Part shown: piece by piece, positions 1 to 64,000 of the stretch | How the letters are laid out: every line of letters starts with the position of its first letter | How positions within the stretch are numbered: position 1 is the first letter of the stretch | The notes under the pieces: model-generated | What the model was told of the DNA's origin: nothing | The model's input: the letters and a program-made list of their open reading frames with translations, nothing else | Databases searched by the model: none | DNA from: Acidimicrobiaceae bacterium | GTDB taxonomy: Bacteria; Actinomycetota; Acidimicrobiia; Acidimicrobiales; RAAP-2 | Assembly: GCA_003133545.1 (NCBI GenBank) | Contig: PKYA01000202.1 | Location: forward strand, 1-64,000 | Direction of reading: 5' to 3' | Length of the DNA stretch: 64,000 nucleotides | Translations under genes and position numbers: made by a program

Positions 1-2
1 CG

Positions 3-1181
3 GAGATGGACGGCTTCGACACGTCCGAGGGGGTCGTGATGATCGCGGCCACCAACCGTCCCGACATCTTGGACCCCGCCCTGCTGCGGCCGGGGCGCTT
101 CGACCGCCAGATCGTCGTGCCGTTGCCCGACCTCGAGGAGCGCCTGCCCATCCTCCAGGTGCACTGCAAGGGCAAGCGCATGTCCAACGACGTCGACCTC
201 AGCGTGGTCGCCCGGGGTACTCCCGGCATGAGTGGGGCCGACCTGGCCAACCTGGTCAACGAGGCGGCGCTGCACGCCGTGCGGCGGGGCAGCGTCGATA
301 TCGCCATGGAGGACTTCGAATCGGCGCGCGACCGGGTGTTGCTCGGGCAGCGCCGGGAGAGCATGGTGCTGTCCGACTCCGAGAAGGAGCGGATCGCCTA
401 CCACGAGGGCGGCCATGCCGTGCTCGCCTACGTCCTCGAACATGCCGACCCCGTGCACAAGGTCACGATCCTGCCGACGGGCATGGCCCTGGGCGTGACC
501 CATCAGCTGCCCATGGAAGAGAGGCACATACATCCCCGCCAGTACATCGAGGACGCGCTCTGCGTCCGCATGGGTGGCCGGGTGGCCGAGCTCTTGGTCT
601 ACGGCGATCTCTCCACCGGTGCGGCCAACGATCTGGTGGGCAACACCGAGCTGGCCCGCAAAATGGTCCGCGAGTGGGGCATGAGCGAGGCCATCGGTCC
701 GATGGCCTGGGGCTCGCAAGGCCAGGTCTTCCTCGGTGAGGACCTGATGCACACCCGCGACTACTCCGAGGACACGTCGAAGATCATCGACGACGAGGTC
801 GAGCGCATCCTTCGGGCCGAGGAGGAGCGGGCCATGGAGGTGCTCAGCAAGCACCGCGGCGGCCTCAACGCCATCGCACGGGCGCTCCTGGACAACGAGA
901 TCATCGACGGCCGAGAGGTCAACCGCCTCGTGGACGAGGCCCACGGCTCGCCCGTGCACACCGAGGGCGCCAAAGCGGTCCCGCAGTTCATGAACGGCAC
1001 GCTGTCCAACGGGAACGGCAACGATGCCCACGAAGTGGCACCGGAGCCGGCCGCCGTCTCGGCCGCGCCGGGTGCGCGCAACGAGGACGTGGCGCAGAAA
1101 TGGCCGGCGCCGCAATGGCCCCTGCCCGAGAGCTCCCCTCCCCCCACCCCCCCGGAGGACCCGACAACTCCCGCGCCATAG
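3..1181 (+). CDS. ftsH: ATP-dependent zinc metalloprotease FtsH, 3' part (5' end outside window)
   Basis: MDGFDTSEGVVMIAATNRPDILDPALLRPGRFDRQ (AAA second region of homology), HEGGH zinc motif, GDLSTGAANDL third-ligand region; Pro-rich C-terminus. Confidence 0.95.
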   Translation, partial: EMDGFDTSEGVVMIAATNRPDILDPALLRPGRFDRQIVVPLPDLEERLPILQVHCKGKRMSNDVDLSVVARGTPGMSGADLANLVNEAALHAVRRGSVDIAMEDFESARDRVLLGQRRESMVLSDSEKERIAYHEGGHAVLAYVLEHADPVHKVTILPTGMALGVTHQLPMEERHIHPRQYIEDALCVRMGGRVAELLVYGDLSTGAANDLVGNTELARKMVREWGMSEAIGPMAWGSQGQVFLGEDLMHTRDYSEDTSKIIDDEVERILRAEEERAMEVLSKHRGGLNAIARALLDNEIIDGREVNRLVDEAHGSPVHTEGAKAVPQFMNGTLSNGNGNDAHEVAPEPAAVSAAPGARNEDVAQKWPAPQWPLPESSPPPTPPEDPTTPAP

Positions 1182-1183
1182 GG

Positions 1184-1217
1184 GCAGAACGGCGCGAACC
1201 GATGCGCGCCGTTCTGC
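1184..1217 (+). terminator. Perfect 13-bp inverted repeat (GCAGAACGGCGCG-8 nt-CGCGCCGTTCTGC); hairpin terminator or attenuator without U-tract
   Basis: Arms 1184-1196 and 1205-1217 are exact reverse complements; lies just after the ftsH stop (1179-1181) and 13 nt before the sigma factor start. Confidence 0.6.
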
Positions 1218-1230
1218 GTCATAGAGGGGG

Positions 1231-1776
1231 ATGGTGGAACAACAGCTCGAAGAGTGGCTCGCCGAGGGGTACGCCGTCTCCTTCCGCACGGCCTGCCTGA
1301 TCCTGGGCAACCAGGCCGACGCCGAGGAGGCGGTCCAGGACGCCTTCTTGCGGGCCTGGCGCTTTCGTGACTCGCTGACGTCGGTCCCGAGCATCAAACC
1401 GTGGCTCTACCGTGTCGTGGTCAACTCGTGCTACTCCAAATTGCGCCGTGAGATCCCGCATCGTGATCGGCGTACCGGCGACGAGGCACTGCGCGATGTG
1501 GCGAGCGTCGATGGCGACCCCGCCACGGTCGCCCAGCGCTCGGAAGTGGCCCAGACCGTCCTTGAGGCCCTGCATCGGCTTCCGGTCTCTTTGCGGGTGC
1601 CAATCGTGCTCCGCTACTACGCCGATCTGAGCGAGCGCGACATCGCTCTGGCCATCGGTCGACGGCAGGGGACGGTCAAGTCCCGGCTCCACGAGGCCAG
1701 GCGCCGCCTGGCCGACGACCCGAGCATCGCCACCCTGGCCTTCGATGCGGCCTCCGACGACTCCGAGGAGGCCTGA
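1231..1776 (+). CDS. ECF-type RNA polymerase sigma factor
   Basis: Region 2 (NQADAEEAVQDAFLRAWRFRDS) and region 4 (RVPIVLRYYADLSERDIALAIGRRQGTVKSRLHEARRRL). Confidence 0.93.
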   Translation: MVEQQLEEWLAEGYAVSFRTACLILGNQADAEEAVQDAFLRAWRFRDSLTSVPSIKPWLYRVVVNSCYSKLRREIPHRDRRTGDEALRDVASVDGDPATVAQRSEVAQTVLEALHRLPVSLRVPIVLRYYADLSERDIALAIGRRQGTVKSRLHEARRRLADDPSIATLAFDAASDDSEEA

Positions 1777-1778
1777 TC

Positions 1779-3017
1779 GTGGCATTGCTCGACGAGGACA
1801 CACTGGGCGCCCTGCTCCACGAGTTGGGCGACTCCTACCCCATCCCGTCGTCGGGCGAGGCGGACACCCTGCGCCGGGCCCAGCGGGGAGCCGAGGAGCG
1901 GAGGGTCGTGCCCGAGCAGATCACCTTCGACCTGGGCCCGGGGGCGGGGCCTGGCGCGGGCACCGTCCGCAGGGTCATCCGTGCGCACCCCCGCCTTGTC
2001 GTGGCGGCGTCGCTGGTGGTGGTGCTGGCCCTGGCTGGCGCCGGCGTGCTGTGGACGAACACGTCCACCCCACCCAGGGTCACGGCCGGGTCGGCGGTGG
2101 CCGGCCGCGCCCCCGCGCACTCCCCCGCCACACCGAGTCGGGCCGGGAACCAGTCGGAGCACAGTGCCACCAAGGGAATCGCCTCGCCCAGCAGCGCCGG
2201 TGCCGCGCAGGGCCCGGCCTTCTCCGCGTCGAACCCGGACCTCGCAAGGACGCCGACGGCGGCGGCGCCGACGACGGCGGCGCCGAACCCGTCCAACCTC
2301 CCCAACGGCACTATCGGGCAGCCGGCCCGGATAGAGCAGACCGGGTCGCTCGATCTCACCGTGCCCTCCGGTGCGCTGTCATCGACGATGACCAAACTGG
2401 TCGACCTGGCTGACGCCTACGGCGGGTTCGTGGCCAACATGGATACGCAATCGGGCAGTTTGACCGGCAGCACGCCGAGCGGGTCGGTGACGCTACAGAT
2501 CCCGGTAGCCAGTTTCACCTCCGCGCTCAACTCGGCGCGGTCACTGGGCAAGGTCTCGCAGCTCACGACGAGGGCGACCGATGTCACCGGGCAGTATGTC
2601 GACCTGCAGTCGCGCATCACCGCGCTCGAGGCCAGCCGTCAGCAGTACCTCACCATCATGGCCAAGGCGACCTCCATCGGCGACGTGCTGGCCGTGCAGT
2701 CGGATCTCGACGGGATAGAGACCCAGATCGAGCAGCTCCAGGGGCAGCTCAACGTCCTCTCGGGTGAGACCGCCTATTCGACGCTGACCGCCACGGTGAG
2801 CGAGGCCGGTGCGGCTCACCGTCACCACCATCGCACGCCCGTCGCGACCACGTCCGGATGGACCAAGGCGTGGCGCGACAGCCTGCACGGGTTCGCCGTG
2901 GGCGCCGAGGGCCTGATCCGCGCCGCCGGCCCTGCGCTGTTCGCGCTGCTCTGCCTGGTTGCGCTCGTCTTCGGGGGGCGGCTCTCATGGCGGCGCCTGC
3001 AGCGGCGCAACCTGTGA
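1779..3017 (+). CDS. DUF4349 domain membrane protein, possible sigma partner
   Basis: GTG start 2 nt after sigma stop; ~65 aa N-terminus, one TM helix, extracellular DUF4349-like region (GSLDLTVPSGALSSTMTKLVDLADAYGGFV...), C-terminal TM. Confidence 0.85.
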   Translation: MALLDEDTLGALLHELGDSYPIPSSGEADTLRRAQRGAEERRVVPEQITFDLGPGAGPGAGTVRRVIRAHPRLVVAASLVVVLALAGAGVLWTNTSTPPRVTAGSAVAGRAPAHSPATPSRAGNQSEHSATKGIASPSSAGAAQGPAFSASNPDLARTPTAAAPTTAAPNPSNLPNGTIGQPARIEQTGSLDLTVPSGALSSTMTKLVDLADAYGGFVANMDTQSGSLTGSTPSGSVTLQIPVASFTSALNSARSLGKVSQLTTRATDVTGQYVDLQSRITALEASRQQYLTIMAKATSIGDVLAVQSDLDGIETQIEQLQGQLNVLSGETAYSTLTATVSEAGAAHRHHHRTPVATTSGWTKAWRDSLHGFAVGAEGLIRAAGPALFALLCLVALVFGGRLSWRRLQRRNL

Positions 3018-3020
3018 CGC

Positions 3021-4481
3021 TCACCCCCCCGACGGCGAGGAAAGCGGTATCCCCGGCATCGTCACGACGCCGAAGACGCCGGTCGGCCCGACATCCTCGC
3101 TGACCGCGGCCGGCCCACTGGCGTGGACGAGTAGGGGATCGAGGCCGGCCCGCGCCAGGGCCGGGGCACTCAGCGACAAGGAGGTCGCGGCGGGGATCTG
3201 TCCCGACTCGAGCGTCCGCGACCCCGTCGGCCGCATGACCGCGACCGCATAGGTCTCGGAGCGGCCGCTCAGGTTGAGCAGGTCCAGACTGTCCGGCACG
3301 GTGCCGTCCAGGGAGGCCGACACCGGAGACGGCACGAGCCACTCCCGCGTCGGGGTTGCGAAGCTCAGCCCATCGACGGCGTCCGTCATCCCGCTCTGGG
3401 GTGCCAGCGCCGTGGCGGGCGCGGCCACGATCCGCCCTACCACGACCCCGGCGCCTCCCCTGGCGTCGATGACGGCGCCGTAGGGATCGCCCGAGGGGAT
3501 GCGCGTCTGGGCGCTCGTCGAGAGCACCCAGGTGCTCTGGGGCGGGACCCGGGCCCGGAACGGGGAGAGGGGGCCCGAGGCCAGGCGGGTGCGCACCGTG
3601 ACCTCCTGCGCCGTCGGCCCCGGGTTGAACACGTCGATGGAGGAACTCCCCCCTGGGATCTCCACGCTGAGCGGGATGGCCCACTCCTGCTGGGGCTGCG
3701 GTGATCCCGGCACGATGGCCAGACCTGAGCCGTCCGCGCTGAACAGTTCGAGCTCGCTCGCCACCACCCGCCCGATGCGCGTCGTGACCGTCGTGGCGAT
3801 GCTGGGCTGTTCCTGCACGTACACGCCCACGCTCTCCACCTGGGTCTGACCGGGCTGCAGCACGAGTCCCTGGAAGTTGATGGGGTGGACCACGCCCTTC
3901 GCCGTCGCGAAGGTCAGGTCGATCACATCGGGCGTCGAAGTCGGGTTGAACAACACGACGAACATCGCGTCCGACCCCGTCGTCGCTCCACTCGGGAAGT
4001 ACCACTGCGGCGAGGTGCTGCTCTGGCACGGGGCTTCGGCCCAACCCGACGGTCCGCGCAACGCCTGCGTCACGGCGACCCCACCCCTCGACAGCAGGAC
4101 CACCTCGGACAGCCACGTCCCCGAGGCCGGCGTGGGGACGGTGGCGACCGTCTGCCCTCGGGCGGGCACGGAGACCGCGGTCGCGACCCGGGCGCCCGAG
4201 TCGGTCACCCCGTCGATGGTGCCCGACACGGCCCGTGCGGTCGTGTTGGTGAGGATCACCGAGCCGGGGGCCAGGGCCCCCGCCACGGTCGTCTGCCCGG
4301 TGCAATACCACGCCGATGATTCGGCGCTGGCGGCGCCGACCAGTGCCGCCGGACTCGGTGGGGGCCCGCCGGGCGCGCTCTTCCCCGGTGCGCGTGCCGC
4401 CAGGGCGAGCCCCACGAACACCGCGGCCACGACGACCAGCACGAGCCAGCGCCGCCCGCCGGCGTGGTGGGCGGGGCTCAC
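3021..4481 (-). CDS. DUF5719 family exported/anchored protein
   Basis: C-terminal 487 codons of ORF 3021..6371; GTG start at 4481 overlaps the upstream GT2 stop (GTGA); N-terminal signal anchor WLVLVVVAAVFVGLALA. Confidence 0.8.
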   Translation of the reverse strand: MSPAHHAGGRRWLVLVVVAAVFVGLALAARAPGKSAPGGPPPSPAALVGAASAESSAWYCTGQTTVAGALAPGSVILTNTTARAVSGTIDGVTDSGARVATAVSVPARGQTVATVPTPASGTWLSEVVLLSRGGVAVTQALRGPSGWAEAPCQSSTSPQWYFPSGATTGSDAMFVVLFNPTSTPDVIDLTFATAKGVVHPINFQGLVLQPGQTQVESVGVYVQEQPSIATTVTTRIGRVVASELELFSADGSGLAIVPGSPQPQQEWAIPLSVEIPGGSSSIDVFNPGPTAQEVTVRTRLASGPLSPFRARVPPQSTWVLSTSAQTRIPSGDPYGAVIDARGGAGVVVGRIVAAPATALAPQSGMTDAVDGLSFATPTREWLVPSPVSASLDGTVPDSLDLLNLSGRSETYAVAVMRPTGSRTLESGQIPAATSLSLSAPALARAGLDPLLVHASGPAAVSEDVGPTGVFGVVTMPGIPLSSPSGG

Positions 4482-7400
4482 TCCTCCCTCCGTGCCCGCG
4501 TCCGGCGCCGGCCGACAAGGGCCGTCGCCAGCACGAGCCAGAGGGCGACCTCGGACGCCACTGCCAACGGCACGTAGGGGAACTGTCGCAGCGAGAGCCT
4601 GGCCGTCCCGGTCGTGGTGCCGGTAAACTGAGCCGCCCAGCCGAAGACGGGTTGGCGGGTCACGCGCCGCCCTCCTTGGGTCAGCGTGAAGCTCCCGGCC
4701 GGCGCGTAGGCGGCGTACACCGTGCCGGGTGAGAGCTCGCCCGTTGCCGCCTCCCGTCCCGCCAGCGCGTCGAGGACAGGTCGCCAACCCACGACGTCCG
4801 GCGCGGTGGGCCACGACAGCGCGGTGGTCGACGGCAGCGCGCGGGTACGCGCCGCGGTCACCGGCATGACCGCCGCGTTGCGGAAGACCTGGACGCCGAA
4901 CTCCCCCGGCCTGATCTCGAGGTCGTCCTGGTCCAAGAGCGCCCCCTGCAGCCCCGCCGGCGGAGGGGCGTCGACGGAGGCGGGCAGCCCGAGCGCCGCG
5001 GGCGACAGCCCGTTCACGACCACGACGAAGCGGATGCCCTGGGCCGCCAGCAGCTGCCCCAGGTGGACCGTGCCCCCCGTGATGGCCAACTGGACCGCCC
5101 GCGCCACCATCCCGGCCGGACCCGGGCCGGCGGGCGTCCACACATCCGTGGCATCGGGCAGGCCGTCGTCGGTCAGCGCGTAGGCCAGGCCGGGCTCCAC
5201 CGACCACCCTCCGACGGGAAGGGAGCGGGGATCGCCCAACCACAGCGTCCGGTAGACGCCGGTACCGCCCGACCGGTCCAGAAAGGCCAAGGGCTGCTCG
5301 ATCCCGCTGCTGGGCAGGCTCCATCGACCGCCGAGCGCCCCGGCTACGGCCGGGAGCAGACCCACCGTGGTGGCAGCCAGCGCCAGACCGCAGGCGACCT
5401 GGCGCCAGCCGAAGGCCTGACCGGCCAGGTCGTTCTCGAACGAAGAGATGCCGAGACCGATGCCCGCGGCCACCGCGATCGCGGCCGGGACCAGCACCAC
5501 CGATTCCGAAGGCGTGAAAGCGCCGGTCCACCCGTGGGTGGCGGCGAACGCCAGCACCCACGAGGCGCACGCCATCGTCCACAGACGGGCCGCCCAGACC
5601 AGCCGGAGCCCCCGGCCGAGCAGCAAGGGGAGGGCCGAGCCACCCACCAGCAACCACGCGATGGGAGAGCGGGCCGTGGGGCCGATGGCGAACCGGACCA
5701 CCTCGCCCCAGCCCGGGGCAGCCGAGGTGGAGATCGGCAGCCCGAAGATCTCGACCGCGTGCCGGCCGGCCAGGAGTGTCCCCACCGCCCACGGGGCGCA
5801 GAGCACGACGGCGGCACCGGCCGCCAGGGCGCCCACAGTACAGAGGTGCCCGACATTCTTGGCCTGCCCCGCCAGCAGCCCGCCGCCGGCCAGCGCGAGG
5901 GTGCAGACGAGCGTCAGCGGGAGCACGGCCGGAGCGAAGGACGTGCCGAGCGCAACGATCGCCCCCAGGATCACCACCTGGCCGAAAGGCTCCGATCGCC
6001 AGCCCTGCCCGGCGACCTGGTCGAACGGGGCGATGCCGCCGGCCCGGGCCAGGCGGGCGACGATGAAGGGGAACACGGCGTAGGCCACCAGGCCGTCCCA
6101 GCGGCCGGTCCCCAATGCCCCGTAGGGGAGCGGCAAGCCGAGATAGCAGATGACCGCCACCACGCGGGCCCGGGGCGACACCAGGTGGCGTATGAAGCGC
6201 GACAACCCCACTGCCCCGAGCGGGATGCAGCCCAGGAGAAGGACCTTCTGCACCAACCCCATGGCGCCGAAGAGGACGGTTCCGGCGACACCGACGATCC
6301 CGAAAGCAGGGGTGGCCGGAGCAGTGGTGCCGACACCGGCCGGCTGCCACCCGGAGAAGAAGTGGTGCCAACTCGCCGACCAGCCCGGCAACGGTGCCAG
6401 TTGACCCACCAAAGGGAGCGACCCGAAGAAGAGCTCCCTGGTGCCGATCACGACGACCAGTGCCGCCACCACCACCGCCACGACGCGTTGGCGGCCGGTG
6501 CTGAGGAATGACTGGCGTACCTGGTGCCCGAAGCGGTCACGTCCGGAGCGGTGACCCAGATCGTCGAGCTCGTCGAAATCGGCGTCCTCGCTGAACGCCA
6601 CGCCGACGCTGCCCGTCAGGAGCGGGCGCTCGACCTTCTCGTGCCGTCTGACCTGCCCTCCGCGGGACACCACGGCATTGGCGGCATCGAGCCCCTGGTG
6701 CGAGAGCCGCGACAGGTAGTGCGAGAGGCGGGCGCTGCCCCGCAGCTGCAGGCGCCGCACCTCGGCATCGGGGAACAGCCGGTGCGCGGCCACCTGGCGG
6801 CGCAGGCCGTGCAACTCCGAGAGGTGGCGGGCGTTCCACCACCATGCGCCGGCGACCGTCCGCAGCCGCCGGCGGTCGCGGGCGAGCACCGCCACCAGCA
6901 GCTCGCCCAGGGCCAGGAGCGCCGCTTGGGGCAGCACCCGGATCAGATGGAACCACGAGTAGCACTTCAACACGACACGCAACTCGTGGCGGCGCTGGAG
7001 CCCCTGCAATGTCACCCGCACGCCGTCCACCTCGACGCCGTCCACCGACAGGGCCAACGCGCCGCTCGCCACCGCTTCGCGATGACGCACCCGCGCCTCG
7101 GGCGCCACCACGACGCGTGACCCCGCCACCTGGCTGCGCCAGGACAGGTCGAGGTCCTCTCCCATGGCCACGATGCCGGGGTCGAAACCCTCGAGCTCCC
7201 GCCACAGATCGGCCCGGATCAGGATGCAGCCGCCCGGTGCCACGAAGACATCGCGCACGGCATCGTGTTGGCCGTGGTCGACCTCGCCGTCCTGGATGCG
7301 ATCGACGACCGCGCCTGTCTTGTCGCAGTGCATGCCGACGTGCAGCAGGATCGACGGGTCGTCCCAGTGCACGAACTTCGGGGAGACCACACCGGCATTG

Positions 7401-7738
7401 GAGCGGAATGACTCCTCCACCAGGTTGTGCACGGCCTCGCGGTCGAGCGCACAGTCGTCGTGGCACAGCAGGAAGAACGCCGCCCCCTCGACCATGCCGA
7501 GCGCCTCGTTGCTGGCGGCGCCGTAGCCCGGGCGGCCCGGGAGGCGGCGCACGAACGCCTCGGGCAGAATCCGCCCCACCCGCGCTGTCGGGTCCGGCCC
7601 ATCCCCCGTGACCAGCACCAGGACCGACAACTCCACGTAGTTCTGCCCGGCCAGGGACGCCAGCGTCTGCTCCAGCCATGGACCCGTCCCCGTCGTCACG
7701 ACCACCGCCACCACTGCCGGCACCTGGGACTCCATCAA
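4478..7738 (-). CDS. Family 2 glycosyltransferase with multi-TM C-terminal region
   Basis: VVAVVVTTGTGPWLEQTLASLAGQ..., CHDDCALD, GEDLDLSWR, followed by many hydrophobic segments; start may be TTG 7738 or ATG 7735. Confidence 0.88.
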   Translation of the reverse strand: MMESQVPAVVAVVVTTGTGPWLEQTLASLAGQNYVELSVLVLVTGDGPDPTARVGRILPEAFVRRLPGRPGYGAASNEALGMVEGAAFFLLCHDDCALDREAVHNLVEESFRSNAGVVSPKFVHWDDPSILLHVGMHCDKTGAVVDRIQDGEVDHGQHDAVRDVFVAPGGCILIRADLWRELEGFDPGIVAMGEDLDLSWRSQVAGSRVVVAPEARVRHREAVASGALALSVDGVEVDGVRVTLQGLQRRHELRVVLKCYSWFHLIRVLPQAALLALGELLVAVLARDRRRLRTVAGAWWWNARHLSELHGLRRQVAAHRLFPDAEVRRLQLRGSARLSHYLSRLSHQGLDAANAVVSRGGQVRRHEKVERPLLTGSVGVAFSEDADFDELDDLGHRSGRDRFGHQVRQSFLSTGRQRVVAVVVAALVVVIGTRELFFGSLPLVGQLAPLPGWSASWHHFFSGWQPAGVGTTAPATPAFGIVGVAGTVLFGAMGLVQKVLLLGCIPLGAVGLSRFIRHLVSPRARVVAVICYLGLPLPYGALGTGRWDGLVAYAVFPFIVARLARAGGIAPFDQVAGQGWRSEPFGQVVILGAIVALGTSFAPAVLPLTLVCTLALAGGGLLAGQAKNVGHLCTVGALAAGAAVVLCAPWAVGTLLAGRHAVEIFGLPISTSAAPGWGEVVRFAIGPTARSPIAWLLVGGSALPLLLGRGLRLVWAARLWTMACASWVLAFAATHGWTGAFTPSESVVLVPAAIAVAAGIGLGISSFENDLAGQAFGWRQVACGLALAATTVGLLPAVAGALGGRWSLPSSGIEQPLAFLDRSGGTGVYRTLWLGDPRSLPVGGWSVEPGLAYALTDDGLPDATDVWTPAGPGPAGMVARAVQLAITGGTVHLGQLLAAQGIRFVVVVNGLSPAALGLPASVDAPPPAGLQGALLDQDDLEIRPGEFGVQVFRNAAVMPVTAARTRALPSTTALSWPTAPDVVGWRPVLDALAGREAATGELSPGTVYAAYAPAGSFTLTQGGRRVTRQPVFGWAAQFTGTTTGTARLSLRQFPYVPLAVASEVALWLVLATALVGRRRTRARREE

Positions 7739-7798
7739 GTGCTCGACGCTAACCGCTCCTGCCCTGCACTTTCGGGATCACCGCTGGGCACGGATCGC

Positions 7799-7827
7799 TT
7801 GCAACTGTTTAACAAACGTGATACAGT
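7799..7827 (+). promoter_or_regulatory. Sigma-70-type promoter: TTGCAA-17 bp-TACAGT
   Basis: -35 at 7799-7804, -10 at 7822-7827, 17-bp spacer; upstream of the 7930 gene. Confidence 0.65.
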
Positions 7828-7929
7828 AGTAGACGAACCCGGGGGGCCGTGTCGAGGGGCCAGGTGCCTCCCGACGGGCCGCAGTCGGGTGCCCATTGTC
7901 ACCAAGAACCGAGAGATCAGGAGGCAACA

Positions 7930-8298
7930 ATGCCTGAAGTCACCAACCTCAGCACCCTGTCCAAAGGCGTCACCGATCTGGCCCGAGACGCGGCGTACGT
8001 CGCCGTCGGCCTCGGCGTGCTGGGCTTCCAGAGGGCCCAGGTCCAGCGGGTCGAGCTGCAGAACAAGCTCACCAAGGACTTTTCACTCGACCAGCACCTG
8101 GGCGATGTGCGCAGCGAGTTGCGCAAGGGGATCACGCAACTCGACGACCTGTTGGAGACGGCGTCGCAGTTCATCGAGTCGAGCCTCCAGCCGCTCGAGG
8201 AGCAGCTCCCGGACTCCATCCATCAGCTGACCACGAAGGCGTTCGAACAAGCCCGCGAAGTGCGCAGCCAGATCCGCCAGAGGGTCGCCGCCTCCTGA
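7930..8298 (+). CDS. Small coiled-coil hypothetical protein
   Basis: ATG at 7930 preceded by a strong SD (AGGAGG); MPEVTNLSTLSKGVTDLARDAAYVAVGLGVLGFQRAQVQRVELQ... Confidence 0.75.
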   Translation: MPEVTNLSTLSKGVTDLARDAAYVAVGLGVLGFQRAQVQRVELQNKLTKDFSLDQHLGDVRSELRKGITQLDDLLETASQFIESSLQPLEEQLPDSIHQLTTKAFEQAREVRSQIRQRVAAS

Positions 8299-8310
8299 GC
8301 GGTACCGCTC
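8297..8310. repeat. Perfect 14-bp palindrome GAGCGGTACCGCTC
   Basis: Self-complementary; spans the stop of the 7930 gene in the gap between convergent genes. Confidence 0.7.
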
Positions 8311-8335
8311 TGTCCGCTGCGCGCGACGCTCGCCT

Positions 8336-9226
8336 TCAGTCCGTCTCCCACGAGGCCAGGACGTCGGCGAGCGTTGTCGCGAGGGGGATGGAGGGGTTCC
8401 ATCCCGTCGCGTGGCGCAGGCGGCCGGCGTCGCCTCGCAACACCGGGACATCCACCGGTCGCACCAGTTCGGGATCGGTGACGAGGTCGAGCTCGGCGTG
8501 CGCCAGGGCCAAGAGTTGCTCGGCCACTTCGGCAATGGCCACGTCGTGGCCCGAGCAGAGGTTGTAGATCGTGCCCGGCGTGCCGCGTTCGATCAGCAGT
8601 CGGTAGGCCACGACGACATCCCGCACGTCGGTGAAGTCACGCCTCGTGGTGAGGGTGCCGATGCGCAGCGAGCGTGCGCCCGACTTGCGCGCCTCGACGA
8701 TGCGCTTGGCCAGCGCCGGCACGGCGAAGTTGGGCGACTGGCCGGGTCCGATGTGATTGAAGGGCCGGACCACGACGACCGGTTGGCGATACCCCCGCCA
8801 GGCCTGCAGCGCGATCGCCTCCGCCGCCAGCTTGCTCGCGGCGTAGGGTGTCGCCGGCGCGGAAGGCGTGTCCTCGTCCAGCGGTAGACGCTCCGGGCTC
8901 ACGACGCCGTAGACCTCGGCGGAGCTCACCACCAAGACCGTCGGGGGCCGGGGGAGCGCACGGGCGGCGGCCAGGAGCTCGGCCGTGCCGAGCACGTTGA
9001 CCTTGAGCACCTGGCTGGGGTTCTCCCAGCTCTCGCCGACGTGGGTCATCGCGGCCAGGTGGTAGATGGCATCGGGCGCGGCGGCCGCCACCACTTTGCG
9101 CAGGGCCGGACCGTCCGAGATGTCCGTCTCTATGTCGGTGACCACCACCTCGTCGCCGGCGTCCTTCAGGTGCGCCGCCAACCAGTGGCCGACGAATCCT
9201 TTGCCCCCGGTGATCAACGCTCGCAC
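8336..9226 (-). CDS. NAD-dependent sugar epimerase/dehydratase (GDP-6-deoxy-mannose reductase/GDP-mannose dehydratase-like)
   Basis: MRALITGGKGFVGHWLA Rossmann motif, YAASK catalytic motif, RPFNHIGPGQ. Confidence 0.85.
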   Translation of the reverse strand: MRALITGGKGFVGHWLAAHLKDAGDEVVVTDIETDISDGPALRKVVAAAAPDAIYHLAAMTHVGESWENPSQVLKVNVLGTAELLAAARALPRPPTVLVVSSAEVYGVVSPERLPLDEDTPSAPATPYAASKLAAEAIALQAWRGYRQPVVVVRPFNHIGPGQSPNFAVPALAKRIVEARKSGARSLRIGTLTTRRDFTDVRDVVVAYRLLIERGTPGTIYNLCSGHDVAIAEVAEQLLALAHAELDLVTDPELVRPVDVPVLRGDAGRLRHATGWNPSIPLATTLADVLASWETD

Positions 9227-9232
9227 CAGAGC

Positions 9233-9238
9233 ACCCTA
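9233..9238 (-). promoter_or_regulatory. -10 TAGGGT, 6 nt upstream of GTG 9226 (leaderless candidate)
   Basis: Reverse complement reads TAGGGT gctctg GTG. Confidence 0.6.
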
Positions 9239-9280
9239 CCGAAAGCTCCGCGCTCATCCCAGCCAGGGAAACCCAACGGC

Positions 9281-9286
9281 TACCCT
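9281..9286 (+). promoter_or_regulatory. -10 TACCCT, 6 nt upstream of GTG 9293 (leaderless candidate)
   Basis: TACCCT ggctcg GTG. Confidence 0.6.
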
Positions 9287-9292
9287 GGCTCG

Positions 9293-10429
9293 GTGCTGAC
9301 CGTCGGCGTGGACTGCACACCGTTGGTCGGGCGGCGTACCGGCATCGGCAACACCGTCCACGAGCTTCTCGGCGCGCTGGTAGCCGCAGACGACGGCACC
9401 GTGGCCCTCACCGGGTACGGTCTGACCTGGCGGGGCCGGACGAAATTGCCGCCGCTCCTCCCGCCGGGCGTACGGCTGGCACCGCGCCCGATCCCCGCCT
9501 CCCCCGTGCTCGCCCTGTGGGGAAGGGTCGCGTGGCCACCGATCGAATGGTGGACCGGCAGGCTCCAAGTGGTCCACGGCACCAACGCCGTGGTACCGCC
9601 CTCGCGCGCCGCGCGCCTGGTAACCGTCCACGACGTCTCTTGGATCACGTTCCCCGAGCTCGTCGGCGCCGCAAGTCGCCGCTACCCGCGCCTCGTGCGG
9701 GCGGCGGTACGCCAAGGGGCCGTCGTGCACACCCCTTCCGCCTACGTCGCCGGTGAGATCACCGACCTCTTCGGCGTGCCCGAAGAACGAGTGCGGGTCA
9801 TTCCCTGGGGCGTCGACGCCGAAGGTCTCGCACGCCGGGCGGAGAGCGGCGTCGGCCGCGGGCAACCCGACGCCCGTCGCCCGTACCTTCTCGCGGTCGG
9901 CACGTCGGAGCCCAGGAAGGACCTCCCCGGACTGGTGGCCGCTTTCGGCGCCGTCGCCGACCAGGTCGCCGACGTGGAGCTGGTGCTGGCCGGCGCACCC
10001 GGGTGGGGCGAGGACGCCCTCCAGGTCGCCATTGGGCGGCTCCCACCCCGCGTGCGAGCCCGCGTGCGGCGCGAGGGATGGGTCGGCGACCCCGCACCAC
10101 TCATTGCCGGCGCCGCGGCGCTGGCCTACCCCTCGCTCTACGAAGGATTCGGCCTGCCACCTCTAGAGGCGATGACGCTCGGCGTCCCGGTGGTGACCAC
10201 CGCGGCCGGCGCCATCCCCGAGGTGGTGGCGGACGCCGCCCTGCTGGTGCCTCCTCGCGACGTCGATGCCCTCGCCGATGGCCTCCTCGCGGTGCTCACC
10301 GACCGGGCGAGGCGCGACCGCCTGGTGGCGGCAGGTCGTGCGCGCGCCCAGTCGTACCGCTGGTCGGACACCGCCTCCGCCTTCCTCCGGCTCTACCGGG
10401 AGCTGGACAGCAGCCAACGAATCGGGTGA
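9293..10429 (+). CDS. GT4 family glycosyltransferase
   Basis: VLTVGVDCTPLVGRRTGIGNTVHELL..., LAVGTSEPRKDLPGLVAAF, YPSLYEGFGLPPLEAM. Confidence 0.9.
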   Translation: MLTVGVDCTPLVGRRTGIGNTVHELLGALVAADDGTVALTGYGLTWRGRTKLPPLLPPGVRLAPRPIPASPVLALWGRVAWPPIEWWTGRLQVVHGTNAVVPPSRAARLVTVHDVSWITFPELVGAASRRYPRLVRAAVRQGAVVHTPSAYVAGEITDLFGVPEERVRVIPWGVDAEGLARRAESGVGRGQPDARRPYLLAVGTSEPRKDLPGLVAAFGAVADQVADVELVLAGAPGWGEDALQVAIGRLPPRVRARVRREGWVGDPAPLIAGAAALAYPSLYEGFGLPPLEAMTLGVPVVTTAAGAIPEVVADAALLVPPRDVDALADGLLAVLTDRARRDRLVAAGRARAQSYRWSDTASAFLRLYRELDSSQRIG

Positions 10430-10457
10430 CCAGCTCCGGATCAGGCCCGGCGGGTGG

Positions 10458-12179
10458 TCAGGAGCCCGGAGGGGTCACGGCCTGCCGGTTCGGAACCGAC
10501 GGCACGATTGTGCCCGCCGGTCCCTGACCGAACAACCACAAGAGGTTCCCGGTCATCTGTGCAATGACGGCATCCGGACACGACGTCGCCGAGGCGGGGC
10601 AGGGGCTGAGGGCGAAAATCCAGTTCACGGTTCCGGTGTCGATCACCCCGGCGTCGCTTGTCGGGTCCGTGTAGTAGGTCATGTCCGAGTACGTGACGCC
10701 GTTCCACTTGCCTTGGTTCGTGTAGGCCTCCGACAGGGGCACCGGCGAGTGGGCCAGGACTTGAAGATTGACGGGGCCGGAGGAGGGATCGACGTGGTCG
10801 ATGTCCGAGTCGACGACGCCGGGCACCGACGAGCCGTCGTGGAGGCCCGTGCCCTTGAAGATCCAGGCGGAGGCATCCTCGACGACGAAGGGCACCGGCA
10901 GCGCGCCGGGATTGGTGTACCCGCTGTACTCCTCGCCGGTGATCCCGGTGGGCGAGAGGTCGGTCGGCGGCGCGCTCCAGGTGTTCCCCGTGACCTCCAT
11001 CGGGTCGCCCGACCTGTTCAGTGGGTCCTCCGTGGAGTCCCGGTAGTTCACCTCTTCCCGGTCGGGGCCGAACGGCGAGGCCTGCAGGCGGGAGTGGCGG
11101 AGCACCGCCGCCGCGCCGAAGAACACCAGGTTGACCCCCCGGGCCAGCGCAATCTCCGCTGCCTGGCGTTCGTTGTAGGTCCACGTCTCGTCATGGCCCA
11201 GCGAAAGCAGGGCGCGATGGTTGAGGACGATCGATGGATGCTCGTCAATGGTGACGTCGGTGACGTAGGCCACGTCGAGTCCGTGCTCTTCCATGAATTG
11301 CAAGAGGGGGAACTCGTTCCCGAGGAAATCCGACGCGCCGTTCCCCTCCGCGTACGGGCGGTCGAAGGAGACGACGCGTGCGCGGTTGCATGGCGGGTAC
11401 GACACCTTCTGTCCGAGCGTGCAGGGGCCGAGGCCCTGGTAGTACGAGTACCCGCCGTACGTGTTCCAGCCCTCTTCGGTGAGGCTTCGGTTCACGAACA
11501 GGTATGCCGCCGTGCTGTTCGGGTCCCAGACGGTCAAGGGTACGTAGGCCTGCTCGCCGCCGCTGCCGTCCAGCTTCAAGAGGTAGTCGCCCTGGACGAA
11601 GCTGGACGTGATCGGCACGGTAAGCGAAGGCGACCAGTTGTCGCAGCTGACCATGTTGACCCCCGGGGTCACGAGGCATGGGGGTTGCAGCAACCCCGGC
11701 ACCTCCGACGAGCTCCAGACCTGCCGAGCACCTTTGCCCTGGTACCAACCCATCCGGTACGCGACGACGCGGAACGTCGCCGCCGAAGTCGAGACGTAGA
11801 GCACGACCTGCTGCCCGCCGGCCGCGTAATTCTCGTTGGCAAAGCCGTCGATAGAGCCGCTCGCCGGTGCTCCCGTGATGCGCCAGGCCGTCGTGCCGGG
11901 ACGCCGGTTCTCGGCAATGATCGCCGAGGACTCGACACCGGAGGCACCAAGGAACGTCCGGGCACCGGTGGCCGTCCCCATCGGACGAGTCCGGTGATGC
12001 GCTGCCTTCGACCTCTTGTCCGTGTGTGCCCTGCGGCCCGCGCTGCCCGAGGCGACCCCCGCCACGCCGACAACGACGACGGCGAGCACCACACAAGCAG
12101 TCCCCACGTACCTCGCGTGCCGGCGCCAGAGGGCAGCAGCCCGGGCATGGTGACCGCTCGCTTCCCGCGCCGGCGTCAC
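10458..12179 (-). CDS. Membrane-anchored N,N-dimethylformamidase large-subunit-like protein
   Basis: GWYQGKGARQVW, YLFVNRSLTEEGWNTYGGYSYY, LGHDETWTYNERQAAEIALARGVNLVFFG; N-terminal TM. Start moved from 12254 to GTG 12179 because of the exact -10 spacing. Confidence 0.75.
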   Translation of the reverse strand: MTPAREASGHHARAAALWRRHARYVGTACVVLAVVVVGVAGVASGSAGRRAHTDKRSKAAHHRTRPMGTATGARTFLGASGVESSAIIAENRRPGTTAWRITGAPASGSIDGFANENYAAGGQQVVLYVSTSAATFRVVAYRMGWYQGKGARQVWSSSEVPGLLQPPCLVTPGVNMVSCDNWSPSLTVPITSSFVQGDYLLKLDGSGGEQAYVPLTVWDPNSTAAYLFVNRSLTEEGWNTYGGYSYYQGLGPCTLGQKVSYPPCNRARVVSFDRPYAEGNGASDFLGNEFPLLQFMEEHGLDVAYVTDVTIDEHPSIVLNHRALLSLGHDETWTYNERQAAEIALARGVNLVFFGAAAVLRHSRLQASPFGPDREEVNYRDSTEDPLNRSGDPMEVTGNTWSAPPTDLSPTGITGEEYSGYTNPGALPVPFVVEDASAWIFKGTGLHDGSSVPGVVDSDIDHVDPSSGPVNLQVLAHSPVPLSEAYTNQGKWNGVTYSDMTYYTDPTSDAGVIDTGTVNWIFALSPCPASATSCPDAVIAQMTGNLLWLFGQGPAGTIVPSVPNRQAVTPPGS

Positions 12180-12185
12180 CGCGGG

Positions 12186-12191
12186 AGAATA
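12186..12191 (-). promoter_or_regulatory. -10 TATTCT, 6 nt upstream of GTG 12179 (leaderless candidate)
   Basis: Reverse complement reads TATTCT cccgcg GTG. Confidence 0.6.
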
Positions 12192-12222
12192 CACCGTGCT
12201 CTGAGGGCCGGACGGGCGCGGC

Positions 12223-13374
12223 TCAGCGTGCCAGCAGCTCCTCGTAGACGGCATGGGTCTCGCGCGCCGTGCGTTCCCAGCCGAACCCTGCGGCCCTCTG
12301 GCGACCGGCCGACGCCAGGGAGCGCTGCCGGTCGGCGTCGGTGGCCAGCTCGCCGATCGCCTCGGTCCAGCGGCCGACGTCGCGGGCCGGGACCAAGCAC
12401 GCCGCTTCCCCTCCGACCTCGCGCAACGCGGGGATGTCCGAGCAGATCACCGGCGTGCCCTGGACCATGGCTTCCAAGACGGGCAGCCCGAACCCCTCGT
12501 GGAGGCTTGGGAAGGCGAACAGCGACGCGCCGGCGTACAGGGCGCGGAGGTCCTGCTCGTCGACTGGGCCGAGGACGCGTAGCCGGTCGCCGAGCACCGC
12601 ACGATCCCGGTCCGAAATGAGGTCCCGGTGGAGCCACCCCAGCGGGCCGACCAACGCCAGCCGGTGCGGGACGGCATCCGTCCTGACCAGCTCGGCGAAC
12701 GCCTGGACGAGCGTGCCGACGTTCTTGCGGGGTTCGAGGCTGCCCACCCACAAGACGTACGGCGACCCAGCGAGGTCGTGGCGCCCGAGGGCGTCGTCGA
12801 CCTCCGACGGCAGGGCCGTGCGATGGTCGACGCCTGACAGCACGACCCGTAACTGCTCGCGGCGCACGGGGGTATGGGCCACTATCTCGTCGGCGGCGGC
12901 GTGCGTAACCGTGAGCACGACGTCGGCGCGCTCGGCCACCCTCGTGAGCGACCGCTCGTGGAACCGTAGACCTCGTCGGGGGTAGGACTCCGGGTAGAGG
13001 GCGAATGCGGCGTCGTGTACCGTGACCACCAGGTGCCCACGCACCGGCGGTGCGACAGGGGCAGGCGAGTGGACCACGTCCGCACGGCGCAGCGAGGTGG
13101 CGAACAGTTCCGGCCGGGGTGCGCCCAGCACGTTCCACGCGTCGTAGAGCGCGGGACGGGGCAGCGGCAGCCGTACCGTCGGAGCAAGGCCGCGGTCGAG
13201 CTCGAAACGCGCCAGGCCAGCCTCGAGGGCACGGCGGCCATGCCATGCTACAAACGGCACCACCACGTCGGCGGGGAACTCGGCAGCCAGCGCTGCCGTG
13301 AGCCGCGCCGTGTAGCGACCCGTACCGCCCGGTACCCGATAGAAGAGCTGTTCGACATTCATGGCGACACGCAC
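12223..13374 (-). CDS. GT4 family glycosyltransferase
   Basis: VRVAMNVEQLFYRVPGGTGRYTARL N-terminus, LWVGSLEPRKNVGTLVQAF, FPSLHEGFGLPVLEAM; start GTG 13374 (alternative ATG 13362). Confidence 0.9.
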   Translation of the reverse strand: MRVAMNVEQLFYRVPGGTGRYTARLTAALAAEFPADVVVPFVAWHGRRALEAGLARFELDRGLAPTVRLPLPRPALYDAWNVLGAPRPELFATSLRRADVVHSPAPVAPPVRGHLVVTVHDAAFALYPESYPRRGLRFHERSLTRVAERADVVLTVTHAAADEIVAHTPVRREQLRVVLSGVDHRTALPSEVDDALGRHDLAGSPYVLWVGSLEPRKNVGTLVQAFAELVRTDAVPHRLALVGPLGWLHRDLISDRDRAVLGDRLRVLGPVDEQDLRALYAGASLFAFPSLHEGFGLPVLEAMVQGTPVICSDIPALREVGGEAACLVPARDVGRWTEAIGELATDADRQRSLASAGRQRAAGFGWERTARETHAVYEELLAR

Positions 13375-14488
13375 GAAGAGAATCCTCTCAATCCAACCGG
13401 TGGCAGAGCGCGGCGGCTCGGACCACGCGCTGCTCCGCACGTTCCGGTACCTCACCGCGCACGGCTGGGAGTGCCACGTCGTATTCCCCGAGCCGTCGCC
13501 GATGACCGCCGAGTTCGTCGCTGCCGCCGTGACCGTCCATGTCGTCCCCATGCGGCGGTTGACGCGGAGCGGCGGCGTGGGCTACTTCGCCGGCTACGCC
13601 GCGTGCTGGCCGGTGTCGGTGCTGCGCTTGGCCCAGCTGTGCCGGAAAGTACAGCCCGGTGTCATCCACAGTAACTCACTGCACTCGTGGTACGGATGGG
13701 CCGTCGCCTGGCTGCTGCGAACGCCGCACGTCTGGCATGCGCGCGAGATCGTAGTGCAGTCCAGGTGGGCGCTCTCGGTGGAAAGGCAGCTCACCCGGCG
13801 GTTCGCCCGGCGGGTGGTCGCAGTCTCCGAGCCCGTGGCGGCACAGCTCCCTGGTGCCAACGTGGTGGTGGTGCACGACGCCATCGGCGCCGAGGATGGA
13901 TTGTCGCCCGGACGGGCCGGCCGCTTCCGCGCGCGGGTAGGGATCGACGACGACGTCGTGCTCGTCGCCGGCGCCGGGCGTCTCGACACCTGGAAGGGGT
14001 TCGACGTCCTGCTCGCGGCCTTCCCCGAGATCCGTCGGGAACGACCGGATGTAGAGCTGGTCATCGCCGGTGGGGCCGTCCGAGGCAAGGAGCAGTACGC
14101 GGAGCACCTGGCCCGCGTGGCGGAGCAGACGACCGGCGTCCACTGGCTCGGGCCCCGCACCGACATGCCCGACCTGCTGGCCGACGTCGACCTCTTCGTC
14201 CTCCCTTCGACCGACCCCGAGCCGTTCGCATCGGTCGCGGTCGAGGCGCTCGCCTCGGGCGTGCCACTGGTCGCGACCGACCATGGGGGCTCGCCCGAGA
14301 TGCTGCGCGAGTGCCCCGAGGGCACCGGCCGGCTCTTCGCGCCACGTGACGCCACGGCTCTGGCCGAGGCCGTCACCGCCATGGCTCCCGCCGCGCCGTC
14401 GAGCATCGCACGGCGCCGAGCCCGCACGGCGCAGCTGATCGGGGACCAGAGCCAACTCGCCGCCATTTTCGACGACGTGCTCGACTAG
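13361..14488 (+). CDS. GT4 family glycosyltransferase
   Basis: KRILSIQPVAERGGSDHALLRT, LVAGAGRLDTWKGFDVLLAAF, LPSTDPEPFASVAVEALASGVPLVATDHGG. Confidence 0.9.
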   Translation: MATRTKRILSIQPVAERGGSDHALLRTFRYLTAHGWECHVVFPEPSPMTAEFVAAAVTVHVVPMRRLTRSGGVGYFAGYAACWPVSVLRLAQLCRKVQPGVIHSNSLHSWYGWAVAWLLRTPHVWHAREIVVQSRWALSVERQLTRRFARRVVAVSEPVAAQLPGANVVVVHDAIGAEDGLSPGRAGRFRARVGIDDDVVLVAGAGRLDTWKGFDVLLAAFPEIRRERPDVELVIAGGAVRGKEQYAEHLARVAEQTTGVHWLGPRTDMPDLLADVDLFVLPSTDPEPFASVAVEALASGVPLVATDHGGSPEMLRECPEGTGRLFAPRDATALAEAVTAMAPAAPSSIARRRARTAQLIGDQSQLAAIFDDVLD

Positions 14489-15651
14489 ATCCTGCCCCCG
14501 CGGCTCGCCCCCTCGGCAGCCGCGTCACGATAAAGCGCCACCAGTCCCGCAGCACAGGCGTCCCAGGTATATCTCGCCACCCGGTCCCGGCCCGCGGCCA
14601 CCAAAGTGGCGCGGCGCTCCTCGGAATCGAGGACCTGCGCCAGGGTCTCCGCCAGGCGGTCGATGTCGCCGACGTCGACGAAGGCCGCCGCCTCCCCCAG
14701 CACCTCGGGCAGGGACCCGGCCCGGGTTGCCACCACTGGTACACCGGCCGCCATGGCCTGGAGCGGCGGGAAGCCGAACCCCTCGTACACCGAAGGGTAG
14801 GCCAGCACCGTCGCCGCCTGCAGCAGCCCGGCGAGGCTGGCGTCGTCGAGCCACCCGGTACGAACGATCCGACCGGCGAACGGTGACGCCGCTATCGCGT
14901 CGGCCAACTGGTCGGTGCCCCAGCCCTCCGGCCCGGCCAGCACCAGAGAGACGTCCGGGCGGTCCCCCGCCACCTGGTCGAACGCGCGTACCAGCCCGGG
15001 CATGTCCTTCCGGGGCTCGACCGTTCCGATAGCCAGGACGATGCGACCACCACCGCTCGGGAGCAGCCGGGCGACTGCACCCGGGTCGGGCACCGTCATG
15101 GGGGGGACGCCGGGGTGGACGGTTCGCACCCTGGCCGGATCGACGCCGAAGGCCTCGACGACCTCGGCAGCCACGTACACGGAGTCGGTGTGCACCCAGG
15201 CGCCGTGGGCCACGGCCCGGCGGATGAGATCGGGAAAGACCAGTGTGGCGGCATTGCTGAGCTGGGGAAAGCGCACCACGGTGAGGTCGTGCACGCTCAC
15301 CACCTTGGCGGCACGATGCGTCGGCGGCACCACGAAGTTTGTGCCGTGGACGACCTGGACCCGCCCGACGAACCACTCGATCGGCGGCACCTGTGCCCGC
15401 AACCACGCCGCCCGGAGCGGCCGCGCCGGCATGGCCCGCTGATGGACGACCACCCCTGGTGGCAGCCGCTCCTCGATGCCCTGGCGACGGCGCCAGCTGA
15501 CCGCGAACGCGCGCACGTCGAGGTCGGTCCTCTCCCCCAGTGCCTGGAGGGCGCCGAGGCAGAAGACACCGACACCGGTCAGGACCCCAAGGAGCGGTGT
15601 GGCGTCGAAGGCCACGGTGAGCCGCGCCGGCGGCCCATCCGCACCGTTCAT
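14485..15651 (-). CDS. GT4 family glycosyltransferase (paralogue of 9293..10429)
   Basis: VAFDATPLLGVLTGVGVFCLGALQAL, VVHGTNFVVPPTHRAAKVVSVHDLTV, IGTVEPRKDMPGLVRAF, YPSVYEGFGFPPLQAM; start 15651 or 15687. Confidence 0.88.
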   Translation of the reverse strand: MNGADGPPARLTVAFDATPLLGVLTGVGVFCLGALQALGERTDLDVRAFAVSWRRRQGIEERLPPGVVVHQRAMPARPLRAAWLRAQVPPIEWFVGRVQVVHGTNFVVPPTHRAAKVVSVHDLTVVRFPQLSNAATLVFPDLIRRAVAHGAWVHTDSVYVAAEVVEAFGVDPARVRTVHPGVPPMTVPDPGAVARLLPSGGGRIVLAIGTVEPRKDMPGLVRAFDQVAGDRPDVSLVLAGPEGWGTDQLADAIAASPFAGRIVRTGWLDDASLAGLLQAATVLAYPSVYEGFGFPPLQAMAAGVPVVATRAGSLPEVLGEAAAFVDVGDIDRLAETLAQVLDSEERRATLVAAGRDRVARYTWDACAAGLVALYRDAAAEGASRGGRI

Positions 15652-15692
15652 AGGACGGCTGCACTCGGCACCGGTGGAGCCTTGCACACGGC

Positions 15693-16520
15693 TCAGGTCG
15701 TGATCGCTCCGTCGATGGAGAGGATCGCCCCGGTGACATAGGCCGCCTCACCCGATCCGAGGTAGGCGAACGCGCCCGCAATCTCGTGGGGGTAGGCGAA
15801 GCCGATCGGCGTCATCAGACGCTCGATGAGGCGGTAGTCGGCATCCTCGGGCGGACCGAAATTGTGAATGATCGGGGTGTCCACCCCTCCGGGCGCCACA
15901 CCGTTCACCCGGACCCCCCGGGCCATGTACTCCACGGCGAGCGCCTTGGTCAGCATCTTGACCCCGCCCTTGGAGGCGCAATAGGCAGCCGAGTAGGGCT
16001 GCCCGATGATGCCCGCAGTCGACACCGTGTTGACGATGGCGCCACCGTGCTCGAGCATGGCGGGCAGCACCGCCCGACACATGAGGAACGTCCCGGTGAG
16101 GTTGACCGAGATGATTTTGTCCCATCCGGCGAGGGTCTGCTCTGTCGTGTGCGAGAAGCCCCCGATCCCGGCGATGTTGCACAGGTTGGTGATGGTGCCG
16201 AGCTCGTCGGCGGCCCGGGACACGACCGAGGCGACCATCTCCTCGTCCGTCACGTCACAGCGCAATGCGATCGCCCTCCCACCTCGTGCGCGGACCTCCC
16301 CGTTGATCTCGCCGGCCACGAACTCGACCGCGTCCCCGGCGACATCGAGGCAAGCCACCGCCGCGCCTTCGGCGGCCAGACGCCGGGCCGTGGCGCGGCC
16401 GATCCCCGAGCCGGCACCGGTCACCAGGGCCACCCGCCCGTCGTAGCGACCGGCCGTGAACACCTCGGGGGCCGTGCCGCGATTGGGATCGGATTTCCCG
16501 ATTCTGGTGGTAGGGCTCAT
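15693..16520 (-). CDS. SDR family oxidoreductase
   Basis: ALVTGAGSGIGRATA, NIAGIGG, YCASKGG; SD GGAG upstream of ATG 16520. Confidence 0.9.
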   Translation of the reverse strand: MSPTTRIGKSDPNRGTAPEVFTAGRYDGRVALVTGAGSGIGRATARRLAAEGAAVACLDVAGDAVEFVAGEINGEVRARGGRAIALRCDVTDEEMVASVVSRAADELGTITNLCNIAGIGGFSHTTEQTLAGWDKIISVNLTGTFLMCRAVLPAMLEHGGAIVNTVSTAGIIGQPYSAAYCASKGGVKMLTKALAVEYMARGVRVNGVAPGGVDTPIIHNFGPPEDADYRLIERLMTPIGFAYPHEIAGAFAYLGSGEAAYVTGAILSIDGAITT

Positions 16521-16669
16521 GGGCGCTCCTCTCGTGGTGGATCGGGCCAGGCACACCTCGGAGGCCCGGTGCAGCCCCGGGAGGATGCACGGCACGCGAT
16601 GGGGGTCGCGGATCGTAGCAAAGCGCCACGGCGTCGCCCCCGCCGATCGGGTATCGGAGGTGCGCCTTC

Positions 16670-16675
16670 TATGCT
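16670..16675 (+). promoter_or_regulatory. -10 TATGCT, 6 nt upstream of cofD GTG 16682 (leaderless candidate)
   Basis: TATGCT cgctgc GTG. Confidence 0.6.
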
Positions 16676-16681
16676 CGCTGC

Positions 16682-17629
16682 GTGCTGGTCACCCTTTGCG
16701 GCGGTGTTGGGGCTGCCCGCTTGCTTGCCGGGCTCGTCCGCGTCGCCCCGGCCGACACCATCACCGCCGTCGTGAACGTGGGTGACGACATGGTGCTCCA
16801 TGGCCTGCACATCAGTCCCGACCTGGACACCATCACCTACACCCTGGCCGGGATGGACAATCAGGACACCGGCTGGGGGATCTCCGGCGAGAGCTGGACC
16901 GTCATGGACGAGCTGGAGCGGCTCGGCGGCGAGAGCTGGTTCCGTCTGGGCGATCGCGACCTGGCCACGCATCTGTTCCGCACGCAACGCCTCGGCGCGG
17001 GGGACTCCCTCACCGAGGTCACGGCCGCCATCGCGGCGCGGCGCCACATCGACGTGCACCTGCTGCCGGTGACCGACGATGCCGTGCGCACCATGTTGAC
17101 CCTGGCCGAAGCCACTGAGCTCGGGGCCGCCGGCACCGAGGTCGCCTTCCAGGACTACTTCGTGCGGCTGCGCCATGACGTCGCGGTGGGCGCCGTGCGG
17201 TTCGCCGGGGCCGAAGAGGCCCGGCCCACCCCGTCGGTGATGGCGGCGCTCTCCCAGGCAGACCAGATCGTGGTTTGCCCGTCGAATCCGATCGTCTCGA
17301 TCGGGCCGCTCCTCGCTGTTCCGGGCATCCTGACCGCGCTGCGCGAGCGACGCGACGACATCACTGCGGTCTCGCCGATCGTCGCCGGGGCCGCGCTGAA
17401 GGGCCCGGCCGACCGCCTCATGGCCGAGCTGGGAGCCGAGCCGTCTGTGGTCGGCGTGGCGGGTCTGTACGCGCCCTGGGTCGGCACGCTGGTCATCGAC
17501 GAGGCCGATCGCGCCAGCGCCGGGGCGGTCGAGAAGATGGGGATCCGCTGCGTGGTCGCGCCGGCGATCATGGACACGCCGGCGCGGTCCGCCGCGCTGG
17601 CGCGCGTCGTCATCGGCGACCATGCCTGA
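16682..17629 (+). CDS. cofD: 2-phospho-L-lactate transferase (F420 biosynthesis), CofD/FbiA
   Basis: LCGGVGAARLLAGLVRV, NVGDDMVLHGLHISPDLDTITYTLAG, WFRLGDRDLATHLFRT. Confidence 0.95.
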   Translation: MLVTLCGGVGAARLLAGLVRVAPADTITAVVNVGDDMVLHGLHISPDLDTITYTLAGMDNQDTGWGISGESWTVMDELERLGGESWFRLGDRDLATHLFRTQRLGAGDSLTEVTAAIAARRHIDVHLLPVTDDAVRTMLTLAEATELGAAGTEVAFQDYFVRLRHDVAVGAVRFAGAEEARPTPSVMAALSQADQIVVCPSNPIVSIGPLLAVPGILTALRERRDDITAVSPIVAGAALKGPADRLMAELGAEPSVVGVAGLYAPWVGTLVIDEADRASAGAVEKMGIRCVVAPAIMDTPARSAALARVVIGDHA

Positions 17630-18347
17630 CGGCATCACGCTGATCCCCCTCACCGGCATCGGTGAGATCGAGCCCGGAACCGATCTGGCCACCATGGTGG
17701 TCGCCGCGCTGACGCCGGCCCGAGCCGGCGGTCCCGAGCTGCGCCAGGGTGACGTGGTCGTCATCACCCAAAAGGTGGTGTCCAAGGCCGAGGGCCGTCT
17801 CGTCGCCATCGACCCCGACGACCCCGGCGCCAAGGCGGCGCTCGTCGAAGGAGAGTCGGTGCGCATCTTGCGCCGCCGCGGCGATCTCATCATCAGCGAG
17901 ACCCGGCACGGGTTCATCTGTGCCAATGCGGGAATCGACCTCTCCAATGTGGCCCTCGGGTCCGCTGCCCTGCTCCCCGTGGACTCGGACCGCTCGGCGC
18001 GACGGATCCGGGCCGGCCTGCGTGCCCTCCTCGACGTGGAGGTCGGCGTGATCATCTCCGACACCTTCGGGCGTACGTGGCGCCGGGGTGTCACCGATGT
18101 GGCCATCGGTTGTGCCGGCGTGGCGGCGATCGTCGATTTGCGGGGCACACCCGATGCCAACGGCCGCGAGCTCGTCGCGACCGAAGTGTGCGTGGCCGAC
18201 GAGCTGGCGTCAGCCGCCGAGCTCGTCATGGGGAAGGATCGTGGCATCCCGGCCGCGATAGTGCGTGGCGTGCCCGAGGGCTGGCTGCGCCGCTCCTCTG
18301 TGCACGCCGAGATCGTGCGTCCCGCCGGCGAGGATCTCTTCCGCTGA
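17622..18347 (+). CDS. cofE: Coenzyme F420-0:L-glutamate ligase, CofE domain only
   Basis: TLIPLTGIGEIEPGTDLA, VVVITQKVVSKAEGR, ETRHGFICANAGIDLSN, IISDTFGRTWRRGVTDVAIGCAG; 8-bp overlap with cofD. Confidence 0.95.
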   Translation: MPDGITLIPLTGIGEIEPGTDLATMVVAALTPARAGGPELRQGDVVVITQKVVSKAEGRLVAIDPDDPGAKAALVEGESVRILRRRGDLIISETRHGFICANAGIDLSNVALGSAALLPVDSDRSARRIRAGLRALLDVEVGVIISDTFGRTWRRGVTDVAIGCAGVAAIVDLRGTPDANGRELVATEVCVADELASAAELVMGKDRGIPAAIVRGVPEGWLRRSSVHAEIVRPAGEDLFR

Positions 18348-18354
18348 GCGACGC

Positions 18355-19305
18355 TCAGCCGTGCTGGTGCCGCACGGACTCCAGTACGGCGCGGGTACCG
18401 TCCGCCAGCTGGGTCCAGGGGCGCCAGCCCAGCTGAATCGATGCCCGCTCGATGTCGAGACTCGAGCGCAGGAGTTCGCCCGGTCGCAGCGGCTCCATCA
18501 CGACGGAGGGCTCCACCCCGGCCTGCTCGGCCATGGTGGTGTAGAGCTCGTTCACCGAGGTCTCGCTCCCCGTCCCGATGTTGCACGTCAGGCCACCACC
18601 GCGCGAAGCGCCGCGCACGAAGGCGTCCACGACGTCGTCGACGTAGACGAAGTCCCGCGTCTGCGACCCGTCGCCGAAGACCGTGATCGGCTCGTTGCGC
18701 AGCAGGCGATCGGCGAAAATGGCCACCACACCGGCCTCCCCATGGGGATTCTGGCGAGGCCCGTAGACGTTGGCCAGGGCGAGGGCGCAGTATTCCAGGG
18801 AGTGCAGCTCCCGATAGGCCACCAGATAGTCCAACACCGCCTTCTTCGACACCCCGTAAGGGGAGAGCGGCTGGTGGGGATGCGCCTCGCGTACGGGGAG
18901 GTCCTCGGGCACCGGCTCTCCGTACAGGGTTCCCCCGCTGGCGGCGAAGATGACGCGATCGGACTCGGCCTGTCGGGCGCCCTCGAGGACGTGCAGAGAT
19001 CCGATGATGTTCACCTCGGCGTCGAAGGCGGGACGGGCCACCGAGACCCGCACGTCGGCCTGCGCCGCCAGGTGGAAGACGAGCTCAGGGCGGCGGCGGG
19101 CCATGAGGTCGACCACCGCGGGAGCGGTGATGTCGAGATGATGAATCGTCAGAGCGCGACCGGCACTCCCCCGCGCGTCAGCCAGATTCGTGAGCGATCC
19201 GGTGGAGAAGTCGTCCACCACATCGACCTCGTGCCCCTCCGCCAGGAGCCGATCTACCAAATTCGAGCCGATGAAGCCCGCCCCTCCCGTCACCATCGTG
19301 CGCAT
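18355..19305 (-). CDS. NAD-dependent epimerase (UDP-glucose 4-epimerase-like)
   Basis: MRTMVTGGAGFIGSNLVDRLL, YGVSKKA, GDGSQTRDFVYVDDVV. Confidence 0.9.
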   Translation of the reverse strand: MRTMVTGGAGFIGSNLVDRLLAEGHEVDVVDDFSTGSLTNLADARGSAGRALTIHHLDITAPAVVDLMARRRPELVFHLAAQADVRVSVARPAFDAEVNIIGSLHVLEGARQAESDRVIFAASGGTLYGEPVPEDLPVREAHPHQPLSPYGVSKKAVLDYLVAYRELHSLEYCALALANVYGPRQNPHGEAGVVAIFADRLLRNEPITVFGDGSQTRDFVYVDDVVDAFVRGASRGGGLTCNIGTGSETSVNELYTTMAEQAGVEPSVVMEPLRPGELLRSSLDIERASIQLGWRPWTQLADGTRAVLESVRHQHG

Positions 19306-19315
19306 GCGCGACTCC

Positions 19316-20392
19316 CTAGTCCGAAACTCGTTCGCCGTCGACCAACGTCCCCGAGGCGACCGTGGAGCGGCCGCCCAGGACGGACACCGGGCGGACGTCG
19401 GCCCGCTGGCCCACCGTCGCGTACGGCCCCATGACCGACCCCGCGACCTTGGCGTCGGCCGCCACGTGGCTGCCCTCCATCAGGACACAATCTAGGACCA
19501 CGGCGCCCGTCTCTATCACCGAACCGGTCCCCAGCACGCTGCGTTCCACGCGAGCGCCCGCCGCAACTTCGCAATCCGCGAAGACGACCGATGGCCCGAG
19601 GACCTGGCCATTGAGAGTGCTGCTGCCCGCGAGGAACACCCTGTCACCGCGGTCGGTCAACCCCGGCGCCAACTCACCGGGGCGGACCCCCGCCACCAGA
19701 TCCCGGTTGGCCTGCAGGAAGTCCGTCGGCGTCCCGGTGTCGAGCCAGTAATTGTCGTCGGAGCGCGCAAAGAGCGTGGCGGCGCGCACCATGGCGGGAA
19801 ACGTCTCCCGCTCAATCGACACCCGGCCGGTGGGTGCGATCCGGTCGAGAACAGAAGCCTCGAGGATGTAGGTGCCGGCGTTGATCCGATTGGTCGGCGC
19901 CTCGTCGCGCGGCGGCTTCTCGACGAATGCGGTGACCCGGCCATCGGCGTCGGTGGGCACCACCCCGAATGCTGAAGGGTCGGGGACCGGATGCAGCGCG
20001 ATGGTGCCCTCGGCCCCGCGCTCGCGGTGGAAGGCGATGAGCGCGCCGAGGTCGAGATCGGTGAGCACGTCCCCGTTGACCACGACGAACGTGTCGTCCA
20101 CTCCGCCGTACTCGGCGGCGAAGCGCACCGCCCCGGCGGTGTCAAGCGGTGCAGGCTCCACCGCGTAGGTCAGGGTGACCCCGGCGACGTGCCCGTCCGG
20201 GTACGCCTCTTTGAACGCGTCAGGCAGGTAGCCCAGCGAAAGGATCGCCTCGTCAATTCCGTGGGACCGCAGGTGCGCGAGCACCCGCTCAATCATCGGC
20301 ACGCCGACAATGGGCAACATCTGCTTGGGTGTCGAGAGAGTGAGCGGCCGCAGCCTGGTCCCCTCGCCGCCAACGAGGACAACTGCCTTCAT
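19316..20392 (-). CDS. NDP-sugar synthase/mannose-1-phosphate guanylyltransferase-like
   Basis: MKAVVLVGGEGTRLRPLTLSTPKQMLPI, FVEKPP, left-handed beta-helix hexapeptides at C-terminus. Confidence 0.9.
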   Translation of the reverse strand: MKAVVLVGGEGTRLRPLTLSTPKQMLPIVGVPMIERVLAHLRSHGIDEAILSLGYLPDAFKEAYPDGHVAGVTLTYAVEPAPLDTAGAVRFAAEYGGVDDTFVVVNGDVLTDLDLGALIAFHRERGAEGTIALHPVPDPSAFGVVPTDADGRVTAFVEKPPRDEAPTNRINAGTYILEASVLDRIAPTGRVSIERETFPAMVRAATLFARSDDNYWLDTGTPTDFLQANRDLVAGVRPGELAPGLTDRGDRVFLAGSSTLNGQVLGPSVVFADCEVAAGARVERSVLGTGSVIETGAVVLDCVLMEGSHVAADAKVAGSVMGPYATVGQRADVRPVSVLGGRSTVASGTLVDGERVSD

Positions 20393-21198
20393 TAGCTCGA
20401 CGGCTTGGTTGTGGTGCTGGTTGACGGCTTCGTGGTGGTGGTCACCGCGGTCGGGGACACGGTGGTGGTGGTCACCGGGGCGGTCGTAGTGGTGGACACC
20501 GGGGCCGAGGTTCCTTCTATTGCCTGGAGGAGAGCCAATTCGCTTGACGCCGGCACCTTGGGCAACGCCTTGTCCGCCGGACCGAAGCCGACGGTGATCA
20601 ACTGGCTATTGCGGAACTTGAGACTGGCCGGTGCCGAGGAGGAGTCGCCTCCAAGGAGCTTGACCTGGCTGCCGCTCTTCTGGTCCGCCGTCGACAGGGT
20701 CCACGAACGGACGCGGACCACGCCGGCCTTTCCGGCATCAGGAGTGCCGGCGGCGCACTTCTGCCCGTTCTTGTAGGCGGTGCCGCCGGGATACGTGATC
20801 GACGTGTTGGTGAGCTTCAAACCGGTGTACTCGGAGGCGAACGTGCCCAAGGTCGCGTTGTTCCCTGACTCGCTGCTCGACTTGGGCGCAATCAGCAGGA
20901 CACCGTTCCCGCTCGAGGTCAGTCCGGCAGTTGTCGAAGTCAGGGCGGGAAGGGCCGGCTCCACCTTCCCGCAGATATCGATGGACAGCGCGGCGTGCCA
21001 CGTCTGCCCCACTATCGGCTGCGTGGTCGGCGGATTCTTCGTGTAGTTGTAGCGGGCGAGGGCAACCGAAGCGAGGCCCACCAGGACGATCAGGGCGAGG
21101 GCGGCGTACCAGTTCACCGGCATCTGCCCGCGGTACGACGTCCCGCCTCCCGTTGCAGCGGCGCGTGCGACCGACTTCCCCGTAGAGCTTCTGGCCAT
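20392..21198 (-). CDS. Single-TM protein with Thr/Ser-rich C-terminal tail, function unknown
   Basis: MPVNWYAALALIVLVGLASVALARYNYTKN...; tail TTTTAPVTTTTVSPTAVTTTTKPSTSTTTKPSS; TAATG overlap with 19316 gene. Confidence 0.7.
   Translation of the reverse strand: MARSSTGKSVARAAATGGGTSYRGQMPVNWYAALALIVLVGLASVALARYNYTKNPPTTQPIVGQTWHAALSIDICGKVEPALPALTSTTAGLTSSGNGVLLIAPKSSSESGNNATLGTFASEYTGLKLTNTSITYPGGTAYKNGQKCAAGTPDAGKAGVVRVRSWTLSTADQKSGSQVKLLGGDSSSAPASLKFRNSQLITVGFGPADKALPKVPASSELALLQAIEGTSAPVSTTTTAPVTTTTVSPTAVTTTTKPSTSTTTKPSS
20395..20505 (-). repeat. Low-complexity coding repeat (ACC-rich) encoding Thr-rich tail
   Basis: Recurring gtggtggtcaccg units on + strand. Confidence 0.7.
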
Positions 21199-21238
21199 GG
21201 CGGGACGAAACCCTACAGCCTGGAGCGGTCCCCTCTGG

Positions 21239-22072
21239 CTACGGGTCCTTCCCGTAGGCCAGTTCGCGAAAGAGCGCCACCGTCTTGGGATGGATGGAGG
21301 ATCGGGCATACCACGGCGCCGCATCCGCTGAGCGCTCTGACCCGGAAAAGCGCCCCTCACCAGCTACGCAGAGGAGCTCGGCCATGGCGGCGCGCAGCCC
21401 GACCCGGTTGCCCATGATCTCCGCCGAACGCAGCAGGGCTCGGTAGAGACGTTCGTCGTAGGGACTGATTTGCAGGGCCCGCCGGATCATCCACTCGGCC
21501 TCCTCGCCGTCGCCACGGCGCAGGAAATGCTCGGCGCCCTTGAGTGCCGTGGCGGCGACCATCCCCTCCACATGGGCCTGGGTGCCGTCGAGCACCGCCC
21601 AATCGCTGAGCCGGAGGCCATCGAAGAGCCTTCCCCGCACCAGCCCGAGGGCATCTTTCCAGCGCTCGGGATCCGGATCGGCCGCAGCCAGGGCGAAGCG
21701 CTCCACGTCGGTTCCCACGCTGTCCGCCAGGCGGAGCCGCCGCCCGGCGTGGGGAAGGTGGTCCGCGCCGCTGCGGGACCGACCGAGCGACCGCCGGGCG
21801 ACCGATGCCGTCGAGTGGATGGTGGACGCCGCCACGCAGCGATCAGTCCAAAGGGCGGCGGCCCAGACATCGTTGCGCGCGCCGGCGCGATGGAGCGCCA
21901 GGTAGACGACCAACTCTTTCGCCGCCGCCCGGCAAAAGGGCCGGCTGGCACCCCGAACCTCCACCGGTCCCAGCACCGCCACCTCGACCTCAGGAGCCGC
22001 GTAGGAACGCGGCGACGGCTCAGCGTCGATGGACCGCGCCGCGGGGGACATGGCAGTGAACGGTCGGCGCAC
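21239..22072 (-). CDS. SARP-like regulator (winged helix plus bacterial transcriptional activator domain)
   Basis: VEVAVLGPVEVRGA...AAKELVVYLALHRAGARNDVWAAALW followed by BTAD TPR-like region (AEWMIRRALQISPYDERLYRALLRSAEIMGNRVGLRAAM). Confidence 0.75.
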   Translation of the reverse strand: MRRPFTAMSPAARSIDAEPSPRSYAAPEVEVAVLGPVEVRGASRPFCRAAAKELVVYLALHRAGARNDVWAAALWTDRCVAASTIHSTASVARRSLGRSRSGADHLPHAGRRLRLADSVGTDVERFALAAADPDPERWKDALGLVRGRLFDGLRLSDWAVLDGTQAHVEGMVAATALKGAEHFLRRGDGEEAEWMIRRALQISPYDERLYRALLRSAEIMGNRVGLRAAMAELLCVAGEGRFSGSERSADAAPWYARSSIHPKTVALFRELAYGKDP

Positions 22073-22104
22073 CCGGGTGCAGGTACCGATCGCAGCAGCA
22101 GCGG

Positions 22105-22980
22105 TCAGAGAGAATGTTTCCCGCCATAGAGGAGGGGGGGCGCCGGATCGCCCGCCTCGGTGGCCGGTGTCTCCGGCGCCCGCGACAACAGTACGGCGCC
22201 CGCGACGACGGCGGCGAAGCTCACCAACCGGGCCGCGCCCGGGAGGCCGTGGGGCAAGGCTTCGTGGAAGATCAGCAGACCGCCAACAATCGGGATCATG
22301 TTGTTCACCAGCGTGGAGAGCCCCGCCGTCTCGAGCACCCGCCCGCGCTGGAAGGACAGTTGGAGCACGACAAAGCCGAGTGCGGTGCAGAGGGCGAGCA
22401 CAGGGATGAACAACGGGCCGTTTCCGCTCACTGCACCCTTCGTGGCCAGATCACCGACTCCGAAGAGCAGCCCGGCGGCACACCCGAGCGATGCCGCTGG
22501 GCGCACCGTTCTCGCCACGACGGCGGCGAGCAACCCGGCGGCCGCTGCTCCGGCCAGCACCACAATGAGCAATGTCGCGCTGTGGGCGGACCGGGACGGC
22601 GACACGTGCACGGTCAGGGAGAGACCGAGCAAGAGGAGGCCTCCGACGGCTACCCACGCACCGATGCGCTCGCGCCGCCCGAGCGGCGTCCCCAATTGAT
22701 GCGCCAGGAAGGCGAGCACGCCGACGCCGCCCGCCGCAACTGCCTGCACCAGTGAGAGGGGTGCCAGGCTGAGCGCCGCGATGTAGAGCCCCCACCCGGC
22801 CCATCCGGTGGCATACCCCCACATCCACTGCCGGTTGGTCACCAACATGCGTACCGAGCGGACGGGATGCCGGAGGGAGAGGGAGAGCATGGTGTGGGTC
22901 GCTCCGTGTTGAACGAAGAACCCGACGTTGAGGGCAAGCGCAGCGCCCAACGCCAGCAACAGCCCGCCGGCCAGCTTCAC
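22105..22980 (-). CDS. DMT/EamA-like membrane transporter
   Basis: About 9-10 hydrophobic helices, EamA-like organisation. Confidence 0.75.
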   Translation of the reverse strand: MKLAGGLLLALGAALALNVGFFVQHGATHTMLSLSLRHPVRSVRMLVTNRQWMWGYATGWAGWGLYIAALSLAPLSLVQAVAAGGVGVLAFLAHQLGTPLGRRERIGAWVAVGGLLLLGLSLTVHVSPSRSAHSATLLIVVLAGAAAAGLLAAVVARTVRPAASLGCAAGLLFGVGDLATKGAVSGNGPLFIPVLALCTALGFVVLQLSFQRGRVLETAGLSTLVNNMIPIVGGLLIFHEALPHGLPGAARLVSFAAVVAGAVLLSRAPETPATEAGDPAPPLLYGGKHSL

Positions 22981-23059
22981 CGGGCCGGCGCCACGCCGAC
23001 AACGAGGGGAGTCAGCCCATCAGGCGTCGTGCGTACCACGACACCCAGGTTACGAGAAT

Positions 23060-23551
23060 CTAACTGGCCAGGAGAGAGCGCACCCCCGTATCGAGCGAGA
23101 ATCGGCCGGTCCCCATGATGGCGATCACGAGCGCCAGGGCGGCCAGAGCAATGTTGAGCTCGTAGCCCGAGCCGTTGGCGTTCCCGATGATCCCGTTGCT
23201 CCACGTCACAGTGATCATGGCCATGACCATGTCACCGACGAGCCCTGCCGCAGCCAACCGGCCCAGCACGCCAATCCCGACGGCGGCCCCACCGAAACAC
23301 TCGATGATGCCGCCCAACACCGCGAAGAACGGGCCGGGCCTGAGATGGGCGACGTGGGCGAAGTAGACGGCTTGCGGGTGAATGCCAGACCCGCCGAAGG
23401 CGCCGAACAGGGTAGCGGCGCCGTGGTAGACGAAGATCCACGCCAGGCCGATGCGCACCGCCAGGAGGGCGATATCGCGCGACGATCGGGCCTCCCGGAT
23501 GGCCCGGAGCCGATCGCTGGCGTGACGGACGCGCAGGACGAGCGACGTCAT
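23060..23551 (-). CDS. DoxX family membrane protein
   Basis: LAVRIGLAWIFVYHGAATLFGAFGG...; C-terminal part of ORF 23060..24472, ATG 23551 overlaps upstream stop (ATGA). Confidence 0.85.
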   Translation of the reverse strand: MTSLVLRVRHASDRLRAIREARSSRDIALLAVRIGLAWIFVYHGAATLFGAFGGSGIHPQAVYFAHVAHLRPGPFFAVLGGIIECFGGAAVGIGVLGRLAAAGLVGDMVMAMITVTWSNGIIGNANGSGYELNIALAALALVIAIMGTGRFSLDTGVRSLLAS

Positions 23552-24561
23552 GACGAGACGTCCGTCGCCGCGTGCAGGCGGAACGGCTGAGCCAACTGCG
23601 CCAGCACGACCTGGGGAACCGCTCGCCGCGCCGCGCCCTGCTCGAGCGGGACGGGTCGACCCAGAATCCCGGTGGGACACGGCGCCGCGTTGGTGGGGAA
23701 GATCGCTCGGTGCGCCAACTGGTCCCAACAGACCAGGACGAAGCCGAAATTGACCGAGCCGCGGGAGTCGATCGGCACGGCGATGTGGTGGAGGCGGTGG
23801 TAGGCGGGGCTCACCACGATGCGCCCCAGCGGCCCGAACGCCCAGCGGAGGTTGGCGTGGGGCAGGGTCACCAGGCACGCATACACGATGAGGGCGGCGC
23901 CGGGGACGGTCCCGCCCGCACCGAGGACGAGGACCGGCAGCAGTGCAGGGAGATAGGACGCGTGCACGAGGGGGTGGGTGCGAAAGGTGGTGAGCACACT
24001 CATGTCCTCCTGGGAGTGGTGGAGGGCATGGAGCCGCCACAGCGCCAGGGAGCGATGGTTGGCCACGTGCGCAGCCCAGTTCATGGCATCGATCCCGACG
24101 AGGATGGTGGCGATCACTACCAGCTGCGGCACCATCGACAGGTGGCTGAGGAGCAGGAAGCGGGCGTGCGCCTCGACCTCCACGCCCAGCCCGGTCTGCA
24201 CCAGGGTGAGCAGCGGCAGGACCATCACGGCGAAGATGCCGAAATAGGCGGCGTCGACCAGGTGGGCCCGAGCCACGAGCGGCCGTGGCACGGCGGGCCA
24301 CAGGCGCTCGGCAACGAGCACGACCGACACGAAGACGATAAGGACCGGACCGGCCGAATGGTCCCGCGCCGCCGCCAGCGCGCTCGAGAGGTCCCCGGCG
24401 GCCACGAGGGCCTGCAGGCCGACGTAGCCGAGCCACACTGCCGCCGCTCCCAGCCCCAGTACGGCCAACCACGCCCTCATCCGGGTTGCCGGGCGCAAAG
24501 TGGGCTCCGACGACGAGGACGGTCCGGGCGGACGGGTGATTCCCAGCTCGCTGATGGTCAT
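23548..24561 (-). CDS. Sterol desaturase/fatty acid hydroxylase family protein
   Basis: His motifs HVANHRSLALWRLHALHHS and YHRLHH; N-terminal TM helices; start ATG 24561. Confidence 0.88.
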   Translation of the reverse strand: MTISELGITRPPGPSSSSEPTLRPATRMRAWLAVLGLGAAAVWLGYVGLQALVAAGDLSSALAAARDHSAGPVLIVFVSVVLVAERLWPAVPRPLVARAHLVDAAYFGIFAVMVLPLLTLVQTGLGVEVEAHARFLLLSHLSMVPQLVVIATILVGIDAMNWAAHVANHRSLALWRLHALHHSQEDMSVLTTFRTHPLVHASYLPALLPVLVLGAGGTVPGAALIVYACLVTLPHANLRWAFGPLGRIVVSPAYHRLHHIAVPIDSRGSVNFGFVLVCWDQLAHRAIFPTNAAPCPTGILGRPVPLEQGAARRAVPQVVLAQLAQPFRLHAATDVSS

Positions 24562-24928
24562 GGGCTCGTGTCTCCCCAGATAGCGGGGCCTCCGGAGTTG
24601 TGGTGCTGCAGTGTCCACACGTCCATCACGCCCTCTCATCGTGTCAGGTTCTGGCCGGCATTTACCTAACGTAGAGGTACTACGGACGGAGGGCCGGTTC
24701 GGATCACCGGGATCCTGGAAATGGGTGCCCAAGCCAGAGCTCAGTCCAGGTGCCGCATGCCGCGGGCCGATCAATTGGAGTTCGGTGTTCTCGACCGATT
24801 CCGGCGCCAGGAGACGACATCGGCCACAACGAATCCCGATGCGGCGATCACGGCCAAGATGATTCCATGCGTGAAAGCTGAAGACCGATGGTAGAGCTTG
24901 GCGACGTGACCGGCTGGGACGCCGCGCC

Positions 24929-25699
24929 CTACTTCGTCACCACGTAGCGAAAACTCTCCCATTCCGGCCCGACCGACGGATCTTCGAGGGTGGCGACAAC
25001 CCTGGCCCCAGCCGCTTGGAGGAGAGCCTCCACCTTCGAGCGCTCTACTGCATACATCTCCATGATCGGTCTGTTGCCGTTGCGGATCATTCTGCTGATG
25101 GCGTCGTAGGCGCGCACAACACCGTCTGGCCCGTGATCGCGCAGCAGACGCTTTGCCAAGGCGAGTCGCGAGTGAGAGGTCGGTGCCGGCGTTTTGCTCG
25201 GCAACTGAAAGACCAATGCACCTCCTTGTCGAGTGACCCGCACTAACTCCCTTAGGTATCGGGTGCTCAAAACGGGTTCCATGTGCTGCATCACAATGTT
25301 GCTATAGACCAGGTCGAAGCTCTCATCATCGAGCAGACGCAGGTCGGGTTGGTCATTGATGATGTACTCGACACCGGATGTGTCTTGCGAGAGGTGACGG
25401 GCACGTTCAATCATCAATGGAGCAATGTCGATCCCGACGACCGCTGCGTAATACCGTTTGAGAGCGAGGGTGCCACGCCCGACCCCACACCCGAAATCGA
25501 GCGCCCGGTTGCGACTACCGGGTTCACCGAGATCCATGCCTTGCAGGAGCGCCATCATGGCGTCGATGTCGCTGACGCCACTTTCCAGGAACTTTTCGAG
25601 ATTCTTGCCACCTTTGAACTCGTCTTGGGTAAGTACCGCCCATAGGGGGTCTGACTTACCCAATCTGTCCCAGTGGCTCTTTAGCGCCCGAATTCTCAT
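24929..25699 (-). CDS. Class I SAM-dependent methyltransferase
   Basis: HWDRLGKSDPLWAVLT, ALDFGCGVGRGTLAL, FDLVYSNIVMQHM. Confidence 0.88.
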   Translation of the reverse strand: MRIRALKSHWDRLGKSDPLWAVLTQDEFKGGKNLEKFLESGVSDIDAMMALLQGMDLGEPGSRNRALDFGCGVGRGTLALKRYYAAVVGIDIAPLMIERARHLSQDTSGVEYIINDQPDLRLLDDESFDLVYSNIVMQHMEPVLSTRYLRELVRVTRQGGALVFQLPSKTPAPTSHSRLALAKRLLRDHGPDGVVRAYDAISRMIRNGNRPIMEMYAVERSKVEALLQAAGARVVATLEDPSVGPEWESFRYVVTK

Positions 25700-25923
25700 G
25701 GCTGGCGAACTTTGTCCTTGTCGAGTCGGAGGCACGGCTTGATTTCCAACACGGTACAGGCCGCCGCAAGGCATTTTGGGCTTCCGCTGATTTTGACGGA
25801 CAAGTTGGCTGTGATGCTGGTTCCGTGCGAACTCCTCGCCCGGAAGCTTAGGGAGCCGACACAAGATCAGCGTTCTGGGCGGCGGGCTGCGACACGCAGG
25901 TTGGTTCGGAAATATCTGTTCTG

Positions 25924-25946
25924 CCCGCCTCCGGACCGGAGGCGGG
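25924..25946 (-). terminator. Perfect 10-bp stem, 3-nt loop hairpin downstream of the tRNA
   Basis: CCCGCCTCCG-GAC-CGGAGGCGGG; 42 nt past the tRNA 3' end on the minus strand; no strong U-tract. Confidence 0.5.
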
Positions 25947-25988
25947 TCAAGCAAAAGCGGTCCACCCAACGGGGTCAACCGCAAGGGG

Positions 25989-26062
25989 TGGGGACGGAGG
26001 GATTCGAACCCTCACTGGAGGCGGTTTAAGCGCCCTGCCTCTGCCAATTGGGCTACGCCCCC
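25989..26062 (-). tRNA. tRNA with UAA anticodon (Leu by anticodon) but short 5-nt variable loop
   Basis: GGGGGCG TA GCC CAATTGGCAGA GGC A GGGCG CTTAAAC CGCCT CCAGT GAGGG TTCGAAT CCCTC CGTCCCC A; all four stems pair; CCA not encoded. Confidence 0.85.
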
Positions 26063-26213
26063 GAGTTGTCGTCGTGCGTGCGCATCGATCATAAGCCGCC
26101 CGCTGCGGACCCGACTGCCGGGCCGTTGGTAATCTGCATCCGTACTTAGCTCCCGCAGGCAGCAGACCGCCTTCGACACTCGTCCATCATGGCGAAGGAA
26201 GAGCGAACTCCTC

Positions 26214-26651
26214 TTGTACCTTGCCCTGGTCGCGCCGCTCGGAATCGCGCTGTCGGTCTGGCAGGCGAACTTGTCTCGTGATGCGCCGGCATCGCACTGG
26301 ATCGTGGCACTGGTCGCGGTCAGCGCTGTCGTTGCGATGATCCTCCTCGGGCGCGGCCGTCAACGCGAGAGGGCGCGCGACTGGGCGGCTGGGAGTGCCA
26401 AAACCATCAGGGCCTGGCGCGCGCTGCCGCGGCCGGTCGTGCTCTCGGCCGTCGTGTGGAGCGTCCTCATCGCCGGCGTGGTCTCGTGGGATGTGGTGAG
26501 CTTCGCCGTCCAGTCCCATGCCCTACCCACGCTGAGCTACTACGTCGGGCATGTGACCCGCTACCGGATCGGTCGTGGGCTCTTCTTCGCGCTGTGGCTC
26601 GGCTGCGGGTCGTACCTGGTTGGCGCGTGGCGACGCGAGAGGGCCAAGTGA
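26214..26651 (+). CDS. Hypothetical membrane protein
   Basis: At least three hydrophobic segments; TTG start; overlaps next ORF by GTGA. Confidence 0.6.
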   Translation: MYLALVAPLGIALSVWQANLSRDAPASHWIVALVAVSAVVAMILLGRGRQRERARDWAAGSAKTIRAWRALPRPVVLSAVVWSVLIAGVVSWDVVSFAVQSHALPTLSYYVGHVTRYRIGRGLFFALWLGCGSYLVGAWRRERAK

Positions 26652-26860
26652 CCTTGCTGGCCATCGTCCCCGGCGCGCTCGTGTGGGCCGCGCTCGCCGG
26701 GGCGAGCGCGGCATGGCTTGCGGTCGTGTTGCTTGCCTCGCCGAAATTGATCGGTCCGAGACGTGTGCTGCGATGGTTGCTCGCATCGTGGCTCTCCCGT
26801 TTCATGATCGTCGCCGCCTGGGGTGCCGCCGGCTGGCACATCTTCTGCCAGCGACCGTGA
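26648..26860 (+). CDS. Small two-TM membrane protein (possibly DUF6186-like)
   Basis: VTLLAIVPGALVWAALAGASAAWLAVVLLASPKLIGPRRVLRWLLASWLSRFMIVAAWGAAGWHIFCQRP. Confidence 0.6.
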   Translation: MTLLAIVPGALVWAALAGASAAWLAVVLLASPKLIGPRRVLRWLLASWLSRFMIVAAWGAAGWHIFCQRP

Positions 26861-26873
26861 CGCGGGGCGCCGA

Positions 26874-28445
26874 TCAGTCCGGCCGGCCGGCGAGAAGCGG
26901 GCGGTAGCGCTCCCAGACGGAGAGCTCCGAATCCCTCGGACGGTCGACCTTGCCGGTCTGGGGACCGAAGATCATGGTCGACCTCGTGCGCGGATCCCAC
27001 GTGGGCCACTCGCCCAACCCGGCGTGCGCGGGGTCCCCTGTGTGGGCGAAGGCGGTCCAGGCTCGTTGCATCCGTTGGGAGAGCTCGTCCGCCGCGTCCC
27101 CGGCGCCGGTGAAGAATTGCACGGCCGGGACGTGCACGACGCCGAAGACGAAGGGCAATTCCAGCGCGTGGCTTGCGCCCAACACCCCGCCGAAGGCGGG
27201 TGACTCCCACTCGAAGAGGTAGACGTAGGGACGACGGCCGTGCGCGCCGTGCGCCGCGGCGAGCTGGAGGCTGGGCCAACGGAAGACGCCGTCGGATCCG
27301 ATCGCCACCAGGAGGGCGTGGGGATCCACCGTCTCGGCGCGGCCCAGCCGGATGCGGCGATATGCCGCAATGAGCTGCTCGCTCGGCACGTCGGGTGCGG
27401 CATGGGCGGCCCACCGGATCACTCCGGGCTCGTCGAGCGCCGACATCTCGGGTCGACCGAGCCCGAAGAGCGTGAGCTCGTCACGGTTGGTGCCGATGAG
27501 CAGGTCCACATCTGCGGCCGCTCCCCGTTCGACCGCCTGCAGCGGGTGCGTCGGCAGGAAGCGGCCGTCGACGACAGGGAGGTACGCCAAGGGGATGAGG
27601 CCGGCATCGGGTCGGTCCCTGGCGATGACCTCGGTGGCCGCCACCAGCTCGACGAAAGGCACCGAGAGTAGGGACTCACGGCTGCAGCTCGCCAATCCCA
27701 GCGCCGACGCCAGCCGCCCGGCCACGCGTTCCGCCTCGAATATGGAGTGCACATGGACCCCGCCACTTTGCACAATCGCCCTCCGGAAGAGGCCGGCACC
27801 GGCCGGCGTGCCCATCAGGGTCGCCACACTGAAGCCCCCGGCAGATTCACCGAAGACGGTGACGTTGTGCGCGTCCCCTCCGAACTGTGCGATGTGGTCA
27901 CGCACCCAGCGCAAGGCAGCCACTTGATCATGCAGGCCCCAGTTGCCAATGAAGCCATCAGGGTCACCCAGTGCGCGGGTGCCGAGGAATCCCAGGGCAC
28001 CCAGGCGGTAGTTGATGGTGACGACCACGAGGTCACCGTTGCGCGCGAAGTGGTCGCCTCGGTAGAGGAATACCGAACCGGCGCCCGAGGTGAACCCTCC
28101 GCCGTGGATCCACACCATCACGGGCCGGCCCGATCCGGGTCGGTCGGTCGGATCCTCGGGGAGCTCGGGCGTCCAGATGTTGAGCGTGAGGCAGTCCTCG
28201 CTCTGCATTGCACTGGCAGAGGGATCGGCCGGACTGGTGACGCCGGGTTGTGCCACCGCCTGGGGGGCGATGGGCCCGAATGACGATGCCTCGTGCACGC
28301 CTTCCCATGGCAAGGGAGGTTGCGGCGGTCGCCATCTGAGTTCCCCTGCGGGCGACCGCGCGTACGGGATGCCCGAAAAGGTCCAGAGGTCGCCCCGCCG
28401 CACTCCTCGGACACGCCCGCCGGCGACGGTGACGATCCCTTGCAT
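26874..28445 (-). CDS. Type B carboxylesterase/lipase
   Basis: GIPYARSPAGELRWRPPQP, SEDCLTLNIWTP, VFGESAGGFSVATLMG nucleophile elbow. Confidence 0.95.
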   Translation of the reverse strand: MQGIVTVAGGRVRGVRRGDLWTFSGIPYARSPAGELRWRPPQPPLPWEGVHEASSFGPIAPQAVAQPGVTSPADPSASAMQSEDCLTLNIWTPELPEDPTDRPGSGRPVMVWIHGGGFTSGAGSVFLYRGDHFARNGDLVVVTINYRLGALGFLGTRALGDPDGFIGNWGLHDQVAALRWVRDHIAQFGGDAHNVTVFGESAGGFSVATLMGTPAGAGLFRRAIVQSGGVHVHSIFEAERVAGRLASALGLASCSRESLLSVPFVELVAATEVIARDRPDAGLIPLAYLPVVDGRFLPTHPLQAVERGAAADVDLLIGTNRDELTLFGLGRPEMSALDEPGVIRWAAHAAPDVPSEQLIAAYRRIRLGRAETVDPHALLVAIGSDGVFRWPSLQLAAAHGAHGRRPYVYLFEWESPAFGGVLGASHALELPFVFGVVHVPAVQFFTGAGDAADELSQRMQRAWTAFAHTGDPAHAGLGEWPTWDPRTRSTMIFGPQTGKVDRPRDSELSVWERYRPLLAGRPD

Positions 28446-28451
28446 GGGGGC

Positions 28452-28457
28452 ACCATA
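28452..28457 (-). promoter_or_regulatory. -10 TATGGT, 6 nt upstream of ATG 28445 (leaderless candidate)
   Basis: Reverse complement reads TATGGT gccccc ATG. Confidence 0.6.
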
Positions 28458-28519
28458 TGAAGCGTTCTCCTTCGGGTCAACCACAACCCAATGTGTTCAC
28501 GCCGCGATTGGTCCGCATC

Positions 28520-28538
28520 GCAACCGTGTTGCAACCGT
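28520..28538 (+). promoter_or_regulatory. Direct repeat GCAACCGT, 11-bp period, candidate regulator site
   Basis: GCAACCGT at 28520-28527 and 28531-28538, centred ~60 bp upstream of the predicted 28592 start. Confidence 0.5.
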
Positions 28539-28579
28539 TTCAAGGCCGTCACGGGCATGCTGCACATGGGTTGAAGGGT

Positions 28580-28585
28580 TACTGT
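28580..28585 (+). promoter_or_regulatory. -10 TACTGT, 6 nt upstream of GTG 28592 (leaderless candidate)
   Basis: TACTGT ttcagt GTG. Confidence 0.6.
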
Positions 28586-28591
28586 TTCAGT

Positions 28592-29893
28592 GTGGCATCA
28601 GTGGATTGTCGGAACACTGGACGCCGGCGTCGACGCGCACTCATCACGCGTGCCGTGCTCGTCGTGTCCCTCATGGGGCTCGCTGGTTTCAGCGCGTCCG
28701 CCGCCGGCGCCGTCACCGACTCGACGCCGACCACAATTCCGGGCCCAGCGCCGAATCAGTCGCAGATCAATGCCGCCCAGTCACAGGTCACGACGATTGA
28801 GACCCAACTGAGCCAGGAAGAGCAGCAGACCTCGGTTCTCGACAATCGTTACGACACCGCTGTCCAGAACCTTCAGAACGCGCAGGACGCACTGCAAGCG
28901 ATCGATTCCACGATCGTCAAGACCAAAGCGGCGGTGGCGGTCGACCGGAAGCGACTGGCCAACGATGCCATCAAGGCGTACATCTACGGCACACCACAAT
29001 CGAACTTCGCCTCGCTCTTCTCCTCATCAGCCACCCTGGGAGCGGCCCGCAACCAGTACGCCGAGCAGATAGTGGGCAACCTCGATCAGGCGCGCACTGC
29101 GCTCCAGGCCACGCACGCGCGCCTCGTCCGCCAGAAGACGCAGGAGGAGACACTCGCCAGCCAGGCGCAGGCCGAGGCCGGTCAAGCCAAGACGCTGGCT
29201 GCGGCCAACCAGCAAGAGGCTTCGGCCACCCAGGCAACGCTGAGCCAGGTCCAAGGGCAGTTGGCCCAACAGGTGGCCCAGGCCGCGGTCGAAGAGGCGC
29301 AGCAGGAGGCGGTTGCGGCGGCCCAGGCGGCCACCTCCGCCGAGGCACAGCGGGCGGCGGCGGCATCCCAAGCGGCTGCCACCGTGGCCCAGACTGTCGG
29401 CGGAAACGCCAGCGGCGCCGCCGCGACCACCGCGGCCAATCAGGCGGCCAGCTCCTCCGGCGCCTCCCCGACCGGGTCGGACTCGGGGCCTGTCGGCGGT
29501 ACCGGTGCGGGCACCGCGGCACAGATGGCGGTCGTCACTGCAGCGGAATCCCAGCTCGGCGTGCCGTATGTCTTCGGTGGGGCCAGCCCTGCGGAGGGCT
29601 TCGACTGCTCCGGCCTCGTCCAGTGGGCCTGGGACCAGGCGGGAGTGTCCATCCCGAGGACGACCGAGACACAGTGGCCCTACCTCACCCATGTCGCGCT
29701 CAGCGCTCTCGAGCCCGGTGACCTCCTCTTTTATTACAACCTCGACAATGATGACCAGGTCGACCACGTGGTCATGTACGTCGGCTCAGGCCCCTACGGC
29801 ACCGACACCGTCATTCAGGCACCCTTTACCGGGGCAACGGTCTCGTACTCGCCCATCTTCACCGAGGGGCTCATCGGGGCCGGTCGGCCCTAG
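28592..29893 (+). CDS. Secreted coiled-coil NlpC/P60 peptidoglycan hydrolase (RipA-like)
   Basis: Signal region, long coiled coil, GVPYVFGGASPAEGFDCSGLVQWAWDQAG catalytic Cys motif, VDHVVMYVG His region. Confidence 0.93.
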   Translation: MASVDCRNTGRRRRRALITRAVLVVSLMGLAGFSASAAGAVTDSTPTTIPGPAPNQSQINAAQSQVTTIETQLSQEEQQTSVLDNRYDTAVQNLQNAQDALQAIDSTIVKTKAAVAVDRKRLANDAIKAYIYGTPQSNFASLFSSSATLGAARNQYAEQIVGNLDQARTALQATHARLVRQKTQEETLASQAQAEAGQAKTLAAANQQEASATQATLSQVQGQLAQQVAQAAVEEAQQEAVAAAQAATSAEAQRAAAASQAAATVAQTVGGNASGAAATTAANQAASSSGASPTGSDSGPVGGTGAGTAAQMAVVTAAESQLGVPYVFGGASPAEGFDCSGLVQWAWDQAGVSIPRTTETQWPYLTHVALSALEPGDLLFYYNLDNDDQVDHVVMYVGSGPYGTDTVIQAPFTGATVSYSPIFTEGLIGAGRP

Positions 29894-29955
29894 CCCATCG
29901 GTTGGCGCCGGCGACCCGACTCGTCCGGCGCCGACATCAGGTGGAGAATAGGCAC

Positions 29956-31065
29956 ATGACCGGGAACGAGGAGGCTGAGGGTCCGTCCGTGCCCGTAATT
30001 GGTGACGGCGCTGTCTCGCTCTCCCTGGTCATACCCGCCTACAACGAAGCGTCGCGATTCCAAGAGGGCGTGCGCCGCCTGCGCACCGCCATCGAAGCCG
30101 GTGCCGTCGCTCCTGGCTCCACGGAGTTCGTGGTTGTCGACGACGGCAGTGCGGATGACACGACGACCGTGGCCCGGGCGCTCTTCGCCTCCTTTCCGCA
30201 CGTGCGCCATGTCCGGCTGCCCGAGAATCGTGGCAAGGGTGGTGCGGTGCGCGCCGGCGTCGCCGTGGCTGCCGCTCCCCTCATCGCCTTCGCCGACGCG
30301 GACATGGCCATCGACCCGGCGCAGACGCCACAGTTCGTCGACGCCCTGGCGCGCTACGACTTGGCCATCGGGGCACGCGCTGCGACGGGTTCCTCGGTGG
30401 ATCGCACCAGCCTCAAACGTTCCATCATGAACCGCGCCTTCAATCAATTGGTCAACGCCCTCACCCACGTTTCGCTCGCCGACACCCAGTGCGGGTTCAA
30501 AGCGTTCAGGGCGCCGGCCGCCAAGCTCCTGTTTCACTGCTCGGTCACCGAGCGGTTCGCCTTCGATGTCGAGATACTGTCCCTGGCTCGGCGATTCGGT
30601 CTTCCCATCGCCGAGATCCCGGTGCAGTGGCTGCGGGTCAAGGGGAGCCGTATCCGGCCATGGACCGACGCGCGCTCCATGGCCCGGGATGTGTACCGCG
30701 CCGGCCGCAGCGAGAACGCTGGCCCACCGGTCCCCACGTTGGCGGTGAAGCTGCCCGCCGGCGGCAACGGAAGTGACGACATCGCGGCCCTCCCGGCGCT
30801 CCGCAGCGGGCTGGCTCCGGGACTGACCATCCTCGGTGGTGGCGAGCGGTTTCGGGTGCTCTGCCCTCTCACGACCGAGCCCGAGATCGAGATGGTGGCC
30901 ATGCGGATCGGCACCCTGTGCTCGGGTGCGGCGATTGAGCGCACGACCACGACGGTGGCGCAGCTGTGCACGCTGGCGCCGCTGTCGACGAGCGGGGACA
31001 GCCCTCCGGCGGGGATCGTGCCCTGCCCGACTCCGAGCATTGCCGGGAAGAGACTGCGCGACTGA
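29956..31065 (+). CDS. Family 2 glycosyltransferase (dolichyl/polyprenyl-phosphate glycosyltransferase-like)
   Basis: LSLVIPAYNEASRFQEGV, FVVVDDGSADDTTTVA, FADADMAID, DTQCGFKAFR. Confidence 0.92.
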   Translation: MTGNEEAEGPSVPVIGDGAVSLSLVIPAYNEASRFQEGVRRLRTAIEAGAVAPGSTEFVVVDDGSADDTTTVARALFASFPHVRHVRLPENRGKGGAVRAGVAVAAAPLIAFADADMAIDPAQTPQFVDALARYDLAIGARAATGSSVDRTSLKRSIMNRAFNQLVNALTHVSLADTQCGFKAFRAPAAKLLFHCSVTERFAFDVEILSLARRFGLPIAEIPVQWLRVKGSRIRPWTDARSMARDVYRAGRSENAGPPVPTLAVKLPAGGNGSDDIAALPALRSGLAPGLTILGGGERFRVLCPLTTEPEIEMVAMRIGTLCSGAAIERTTTTVAQLCTLAPLSTSGDSPPAGIVPCPTPSIAGKRLRD

Positions 31066-31072
31066 CGCTCGC

Positions 31073-31078
31073 TACGAT
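31073..31078 (+). promoter_or_regulatory. -10 TACGAT, 6 nt upstream of GTG 31085 (leaderless candidate)
   Basis: TACGAT ggggcg GTG. Confidence 0.6.
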
Positions 31079-31084
31079 GGGGCG

Positions 31085-31966
31085 GTGACGGACGGGCACA
31101 CGGTGGCTACGGCGACGAAGCGCTCCACGGCCGTCGTACCCATCCGCATCCCGCCCGACTCCCCCGATCCGGACGTAGGCACCCGCTTGTCCGATGTCGA
31201 TGAATGGGGACGTTCCGAGCGCTTCCGCGCCCTGACCCGCACCCTCTACGAGCCCGTCTACTCGCGATGGTTCCGCGTCGAGTGGGAAGGGCTGGAAAAG
31301 ATTCCGGCGGTGGGCGGCGCACTGCTGGTGCCCAACCACGCGGGGGCCATCCCCTCCGACGCACCGGTGATCATGCACGGGATAGAGAAGGAGCTGGGCC
31401 GGCCCGTCTACGGCCTGGCCGACTATTTCTTCCGCACGGTCCCTGTTGTGGGCACCCTCTGGGCCCGGGGCGGGGGCGTCTCGGCCCGACCGGCCAACGC
31501 CTACCGCCTGCTCAAGGAGCAGGGACAGCTGGTTCTCGATTTCCCGGAGGGCACCAAGGGCCCGTCCAAGTCGTTCACCGACCGCTACCAGCTACGGCGC
31601 TTCGGGCGCGGCGGATTCGTCGAGATAGCCATGCGGGCCGGAGTCCCGGTCATCCCCGTGGCGGTGATCGGGTCCGAAGAGGCCATGCCGGTGGTGTTCC
31701 GGCTGCCGACCTTGGCGAGGGCGCTCGGTATCCCCTATTTCCCCGTCACCGCCAATCTCTTGGCCCTGGGCCCCCTCGGCATCGTGGTGCCCTTCCCGGC
31801 CAAGTTCAAGCTCCGGGTGCTCGACCCCATCCATTTCGACGTACCGCCGGACCAGGAGCGCTACTCCAAGAGCCGGGTCATGGAAGAGGCCGAGCGCATC
31901 CGCGGCCTGATACAAGAATCCGTCTACGACATGCTGCGAGACCGCCGCAGCGTGTGGTTCGGCTGA
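31085..31966 (+). CDS. Lysophospholipid acyltransferase (PlsC-like)
   Basis: VPNHAGAIPSD, LDFPEGTKGPSKSF, VPVIPVAVIGSEEAMP. Confidence 0.88.
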   Translation: MTDGHTVATATKRSTAVVPIRIPPDSPDPDVGTRLSDVDEWGRSERFRALTRTLYEPVYSRWFRVEWEGLEKIPAVGGALLVPNHAGAIPSDAPVIMHGIEKELGRPVYGLADYFFRTVPVVGTLWARGGGVSARPANAYRLLKEQGQLVLDFPEGTKGPSKSFTDRYQLRRFGRGGFVEIAMRAGVPVIPVAVIGSEEAMPVVFRLPTLARALGIPYFPVTANLLALGPLGIVVPFPAKFKLRVLDPIHFDVPPDQERYSKSRVMEEAERIRGLIQESVYDMLRDRRSVWFG

Positions 31967-31977
31967 GGATCTCCCCG

Positions 31978-33009
31978 GTGGCACACCGCGTGCTCGTCAC
32001 GGGCGCCGACACCTTCTGGGGCGGACGGATGATCCAGGCGCTCGAGTCGGACCCCAGCATGGACGTGATCCTGGGGATGGGCGCCCATGCCCCCTCGGTC
32101 CCCTTCGAGCGCGCCGAATTCGTGCAGGCGGACCAGAACTACTCGATCCTCCACCGCATCGTGAGAGCGACGCAGGTCGACATCATCCTCCATACGTTCC
32201 TGGTCACCGACGGCCTCTCACAACGGGCCCTACACGAGACGAATGTGATCGGGACGATGAACCTGCTCGCCGCCGCCGGGGCGAGCGGCTCTTCGGTACG
32301 CCATATCGTCGTGAAGTCCTCTACTCTCGTCTACGGCTCCTCGGCGCGCGATCCCAGCACGTTCGAAGAGAACACCCCTCGATCAGGTCCGGCGACACAT
32401 CGGATCGAGCGTGCCCTGTTGGAAGCCGAGGGCATGGTGCGGGACTTCTCCGAGGACAACCCCTCCACGTTGGTCACGGTGTTGCGCTTTGCCAATGTGC
32501 TCGGACCCCATCTGACCACCGCCATCAGCCGCAACCTCTCGCGACCGATCGGCCCATCGATCTTCGGGTTCGACCCCCTTTTGCAGTTCGTGGCCGAGGG
32601 CGACGTCGTGCGTGCCCTGCTCCACGTGACCCGAGGTGGCGTACCGGGCCTCTACAACGTGGCCGGTGCCGGCCGTCTGCCCTGGAGCGAGGTGGCCGCA
32701 ATCTGCGGCACGCGCCTCGTCCCGCTGTCCCCCTACAGCCCCTTGAAGTTACGGCCGCTGGCGCGCCTGTTCGACCTTCCCCCCGAACTGGTGGACCTCT
32801 TGCGCTACGGACGGGGCGTCGACACGCGCCGCCTGACCGCCACCGGCTTCGAGTACGAGGCCACCAGTGCGGGCGCGGTGCACGCCTTCATTCGCGCCGT
32901 CCGCCTGCGCCGCAGCGTGGGAAGGGCTCCCTCGTCGTACACCTACGAGCACGATGTCGAGCAATTCTTCCGGCACTCACCTTCGGTAGTCGGCTCGCCG
33001 GACCGCTAA
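31978..33009 (+). CDS. NAD-dependent epimerase/dehydratase family protein
   Basis: HRVLVTGADTFWGGRMIQAL, TNVIGTMNLLAAAG; C-terminal part of ORF 31204..33009 with GTG 31978. Confidence 0.85.
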   Translation: MAHRVLVTGADTFWGGRMIQALESDPSMDVILGMGAHAPSVPFERAEFVQADQNYSILHRIVRATQVDIILHTFLVTDGLSQRALHETNVIGTMNLLAAAGASGSSVRHIVVKSSTLVYGSSARDPSTFEENTPRSGPATHRIERALLEAEGMVRDFSEDNPSTLVTVLRFANVLGPHLTTAISRNLSRPIGPSIFGFDPLLQFVAEGDVVRALLHVTRGGVPGLYNVAGAGRLPWSEVAAICGTRLVPLSPYSPLKLRPLARLFDLPPELVDLLRYGRGVDTRRLTATGFEYEATSAGAVHAFIRAVRLRRSVGRAPSSYTYEHDVEQFFRHSPSVVGSPDR

Positions 33010-33013
33010 AGGA

Positions 33014-33634
33014 TCACGGTGACAGCCAGTCCCCGGAAAGCTCGAGTTCGCGCAACGCCCACTCCTCCGAAGTGATGCCATAGCGCACGTGGTCCTCCCA
33101 CACGCCGTCGATCTCGAGGAATCGCTCGGCGATTCCCTCCTGCCGGATGCCGAGCTTCTCCACGACGCGGCGGCTGGCCGTGTTCCTCGGGATGATCGAT
33201 ATCTCGACTCGGTGCAGCGAGATCGCCTCGAAGGCGAATTGGAGTGTCACCACCACCGCCTCGGGCACGAAGCCCCGTCCGGCCAAGGCCTCGTCGATCC
33301 AGTAGCCGATGAAGGCGCTCTGGAACGGCCCCCTCTGAATTGATGAGAGCGTGACCTCACCGGCAAAGCGCTCGCCCACGAAGATGCCGAATCCGTACCC
33401 GCTCCCGAGATGCCGCTCGCGCTCGCGAATGCCGCAGCGCGCGGCGAAGCTTGACCGGTCCTCGGAGGGCACTGGCGCACCCTTAGGGCGCGGTTCCCAG
33501 CGCAGCAACCACGCACCGCACCGCGTCCGCACTTCGTGCCACTCGTCGAAATCGTTCTCGGTCAGTGGCCGTAACATGACCCGCCGCCCGTGCAGTTGCA
33601 GTGGAGGATTGCGTACTGACCTTGCCGCACTCAT
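33014..33634 (-). CDS. GNAT family N-acetyltransferase (RimJ-like)
   Basis: VMLRPLTENDFDEW, GYWIDEALAGRGFVPEAV, RNTASRRVVEKLGIRQEG; ATGA overlap with upstream gene. Confidence 0.9.
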   Translation of the reverse strand: MSAARSVRNPPLQLHGRRVMLRPLTENDFDEWHEVRTRCGAWLLRWEPRPKGAPVPSEDRSSFAARCGIRERERHLGSGYGFGIFVGERFAGEVTLSSIQRGPFQSAFIGYWIDEALAGRGFVPEAVVVTLQFAFEAISLHRVEISIIPRNTASRRVVEKLGIRQEGIAERFLEIDGVWEDHVRYGITSEEWALRELELSGDWLSP

Positions 33635-34731
33635 CGGTCGAGCACCTCCTTCAGCGCACCGAGGAGCGTCACGACATTTCGTGGACGCGCCGTGTGCCCC
33701 ATACAACCGATCCGCCATACTTTGCCCGCCAACTTGCCCGCCCCGGCACCAATTTCAATGCCGTAACGGGTCAGGAGCAGCCGGCGGCAGTCCGCCTCGC
33801 TCATCCCCGAAGGCAACGAGTCGGGGACCTCAACCGTCGTGAGCTGGGGTAGGCGGTGTGCCGCGTCGGCGAACAGGGTGAGGCCCAACGCCTCGAGGCC
33901 GTCCTGCAGGTGCCGGCCACACTCCGCGTGGCGGATCCGCGCCGCCTCGATCCCTTCGTCGAGAACGGCGCCCAGCCCGGCGTGGAGCGCTGCGATCATG
34001 GTCACCGGAGCAGTGTGGTGGTACACCCGGGTGCCTTCGGATCCCTCCTGGACATAGCGCGACAAAAGATTGAGGTCCAGGTACCAGCTCAGCGGACGCG
34101 CCACCATCCGCTCGCGGGCGCGCAGCGAGACGGTCAGCGGCGCCAAGCCGGGCGGGACACCCAGGCACTTCTGCGTGCCGCTATAGGCGATGTCCACCTT
34201 CCAATCGTCAACCGCCACCTCGATGCCACCAAGCGACGTCACCATGTCCACCAAGAGGAGCGCCTCCCCCTTGCCCGCCCCGAGCGGCGCGACATCGTTG
34301 CGAACGCCGGTGGAGGTTTCGGCGTGCACCACGGCAATGATGGACGGAGAGGGATGTGCGGAGAGGAGGGCCTCGGGATCGATCGACATCCCCCACGGTG
34401 CATCCACCCTGATCACCTGTGCCCCCACGCGGTCCGCCACCTCGCACATCCGCTCCCCGAACACTCCGTTGACCCCGATGACGACGGGATCGCCGGCCCG
34501 CACGAAGTTCACGAACGATGCTTCCATGCCTGCGGAGCCGGTTCCACTCACCGGCAGGGTCAGCGCGTTGGCCGTGGCGAAGACCTGCCGCAGTCGCTGG
34601 TTGGTGTCATCGAGCACGGCGAGGAAGTCGGGATCAAGGTGCCCCAGCACCGGCCCGGCCAACGCCTCGGCCACCTCGGGATAGGGATTGCAAGGACCCG
34701 GGCCCATGAGAAGGCGGTCGGATATCGGCAT
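33631..34731 (-). CDS. Class V aminotransferase (alanine-glyoxylate/serine-pyruvate type)
   Basis: [51 protein letters not shown]-Lys. Confidence 0.93.
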   Translation of the reverse strand: MPISDRLLMGPGPCNPYPEVAEALAGPVLGHLDPDFLAVLDDTNQRLRQVFATANALTLPVSGTGSAGMEASFVNFVRAGDPVVIGVNGVFGERMCEVADRVGAQVIRVDAPWGMSIDPEALLSAHPSPSIIAVVHAETSTGVRNDVAPLGAGKGEALLLVDMVTSLGGIEVAVDDWKVDIAYSGTQKCLGVPPGLAPLTVSLRARERMVARPLSWYLDLNLLSRYVQEGSEGTRVYHHTAPVTMIAALHAGLGAVLDEGIEAARIRHAECGRHLQDGLEALGLTLFADAAHRLPQLTTVEVPDSLPSGMSEADCRRLLLTRYGIEIGAGAGKLAGKVWRIGCMGHTARPRNVVTLLGALKEVLDR

Positions 34732-34796
34732 CGGCGCATCGTGGCAGGTCCGTGCTCACCGGCGCCAACGCGCCGGGCGCAATTCGCACCGTCCGG

Positions 34797-34802
34797 TAGA
34801 TT
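34797..34802 (+). promoter_or_regulatory. -10 TAGATT, 6 nt upstream of GTG 34809 (leaderless candidate)
   Basis: TAGATT gccagc GTG. Confidence 0.6.
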
Positions 34803-34808
34803 GCCAGC

Positions 34809-36530
34809 GTGGAACGGGTTCTCTTCGCGCACCGGACCCCTCCTCCCCCCCGTCCCGACGTGGCACAGGATCCTGGCCCGTATTCGGATTGGGTGCGGCT
34901 CCGCGAGGCGAGGCGGAGCCGGGATTTCGTCGGCCGAGCGCAGGCCCATCCACTCCACCTCGTCATGGTCATCGCCGGAGAGCCACCGCCCGAGACCGTA
35001 CAGACCCTTCATGCGCTGCAGCAGCAAACGACCCCGCACTGGACGCTCACCGTGGTGGCTTCCGCTGCCTGGCAGACATCCTTTACGGCGCTTGTCGCCG
35101 TCTCCGGGCTGCAGCGTACGAGCCAGCGGGTCCGGGTCGTGTACGTGACGGATCTGCACCCGGCGGAAATGCTCCGCCATGGGCTGCGGGGCGCCGGCGC
35201 CTCCGATGTCGCGCTGCTCTTCCCCGGCGACGTCTGGGCCCCCGACGCGGTGGCACAACTCGCAAACGCCGTCTCTCCCCGCGTGGTCGCCTATGCCGAC
35301 GAGGACTGCAGGGACGCCGGCGGCGACCACACGGCGCCCCGCCTCAAGCCGGACTACTCACCGGACTTCCTTCTCACCTCTGGCTATACCGGGCGACCGT
35401 TGGCCCTGGGCGCCGACATCGCGCAACTCCTGGCGGCATCTCTCGGCACCCCCGATCTGCTCGAGCACGACGTGGCACTCCGAGGATGCGCGGCGGCGGA
35501 ACGGGTCGTGCACATACCCGAAGTCCTTTGCCATCGCCTGATCGCACCGCTCGGTCCCCATGGTGCCGACACGGGCCAGGTCATTGCCGCATTGGCCCGG
35601 CGGAACGAAGCCGCTGACGTCGCGGCCGGTGAGACGCCGGGCACTTGCCGCGTCCGGCGGAGCGTCCCGGTGGGGACGACGGCGAGCATCATCATTCCGT
35701 TTCGGGACGAACCAAAGTTCCTCCGCGCCTGCATCGCGTCGATCGACACCACGGCGGCAGGCATCCATCCCGAGCTCATCCTGATCGACAACGGGTCCGT
35801 ACAGCCCGAGACAGCCACCCTGGTGGAGCGCCTGGCCCAGAGAGACGACACCACCGTGCTGGCCGACGCCCGGCCGTTCAACTGGGCCGAGCTGAACAAC
35901 GTGGCGGCCCGGGATGCATCGGGTGACGTGCTCGTCTTCCTCAACAACGACATAGAGGCCGTGCAACACGGTTGGCTCGATCGCCTGGTGGCCCAAGCCA
36001 TGCGCGCCGACGTGGGTGCCGTCGGCGCCCGGCTCCTCTACCCCGATGGGCGCCTGCAGCACTGCGGTGTGGTGATCGGCCTGGGCGGAGCCGCAGGACA
36101 CGTTCTCATCCGCCTGGACCAGCACCAACCGGGGTACCTCAACATGGCCGTCTGCACCCGCGAGTGCGCGGCCGTCACCGGCGCGTGCCTGGCCACCCGG
36201 CGCGACGTCTTCGAGTCCCTGTCCGGGTTCGATGTCACGCTCGGCATCGATCTCAACGACATCGACTATTGCCTACGCGGCCAGCGCCGCGGCCTGCGCG
36301 TGATCTACGAGCGGGAGGCCGAGTTGGTGCACCACGAGTCACCGAGCCGGGGCACGGCCGGAGATGTCAAGGACATCGTGCGCTTCATCGACCGGTGGAA
36401 GGACTCCATCGTGGCGCGTGATCCCTATCTCAACCCCAATTTGACGCGGGTAGACTCGTCGTGCGCGCTGCGTGGTCCCGAAGAGGAGGAGTGGTGGCGA
36501 CAATGGCACGCGAGCCTGTCCCCGCAATGA
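34809..36530 (+). CDS. Tandem GT2 glycosyltransferase, N-terminal domain degenerate
   Basis: C-terminal GT2: SIIIPFRDEPKFLRACIASI, FLNNDIEAV, LNDIDYCLRG; N-terminal DEDCRD...RLKPDYSPDFLL GT2-like without DxD. Confidence 0.88.
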   Translation: MERVLFAHRTPPPPRPDVAQDPGPYSDWVRLREARRSRDFVGRAQAHPLHLVMVIAGEPPPETVQTLHALQQQTTPHWTLTVVASAAWQTSFTALVAVSGLQRTSQRVRVVYVTDLHPAEMLRHGLRGAGASDVALLFPGDVWAPDAVAQLANAVSPRVVAYADEDCRDAGGDHTAPRLKPDYSPDFLLTSGYTGRPLALGADIAQLLAASLGTPDLLEHDVALRGCAAAERVVHIPEVLCHRLIAPLGPHGADTGQVIAALARRNEAADVAAGETPGTCRVRRSVPVGTTASIIIPFRDEPKFLRACIASIDTTAAGIHPELILIDNGSVQPETATLVERLAQRDDTTVLADARPFNWAELNNVAARDASGDVLVFLNNDIEAVQHGWLDRLVAQAMRADVGAVGARLLYPDGRLQHCGVVIGLGGAAGHVLIRLDQHQPGYLNMAVCTRECAAVTGACLATRRDVFESLSGFDVTLGIDLNDIDYCLRGQRRGLRVIYEREAELVHHESPSRGTAGDVKDIVRFIDRWKDSIVARDPYLNPNLTRVDSSCALRGPEEEEWWRQWHASLSPQ

Positions 36531-36946
36531 AACCCGGCGCGCCGGGTGACGAACCACCTCCCGCCATGTTCGATCGCCCCACCGACGTGACGGACCCGCT
36601 GCCTCCGGTGCGGGGCAGTGAACACGTCGCATCGCTGCATGCGGCATGGGGGCGGATGGCGGCATCCGAAGCCGTGCCGGAGACCTCGGCCTGGCGGAGG
36701 GTGGGCCGCAAGGCTCGTTCCCTCGCCGACCGCGGCCTCGGGCGGCCCGATCGCGAGGTGATGGCCAATCTCATCCGAGCCGTCGACGCCGTGGCGGCCC
36801 GCTGTGACGAACTATTGGAACGACTCACGAGCCAGCAGGTCAGCATTGACGACATGGCCACCATTTACGGCGAGGAGCTGACAAGGATGCGCGCCGAGCT
36901 GGCCCGGGTGGCCAGCCGCGCCCGCCCGCCCGCCGATGATGGATGA
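36527..36946 (+). CDS. Hypothetical protein with C-terminal coiled coil
   Basis: ATGA coupling to the upstream GT2; ELTRMRAELARVASR coil. Confidence 0.6.
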   Translation: MKPGAPGDEPPPAMFDRPTDVTDPLPPVRGSEHVASLHAAWGRMAASEAVPETSAWRRVGRKARSLADRGLGRPDREVMANLIRAVDAVAARCDELLERLTSQQVSIDDMATIYGEELTRMRAELARVASRARPPADDG

Positions 36947-37922
36947 GCCCCGACAGACACTGATCTGCAGCCGCTCCTGGACATCCGCCGATTCGGAGCT
37001 CGCCTTTGTCACCCGATCGCTGGCCGGTGCGGCATCACGCCACAGCGAGGTGGTTGTCGTCGTCCCCTCCCCCGCCGGCTCCATCACGCCGGACGGCGCC
37101 TTCGACCTCGCCGGGGCGGGGTGGAGCGGCCCCGGCGAGTGGCCGGCCGCGGGGCACGCGGTCCGGCCGGCACAACTTCGCGGCGCGCCCACCGTCATCG
37201 TCGACGAGGCCGACGCCGCCACGCTGCGCCTGGCCAAAGAGCTGGCTCCGGGGCGGGCTGTCGCTGCCGTGGCCGGCCGACCCGCTGCGCCGGGAGTGCG
37301 CCCCCTGCGCTTTTCCGGCGCACCCGAGGGGAAGCCGGCGGAGGTCATCGGCGTGCACATCCCGGTCAATCCTCTCGCCGCCCAACACCGCTTCAACGGG
37401 CTGGGGTTCACCGGCTATCTGCTCGTCCTCTCGGATCGTGCCGGCGCGCCGGAGCCCCGGCCGCCCACCGAGATGGCTGCCTGGCTCACGGCCCGCTTCC
37501 CCGCCGCTGATGTCGTGGTCATAGAGAACGGCTCGGCCGCCGTGTGGCGCGGGCGGGCCCTGCGGGGCGAGGTGAACGTCGACACCCGCACCGACCTCTG
37601 GCGCCTCCTGGCCCACGCCAAGATGACCATCGATCTCGCTCCGGGAGAGATCGTGGCCCGCGAGTGCGTCGAGTCGCTGCGCTTCGGCACCCCGATCGTC
37701 GTGCCGTCGGTAAGCGCCGCCTGCCCTCATGCGGACGCCGGAGGGGGGATGAGCTACCGGGGGTTCTCGGATCTCCTCCGCGCCGTCGAGACGCTCGGGG
37801 ACGATGAGATGCGCGCGGGGGCGGCGCGCCGCGGCCGCATCTACGCCGATGCCCGCTACGGGGACCCGGTCGCCTTCGTCGACCAGGTGGCGCGGCAGTT
37901 GGGCCTCGCACCGGCCCTGTAG
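36936..37922 (+). CDS. Glycosyltransferase-like protein
   Basis: AKMTIDLAPGEIVARECVESLRFGTPIVVPSVSAACPHADAGGGMSY resembles GT-B C-terminal domain. Confidence 0.6.
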   Translation: MMDEPRQTLICSRSWTSADSELAFVTRSLAGAASRHSEVVVVVPSPAGSITPDGAFDLAGAGWSGPGEWPAAGHAVRPAQLRGAPTVIVDEADAATLRLAKELAPGRAVAAVAGRPAAPGVRPLRFSGAPEGKPAEVIGVHIPVNPLAAQHRFNGLGFTGYLLVLSDRAGAPEPRPPTEMAAWLTARFPAADVVVIENGSAAVWRGRALRGEVNVDTRTDLWRLLAHAKMTIDLAPGEIVARECVESLRFGTPIVVPSVSAACPHADAGGGMSYRGFSDLLRAVETLGDDEMRAGAARRGRIYADARYGDPVAFVDQVARQLGLAPAL

Positions 37923-37932
37923 GGCAGCCCCC

Positions 37933-40122
37933 TCACGTCAGCGCGCGTCGCCAGTACACACCGGTCCAGTCCACGGGGACGATCTCATCGTCTATCCCGT
38001 TGGCCTGGCGGAAATCGGTGACGGCCTGGCGGCAGGCCTCGATGCAGCCGTAGTCGTCCACGATGACGAAGCCGCCGGGCGACACCTTGTGGTAGAGCGA
38101 CTCGAGGATCTGGATCGTCGACTCGTAGTAGTCGCCGTCCAGCCTGAGAACCGCCAGCGCGTCGACCGGCACCGCCGGCAGGGTGTCCTTGAACCATCCC
38201 TCGACGAATTCGACGCTGTCGTCGAGCAGGTCGTAGCGGGCAAAGTTGGCCTTCACCTGATGCAGGCTGACCGCCAGCTCGTCGAAACTCGACAGGTCCT
38301 CGGGGATGTCCTGGGGGAAGTTGACCCCATCGGGCGGGGGAAGACCCTGGAAGGAATCGGCCACCCAGACGCGACGGTCCGTCACCCCGTGGGCGGCCAG
38401 GATGCCCTTCATGAAGATGGTGGCGCCCCCGCGCCAGACGCCGGCCTCCAAGAGGTCGCCCGCTACCTGATCACGCAGGACCGTCTCGACACAGGACTGG
38501 ATGCAGTCGAGGCGGAGGATGCCGATCATCGTCTCGGCGTCCTCGGGCCAGTCCTTCCCGATCATCCGCACGGCGCGCTGCTGGGCCAGGTCCACGATGT
38601 CGCGGCCCGGGGCGTCGTTCAGGAACAGGATCCTGGTGAGGCTGGCCTTCAACAACTCGAGGTACCGCGACGCTCCGGGTCCACCCGGCTCGACCCGGTG
38701 CCCCCCGGCCCCTTCGTCGTCACTGCGCTGCACAGCGGGCCGCAGTGGCCGCTCCTCGAGGAGCATCCGCAGCTCGTCGGCCTGCGCCGCCTGGGCCTTG
38801 ACCTGCTCTTCGAGCGAGGCATTCAGCGCCGCCAGCCGGCGCGCCTCGTCGCGCGCCGTCGCCAGGTCCGCCGCGAACCCAGCCTCGGCGCGCTGGAGCC
38901 GGCGCTCGGCGTGGGCGAGCAACCCGCTCGTGGTCGATTGCAACGCGGCATGACGGCGGGCGAGGTCCGGGTACAGGGCGTCGGAGGGCGTCGCCGCCTC
39001 GGCTCCGTCCTCGGCGGCCTCGTCGGGGTGTGGATCGATTCCCACGACCCGCTCCACGACCTCTCTCGTGACTTCGAGATAGCGACGACCGTGGTGCGTG
39101 TCCGGCTCGAGATGGGCGCCGTTGGCCCAGTCGTTCCAGGCGTTCACGAAGACAAGGCCCGCGCCACCACGGACGGCGGCCTGGCGGCTCAGCGCCGCGC
39201 CCAGCCACTGCCCGTAGCGTTCCGGGGTGGCGTCGCGCGCCATGAGCGCCCCCCCGGCGGGGTGCCGCGGCGCGCTGTCCCACCCTGTGGCGACGCACGG
39301 GTACCTGATCCACGCGGGGTCCGGACGCCCCAACGAGGTCGTCACAAGGTCCTGGTATTCGACCACCGTGGTGGCGGATGCCAATCCGGGCAGCTGCATC
39401 GCCGAAGCGAGACGGTCGGCGCCGCGCGGCAGGGTCATCTCCATGCTGGCATCGAATCCCCACGCCGACGGATCACCCGGCGACACGTCGGATTCGCACA
39501 GCACCAGCCACGGCGCGCCCACCCCCACCTCGGCGCACCGTTCCCGCCAGGCGGCGGCGGTGCGCACGGCATCAGGAAGCCGATCGACCGAGGAGACAAC
39601 GAGGAGCGGACGATCACCGAGCCGGATGTAGCGGGGATCCTTGAAGTACTCCATCAACCGGTCGATATGGGCGATGTCGTCATCCTCGTCGAAGGTCTGC
39701 TCCACGAGCAGCTCACCCGTCGTCCGGCGCAGACTCTCGTTGCACCACCAGAGTGCGAAGGGGAAGGCCGGCGACCCGGAGCGCAGCACCTCGTCCGCGG
39801 GTCGCTCGAACAGCTCGCGCCCACCGAACCAGTAGTGCGAGTAGAGGAAGCCATGTACGCCGTGCTGGCGCGCGAGGCGGGCCTGAGCCAGGCGCGTCTG
39901 TGGGACACGCAGGTCGTAAAACCCCAGCTCGCCGGGAAGCCGGGGCGGGCCATGGCCAGGGGTGACGTGCTGCGCTCCCGCCACCAGCCCCCACTCGCTG
40001 AAGCCGTCCCCGTACCACGCGTCGTGCTCGGGCAGCTGGTGGAACCGGGGCTGGTAGAGCGCCACGACGCGGGGCGCCTGATCCGTTCCCGCGGTGGTGG
40101 CCGAACCGTCAGGAGACACCAT
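37933..40122 (-). CDS. Fusion: WbsX-like (GH99-like) domain, coiled coil, TylF/MycF-type O-methyltransferase
   Basis: N: VVALYQPRFHQLPEHDAWYGDGFSEW, FLYSHYWFGGRELFERP, FVNAWNDWANGAHLEPD; C: LLEAGVWRGGATIFMKGILAAHG, VADSFQGLPPPD, LRLDGDYYEST. Confidence 0.88.
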   Translation of the reverse strand: MVSPDGSATTAGTDQAPRVVALYQPRFHQLPEHDAWYGDGFSEWGLVAGAQHVTPGHGPPRLPGELGFYDLRVPQTRLAQARLARQHGVHGFLYSHYWFGGRELFERPADEVLRSGSPAFPFALWWCNESLRRTTGELLVEQTFDEDDDIAHIDRLMEYFKDPRYIRLGDRPLLVVSSVDRLPDAVRTAAAWRERCAEVGVGAPWLVLCESDVSPGDPSAWGFDASMEMTLPRGADRLASAMQLPGLASATTVVEYQDLVTTSLGRPDPAWIRYPCVATGWDSAPRHPAGGALMARDATPERYGQWLGAALSRQAAVRGGAGLVFVNAWNDWANGAHLEPDTHHGRRYLEVTREVVERVVGIDPHPDEAAEDGAEAATPSDALYPDLARRHAALQSTTSGLLAHAERRLQRAEAGFAADLATARDEARRLAALNASLEEQVKAQAAQADELRMLLEERPLRPAVQRSDDEGAGGHRVEPGGPGASRYLELLKASLTRILFLNDAPGRDIVDLAQQRAVRMIGKDWPEDAETMIGILRLDCIQSCVETVLRDQVAGDLLEAGVWRGGATIFMKGILAAHGVTDRRVWVADSFQGLPPPDGVNFPQDIPEDLSSFDELAVSLHQVKANFARYDLLDDSVEFVEGWFKDTLPAVPVDALAVLRLDGDYYESTIQILESLYHKVSPGGFVIVDDYGCIEACRQAVTDFRQANGIDDEIVPVDWTGVYWRRALT

Positions 40123-41192
40123 CAGCGTCCGTCCGGCCCCGCCCGGGTGAATGCCCTCCGTGCCGCTCGGTACGCCCGGCGGGCAACGGTGGCGAGCGGC
40201 TGTGGCCGGGCACCCGGGGGCGTGGTGCCGGCGCGCTGCGCACTCTCGGCCAGCCCTTGATTGAGCCGGGCGATGATCTGGTCCAAGCCGGCGACGTGGC
40301 CGTCCAGTGCACCAATGTGGCGGTGCAGGCTCGTCACCTGATCGATCAGAGAAGCGCGCTCTTGGACCAAGGCGGCGTTCTCCGCTGCCATTTGGTCGTG
40401 ACGCTGGGTTGCCTCGGCGACTTCCCGGCGCAGAAGGGTCTCGCGCACCTGCTCGTGGTGGACGTGATCAGCGAGCTCGTTGATCCGGTTGGTCAGATCG
40501 GCCACGACCTGTGCGCCATCGTCGCGTACCGACTTCATCACGAACTGGTAGGACTCCGCTTCGGGGTCCGTCAGGATCGCGTCGATGACCGGTTGGGGCA
40601 CGTCCGCGCGCTCCACGTCGAGCTCGGAGTGAAAGAGCGGCACAACTATCCGCCTCGTCTCCACCGGTAAGAGCCCGGCGTCACGGAGGAGCTCCCGCAC
40701 GCTCTCCAGGGTGAAGAAACGGAGGTGGGTCCGGTCCAGCAGCCCGACGTCCCGATAGCGGAACGATCCGGCCAACAGCGCGAGACGCACGTCGCCGTGC
40801 GCGATGTTGGGCAAGGAGGTCACGACGATGCCCGACGGCTTGAGCTTGTGCACCGCCGATCTCAGCGCCGAGAGTGGATCGCGCAGGTGTTCGAGCACGT
40901 CCCCGCAAAGCACCACATCGAATGACGCGTCTGCGACGTCGCCCCACACCTCGCCGCGATCGATGTCCCCCACAATGACGCGCTCCGCCCATTTCTCGGC
41001 CACGGCCGCCGCCTCGGCGTCGAGTTCGATACCCACGACGGAACAGCCTCGCTCGGCCATCGCCCTGGAGAGGTACCCGGTTGCGCAGCCCAATTCGAGG
41101 ACGGACTTGTTGTAACCGACCATGGACAGGAGGTACGCGTGCGTGTTGTTCTCGGCCTCCGGATCAACGGTCGTGTCGTAGACAAAAGCCAA
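40122..41192 (-). CDS. SAM-dependent methyltransferase with C-terminal coiled coil and basic tail
   Basis: VLELGCATGYLSRAMAERG, FDVVLCGDVLEHLRDP; C-terminal coil and ARRAYRAARRAFTRA tail; TTG start; TGATG junction to 37933 gene. Confidence 0.85.
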   Translation of the reverse strand: MAFVYDTTVDPEAENNTHAYLLSMVGYNKSVLELGCATGYLSRAMAERGCSVVGIELDAEAAAVAEKWAERVIVGDIDRGEVWGDVADASFDVVLCGDVLEHLRDPLSALRSAVHKLKPSGIVVTSLPNIAHGDVRLALLAGSFRYRDVGLLDRTHLRFFTLESVRELLRDAGLLPVETRRIVVPLFHSELDVERADVPQPVIDAILTDPEAESYQFVMKSVRDDGAQVVADLTNRINELADHVHHEQVRETLLRREVAEATQRHDQMAAENAALVQERASLIDQVTSLHRHIGALDGHVAGLDQIIARLNQGLAESAQRAGTTPPGARPQPLATVARRAYRAARRAFTRAGPDGR

Positions 41193-41278
41193 CGGGTGTC
41201 ACTCCGATCGGGAGCAGGCGAAGGAATTGCAACTATAACGGACGGCTTCGCCGGCCTTCGCCCACATCGGGGCGCCCG

Positions 41279-44200
41279 TCAGCGTACGAACCGGCGGAAG
41301 CTGCGACGCAGCACCGGAGGCACATGGCGGGTGATGCCGAGCCTTCGCACCAGCGGTGCGGTGGCCATCGACTTGGCCATCGCGCGCAGGCTGCGCCCGC
41401 CGCCGGCGGACTGGTCCGGGGCAATGGACAGGGGCCCGGGGAGGAAGCACACCACGTCTCGAACCGGCTCGCCTCCGGCGACGGAGAGCTCCGATGTCAC
41501 AAGGGAACCGGGGTCGCCGGCCGGACCGACGGCGAAGACGGGATGGCTGAACGGCGTGATCCCACCGAGAACGAAGCCCAGCCGCTCCGCCCCGGCGCCC
41601 GGGGCATCGCCCACCGAAACGCGCAGGCCGTCGGCCCGCCGCAGGCACCACAGCGGCACCGCACCGGGCACCGGGTCCCGGAGCACGTAGCCGCGCAGCA
41701 CATTCCCGCGCCCATCGCGCTCGTCGACCAGGACGGCCCAATCGGGGACGGCCGATGCGATCTCGTCCATGACCGGAGCCGGAACGGCGGCACCGATGAA
41801 GCCGACGGCGTCGGCGCGCGTCAACCCAGCTTGCACTCCCTCCCTCGAGCAGGTGGTGAGCAGCCATCGCTTCTCGTCCTCCGACGACATTGCAAGGAGC
41901 GGAACTGACCCCGGCGCGTATTCCCGGAGGATCCGCGCGATGATCCGTCCCGCGCCAAAGCCGCGGGAGGTGAGGGGCTCGGTCGCCGTGGCGTAGGCGA
42001 TGGTACGCCCGCGTCGCATCTCGAACAGGTCCACCAACTCCGTGCCCGGAGTGCCCGGCTCGTAGGCCGTCCCGAGCGTCCCTCTGAATTCGAGATAGTC
42101 CAGCCGGCGCCGCGCGTCCTCTCCTAGGGAGATCTGCCACGTCTTCTTGGTGGCGTCCCACCAACGGTAGAGCGGGCCCTCCGACCCATCCACCCGTGTG
42201 GCATAGCCGACTACGCCCTCGGTCACATAGCCGTCGGACATCAGTGGTTGCCAGTCGATGGCAAGGCGATGCCCCATGGAGCCCTCTGGCCGCGCCTTCG
42301 CGGGATGCAGACGGACAAGGGGGGCCTCCGCCGGATTGGGCCCGGAGAGTGAGCCGAGATTGTGGAGGGGCGTCACCGTCGCGCCCGCCGTGGACATCTC
42401 GGTGCCACTGACGTAACCCAGTCCACCGTCGGCGAGCATGGCCTCGCACAGCATGGACAGCGGCCGCCCCGGCGCAGCGTCGCCGATGGCCGCGACGGCG
42501 AGTGCGAAGGGGCGGGCCGCGGCGTCCCATCCCATGGGGGCGTCGGGATTGCAGCTGTAGCGGAACATGCCACCCGTGAGGGCCACCTCGTAGAGGGGCC
42601 ATCGGCGTGATCCCAGATGGGGGCGAGCGGGCGTTCCGGCGGTATCGGGCGACCGCGCACTCGCTCGTTCCACGTAGAGCCCGGCGTGCGCACCCTCAAT
42701 GACGGGGAGGCGCACGCGCGCCTGCCCGCGCGCCGCGCCGCCGGCCGCTTCGAGCGCCTGCAGGAGCTCGATGCGACCCGGCAGGGGCTCCTTCGCCACA
42801 TAGCCGAGGGCGACCTCGCTGGAATCCCTCGGGGGCTCGTCGGACACCCGATAGGCCACGGAGTGGGTCTTCAGATCGAACCACTCGTACAGGGCGGTGG
42901 TGCCGGGGAACGGCTGTGCCCAGATCCACCCGACAAAGAGGCGGTCGGGCCCTTCAGGGTTTGCCCGGCCCAGACCGCCACGATCCGCCGCCGCCAGCGT
43001 GCCCTGCCCCCACTCGTCGACCACGAGGTGCAATCGGGCGGACCGGGGTGGCATCCAATCCGACCAGGCGCGCTCGGTCACCGCCTCGAGTCCGTCCCGG
43101 AAGGTGCCGGGAGGCTCGGGCAGGCGCCGGTACCCGCCGTCCGGGATGAACAGCGGCTTGGCCTCGAGCTGGCGGAAGGCGCGCTCGAATTCGGCCCCCC
43201 TGGTGGCCAGCGCAGGGTCCGCGCCGGGTGCCAACCCGATCTCGGCCTCGCCGGGAGGTGGGCGCGGCGCGGCGAGTGGGGTCAGCCCCGTCCCCCGCCC
43301 GTCGCCCCAGCCCGGGGGGGCTCCCCCGTAGTCCCATTCCTCCCCTCCTCCGCCCACCGACGCCAGGTGGTTGTAGAGAAGCGGAAATCCCGCCATGTCG
43401 GACCCGCTCGATTCCCGCCAGTTCGTGTAGGTGGCGCCCTCGACGACAAGGCCCAGGGGAACCCCCTTGTCCCGCCCGTCCGCCCGGCGCCAGCCGCAGC
43501 CCGGGTGCATCGCCGCGCGCACGGTGAGCGCCAGCGGCGTGGGGCGCGCAGCGGCGAGCCGCAAAACCCGCTCGACGAAGGTCGGGTCCTCCAGAACATG
43601 GGACCCGGCGTCTTCGAGCACCAGTACCCAGCGTCCCCGCAGGGCGGGAGCCTCAGCCCCGGACCGCGGTACGACCTCGAAGTCGTCGCAGGTCTGCCGC
43701 GTCACGGCCAGGTCCAGGCCTTCGGGCACCGCGACACTGAGCGCGGGCGCCCATTCCCGCTTGATCCCGATCAACCGCCGGCTGTCGTTGAGCTCGGGAT
43801 GCAGGTCACGCACTTCGCGTAGGAAGGTGCCCTTCTCCTTGACCCCATCAGAGCGGGAGTACCCCCAGCGGCGGTAGAGCAACGGCGAGCCGTGGAACGG
43901 CCGCCCGAAGACACCGTGCTCGCCCAGGGTGATGAAGAAGTCCCAGTCCTCGTGCCCGTGCCGCAGGTCGGCCCGGAATTGATTCCCGGCGTCGAAGACG
44001 GCGCGGTCGATCAGCCCGCCCATGCAGCAGAAGTTCCGGTTGAGCAAGAGGTAGAGGTTGTACGGCGGCATCACCACGAGATCCCGTTCGTTCCCGTAGA
44101 ACTGCATGTCGGGATAGACGAAGCCGACTTCCTCCGGTGCTCCCGCCAGACTACGCAGCGCCGACTCCACGTGCCGGTCCGTCACCAGGTCGTCGCTGTC

Positions 44201-44488
44201 GAGGAAGAAGATTGCATCCCCGTCGCTGTGCTGCACGCCCGTGTTGCGGGCCGCTCCCGGTCCCCGGTTGGTCTGGCGCACCACCGAGACGTCAGTGGCC
44301 GCGAGCGCGTCGAGAACGGCCAGGCTCTGGGGATCCGTCGAGCCGTCGTCGACGATCACGATCTGGTCGACCGGACGGGTCTGGGCCCGGATGGAGTCGA
44401 TCGCCTCCCTGACGAACATGCCGTGGTTGAAGAAGGGCAATACGGCGCTCACCGTGACTTCGGCGCCAGCCCGTACGCGTCGCTTCAC
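41279..44488 (-). CDS. GT2 glycosyltransferase with ~750-aa uncharacterised C-terminal region containing repeats
   Basis: VTVSAVLPFFNHGMFVREAIDSIRAQ, IVDDGSTD, FFLDSDDLV; repeated GYxxxxPxPGxxPLYxxx units near the C-terminus. Confidence 0.85.
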   Translation of the reverse strand: MKRRVRAGAEVTVSAVLPFFNHGMFVREAIDSIRAQTRPVDQIVIVDDGSTDPQSLAVLDALAATDVSVVRQTNRGPGAARNTGVQHSDGDAIFFLDSDDLVTDRHVESALRSLAGAPEEVGFVYPDMQFYGNERDLVVMPPYNLYLLLNRNFCCMGGLIDRAVFDAGNQFRADLRHGHEDWDFFITLGEHGVFGRPFHGSPLLYRRWGYSRSDGVKEKGTFLREVRDLHPELNDSRRLIGIKREWAPALSVAVPEGLDLAVTRQTCDDFEVVPRSGAEAPALRGRWVLVLEDAGSHVLEDPTFVERVLRLAAARPTPLALTVRAAMHPGCGWRRADGRDKGVPLGLVVEGATYTNWRESSGSDMAGFPLLYNHLASVGGGGEEWDYGGAPPGWGDGRGTGLTPLAAPRPPPGEAEIGLAPGADPALATRGAEFERAFRQLEAKPLFIPDGGYRRLPEPPGTFRDGLEAVTERAWSDWMPPRSARLHLVVDEWGQGTLAAADRGGLGRANPEGPDRLFVGWIWAQPFPGTTALYEWFDLKTHSVAYRVSDEPPRDSSEVALGYVAKEPLPGRIELLQALEAAGGAARGQARVRLPVIEGAHAGLYVERASARSPDTAGTPARPHLGSRRWPLYEVALTGGMFRYSCNPDAPMGWDAAARPFALAVAAIGDAAPGRPLSMLCEAMLADGGLGYVSGTEMSTAGATVTPLHNLGSLSGPNPAEAPLVRLHPAKARPEGSMGHRLAIDWQPLMSDGYVTEGVVGYATRVDGSEGPLYRWWDATKKTWQISLGEDARRRLDYLEFRGTLGTAYEPGTPGTELVDLFEMRRGRTIAYATATEPLTSRGFGAGRIIARILREYAPGSVPLLAMSSEDEKRWLLTTCSREGVQAGLTRADAVGFIGAAVPAPVMDEIASAVPDWAVLVDERDGRGNVLRGYVLRDPVPGAVPLWCLRRADGLRVSVGDAPGAGAERLGFVLGGITPFSHPVFAVGPAGDPGSLVTSELSVAGGEPVRDVVCFLPGPLSIAPDQSAGGGRSLRAMAKSMATAPLVRRLGITRHVPPVLRRSFRRFVR

Positions 44489-44506
44489 GGCTCCGTCCCG
44501 CCCGCC

Positions 44507-45289
44507 CTAACCAACGCTGCTCGCCAGGAGCTGCCCGTACGCATCCTGGTGCGCCTGCGCCATGGCTTCGGGGCGACGCGCAGCAGCATCGGGCATCACC
44601 CTGATCTTGGAAGGCGGGATGAACGCTGCCTCGAGGTGATTGCCGGTGGCGTCGTCCGACGCGAAGAAGAGGTCGACCAGGTTCCCGTACCGCGCGGTGG
44701 CGTAGGTCACCAGTACGGGCGACTGCGCGCCCTCACCTCCCAGATCGATCACGACGCGCAACCGGGGAAACGAGAAGCGCAGTGCCGGCAACAGATCGAG
44801 CGCCACCTTCGAATGGAGGATCTGCACCAGGCCGATGTCCCGGCTGGCGACGAATTCCATGACGAACTCGGCCACCTCCGACTCGTCGATGAACTCGTCG
44901 AGGTGCCAGCTCTCGCCGGCGAAGGCCGTGACCGATTCGCAGAAGGCGCCTTGCGAAAGGGCGACCCCCACCAGGTACTGACGGAACCGGCCCGCCGGCA
45001 CGAGTGGGAGCCACGGAGGGATCGCCGCGTGCCCGTCGGAAGCCGACACCACGTAGAGGATCCCGGAAGGAACCGGGGTCAGCGCCATCTCGCCGTCGCC
45101 GCCTCCTGGCACCAGGGAGTAGCCCCGGGCAAGCACGCTCCCTACCCGGCGATCCTGCAGCTCCCGGTCCGCCGAGGGCCGAACGCGCACGGTGACGCGC
45201 CCGGCCGGGCCGGCGTCATCGATCTCGCGCAAAAGGGCGGCCCAGTCGTCGTCCGCGTCGGTGACCGCGATGCAAATGTCCCTGGTCAC
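44507..45289 (-). CDS. Hypothetical protein of the glycan locus
   Basis: Reads in frame as C-terminal part of ORF 44507..45937 from GTG 45289 (VTRDICIAVTDADDDWAALLREIDDAG...). Confidence 0.65.
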   Translation of the reverse strand: MTRDICIAVTDADDDWAALLREIDDAGPAGRVTVRVRPSADRELQDRRVGSVLARGYSLVPGGGDGEMALTPVPSGILYVVSASDGHAAIPPWLPLVPAGRFRQYLVGVALSQGAFCESVTAFAGESWHLDEFIDESEVAEFVMEFVASRDIGLVQILHSKVALDLLPALRFSFPRLRVVIDLGGEGAQSPVLVTYATARYGNLVDLFFASDDATGNHLEAAFIPPSKIRVMPDAAARRPEAMAQAHQDAYGQLLASSVG

Positions 45290-45342
45290 GACAGCAGACT
45301 TTAGTCGTACCCCTCCTCGCGGCCCGCCGCCTGGGGTCCCCA

Positions 45343-46353
45343 CTAGGGCATTCGCCGCAGGCGGCGCGCGGCACCACCGAGGGCCCGCAAGGGCGCCGAC
45401 AACCTCCAGCTGGCGGACTGGCGCAACTCCTCCATCTGTCGGCGCACGGTCTGCTCCGCCGCGGCGTGGGTGGCGCAGGCCTCGCGCGCCGCTGCCAGCT
45501 GGTGCTCGAGCTCGCACCAGTCGTCGCGCTCTCCGGCGGCACGGCGATGGGAGCTCTGCAGCGCCGTCAACATCCCACTTCCCAACGTGAGAGTGCCGTG
45601 GTCGAGAAGCGCCAGGACCTCGGTGCGGTCGCGTTCCCACGCGCGTTCGTGCGGCGAGGTGGCCGTGTCCTCCTTGACGCGCCGCAGGTACGTGACCTCC
45701 CCGGTGTCGTGGCTCCCATTGGCCAGGAACGCGATCAGCTGTGCCGCCCACTCCTCGGTCCCCGCTGGCAACCCCGGTGGCAGTGCACGCGCCACCGCAT
45801 GCCGCGGGAGAGCACAGCCGAGCGCGGGCCCGGGCGGCGAGTCGAGGAACTCGAGGAGGTCGAACGACACCGTCGGTTCGCTGGACCTCGGAGGCCCCAC
45901 GGTGGTGACCACGGGGTCGCCCCGCCTGTGTTCGCACTCGACGACCTGGGTCGCGGTGAGGAAGGTCAGGACACGATCGTCGGCGCGCGCGCCATTGGTG
46001 GCGATGGTCTCGGCCCAGTGGCCGAACACGATGTCGAGGGGACGAACCACGGAGATGTAGCGAGCCTCCGACATGCGGGCACAGAGCAGGAGCGGCGATT
46101 CCGGACGGGTAGCCGGCAGCGCCGTGAGACGCACGCGCTCGGAGAATCCCACATCGAAGGCCGCGATCAGATCACGGAAGGGGACGAGCGCTTCGGCTGA
46201 CGCCTCGGGGACGACGATCATCACGTCGAAGGCGTCGCAGGTCTGCGCGGCAAGCGACAGGAGGGTCTCGGCGATCAACTCGGCCTCATCGGTCCTGGGA
46301 GCGATGAGCGCCGTCACCCACGGCAGCACGGCATCAGGCTGGTCACTCGTCAT
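45343..46353 (-). CDS. GT2-like protein, apparently degenerate, with C-terminal coiled coil
   Basis: PWVTALIAPRTDEAELIAETLLSLAAQTCDAFDVMIVV GT2-like start; no clear DxD; tail ASWRLSAPLRALGGAARRLRR. Confidence 0.7.
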   Translation of the reverse strand: MTSDQPDAVLPWVTALIAPRTDEAELIAETLLSLAAQTCDAFDVMIVVPEASAEALVPFRDLIAAFDVGFSERVRLTALPATRPESPLLLCARMSEARYISVVRPLDIVFGHWAETIATNGARADDRVLTFLTATQVVECEHRRGDPVVTTVGPPRSSEPTVSFDLLEFLDSPPGPALGCALPRHAVARALPPGLPAGTEEWAAQLIAFLANGSHDTGEVTYLRRVKEDTATSPHERAWERDRTEVLALLDHGTLTLGSGMLTALQSSHRRAAGERDDWCELEHQLAAAREACATHAAAEQTVRRQMEELRQSASWRLSAPLRALGGAARRLRRMP

Positions 46354-47266
46354 AGAGGAACCTGTGCGCCGCGTAGTTGTAGCCGACGAACTGCGCGACA
46401 TGACCCTCGGGGTCGAGGGGTTGGGGCAGGTCGCCCCGGGCCCGACGTTCCTCGAACGCCTCGACTGCCTTGGCGTGCGCCGGCAATCCGGAGGCGACGA
46501 GGCCGGCCGACCACTTCTCGACCAGATCGGGGCGCGCGTACTTCCATGCCATCATCAGGGCGGCCTCGGCCGAGAAATAGACCTCGGCCTCTCCCGCCTC
46601 CACCTGGCCCTGCGGATCGAGGCGCTTGTCATGGAACACGCGCGCGGTCGGCTGGTAGACGACTCGATAGCCGGCCAATCGGGTTCGCCAGCTGAAGTCC
46701 ACGTCGTCGCAGTACATGAAGAAATTTGCTTCGTCGAAGCCTCCCGTGCACATGATCACCTCGCGACGGACCAGCATGCACGCGCCCGACGCCCAGCTCG
46801 TATCGCCGGTTTGGCGGTCGAACTCCTTGGGGTGCTCGAGTGGGAGTTGGCGACCCTCCACGATCCCGATAACCGCGTCGTCCATACCCCGGCACAGCTC
46901 CGCGAGCAACCGTGGGTCGGCGTAGCAGTCGGGATTGATGATTGCCACGAGGTCGCTCTCCGCCTCGGCGAACAGGTCGTTGTTCCCTCCAGCCGAGCCG
47001 CGGTTCCGGGCGAAGAAGAAGTAGTCGAAGCGGTGCACCCCGGCCGCCACCAACGACGTCCGCAAAGATTCGACCTCACCGTCGGTCAACGCTGGCTCGG
47101 GAGAGCTGTCACCCATCAGGACCGAGACCTCCCCGATCAGCGCGTCGTGCCGGACGCGGGCGATGGCGGGCCCGAGGCTGGCCGCCAACTTCTCGATGCT
47201 CCGCAGCTGGTGCTCGAAGAGGACGACCTGTACGGCCAGTGATGGGATTGCGCCGTTTTGATCCAT
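46343..47266 (-). CDS. GT2 family glycosyltransferase
   Basis: FFFARNRGSAGGNNDLFAEA, INPDCYADPRLLAEL, FFMYCDDVDFSWR. Confidence 0.88.
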   Translation of the reverse strand: MDQNGAIPSLAVQVVLFEHQLRSIEKLAASLGPAIARVRHDALIGEVSVLMGDSSPEPALTDGEVESLRTSLVAAGVHRFDYFFFARNRGSAGGNNDLFAEAESDLVAIINPDCYADPRLLAELCRGMDDAVIGIVEGRQLPLEHPKEFDRQTGDTSWASGACMLVRREVIMCTGGFDEANFFMYCDDVDFSWRTRLAGYRVVYQPTARVFHDKRLDPQGQVEAGEAEVYFSAEAALMMAWKYARPDLVEKWSAGLVASGLPAHAKAVEAFEERRARGDLPQPLDPEGHVAQFVGYNYAAHRFLYDE

Positions 47267-47270
47267 GCGC

Positions 47271-48533
47271 TCAATCGCCGGCCGGGACGCTCTTGGTGGC
47301 TGGTGCCACCTGGGCCGGGACGCGACGCGGTGCCGTGGCCGCGGGCTTGCCCTGGATCTTGTTGGCCCACCAGGCGGGGGCGCGCCACAGCGTCGGGAGC
47401 CGAAGTGCCTTGAGCCGCAGGAAGGTGCGCTCGACGAGGAACCAGCTGGCGACGGCGCACAGCATGCTGGCGGCGAAGCAGATCAACAGGTAGGGCACGA
47501 AGCCCCAGCGATTCACGCCGTACATCGTCGCCATCTGCTGGACCAGGTACGCGTAGACGTACATCCCATAGGAGAAGTCACCGTAGCGGTCCAGCTTGGG
47601 CAACCGTGGCCGGACCGCCACCCAGAAGCAGAGGTAGGCGAACGCCGGCTCTCCCACCACGTTGAACCAGCCGAAGCGCAGGCTGACGAAGAACGTGATG
47701 GCCGCGACCAGCGCCCACGCCCGAGATATCACGATGCGGTCTCTGAAGAGATAGATGACGACACCGAGGGCGAACATCGAGGTGAGGAACGGCAATTCCA
47801 CGTCGGAGAAGGCGGGGATGACGCTCTTGATCCAGGCCGGATGGTAAAAGGCCTCGATGTTGGAGAACCAGAGGAAGGCCGCCATGCACAGGACGATCCA
47901 TTTGCCCCGCTGGAGGATGCCGAATATCCCCAACACCATCACGGCGAGATAGCACTTGAACTCGTAGATCAAGGTCCACAAAGAGCCGTCGAATGCGTGG
48001 GGCAACGGGTTCTTGCCCAACAAATTGTCGATGGGGTACTGATGGATCCACAGCCAGGCGTTGCCGGTCAGGTAGCGCAAGGGAGAGTCCGGGTACCCGT
48101 CGAGGTAACCGTGCAGGGTCCCATGCTCGTGGAGAAAGGCCAATGGCCCGAAGAGGACCACCGTGGCCACGAGGCAGGCCCAGTACCCCGGGAAGATGCG
48201 GAGCACCCGTTTCCACAGGTAGCGCACCGACGTGGAGGAGCTGACGAAGCTCCTGGTGACGAGGAACCCGCTGAGGACGAAGAACCCGGCCACGGCGAAG
48301 CCACCGATGTCCTGTTGTCCCTTCGTCCACGCCCAGGACGGTTCCGTTCCGTGGTTGAATCCGCCCAGGGGAAACGTGTGGGACACCAGCACGAGCACCG
48401 CGAACACGAGGCGCAGCGACCCCAACGCGTTCGCATTGGGGTCGAACACCGCGGAGAGAGTGCGGCGGGGAGTGTGCCGCCGATGGGAGGCCCCGCGGCC
48501 AGACGCGTGCCGCGCCATGGATGGCGTCGTCAT
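47271..48533 (-). CDS. Acyltransferase-3 family membrane O-acyltransferase
   Basis: SLRLVFAVLVLVSHTFPLGGF, VAGFFVLSGFLVTRSF, GSLWTLIYEFKCYLAVM, SYGMYVYAYLVQQ. Confidence 0.9.
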   Translation of the reverse strand: MTTPSMARHASGRGASHRRHTPRRTLSAVFDPNANALGSLRLVFAVLVLVSHTFPLGGFNHGTEPSWAWTKGQQDIGGFAVAGFFVLSGFLVTRSFVSSSTSVRYLWKRVLRIFPGYWACLVATVVLFGPLAFLHEHGTLHGYLDGYPDSPLRYLTGNAWLWIHQYPIDNLLGKNPLPHAFDGSLWTLIYEFKCYLAVMVLGIFGILQRGKWIVLCMAAFLWFSNIEAFYHPAWIKSVIPAFSDVELPFLTSMFALGVVIYLFRDRIVISRAWALVAAITFFVSLRFGWFNVVGEPAFAYLCFWVAVRPRLPKLDRYGDFSYGMYVYAYLVQQMATMYGVNRWGFVPYLLICFAASMLCAVASWFLVERTFLRLKALRLPTLWRAPAWWANKIQGKPAATAPRRVPAQVAPATKSVPAGD

Positions 48534-48543
48534 GCCCGTCCCC

Positions 48544-50577
48544 TCAGATGAGCCGGCGTCTGGGCGGCCAGGCCAGAGGGAGCGACTCGTGGGCCAGGGA
48601 CAGATTGGGGCTATAGGCCGGATCGTTCTGCACCCACTCCCCCCACCGTCGGTGCAGGTAGCGGATGTCGCGGTCGAACCGCACCAGGTTCTCTCCCTCG
48701 ACACCGCGGGAATCGGCCGGGGACTCGTGGTGGATCATTTCGGCGTAGGGCGTCCACCCGGTACGCCAGCCGGCCTCATTGAGCCGCAGGCAGAGGTCGA
48801 CATCTCCGAACATGCCCGAGAAATGGTCCTCGGCGAAGCCGCCGATCGCCTCGAAGGCCTCCCGACGCACGGCCAGGCAGGCCCAGCTCACGGCAGAGGG
48901 ACACTGCGCCAGGCGCAGCCGGCCGAAATAGCCATAGGAGAGGCGGTCGAAGAGCGCACGGTGGGGGTAGCCCACCGTTCCGCCGATGCCGAGCACGACG
49001 CCGGCGTGCTGAATCGACAGATCGGGGTAGAGGAGCTTCACCCCGACGCATCCGATGCCGGGGTGCGAGAGCATCCCGACGACCTCTTCGAGCCAGGTAG
49101 TGCTGAGGACCTCGATGTCGTCGTGCAGGAAGCACAAGACGTCGCCGCCGGCGGCCCGTGCGGCGAAGTTCCGCTGGGCCGAGTCGCTGAGATCATCCTT
49201 TTGCTCCACCACGATCGCCCCGTTCTGGTCCCGTAGGAACTGGCGCAGGGGCGGCCGGAACCCACCGTCGTCGAGCAGGACGAGTTCCACGTTGGCGTAC
49301 GTCGAGAAGACCCGGATGCTCTCGACGCAGCGCTGCAAACGGTGCCCCGAACGGGGGAGGATGATCACGCTGACTTTCGGGGGGTCCGTGGGGAGAGCCC
49401 ACTTGATCCGGTTGAAGCTGCTGCCCCACAGCGTCCGCACCTCCGCCGCCACACCGATCCTGTCAAGGTGCTCTTGCACCACGCGGCGCGAGGCTTCGAC
49501 GACATAGGGCTTGGCGGCCACCGACGACGCCGTCGATCCCGGGTGCGAACGCCAGTGGTACAGCACGTGGGGCACGTGCACCACCTGATCGGGCCGGATC
49601 CGCTCGAGGACCCGCAACGCGAGATCCCAATCCTGGCTTCCCTCGAGTCCTTCGCGGAACCCACCGGCCAGGGCGACGAGGTCGGCGCGGATCATGCACA
49701 GATGGGAGAAGTAGTTCTGACCGAGGATGAGGATGGGGTCGAATTCGGGCTTGAAGTACGGGGTGTGCCGCATGCCGGTGCCATCGAGATGGTCCTCGTC
49801 GCTGTAGAGGATGCCTGCATCCGGTGTGTCAGCCAGGGCGAGCGCAGCCAGCGCGAGGGCGTGCTCGACCAGCACGTCGTCGTGGTCCATCAGGCAGAGC
49901 CAGTCGCCCGTGGCCAGCGCGACCGCATCGTTCGAGGAAGCGGAGATGTGCCCGTTGGACTGTCGCGTGTGGACCACAATCCGCTGGTCGAGCGCGGCGT
50001 ACTCCTCGAGGATCTTGGCGACGTGCGCCTGGGTGGAGCAGTCGTCGGAGATGCACAGCTGCCAGTACGGGTAGAGCTGGGCCCGGACCGAATCGATGGC
50101 CTGGCGCAGGAACTCCTCCGGGGTGTTGTAGACGGGAAAGATGATGGAGATCAGGGGCTGGGCCCCCAGCGCGGCGACACGCGCCGCCAGCGCGACGCGA
50201 TCGTCGTCGTTCAAGGTGTCGTAGAGCTCGATCCAGTGCGCGTAGCGCGTGTCGTGCGCTCCCATCTCGGCCGACCACTCCGCCTGTCCGCTCGCGGGCG
50301 CGCCATCGTGCTGCGGCGCCTTCCGGCCGGTGGGCAATCGCCCCAGGTACCGGCGCTTGATCGCCGCCAGAGAGGCGCGCAGGCCAGTGGCGTCCATGGC
50401 TGCGGTGGCCGCCTGCCGGGCCAGTGCCGCCTCGTGGAGGGCGACGGCGAGCTGATCGGCCAGGTTCTCCTGGCTGCGCGCCAGATGCTCGAGGAGCTCG
50501 TTGTGTGCTTCAGCCGCGCGCAGCCGCTCCAGGAGCGCCTGCTCGTCCTGCGGCACCGGCTCGCCGCTCACGGGCAC
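48544..50577 (-). CDS. Tandem GT2 glycosyltransferase with N-terminal coiled coil
   Basis: SIIFPVYNTPEEFLRQAIDSV, CLMDHDDVL, YSDEDHLDGTG, second domain VSVIILPRSGHRLQRCVESI, FLHDDIEVL, FGDVDLCLRL. Confidence 0.9.
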   Translation of the reverse strand: MPVSGEPVPQDEQALLERLRAAEAHNELLEHLARSQENLADQLAVALHEAALARQAATAAMDATGLRASLAAIKRRYLGRLPTGRKAPQHDGAPASGQAEWSAEMGAHDTRYAHWIELYDTLNDDDRVALAARVAALGAQPLISIIFPVYNTPEEFLRQAIDSVRAQLYPYWQLCISDDCSTQAHVAKILEEYAALDQRIVVHTRQSNGHISASSNDAVALATGDWLCLMDHDDVLVEHALALAALALADTPDAGILYSDEDHLDGTGMRHTPYFKPEFDPILILGQNYFSHLCMIRADLVALAGGFREGLEGSQDWDLALRVLERIRPDQVVHVPHVLYHWRSHPGSTASSVAAKPYVVEASRRVVQEHLDRIGVAAEVRTLWGSSFNRIKWALPTDPPKVSVIILPRSGHRLQRCVESIRVFSTYANVELVLLDDGGFRPPLRQFLRDQNGAIVVEQKDDLSDSAQRNFAARAAGGDVLCFLHDDIEVLSTTWLEEVVGMLSHPGIGCVGVKLLYPDLSIQHAGVVLGIGGTVGYPHRALFDRLSYGYFGRLRLAQCPSAVSWACLAVRREAFEAIGGFAEDHFSGMFGDVDLCLRLNEAGWRTGWTPYAEMIHHESPADSRGVEGENLVRFDRDIRYLHRRWGEWVQNDPAYSPNLSLAHESLPLAWPPRRRLI

Positions 50578-50679
50578 CGGGCGAGCGACCGCGCCGTGGA
50601 GGGCAGTCCGCTCCGGGTCACTTCCGGCACAATGGAGACGTTACACGACAGCCCCGGCCGCTCCGGGCTTCCGTAACCC

Positions 50680-51600
50680 TCATGCGAGGCTGAGGACGAT
50701 GCCGTCCAGGATGTCGCGCTCGGACGAGATCACCTCGTCGAACCCGTAGCGGACCTGGACCATTTCGAGGACCAGGGCCCCCCCGAAGATCACGTCGGCG
50801 CGTCCGGGGACCATCCCGACCAGGGTGCTCCGTTCCCGGGCCGACAGGGCGGCCAGCTGGGCACAGAGACGGCGGACCTCGTCGGCGCCGATGGCGGTGT
50901 GATGCAGCCTTTCCATGTCGTACTCGGCGAGCCCCAGCTTCAGCGACGCCAGCGTGGAGATGGTGCCCGCCAATCCGATCAGGCGGCGCGCCGGGCGCAG
51001 GGCAGCCAGTGCGCCCAGCTCCCGCTCCCCCCGATCGAGTTCGGCCGCGATGACGGTGCGCGTGGCCGAGATCTCTGCACCGGTGGGCGGATCGCTGGTG
51101 AGGCACCGCTCGGTGAGGCGTACACATCCGAGCTGGAGTGACACGGAGGACACCACCCCGTCGCGTCCCAAGGTGAGCTCGGTGGATCCGCCGCCGATGT
51201 CCACCACGAGCGTGTCGCCGGCGAACGTGGGCAGGTCGCCGCTCGCCCCCCGGTAGGCGAGCTCGCCCTCCTCTGTTCCGGTCAGGATCTCGGGCGCGAC
51301 CCCGACGGCTTCCTCCGCCGCCTGGCTGAACGTCCCGCCGTTGACGGCGTCCCGGACGGCCGATGTCGCCACCATGCGCACCCGCTCCACCTCGTATCCG
51401 TCCATCGACCGCCGGAACTCGCGCAGCACACCGACCGTCCGGCTGATCGCCTCGGGCGCCAACCTGTTCTCCCGGTCGACCCCCTGGCCCAAGCGCGTGA
51501 TGCGCATCACGCGGGTCAACTGACCGCCGCGCGCGTCGGCGACGAGGAGGCGGGTGGAGTTGGTCCCACAGTCGATCGCCGCCCGGGCGCCGGCCTTCAC
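50680..51600 (-). CDS. Ppx/GppA family exopolyphosphatase
   Basis: AAIDCGTNSTRLLV, LVVDIGGGSTELTLG; GTGA overlap with DUF501 gene. Confidence 0.92.
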   Translation of the reverse strand: MKAGARAAIDCGTNSTRLLVADARGGQLTRVMRITRLGQGVDRENRLAPEAISRTVGVLREFRRSMDGYEVERVRMVATSAVRDAVNGGTFSQAAEEAVGVAPEILTGTEEGELAYRGASGDLPTFAGDTLVVDIGGGSTELTLGRDGVVSSVSLQLGCVRLTERCLTSDPPTGAEISATRTVIAAELDRGERELGALAALRPARRLIGLAGTISTLASLKLGLAEYDMERLHHTAIGADEVRRLCAQLAALSARERSTLVGMVPGRADVIFGGALVLEMVQVRYGFDEVISSERDILDGIVLSLA

Positions 51601-52078
51601 GCCGGTGCGAGGTCGGCGACGGGCAGCGCCACCTGCTCGCTCACCCATCGTCCGACGGGGTCCTCACCGCCGGCCAACCACCAGGCCACGTGCGCGTGCA
51701 GGCATTTGACCCCGCGGCGCGTGCCGCCCACTCCGCCGTGGGGTCGGGGTCCCGGCCATCCGGTGGGGATCAGCGCGTCGCGTTCTCGCGCGTAGCGCGC
51801 ATGGGCCTGCTCCAATACCTCGGCACCGACGGCGCTCTCGGCCTGCTGCACGCCGCCTTGCGATTCGAGCCGGCCGACAAGGCTCCGGATCTCGGGGTCC
51901 ACCAACCAGTAGCGCGTGGGCATGGGCCTGCCGTCGCGCAGGAGCGGATCGTTGGCGATCACCACGGGTCCCCCGTCCGTGCGGCGCACCACGACGGTGA
52001 AATCGCCCCCGGGGGCCCGGCCCAGCAGCCCCGCCACGCGGTCGAGGTCCGTCGGCGAGGGAACCTGGCCGGGAGAGC

Positions 52079-52082
<4 letters not shown>
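51597..52082 (-). CDS. DUF501 family protein
   Basis: FTVVVRRTDGGPVVIANDPLLRDGRPMPTRYWLVDPEIRSLVGRLES...GGTRRGVKCLHAHVAWWLAGGEDPVGRW; TTGA coupling. Confidence 0.9.
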
Positions 52083-53921
<1,839 letters not shown>

Positions 53922-53965
53922 TCACTCCCTCGGTGTCAGCCCTGGTGGGACACCGGCCCTCCAGA

Positions 53966-55411
53966 CTAGTGGGCGCGCTCGTCGGGCACGGGGACGACAG
54001 GGGCCTCACCCTCGCATTCCACCACGGCGTCCCGGAACGCCAGGGCGCGGGTGCGGAGCGCCGTTTCGGGATCGACCCCCAGGCGCCGCGCCAGGCCGGC
54101 CACCGCGAAGAGCGCCGCACCGACAAGATCCTCGGTCTCGGCGGCGTCGGCTTCTTTGTCGCCACCGGCCTCCCGCTGACTGAGCGCGACGATCAGCGCG
54201 CGCAGGTCGAGAGCCGCATCGCCCTCGCCGTCCGCCGGCAAACCGACCGACAGCGCCTTGCGCTGCAATTTGGTGGACAGCAACAGGGCGGGCAGATCCA
54301 TGGGTATGCCCTCGGTCACACTGGCGCGCCCCTTCTCCTCTTTCTTGATCTCCTCCCAGTTGGCGACGACCTGGGCCGCGGTGGAGGCGTCGACGTCGCC
54401 GAAGACGTGCGGGTGGCGACCCACCAGTTTGTCGTGCACCCCGCGGGCGACATCGGCCAGGCCGAACTGGCCGGCCTCCTCCGCCAGCCGGGCGTGAAAG
54501 ACGATCTGGAACAAGAGATCACCCAATTCCTCCTGCAGGTGCCCGGCCAGCTCGGCAGGAGCACCCGGCTCGGTCCGGTCGAGCTGGCGGAGGACGTCGA
54601 GCACCTCGTAGGACTCCTCGAGCAGGTGGGGCATGAGTGAGCCATGGGTCTGGACCCGGTCCCATGGACAACGGGTTCGCAGGGTGCGCACGAGGTCCTC
54701 CAGCTGGTCCATGGCGCGCCCCAGTTCGTGCCCGACCGACAACTCGGGAATGTAGAGGGAGGTCAGGTGGTCGGGCGTCACCGTACGGTCCAGATCCCAC
54801 CAGCTGACGCGCACCACCCGCTCGTCGTCGAGCCCCAAGTGGTGCAACAGGACCACGTCGGTCGGCGCCAGGTCCTCGTCGGACAGCGGCGCGAGCTTCA
54901 GCTCGGAGAGGAGCACCTGCGACCAGCATTGCGCCACCAGGAAAGGCCCCCGGTCACCCCCGGCGCGCGCCGCAAAGTGTTCGGCATCGATCAGGCGCAC
55001 CGACGCGTCGAGGGGGTCGATGCCGAGGCGCTCCCAGGCGAGGTCGAGGAAGGAGAGCCCCGGAATCACCACGACGTCCACCCTGGCATCGCGGCGGAGC
55101 AGTTCCACGCTGCGTTCCGCCACCAACGGCGAGCCGGGAACCGCGTAGACGATCGGTTCGGGGGCCAACTCGGTCGCCGCGCGGACCAGCTCGTCCACTA
55201 TGGCGACGTAGACCTCCTCGAAGGTGTCGGCTTCCTCATAGAGATGATCCAGGGCGACGAACTCCCCAAGGGCCTCGACCACGGGATGGCGGCCCGTACG
55301 CAGGTACGTCCTCGTCGCGCCGGCCACGAGGGCTTGCGCCTCGGCCGTCAGATAGGCCGGCCCGGCAGGCCCGAGACCCACGACGGTGATGCGGGGACGA
55401 TGCCGTCCCAC
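53966..55411 (-). CDS. mazG: Tetrapyrrole methylase-domain/MazG nucleotide pyrophosphohydrolase fusion (YabN-like)
   Basis: N: RITVVGLGPAGPAYLT...YAVPGSPLVAERSV; C: LRTRCPWDRVQTHGSLMPHLLEESYEVLDVL, LQEELGDLLFQIVFHARLAEE. Confidence 0.92.
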   Translation of the reverse strand: MGRHRPRITVVGLGPAGPAYLTAEAQALVAGATRTYLRTGRHPVVEALGEFVALDHLYEEADTFEEVYVAIVDELVRAATELAPEPIVYAVPGSPLVAERSVELLRRDARVDVVVIPGLSFLDLAWERLGIDPLDASVRLIDAEHFAARAGGDRGPFLVAQCWSQVLLSELKLAPLSDEDLAPTDVVLLHHLGLDDERVVRVSWWDLDRTVTPDHLTSLYIPELSVGHELGRAMDQLEDLVRTLRTRCPWDRVQTHGSLMPHLLEESYEVLDVLRQLDRTEPGAPAELAGHLQEELGDLLFQIVFHARLAEEAGQFGLADVARGVHDKLVGRHPHVFGDVDASTAAQVVANWEEIKKEEKGRASVTEGIPMDLPALLLSTKLQRKALSVGLPADGEGDAALDLRALIVALSQREAGGDKEADAAETEDLVGAALFAVAGLARRLGVDPETALRTRALAFRDAVVECEGEAPVVPVPDERAH

Positions 55412-55414
55412 CGC

Positions 55415-56530
55415 TTAGGAAGTCTTGCCGGTCGACGAGGTGGTCGCCCGGGGCGCGCCGGCGCCTGCGCTGTTGGCCGAGGGGTCCAGCACGTCGAGGC
55501 GGACCGGGGAAACAGGGGGGGCCACCTGTGCGGCGCGTGGCACCCAGGTGCCGTAGCGCTTGTCGACCGACACCTGCGCCCGCACCTCGGCTGCATCGAT
55601 GGCGACGCGGGCTTGATCGTCGCCCGCGTTCAGCACCGCGCTCTCCACTGCGGACCGTGCCGTCGTGAACGGTGTCGCCTTCTTCGAGGTCATCTCTATA
55701 AGCAGATAGGTGCTCGCGTTCAGCGCAATGGGATTGGAGACCGTATTGAGGGCCAGGTTGGTGCCGGGCGGCAACTGCGAGGTGATCCCGTAGAGGATGT
55801 CGCAGCCCTCAGGTCCCCCACTGGCCGCCGCTGCCACTTGCGCGAACGGCGTCCCCGAGGCAACCTCGGACAGCGCCGCCTCGGCGTTGCTCTCGCTGGA
55901 GTACTGCGCCACGGTGATGCACGCGGTGTCGAAGACCGCCTTGTGCGCCGCGTAGTACCCCTCGAGGTCGACCGACGAGGTGCCGACGGGGGCCAGTCGC
56001 GCCGCCAGCCCGTCGATGGTGGCGTCGAATTGGACATTCTCGTCGACGAACGAGGACGGCAACGTGGAGAGCACTTGCGTGGCCGAGAGCGCGTGCGCCG
56101 TCGTCCCGCACGCGTACTTCGATCCCGCCACCTCTTGCAGGGTGCTGGTGATCTCCTGGGCCAAGCCCGCCCTCGCCTTCGTGAGGTCCCCAGGGGTGAT
56201 GACCACGTGGTGCCGGGCAGCCAGCGCGAGCACCAGTTGATGACCGATCTCGGTGTCGAGGTAGGTGGCGGCGAACTGCGTCGTGACCGTGGAATGGGTC
56301 TCGGCTCCGTCGACGGGCGGCAACGTGCTCGCCCCGTCCGTGCCGACCGCTTCTTGCGCGTTGAGGTAGCACTGGTAGTCGGGACTGCCGGCGATGGCGG
56401 AGAGGTCGGCGCCCAACTGCGCTTGGGTGATGGCGACCCCGTTGACGGTCGCCGCGTTGGACGGCACCGCAAAGGACGCCGCGGCCAGGCCACCGGCCAG
56501 CACGATGAGGAGAAGGATGAGTCGCTTCAC
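55415..56530 (-). CDS. Exported SurA/peptidyl-prolyl isomerase-like protein
   Basis: Signal sequence MKRLILLLIVLAGGLAAASFAVPSNAATVNGVAITQAQLGADL (SurA_N-like), parvulin-like EVASGTPFAQVAAAAS. Confidence 0.72.
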   Translation of the reverse strand: MKRLILLLIVLAGGLAAASFAVPSNAATVNGVAITQAQLGADLSAIAGSPDYQCYLNAQEAVGTDGASTLPPVDGAETHSTVTTQFAATYLDTEIGHQLVLALAARHHVVITPGDLTKARAGLAQEITSTLQEVAGSKYACGTTAHALSATQVLSTLPSSFVDENVQFDATIDGLAARLAPVGTSSVDLEGYYAAHKAVFDTACITVAQYSSESNAEAALSEVASGTPFAQVAAAASGGPEGCDILYGITSQLPPGTNLALNTVSNPIALNASTYLLIEMTSKKATPFTTARSAVESAVLNAGDDQARVAIDAAEVRAQVSVDKRYGTWVPRAAQVAPPVSPVRLDVLDPSANSAGAGAPRATTSSTGKTS

Positions 56531-56542
56531 GCGCCGGGCATG

Positions 56543-59500
56543 CTACAAGGTGTCCGGGCCGGTCCCGGCATCGCCAGGCGGGATCAGGTCCTCGAGCAAC
56601 AGGCGCACCGCGTCTGCCGGGAGCTCGCCCGCGCGTATCGGGATCAGGAGTTGCGAGAGGTCCTCCCGGTAGGTCGCGCCGGGCAGGAGCCGGCGCAAGC
56701 GGACCTCGGCGCTGGCGGCGAGCCGCACCGGCAGGACCCGGGCCACCGGCCCCGTGGATCCACCCGGGCGGACGCTGCTCATGGTGATCTCGCGAATCCC
56801 CCGCGCCAGGGCCACGACCCGCAGCCGGGCCAGGGCCAGCAGTCCGATGGCAGGCGGGGGGAGCGCGCCATAGCGGTCGGCCCATTCGGCCCCGATGTCT
56901 TCGACGTCGGCATCGGAGGACACCGACGCCAGCCGGCGGTAGGCCTCGAGTCGGGCGTCTTCCGCGGCGACGAAATCCTTGGGCAGGTGGGCATCCCCCG
57001 GCAGGTCGATGCCCACTGCCGGTGGAGCGGGACGGGCCTCGCCCCGGGCTTCGGCCACCGCCTCGGCCACGAGTTGGACGTACAGGTCGTAGCCGACCGC
57101 CGCGATATGACCCGACTGGTCGGCCCCCAAGAGGTTGCCCGCGCCGCGGATCTCCAGGTCCCGCATGGCGATCTTGAATCCCGAACCGAGCTCGGTGTGC
57201 TCGCCGATGGTCCGGAGCCGTTCGTAGGCCTGCTCGCTGAGGACGCGATCGGCGGGATGAAAGAGGTAGGCGTAGGCGCGCTGCCCGCTGCGACCCACCC
57301 GGCCCCGTATCTGGTGCAGCTGCCCGAGGCCCAACAGATCGGCCCGATCGACGATCAGGGTGTTGACCGAGGGCATGTCGATGCCCGACTCGATGATGGT
57401 GGTGCACACCAGCACGTCGTAGCGCCGCGCCCAGAAATCGAGTACCACGCTTTCCAGCGTGCCCTCGTCCATCTGCCCGTGGGCGACGGCGACCCGGGCC
57501 TCGGGGACCAGGCTGTGCACCCGACGAGCTACCCCGTCGATGTCTGCCACTCTGTTGTGCACGTAGAAGGCCTGTCCCTCGCGGAGCAGCTCGCGTCGGA
57601 GGGCCTCGCTCACCGCGGCCTCGTCGTTCTCCCCCACATACGTCAATATGGGTCGCCGATCCGCCGGGGGCGTGTTGACCATGGACAGATCCCGGATGCC
57701 TGTCAGCGCCATCTCGAGCGTGCGCGGGATGGGGCTCGCCGTCAGCGTCAACACGTCGACCCCCTCGGTCAGTCGCTTGACCGCTTCCTTGTGCGACACG
57801 CCGAAGCGCTGCTCCTCGTCGACCACGAGCAGTCCGAGCCGCTTGAACACCACGTCGGTTCCGAGCAGCCGGTGGGTGCCGATGACCACGTCGACGCTGC
57901 CGTCCGCCAACCCTTCGATCACCTTCCTCTGCTGCGCCGGTGACAAGAAGCGACTGAGCAGCTCGACCCGCACCGGATAGGGCGCGTACCGATCGGCGAA
58001 GGTCTGGGCGTGCTGGCTGGCCAACAGTGTCGTGGGGGCCAGGACTGCCGCCTGCAGCCCGTCCTGGACCGCCTTGAACACGGCGCGCACCGAGACCTCC
58101 GTCTTGCCGAAGCCGACGTCGCCGCAGATCAGCCGGTCCATCGGCCGTGGCTCCTCCATGTCGGCCTTGACGTCGGCGATCGCCGTCAGCTGGTCCTCGG
58201 TCTCGACGAACTCGAAGGCCGCTTCCATCTCGTCCTGCCAGGGTGTGTCAGGCCCGAACGCGTGACCCTCCACCGCCAGGCGGCGCCGGTAGAGCTGGAC
58301 CAGCTCGTCGGCTACCTCGGCGGCGTCGGCGCGCGCCTTGGCCCGGGTGCGCTGCCAGTCGGCTCCCCCCATCTTCGACAGGGTGGGGGTCTCCCCCCCG
58401 CTATAGGCCGTGATCGCCTCGATCTGCTCCACTGGGAGATACAGCCGGTCGCTGCCGCGGTACGAGAGGATCAGATAGTCACGCGTCGTCCCCCCCATGG
58501 TCCTCGAGGTGACGCCCTCGAACCTCGCCACGCCGTGCTGGCGGTGCACCACGAAGCTCCCGACGGCCAGGTCGTCGAAGAAACCGTCGGTGGCGCGCGC
58601 CCGGGGCCGGGCCCGGCGATGCGGCATCCGCCGGCCGGTGATGTCGGACTCGGACAGCACCGCCACCTGGCAATCGGGGAGGATGAACCCGGTAGAGAGC
58701 GGCGCGGACACGACACGCACGCCGGGTCCCGTCTCGGCTTCCTCGCGCACGGGGGCATGGACCCCCTCCTCGGCCAACACGGACGAGAGGCGCGCCGCGC
58801 CCGCCGTCGTGGCCGCACAAAGGGTGACGCTGTACCCGTCGCGCGCCAGCCCGGTGACCTGCGCCGCCAGACGCGCCTGGTCGCCCGCCACCGGCGTGAA
58901 CCCACGGACGGACAGCGCGGGCGTCCCCGGCCCCTCCGGGGCCGCCGGCAGCGTGAGGACGCCCGCCTTGGTGGCCTGCAGGAGCCGCTCGAAGGCCAGG
59001 TGAAGGCGGGGGAACCCCGTTTCCGACCCGTCGGCGGCGCCCCAGGTGAGGGCCAGCGTCTCGGCGAGCGCCGCTTCCTCGTCGAGCAGCTGGACGGCAC
59101 GGTCGCGGATCCGCCGGGGCTCGACGAGGACCACCTGGGCCGTCGGGGGGAGCAGATCGGGGAGCAGCTCCTCGCCCGTGTGGACGTAGGGGAGCCACGA
59201 CTCCATCCCATCGAAGCTCTCCCCCGCGGCCAGCCGCTCCCACTGCGAGGACCCCCAGGGCTGGCTGCGCACCAGCGAGGCAGCTGCCGACCGGACGGCC
59301 GCAGTCGGTGTCAGCTCGCGGCAGCCGAAGATCACGGCAGCCGCGAGATCCGTCATCGATCGCTGATCGTTCACGGCGAAGGCGGTCAACCGGTCGACCT
59401 CGTCGCCCCACAGGTCGATGCGCACCGGCACATCGGCCGTGGAGGGGAACACGTCGATGATGCCGCCGCGCACGGCGATCTCCCCCCTGTGCTCAACCTG

Positions 59501-60058
59501 GTGCTCTCGGCGATACCCGGCCTCGACCAGGTGTGAGATGAGCTCCTCCGCCACGAGCTCTTGGCCCGGCCGGATGGTGATGGGCACGGCGTCCACGACC
59601 TGGGGCCCCAGCCGCTGCAAGAGGGCGCGGACCGGCGCCACGATCACCCGGGGTGAGGGCGGCAGCGAGGGGTCCTCGTCACCGTGGGCGAGGCCCCACA
59701 GCAGCGCCAGGCGCCGGCCCATGGTCTCCACCTCGGGGCTCACGCGCTCGAAGGGAAGCGTCTCCCAGGCCGGCAGCACGGCGACCGTGCCCTGCACCGG
59801 CCCGACCACGGGCGCCGATCCGTCGGCTGGCCCCCGGGGCAACAGGCAGGTCAGGTCGTCGGCGATACGATCGGCGTCCACACCGGTGGCCGTGACCACG
59901 ACGATGGGTGCCCGCTCGGTGAACTCGGCCAGGGCGGCAACCACCATGGCCTGGGCCGGAGCGGCCACCGCCAGCGTGGTGTCCGCCGATCCGATGAGCG
60001 ACGACAGGACCGGATCAGAGCGAAGAAGGCGCGGGAGGGCACCCAGGGTGCCCGTCAA
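56543..60058 (-). CDS. mfd: Transcription-repair coupling factor
   Basis: ICGDVGFGKTEVSVRAVFKAVQDG, DEEQRFGVSHKE, HQIRGRVGRSGQRAYAYL. Confidence 0.97.
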   Translation of the reverse strand: MTGTLGALPRLLRSDPVLSSLIGSADTTLAVAAPAQAMVVAALAEFTERAPIVVVTATGVDADRIADDLTCLLPRGPADGSAPVVGPVQGTVAVLPAWETLPFERVSPEVETMGRRLALLWGLAHGDEDPSLPPSPRVIVAPVRALLQRLGPQVVDAVPITIRPGQELVAEELISHLVEAGYRREHQVEHRGEIAVRGGIIDVFPSTADVPVRIDLWGDEVDRLTAFAVNDQRSMTDLAAAVIFGCRELTPTAAVRSAAASLVRSQPWGSSQWERLAAGESFDGMESWLPYVHTGEELLPDLLPPTAQVVLVEPRRIRDRAVQLLDEEAALAETLALTWGAADGSETGFPRLHLAFERLLQATKAGVLTLPAAPEGPGTPALSVRGFTPVAGDQARLAAQVTGLARDGYSVTLCAATTAGAARLSSVLAEEGVHAPVREEAETGPGVRVVSAPLSTGFILPDCQVAVLSESDITGRRMPHRRARPRARATDGFFDDLAVGSFVVHRQHGVARFEGVTSRTMGGTTRDYLILSYRGSDRLYLPVEQIEAITAYSGGETPTLSKMGGADWQRTRAKARADAAEVADELVQLYRRRLAVEGHAFGPDTPWQDEMEAAFEFVETEDQLTAIADVKADMEEPRPMDRLICGDVGFGKTEVSVRAVFKAVQDGLQAAVLAPTTLLASQHAQTFADRYAPYPVRVELLSRFLSPAQQRKVIEGLADGSVDVVIGTHRLLGTDVVFKRLGLLVVDEEQRFGVSHKEAVKRLTEGVDVLTLTASPIPRTLEMALTGIRDLSMVNTPPADRRPILTYVGENDEAAVSEALRRELLREGQAFYVHNRVADIDGVARRVHSLVPEARVAVAHGQMDEGTLESVVLDFWARRYDVLVCTTIIESGIDMPSVNTLIVDRADLLGLGQLHQIRGRVGRSGQRAYAYLFHPADRVLSEQAYERLRTIGEHTELGSGFKIAMRDLEIRGAGNLLGADQSGHIAAVGYDLYVQLVAEAVAEARGEARPAPPAVGIDLPGDAHLPKDFVAAEDARLEAYRRLASVSSDADVEDIGAEWADRYGALPPPAIGLLALARLRVVALARGIREITMSSVRPGGSTGPVARVLPVRLAASAEVRLRRLLPGATYREDLSQLLIPIRAGELPADAVRLLLEDLIPPGDAGTGPDTL

Positions 60059-60145
60059 CGGAGGACGGGTTCCCGGCGATGGCAGCGTGAAGCGTCGATC
60101 GCGCTGGTCACCCGGTCCACACTACCGGCGCGCTTACGGGGCCCC

Positions 60146-60709
60146 TCAGGGGAGAGAGTGGCACCACTGCATGGCGCCTTCGACCCCGTCGCGGGCGATG
60201 CGCTCGACCGTCTCCGCTGCCGTCTCCACGGCGGCGTCGAGGAGGGACCGGAGCGCCTTGGGGGGCCGGTTGAGCACGTGGGCCGCCCCTTGTCGGGCGC
60301 TGGGCGGCTTGCCGACGCCGATACGCACGCGGACGAAGTCGGTGGAGTGGAGGTGCGACTCGAGGGAGCGCAAGCCGTTGTGCCCGGCCAGCCCCCCTCC
60401 GGCTTTGACCCGCACGGTCCCCGGCGGGAGGTCGAGCTCGTCATGGACGACGACGATGGAGGCCGGCTCGGCGATCCCGAACCGCGTGGCCAGCTTGCGC
60501 ACCGCCAACCCCGACTCGTTCATGTACGTCGTGGGGACGGCCAGGGCGACCTTGCGCGCACCCAGCGTGACCAGGGCCACCCGGGCCTGGACGCCCTTCT
60601 CGGCACGCAAGGTGGCTCCCGCCCTGTGGGCCACCATCTCGAGCGCGTCGGCGCCCACGTTGTGCAACGTGCCCACAAACTCGCTCCCCGGATTCCCCAG
60701 ACCGACCAC
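60146..60709 (-). CDS. pth: Peptidyl-tRNA hydrolase
   Basis: VGLGNPGSEFVGTLHNVGADAL, TYMNESGLAVRKL, VVHDELDLPPGTVRVKAGGGLAGHNGLRSLE. Confidence 0.96.
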   Translation of the reverse strand: MVGLGNPGSEFVGTLHNVGADALEMVAHRAGATLRAEKGVQARVALVTLGARKVALAVPTTYMNESGLAVRKLATRFGIAEPASIVVVHDELDLPPGTVRVKAGGGLAGHNGLRSLESHLHSTDFVRVRIGVGKPPSARQGAAHVLNRPPKALRSLLDAAVETAAETVERIARDGVEGAMQWCHSLP

Positions 60710-60766
60710 GAGCAGATCGGCGGCGGAGCCCCGTCGCTCGGAACGGGGGAAGAGACGGGGCAGGGC

Positions 60767-61414
60767 TCAGCCTTCGTCGGCGGCCGCGTCGGCGGCCGGT
60801 GCAGCGGCGGGCGCCTCGCCCTCGGGGGCCTCTTCGCCTTCGGCCTCCAACGTCACGACGCGCGGCGGTTGGCCGATGACGATCGCGGTCTCGGGGTCGA
60901 CGTCGGTGGTGACGCCGGCGGGCAACGCCAGATCGGAGATGCGCAACTGCGCACCGATGATCAGCTCGCTGATGTCGACCTCCAAGGAAGTCGGGATGTC
61001 CGCCGGCCGGGCCCTGATGGCCAGCGTGAACATCTGCTGGTCGACCAGTCCGTCGCCGTGGTGGACCTCGATCGCCTCACCGACGAGGACGACGGGGACG
61101 TCCGCCGCAATGACCTCGTCGCGCCGCACGATCTGGAAGTCGACATGGGTGACCGTCTGGGCGATGGGGTGACGCTGCATCTCGCGTGCCAGGGCCAGGT
61201 ACGTGACCGAGCCCGTCTCGAGTGAGAGAAGCTGGTTGGCTCCCGCCTCACCGTTGAGGGCGATGCGCAGCTCCCGGGCCTCGACGGCGACCGCCACGGG
61301 ATCGGTCCCATGCCCGTAGATCACACCGGGGATCTTCCCCTCCCGGCGCAGGCGGCGCGTGGCGCGCGAGCCCAGGGGGCGTCCCACCTCGGCGGCAAGG
61401 GTGACATCGGCCAT
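60767..61414 (-). CDS. rplY: 50S ribosomal protein L25/Ctc
   Basis: LAAEVGRPLGSRATRRLRREGKIPGVIYG; SD GAGGAG before ATG 61414; acidic C-terminus. Confidence 0.93.
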   Translation of the reverse strand: MADVTLAAEVGRPLGSRATRRLRREGKIPGVIYGHGTDPVAVAVEARELRIALNGEAGANQLLSLETGSVTYLALAREMQRHPIAQTVTHVDFQIVRRDEVIAADVPVVLVGEAIEVHHGDGLVDQQMFTLAIRARPADIPTSLEVDISELIIGAQLRISDLALPAGVTTDVDPETAIVIGQPPRVVTLEAEGEEAPEGEAPAAAPAADAAADEG

Positions 61415-61529
61415 GACGGATCTCCTCAAACGGCGCAAGACGGTGGGCGCGCCCGGCGCGGGCCTCCGGCGGACGGCCTACCAGACTAGCCGCCGATCCG
61501 GGTGCCCGGCCAACGGACCCCGCCCGGCC

Positions 61530-62501
61530 TCAAACCAGGTTGTCCCCGCCGAAGAGCTCGGACACCGAGGTGTCCTCGAAGACGGCGTCAATGGCGTCGG
61601 CGATGATCTTGGCCACCGACAGGACCTCGAGCTTGTCGAAGTAGCGGTCCTCGGCCACCGGCAGCGTGTCGGTGACCACCACACGGGAGATCGGGGCCGC
61701 CTTGAGGCGGTCCACGGCCGGGTCCGAGAGCAGGGCATGGGTGGCCATGACCGAGATCTCGGCGGCGCCGGCCTCGGAGAGCAGCTCGGCAGCGGCGCAG
61801 ATGGTCCCGGCGGTGTCGATCATGTCGTCGATGAGCACGCAATGGCGTCCCTCGACGTCGCCGACCACGTGGAGCGCCTTGACCTCGTTGTGCGAGCCGC
61901 GCGGACGCGTCTTGTGGACCAGGGCCAGGTCCACGCCGAGGTGCTGGCTGTAGCGTTCGGCCACCTTCACCCGGCCGGCATCGGGGGCCACCACGACGAC
62001 GTCACCGCCGATGTGCTCTCGCATGTAGGCCTCCAGCACGGGGAAGGCCACGAGGTGGTCGAAGGGCGTATTGAAGAACCCCTGGATCTGCCCCGAGTGC
62101 AGGTCGACGCTGACCACGCGATCGGCGCCGGCGGCCGAGAGCATGTCGGCGACGAGCTTGGCGGTGATGGGCTCCCGACCGGTCGTCTTGCGGTCCTGGC
62201 GCGAGTAGCCGTAGTACGGGCACACCGCCGTGATGCGCTTGGCCGACGCGCGCTTGGCGGCGTCGATCATGATCAGCTGCTCCATCAGCGAATCGTTCAC
62301 CGGACCGCTGTGGGTCTGGATGATGAAGACGTCACACCCACGGATGGAGATGTCGTACTTGCAGTGGATTTCGCCATTGGCGAATTCGCGCAGGTTGGCC
62401 TCGCCCAGTTCGACTCCGAGGTGCTGGGCGATGTCCTGGGCCAGTTTCGGGTGGGAACGACCCGATATCAGTTCGAGCCGACGATGCGGGATGAGCTCCA
62501 C
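61530..62501 (-). CDS. prs: Ribose-phosphate pyrophosphokinase
   Basis: ISGRSHPKLAQDIAQHLG, FIIQTHSGPVNDSLMEQLIMIDA, CVLIDDMIDTAGTICAAAELL. Confidence 0.97.
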   Translation of the reverse strand: MELIPHRRLELISGRSHPKLAQDIAQHLGVELGEANLREFANGEIHCKYDISIRGCDVFIIQTHSGPVNDSLMEQLIMIDAAKRASAKRITAVCPYYGYSRQDRKTTGREPITAKLVADMLSAAGADRVVSVDLHSGQIQGFFNTPFDHLVAFPVLEAYMREHIGGDVVVVAPDAGRVKVAERYSQHLGVDLALVHKTRPRGSHNEVKALHVVGDVEGRHCVLIDDMIDTAGTICAAAELLSEAGAAEISVMATHALLSDPAVDRLKAAPISRVVVTDTLPVAEDRYFDKLEVLSVAKIIADAIDAVFEDTSVSELFGGDNLV

Positions 62502-62508
62502 GCGGCCA

Positions 62509-62514
62509 ACGCTA
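62509..62514 (-). promoter_or_regulatory. -10 TAGCGT, 7 nt upstream of prs GTG (leaderless candidate)
   Basis: Reverse complement reads TAGCGT tggccgc GTG. Confidence 0.45.
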
Positions 62515-62546
62515 GTGCGCCGGAGCCGGCAGCGTCTGGGAGGCGC

Positions 62547-63647
62547 CTACCCCTCGAGCGGCTCCACCACGCTGTGGGGCGCCACCACCGCTCCGGGGGC
62601 CACCTCGGCCCCCGGCCGCACCACGCAATAGGGGCCGATCAAGGCCCCGTCGCCGATGGTGCCCCGGTCACACGTGGTCTCGATGACCGTCGCCCGGCGC
62701 CCCACCGTCGTTTCGGTGAGGACGCAGTTCGGCCCGATCTCGCTCCCCTCGCCGACGACGCAGTGGCCCCGCAGGATCACCCCGGGCAGCAGGGAGACGT
62801 CGGGAGCGAGCTGGACCCCCGCATCGACATAGGTGCGCTCGGGGTCCCACATCGTCACACCCCGGCGCATCCAGCGCTCATTGATCCGGTCCCGCAGCTC
62901 GGCCTCGGCGACCGCCAGCTGGGCCCGGTCGTTGACGCCTGCCGCCTCCATGGAGTCGGGCAGGAGGAGCGACTGGACCCGGTAGCCCGCGCTGTACAGG
63001 ACGCTCACCGAGTCGGTGAGGTAGTACTCGCCCAGCGCGTTGGCCGGCGACAAGCGGCGCAGGGCGGGCGCCAGGATGCTGCGGCGAAAGCAGTAGATCG
63101 ACGTGTTCACCTCGGTGATCGCCTGCTCCTCGTCGGTGGCATCAGCTTCCTCGACGACCCGGCACACCACGTCGTCCTTTCCGTGCACCACACGCCCGTA
63201 GCCGCGTGGATCCTCCACCTCGGCGGTGAGCAGGGTGGCGCCGGCGCCGGCGGCCCGGTGGTGGCGCACCAGCGCCGCCAGGGTCTGGGGACGCAGCAGC
63301 GGGGTGTCGCCCGGGAGGACGACGACGTCCTCCTCCTCGTTGTCGTCGTCGGGCAGCCCCGTGAGCCCGACGGCCAACGCGTCGCCCGTGCCCGCCTGCG
63401 TCTCCTGCTCGACGAACTCGATGTGCATGGAGGGGGGCGCGTGCTGGACCAGCGTCTTGGTGACCCACTCGGCCCGGTGGCCCACCACGACGACCACGCG
63501 CGTCACGTCGATCTCGGCCATCGCGTCGAGGACATGGAGGATCATGGGGCGGCCGCACAGCAGGTGGAGCGGCTTCGGCCGCTCCGAGCGCATGCGCGTG
63601 CCCTCCCCGGCGGCAAGGACCACGGCGGAAAGCCGGCGCTGTTCCAT
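62547..63647 (-). CDS. glmU: GlmU-like UDP-N-acetylglucosamine pyrophosphorylase with truncated beta-helix domain
   Basis: LSAVVLAAGEGTRMRSERPKPLHLLCGRPM, VVLPGDTPLLRP, EVNTSIYCFRR; ends at IGPYCVVRPGAEVAPGAVVAPHSVVEPLEG*. Confidence 0.9.
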   Translation of the reverse strand: MEQRRLSAVVLAAGEGTRMRSERPKPLHLLCGRPMILHVLDAMAEIDVTRVVVVVGHRAEWVTKTLVQHAPPSMHIEFVEQETQAGTGDALAVGLTGLPDDDNEEEDVVVLPGDTPLLRPQTLAALVRHHRAAGAGATLLTAEVEDPRGYGRVVHGKDDVVCRVVEEADATDEEQAITEVNTSIYCFRRSILAPALRRLSPANALGEYYLTDSVSVLYSAGYRVQSLLLPDSMEAAGVNDRAQLAVAEAELRDRINERWMRRGVTMWDPERTYVDAGVQLAPDVSLLPGVILRGHCVVGEGSEIGPNCVLTETTVGRRATVIETTCDRGTIGDGALIGPYCVVRPGAEVAPGAVVAPHSVVEPLEG

Positions 63648-63733
63648 GGGCCCATTCTTCACTGCCTGGGGGGGACCGCGTGCGGACCCGGTCGCGAGCA
63701 GCGTCCGGGTCCGCATTACTGTGCAGGAACGTG

Positions 63734-64000
63734 ATGCCCTACGACGAGTTCGGGCTCTTCTCGGAGAACGCCGCCGAGTACGGGCTGCCCTACCCGGGGC
63801 CTCCGGATGTGCGCCGGGTTGGAGTGGAGGTGGGGCCAGGCCGCCAGGTGAGCAGCCTGGTCTGGGGCACGTCCGCGCCCGAGCTGGTGCTGGTGCACGG
63901 GGGGGCGCAGAACGCCCACACGTGGGACACGGTGGCCCTGGCGCTCGGCCGGCCCCTCGTCGCCATCGACCTCCCCGGCCACGGGCACTCCGACGGCGGA
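63734..64000 (+). CDS. Alpha/beta hydrolase, 5' part (3' end outside window)
   Basis: My translation from ATG 63734: ...LVLVHGGAQNAHTWDTVALALGRPLVAIDLPGHGHSDGG; SD AGGA 5 nt upstream. Confidence 0.82.
   Translation, partial: MPYDEFGLFSENAAEYGLPYPGPPDVRRVGVEVGPGRQVSSLVWGTSAPELVLVHGGAQNAHTWDTVALALGRPLVAIDLPGHGHSDGG

Follow-up and report, generated by a model that had tools for sequence, protein, structure and literature searches.

A tRNA-Leu(UAA) gene without a long variable arm, very probably the resident UUA reader in an actinobacterial family

Introduction

In reviews, tRNA-Leu is generally credited with a long variable arm, and a class II tRNA is defined by a variable region of at least 10 nt (PMC7609411). 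The window studied here, a stretch of 64,000 nt from an actinobacterial contig, encodes a tRNA with the leucine anticodon UAA and a variable loop of 5 nt. This poses two questions: Which amino acid does such a tRNA carry, and is it a regular member of the host's tRNA set? A sequence-only reading of the locus had considered an unusual tRNA-Leu, a misacylated tRNA and a tRNA derived from a mobile element. The evidence assembled below argues for the first of these. Judged from sequence comparisons, the gene very probably specifies a resident, functional tRNA-Leu(UAA) that would be charged with leucine and read UUA, and that belongs to an arm-less lineage standing in for the class II form.

Results

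ARAGORN called a single tRNA in the whole window, a minus-strand tRNA-Leu(taa). The Rfam model RF00005 matched the same place (25989-26062, minus) along its entire length (model positions 1-71 of 71) with 56 bits (E=2.2e-9). As the cut-off of this model is 29 bits, the locus belongs to the tRNA genes. The sequence, GGGGGCGTAGCCCAATTGGCAGAGGCAGGGCGCTTAAACCGCCTCCAGTGAGGGTTCGAATCCCTCCGTCCCCA, comprises 74 nt up to the discriminator, and the gene does not encode the CCA tail. The anticodon loop reads CTTAAAC (RNA: CUUAAAC). With the 5 nt CCAGU the variable region falls short of class II length. In all these points (tRNA, UAA anticodon, 74 nt, loop, 5-nt variable loop) the sequence-only reading was accurate. 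It erred in describing the D-arm as class-I-like. The stem of this arm is made up of the pairs 10-25, 11-24 and 12-23, position 13 is mismatched with 22 (C13.A22), and the arm contains A14, A15, G18, G19 and A20a. Three pairs, this mismatch and A20a make it leucine-type, in contrast to the 4-bp GCUC/GAGC D-arm of class I tRNAs. The D-arms of the genome's own class II tRNA-Leu species read ...AAnnGGCAGACGC... and are of the same bacterial leucine type. The coordinates are compiled in Table 1.

Table 1. Features of the tRNA locus in the window
Feature	Position	Strand	Evidence
Gene for a tRNA-Leu(UAA) that lacks the long variable arm	25989..26062	-	ARAGORN; Rfam RF00005; family relatives 92-100% identical
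Anticodon UAA, loop CUUAAAC	26026..26028	-	ARAGORN; constant in all family members read
Variable loop CCAGU, 5 nt, positions 44-48, replacing the long arm; U48 retained	26014..26018	-	Sequence; U48 in 92/93 relatives
Leucine-type D-arm GCCCAAUUGGCAGAGGC	26037..26053	-	Sequence; counts over 93 relatives; PMC9976931
Discriminator A73, main leucine determinant	25989..25989	-	Sequence; PMC9976931
Perfect GC-rich palindrome CCCGCCTCCGG-N-CCGGAGGCGGG	25924..25946	-	Read by eye; downstream, at a distance of about 43 nt from the tRNA
Upstream gene of the carboxylesterase family, oriented like the tRNA	26874..28484	-	Pfam COesterase, E=7e-109

MFE folding of the bare sequence did not yield the full cloverleaf and was not used as evidence; an incomplete MFE cloverleaf is common among unmodified tRNAs. 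The fold was instead read from an alignment of 93 distinct short relatives, in which 98-99% of the acceptor, anticodon and T-stem cells are paired and each stem position is occupied by 2-6 different standard pair types. Stems that remain paired with several pair types, together with 92-100% identity within the family, exclude a chance origin of the tRNA. A scan for sigma-70 consensus promoters and T-run terminators found neither near the gene. The palindrome downstream of it was missed by the terminator scan because it has no T run; it may be a 3' end structure.

The identity elements of leucine tRNAs are known from other bacteria. Essential in E. coli tRNA-Leu are A73, the A15-U48 pair, G18G19 and A20a, whereas the long variable arm is not required and arm-truncated versions are active; for Aquifex LeuRS, U8:A14 matters (PMC9976931, a review of tRNA identity). 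The window tRNA carries every one of these determinants: A73, A15/U48, G18G19, A20a and U8:A14. Among 190 bacterial tRNAs sampled, the full set was present in 54/54 short tRNA-Leu, 24/25 class II tRNA-Leu and 0/111 other tRNAs; many of the loci were retrieved with D-arm patterns, which in part predetermines the D-arm share of the 54/54, and A73 and U48 were part of no retrieval pattern. Over the 93 distinct short tRNAs, positions 8, 14, 15 and A20a are invariant, U48 is found in 92 and A73 in 91. Their anticodons are UAA, CAA, UAG and, once, AAG, that is, leucine anticodons only.

A bacterial LeuRS was found above the cut-off in each of 30 genomes. In the host family, this enzyme is compact and lacks a domain before KMSKS. 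A LeuRS specialised for the short tRNA was considered and rejected: Two genomes with class II tRNA-Leu only (G050, G055) lack the domain, too, and two with short tRNAs (G042, G206) possess it. Since the compact type also occurs in class II-only families and the longer type also alongside short tRNAs, no special LeuRS seems to be needed. In many members of the family, the class I synthetase signature of LeuRS reads HQGH instead of HMGH (leuS loci L157-L186).

The expectation that UUA is very rare in this genome proved right: In 43 genes of the window, selected by GC3, only five of the 1778 Leu codons are UUA. They are distributed one per gene, all on the minus strand, over genes for a glycosyltransferase (12226-13551), a protein of unknown function (13597-14466), a member of the fatty acid hydroxylase family (23551-24774), a GNAT acetyltransferase (33017-33718) and a methyltransferase (40125-41192). 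As UUA is too rare in the genome itself, its meaning was examined in relatives. In the family member G028, about 6% of the aligned Leu codons are UUA. When G028 was compared with a second member, G009, with UUA masked during the alignment, UUA faced Leu (UUA included) at 82% of 343 sites in 161 common genes. The corresponding values were 79% for UUG, 75% for CUU and about 10% for AUA or AUG. Against the outgroup G047, which has a class II UAA tRNA, UUA faced Leu in 54% of cases, compared with 60% for UUG, 54% for CUU and 58% for CUG; CUC lies within the same 54-60%. UUA and the other Leu codons align with leucine equally often, and on these alignments UUA is a leucine codon in family members. 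The short tRNA is the sole tRNA found whose anticodon can read it.

How widespread is the gene, and is it alone? A search with the 74-nt sequence found it in nearly all family members, with 92-100% identity and usually once. A census used a search pattern to which a UAA tRNA of either form, short or class II, conforms; 163/173 genomes of the family matched, as did 98/102 of the better ones. Among the matches listed, all were of the short form except about ten chance hits, and at three such places that were checked no tRNA-Leu was present. The window's own genome (84% complete) contains class II tRNA-Leu with the anticodons CAA, CAG, GAG and UAG, and the search for a second, class II tRNA-Leu(UAA) in it, a check that the sequence-only reading had proposed, found none. 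Given the 173 relatives, a class II copy hidden in the missing part is unlikely. In G028, where every class II candidate was read, the inventory consists of class II CAA, UAG, two CAG and GAG, with UAA as short form only. No class II tRNA-Leu(UAA) turned up in the other family genomes examined within the reach of the search patterns, which can miss divergent class II copies. A class II gene with an intron or a divergent D-arm was sought with an open pattern in 27 family genomes, and only CAA, CAG, GAG and UAG species and scattered chance hits were obtained. Two members that are 93-95% complete, G014 and G019, yielded neither form, which may be due to assembly gaps.

The carboxylesterase gene lies upstream of the tRNA in the same orientation in 12/30 family loci. 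Ten flanking proteins in the window were searched and proved to be of ordinary chromosomal type, with no phage or integrase gene among them. This conserved neighbour and the chromosomal surroundings indicate that a large part of the family has inherited the gene at this same locus. The sequence-only reading had named, as evidence that would speak against it, a tRNA that is the sole, conserved and normally charged tRNA-Leu(UAA) of the clade. Sole and conserved it largely is; its charging with leucine we infer.

Elsewhere in the order, the same scaffold carries the anticodons CAA and UAG. In G042 (one contig, 99%), class II UAA, GAG and CAG species are combined with short CAA and UAG species, so that each of the five Leu anticodons occurs once. 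G050 has all five in class II form and no short form. Counted as combinations of genome and anticodon, 15 genomes from outside the family contain 19 short and 38 class II forms, with zero overlap between the two sets. When the short anticodons were shuffled among UAA, CAA and UAG, a mean of 5.7 coincidences resulted, and none in 0.02% of trials (P=0.0002); the 15 genomes are related and do not represent 15 independent events. By this comparison of gene sets, short and normal isoacceptors replace one another anticodon by anticodon within the order.

The scaffold is not confined to this order. In a sample of the phylum, 77/398 genomes matched the short type, and in another family (f96) 13/14 did, with UAA in nearly all. 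It also occurs, mostly in tRNA arrays, in phages of Erwinia, Pseudomonas, Mycobacterium, Streptomyces and Sinorhizobium and in a cyanophage, and wherever these copies are annotated, they are annotated as tRNA-Leu. In addition, two actinobacterial plasmid records carry it, one of them next to an integrase: On plasmid 5 of Tsukamurella tyrosinosolvens (L144), the end of a short tRNA-Leu(CAA) adjoins a site-specific integrase gene, which suggests use of this tRNA as an attachment site. Three further loci deserve mention. The array of Erwinia phage vB_Eam-MM7 (L140) contains three short tRNA-Leu (CAA, AAG and UAA) in a stretch of the record without tRNA annotation. In G206, four apparent short 'GAG' copies were rejected, as they are repeats of about 70 bp of decayed tRNA halves; these four tandem tRNA-Leu 5' halves (G206:C1:4579453-4579760, L336) immediately precede an intact short tRNA-Leu(UAG). 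In G622 (C1:2666664 and 2744542; L338, L339), a partial 5'-half copy of short tRNA-Leu(UAA) is separated from the intact gene by 78 kb, and the pair resembles the two ends of an integrated element.

Discussion

The mechanism we propose starts from a lineage of leucine tRNAs that would have dispensed with the long arm and kept the leucine-type D-arm, the A15/U48 core pair and A73. By way of these three elements, LeuRS would charge the short tRNA, with no need for the arm, and the short tRNA would read UUA, a codon that no other tRNA of the genome could read. In the host family it would replace class II tRNA-Leu(UAA), and in neighbouring families the same scaffold would replace the CAA or the UAG isoacceptor. 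Its presumed function and its identity elements lead us to class the gene as tRNA-Leu, outside class II. We infer that the gene is expressed, that LeuRS charges its product, and that displacement rather than parallel loss accounts for its history.

Three other explanations were weighed. The class I look could mean that another synthetase charges the tRNA and that UUA is decoded as an amino acid other than leucine; the combination of class I shape and Leu anticodon is indeed abnormal for bacteria. This is highly improbable, since UUA aligns with leucine as often as the other Leu codons, all leucine determinants are kept while no other isotype sampled had the full set, and the anticodon varies among Leu anticodons only. 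The same findings leave the misacylated tRNA of the sequence-only reading without support, whereas its unusual tRNA-Leu fits the intact identity elements, the restriction of the scaffold to Leu anticodons and the alignment of UUA with leucine. An unexpressed remnant, for which the lack of promoter or terminator consensus nearby could be adduced (as far as a scan for sigma-70 and T-run signals goes), is the least credible option: In the stems 98-99% of the cells are paired and each position shows several pair types, the core is invariant, and genomes that use UUA have no other tRNA to read it.

The gene could also be an accessory tRNA of a phage or mobile element beside an unseen normal class II tRNA-Leu(UAA). 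The scaffold is found in phage arrays of unrelated hosts and on plasmids, and Mycobacterium mucogenicum has a short tRNA-Leu(TAG) in a transferred tRNA cluster, with the normal isoacceptor elsewhere in its genome (PMC6582537). The window tRNA likewise combines the phage-type scaffold CCCAA-N-GGNAGAGG with a short V loop and a Leu anticodon. However, it does not qualify as a mobile accessory tRNA, which would lie in an array or mobile element with a normal isoacceptor present. Instead, it is family-wide, usually single and outside any array, its upstream gene is conserved, its ten flanking proteins include no phage or integrase protein, and class II UAA is absent from the family genomes searched. 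This makes an accessory role very unlikely. The earlier suggestion of a mobile-element origin is thus plausible for the distant past, in view of the phages, the plasmids and the mycobacterial cluster; it does not describe the host family, where the gene is resident and conserved genus after genus.

With a resident tRNA-Leu as the preferred reading, the question of its history follows. We lean slightly towards the view that arm-less tRNA-Leu is a separate old lineage, spread by phages at least in part, that took over the leucine isoacceptors of actinobacterial chromosomes anticodon after anticodon. This concerns UAA in the host family, with other families of the phylum as probable further cases, and CAA and UAG in a neighbouring family. 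Displacement of class II isoacceptors by a phage-type lineage is accordingly favoured by a narrow preference, and the alternatives, in which the arm was lost in parallel or the short form is of old vertical descent, are only somewhat less likely.

Comparison with known systems places the tRNA more precisely. Class II tRNA-Leu(UAA), e.g. Streptomyces bldA (PMC4932002) and the copies of neighbouring families, has in common with it the anticodon, the leucine-type D-arm, A15/U48, A20a and A73, and it, too, is the single reader of UUA. The window tRNA differs from it by 5 nt in place of the long variable arm and by C12-G23 and C13.A22 in place of the usual G12-C23 and G13.A22. The short tRNA-Leu species of phage arrays (Mycobacterium phage CELFI, Cyanophage P-RSM6, Erwinia phage vB_Eam-MM7) have the same scaffold, CCCAA-N-GGCAGAGG, a V loop that usually ends with AGU and exclusively the anticodons UAA, CAA, UAG and AAG; they are accessory and arranged in arrays, whereas the window tRNA is resident and the sole UAA tRNA. 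The tRNA-Leu(TAG) of M. mucogenicum also has a short variable loop and is located on an actinobacterial chromosome, but is accessory, with a normal class II UAG present (PMC6582537). Human mitochondrial tRNA-Leu(UUR) illustrates that LeuRS can charge an arm-less tRNA-Leu, chiefly via A73 and A14, albeit in an organelle and not from a bacterial genome; the truncated tRNA-Leu variants of E. coli, active without the long arm, are laboratory constructs, whereas the window tRNA is natural (PMC9976931). In the open-access papers searched, no description of a resident short tRNA-Leu was found; short tRNA-Leu is described there as accessory only.

Conclusions

In an entire bacterial family, a tRNA without the long arm appears to be the only UUA reader, and similar genes are widespread in the phylum. 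It provides a natural counterpart to the experiments that showed E. coli tRNA-Leu to work without the arm. Recognition by LeuRS and rejection by SerRS and TyrRS without the arm thereby become testable. Judging from the substitution anticodon by anticodon, core tRNAs may be replaceable by tRNAs of phage type. In annotation, leucine identity should not be doubted on account of a 5-nt variable loop. If the takeover of isoacceptors outlined above is true, the long variable arm would be dispensable for a resident, codon-essential bacterial tRNA-Leu.
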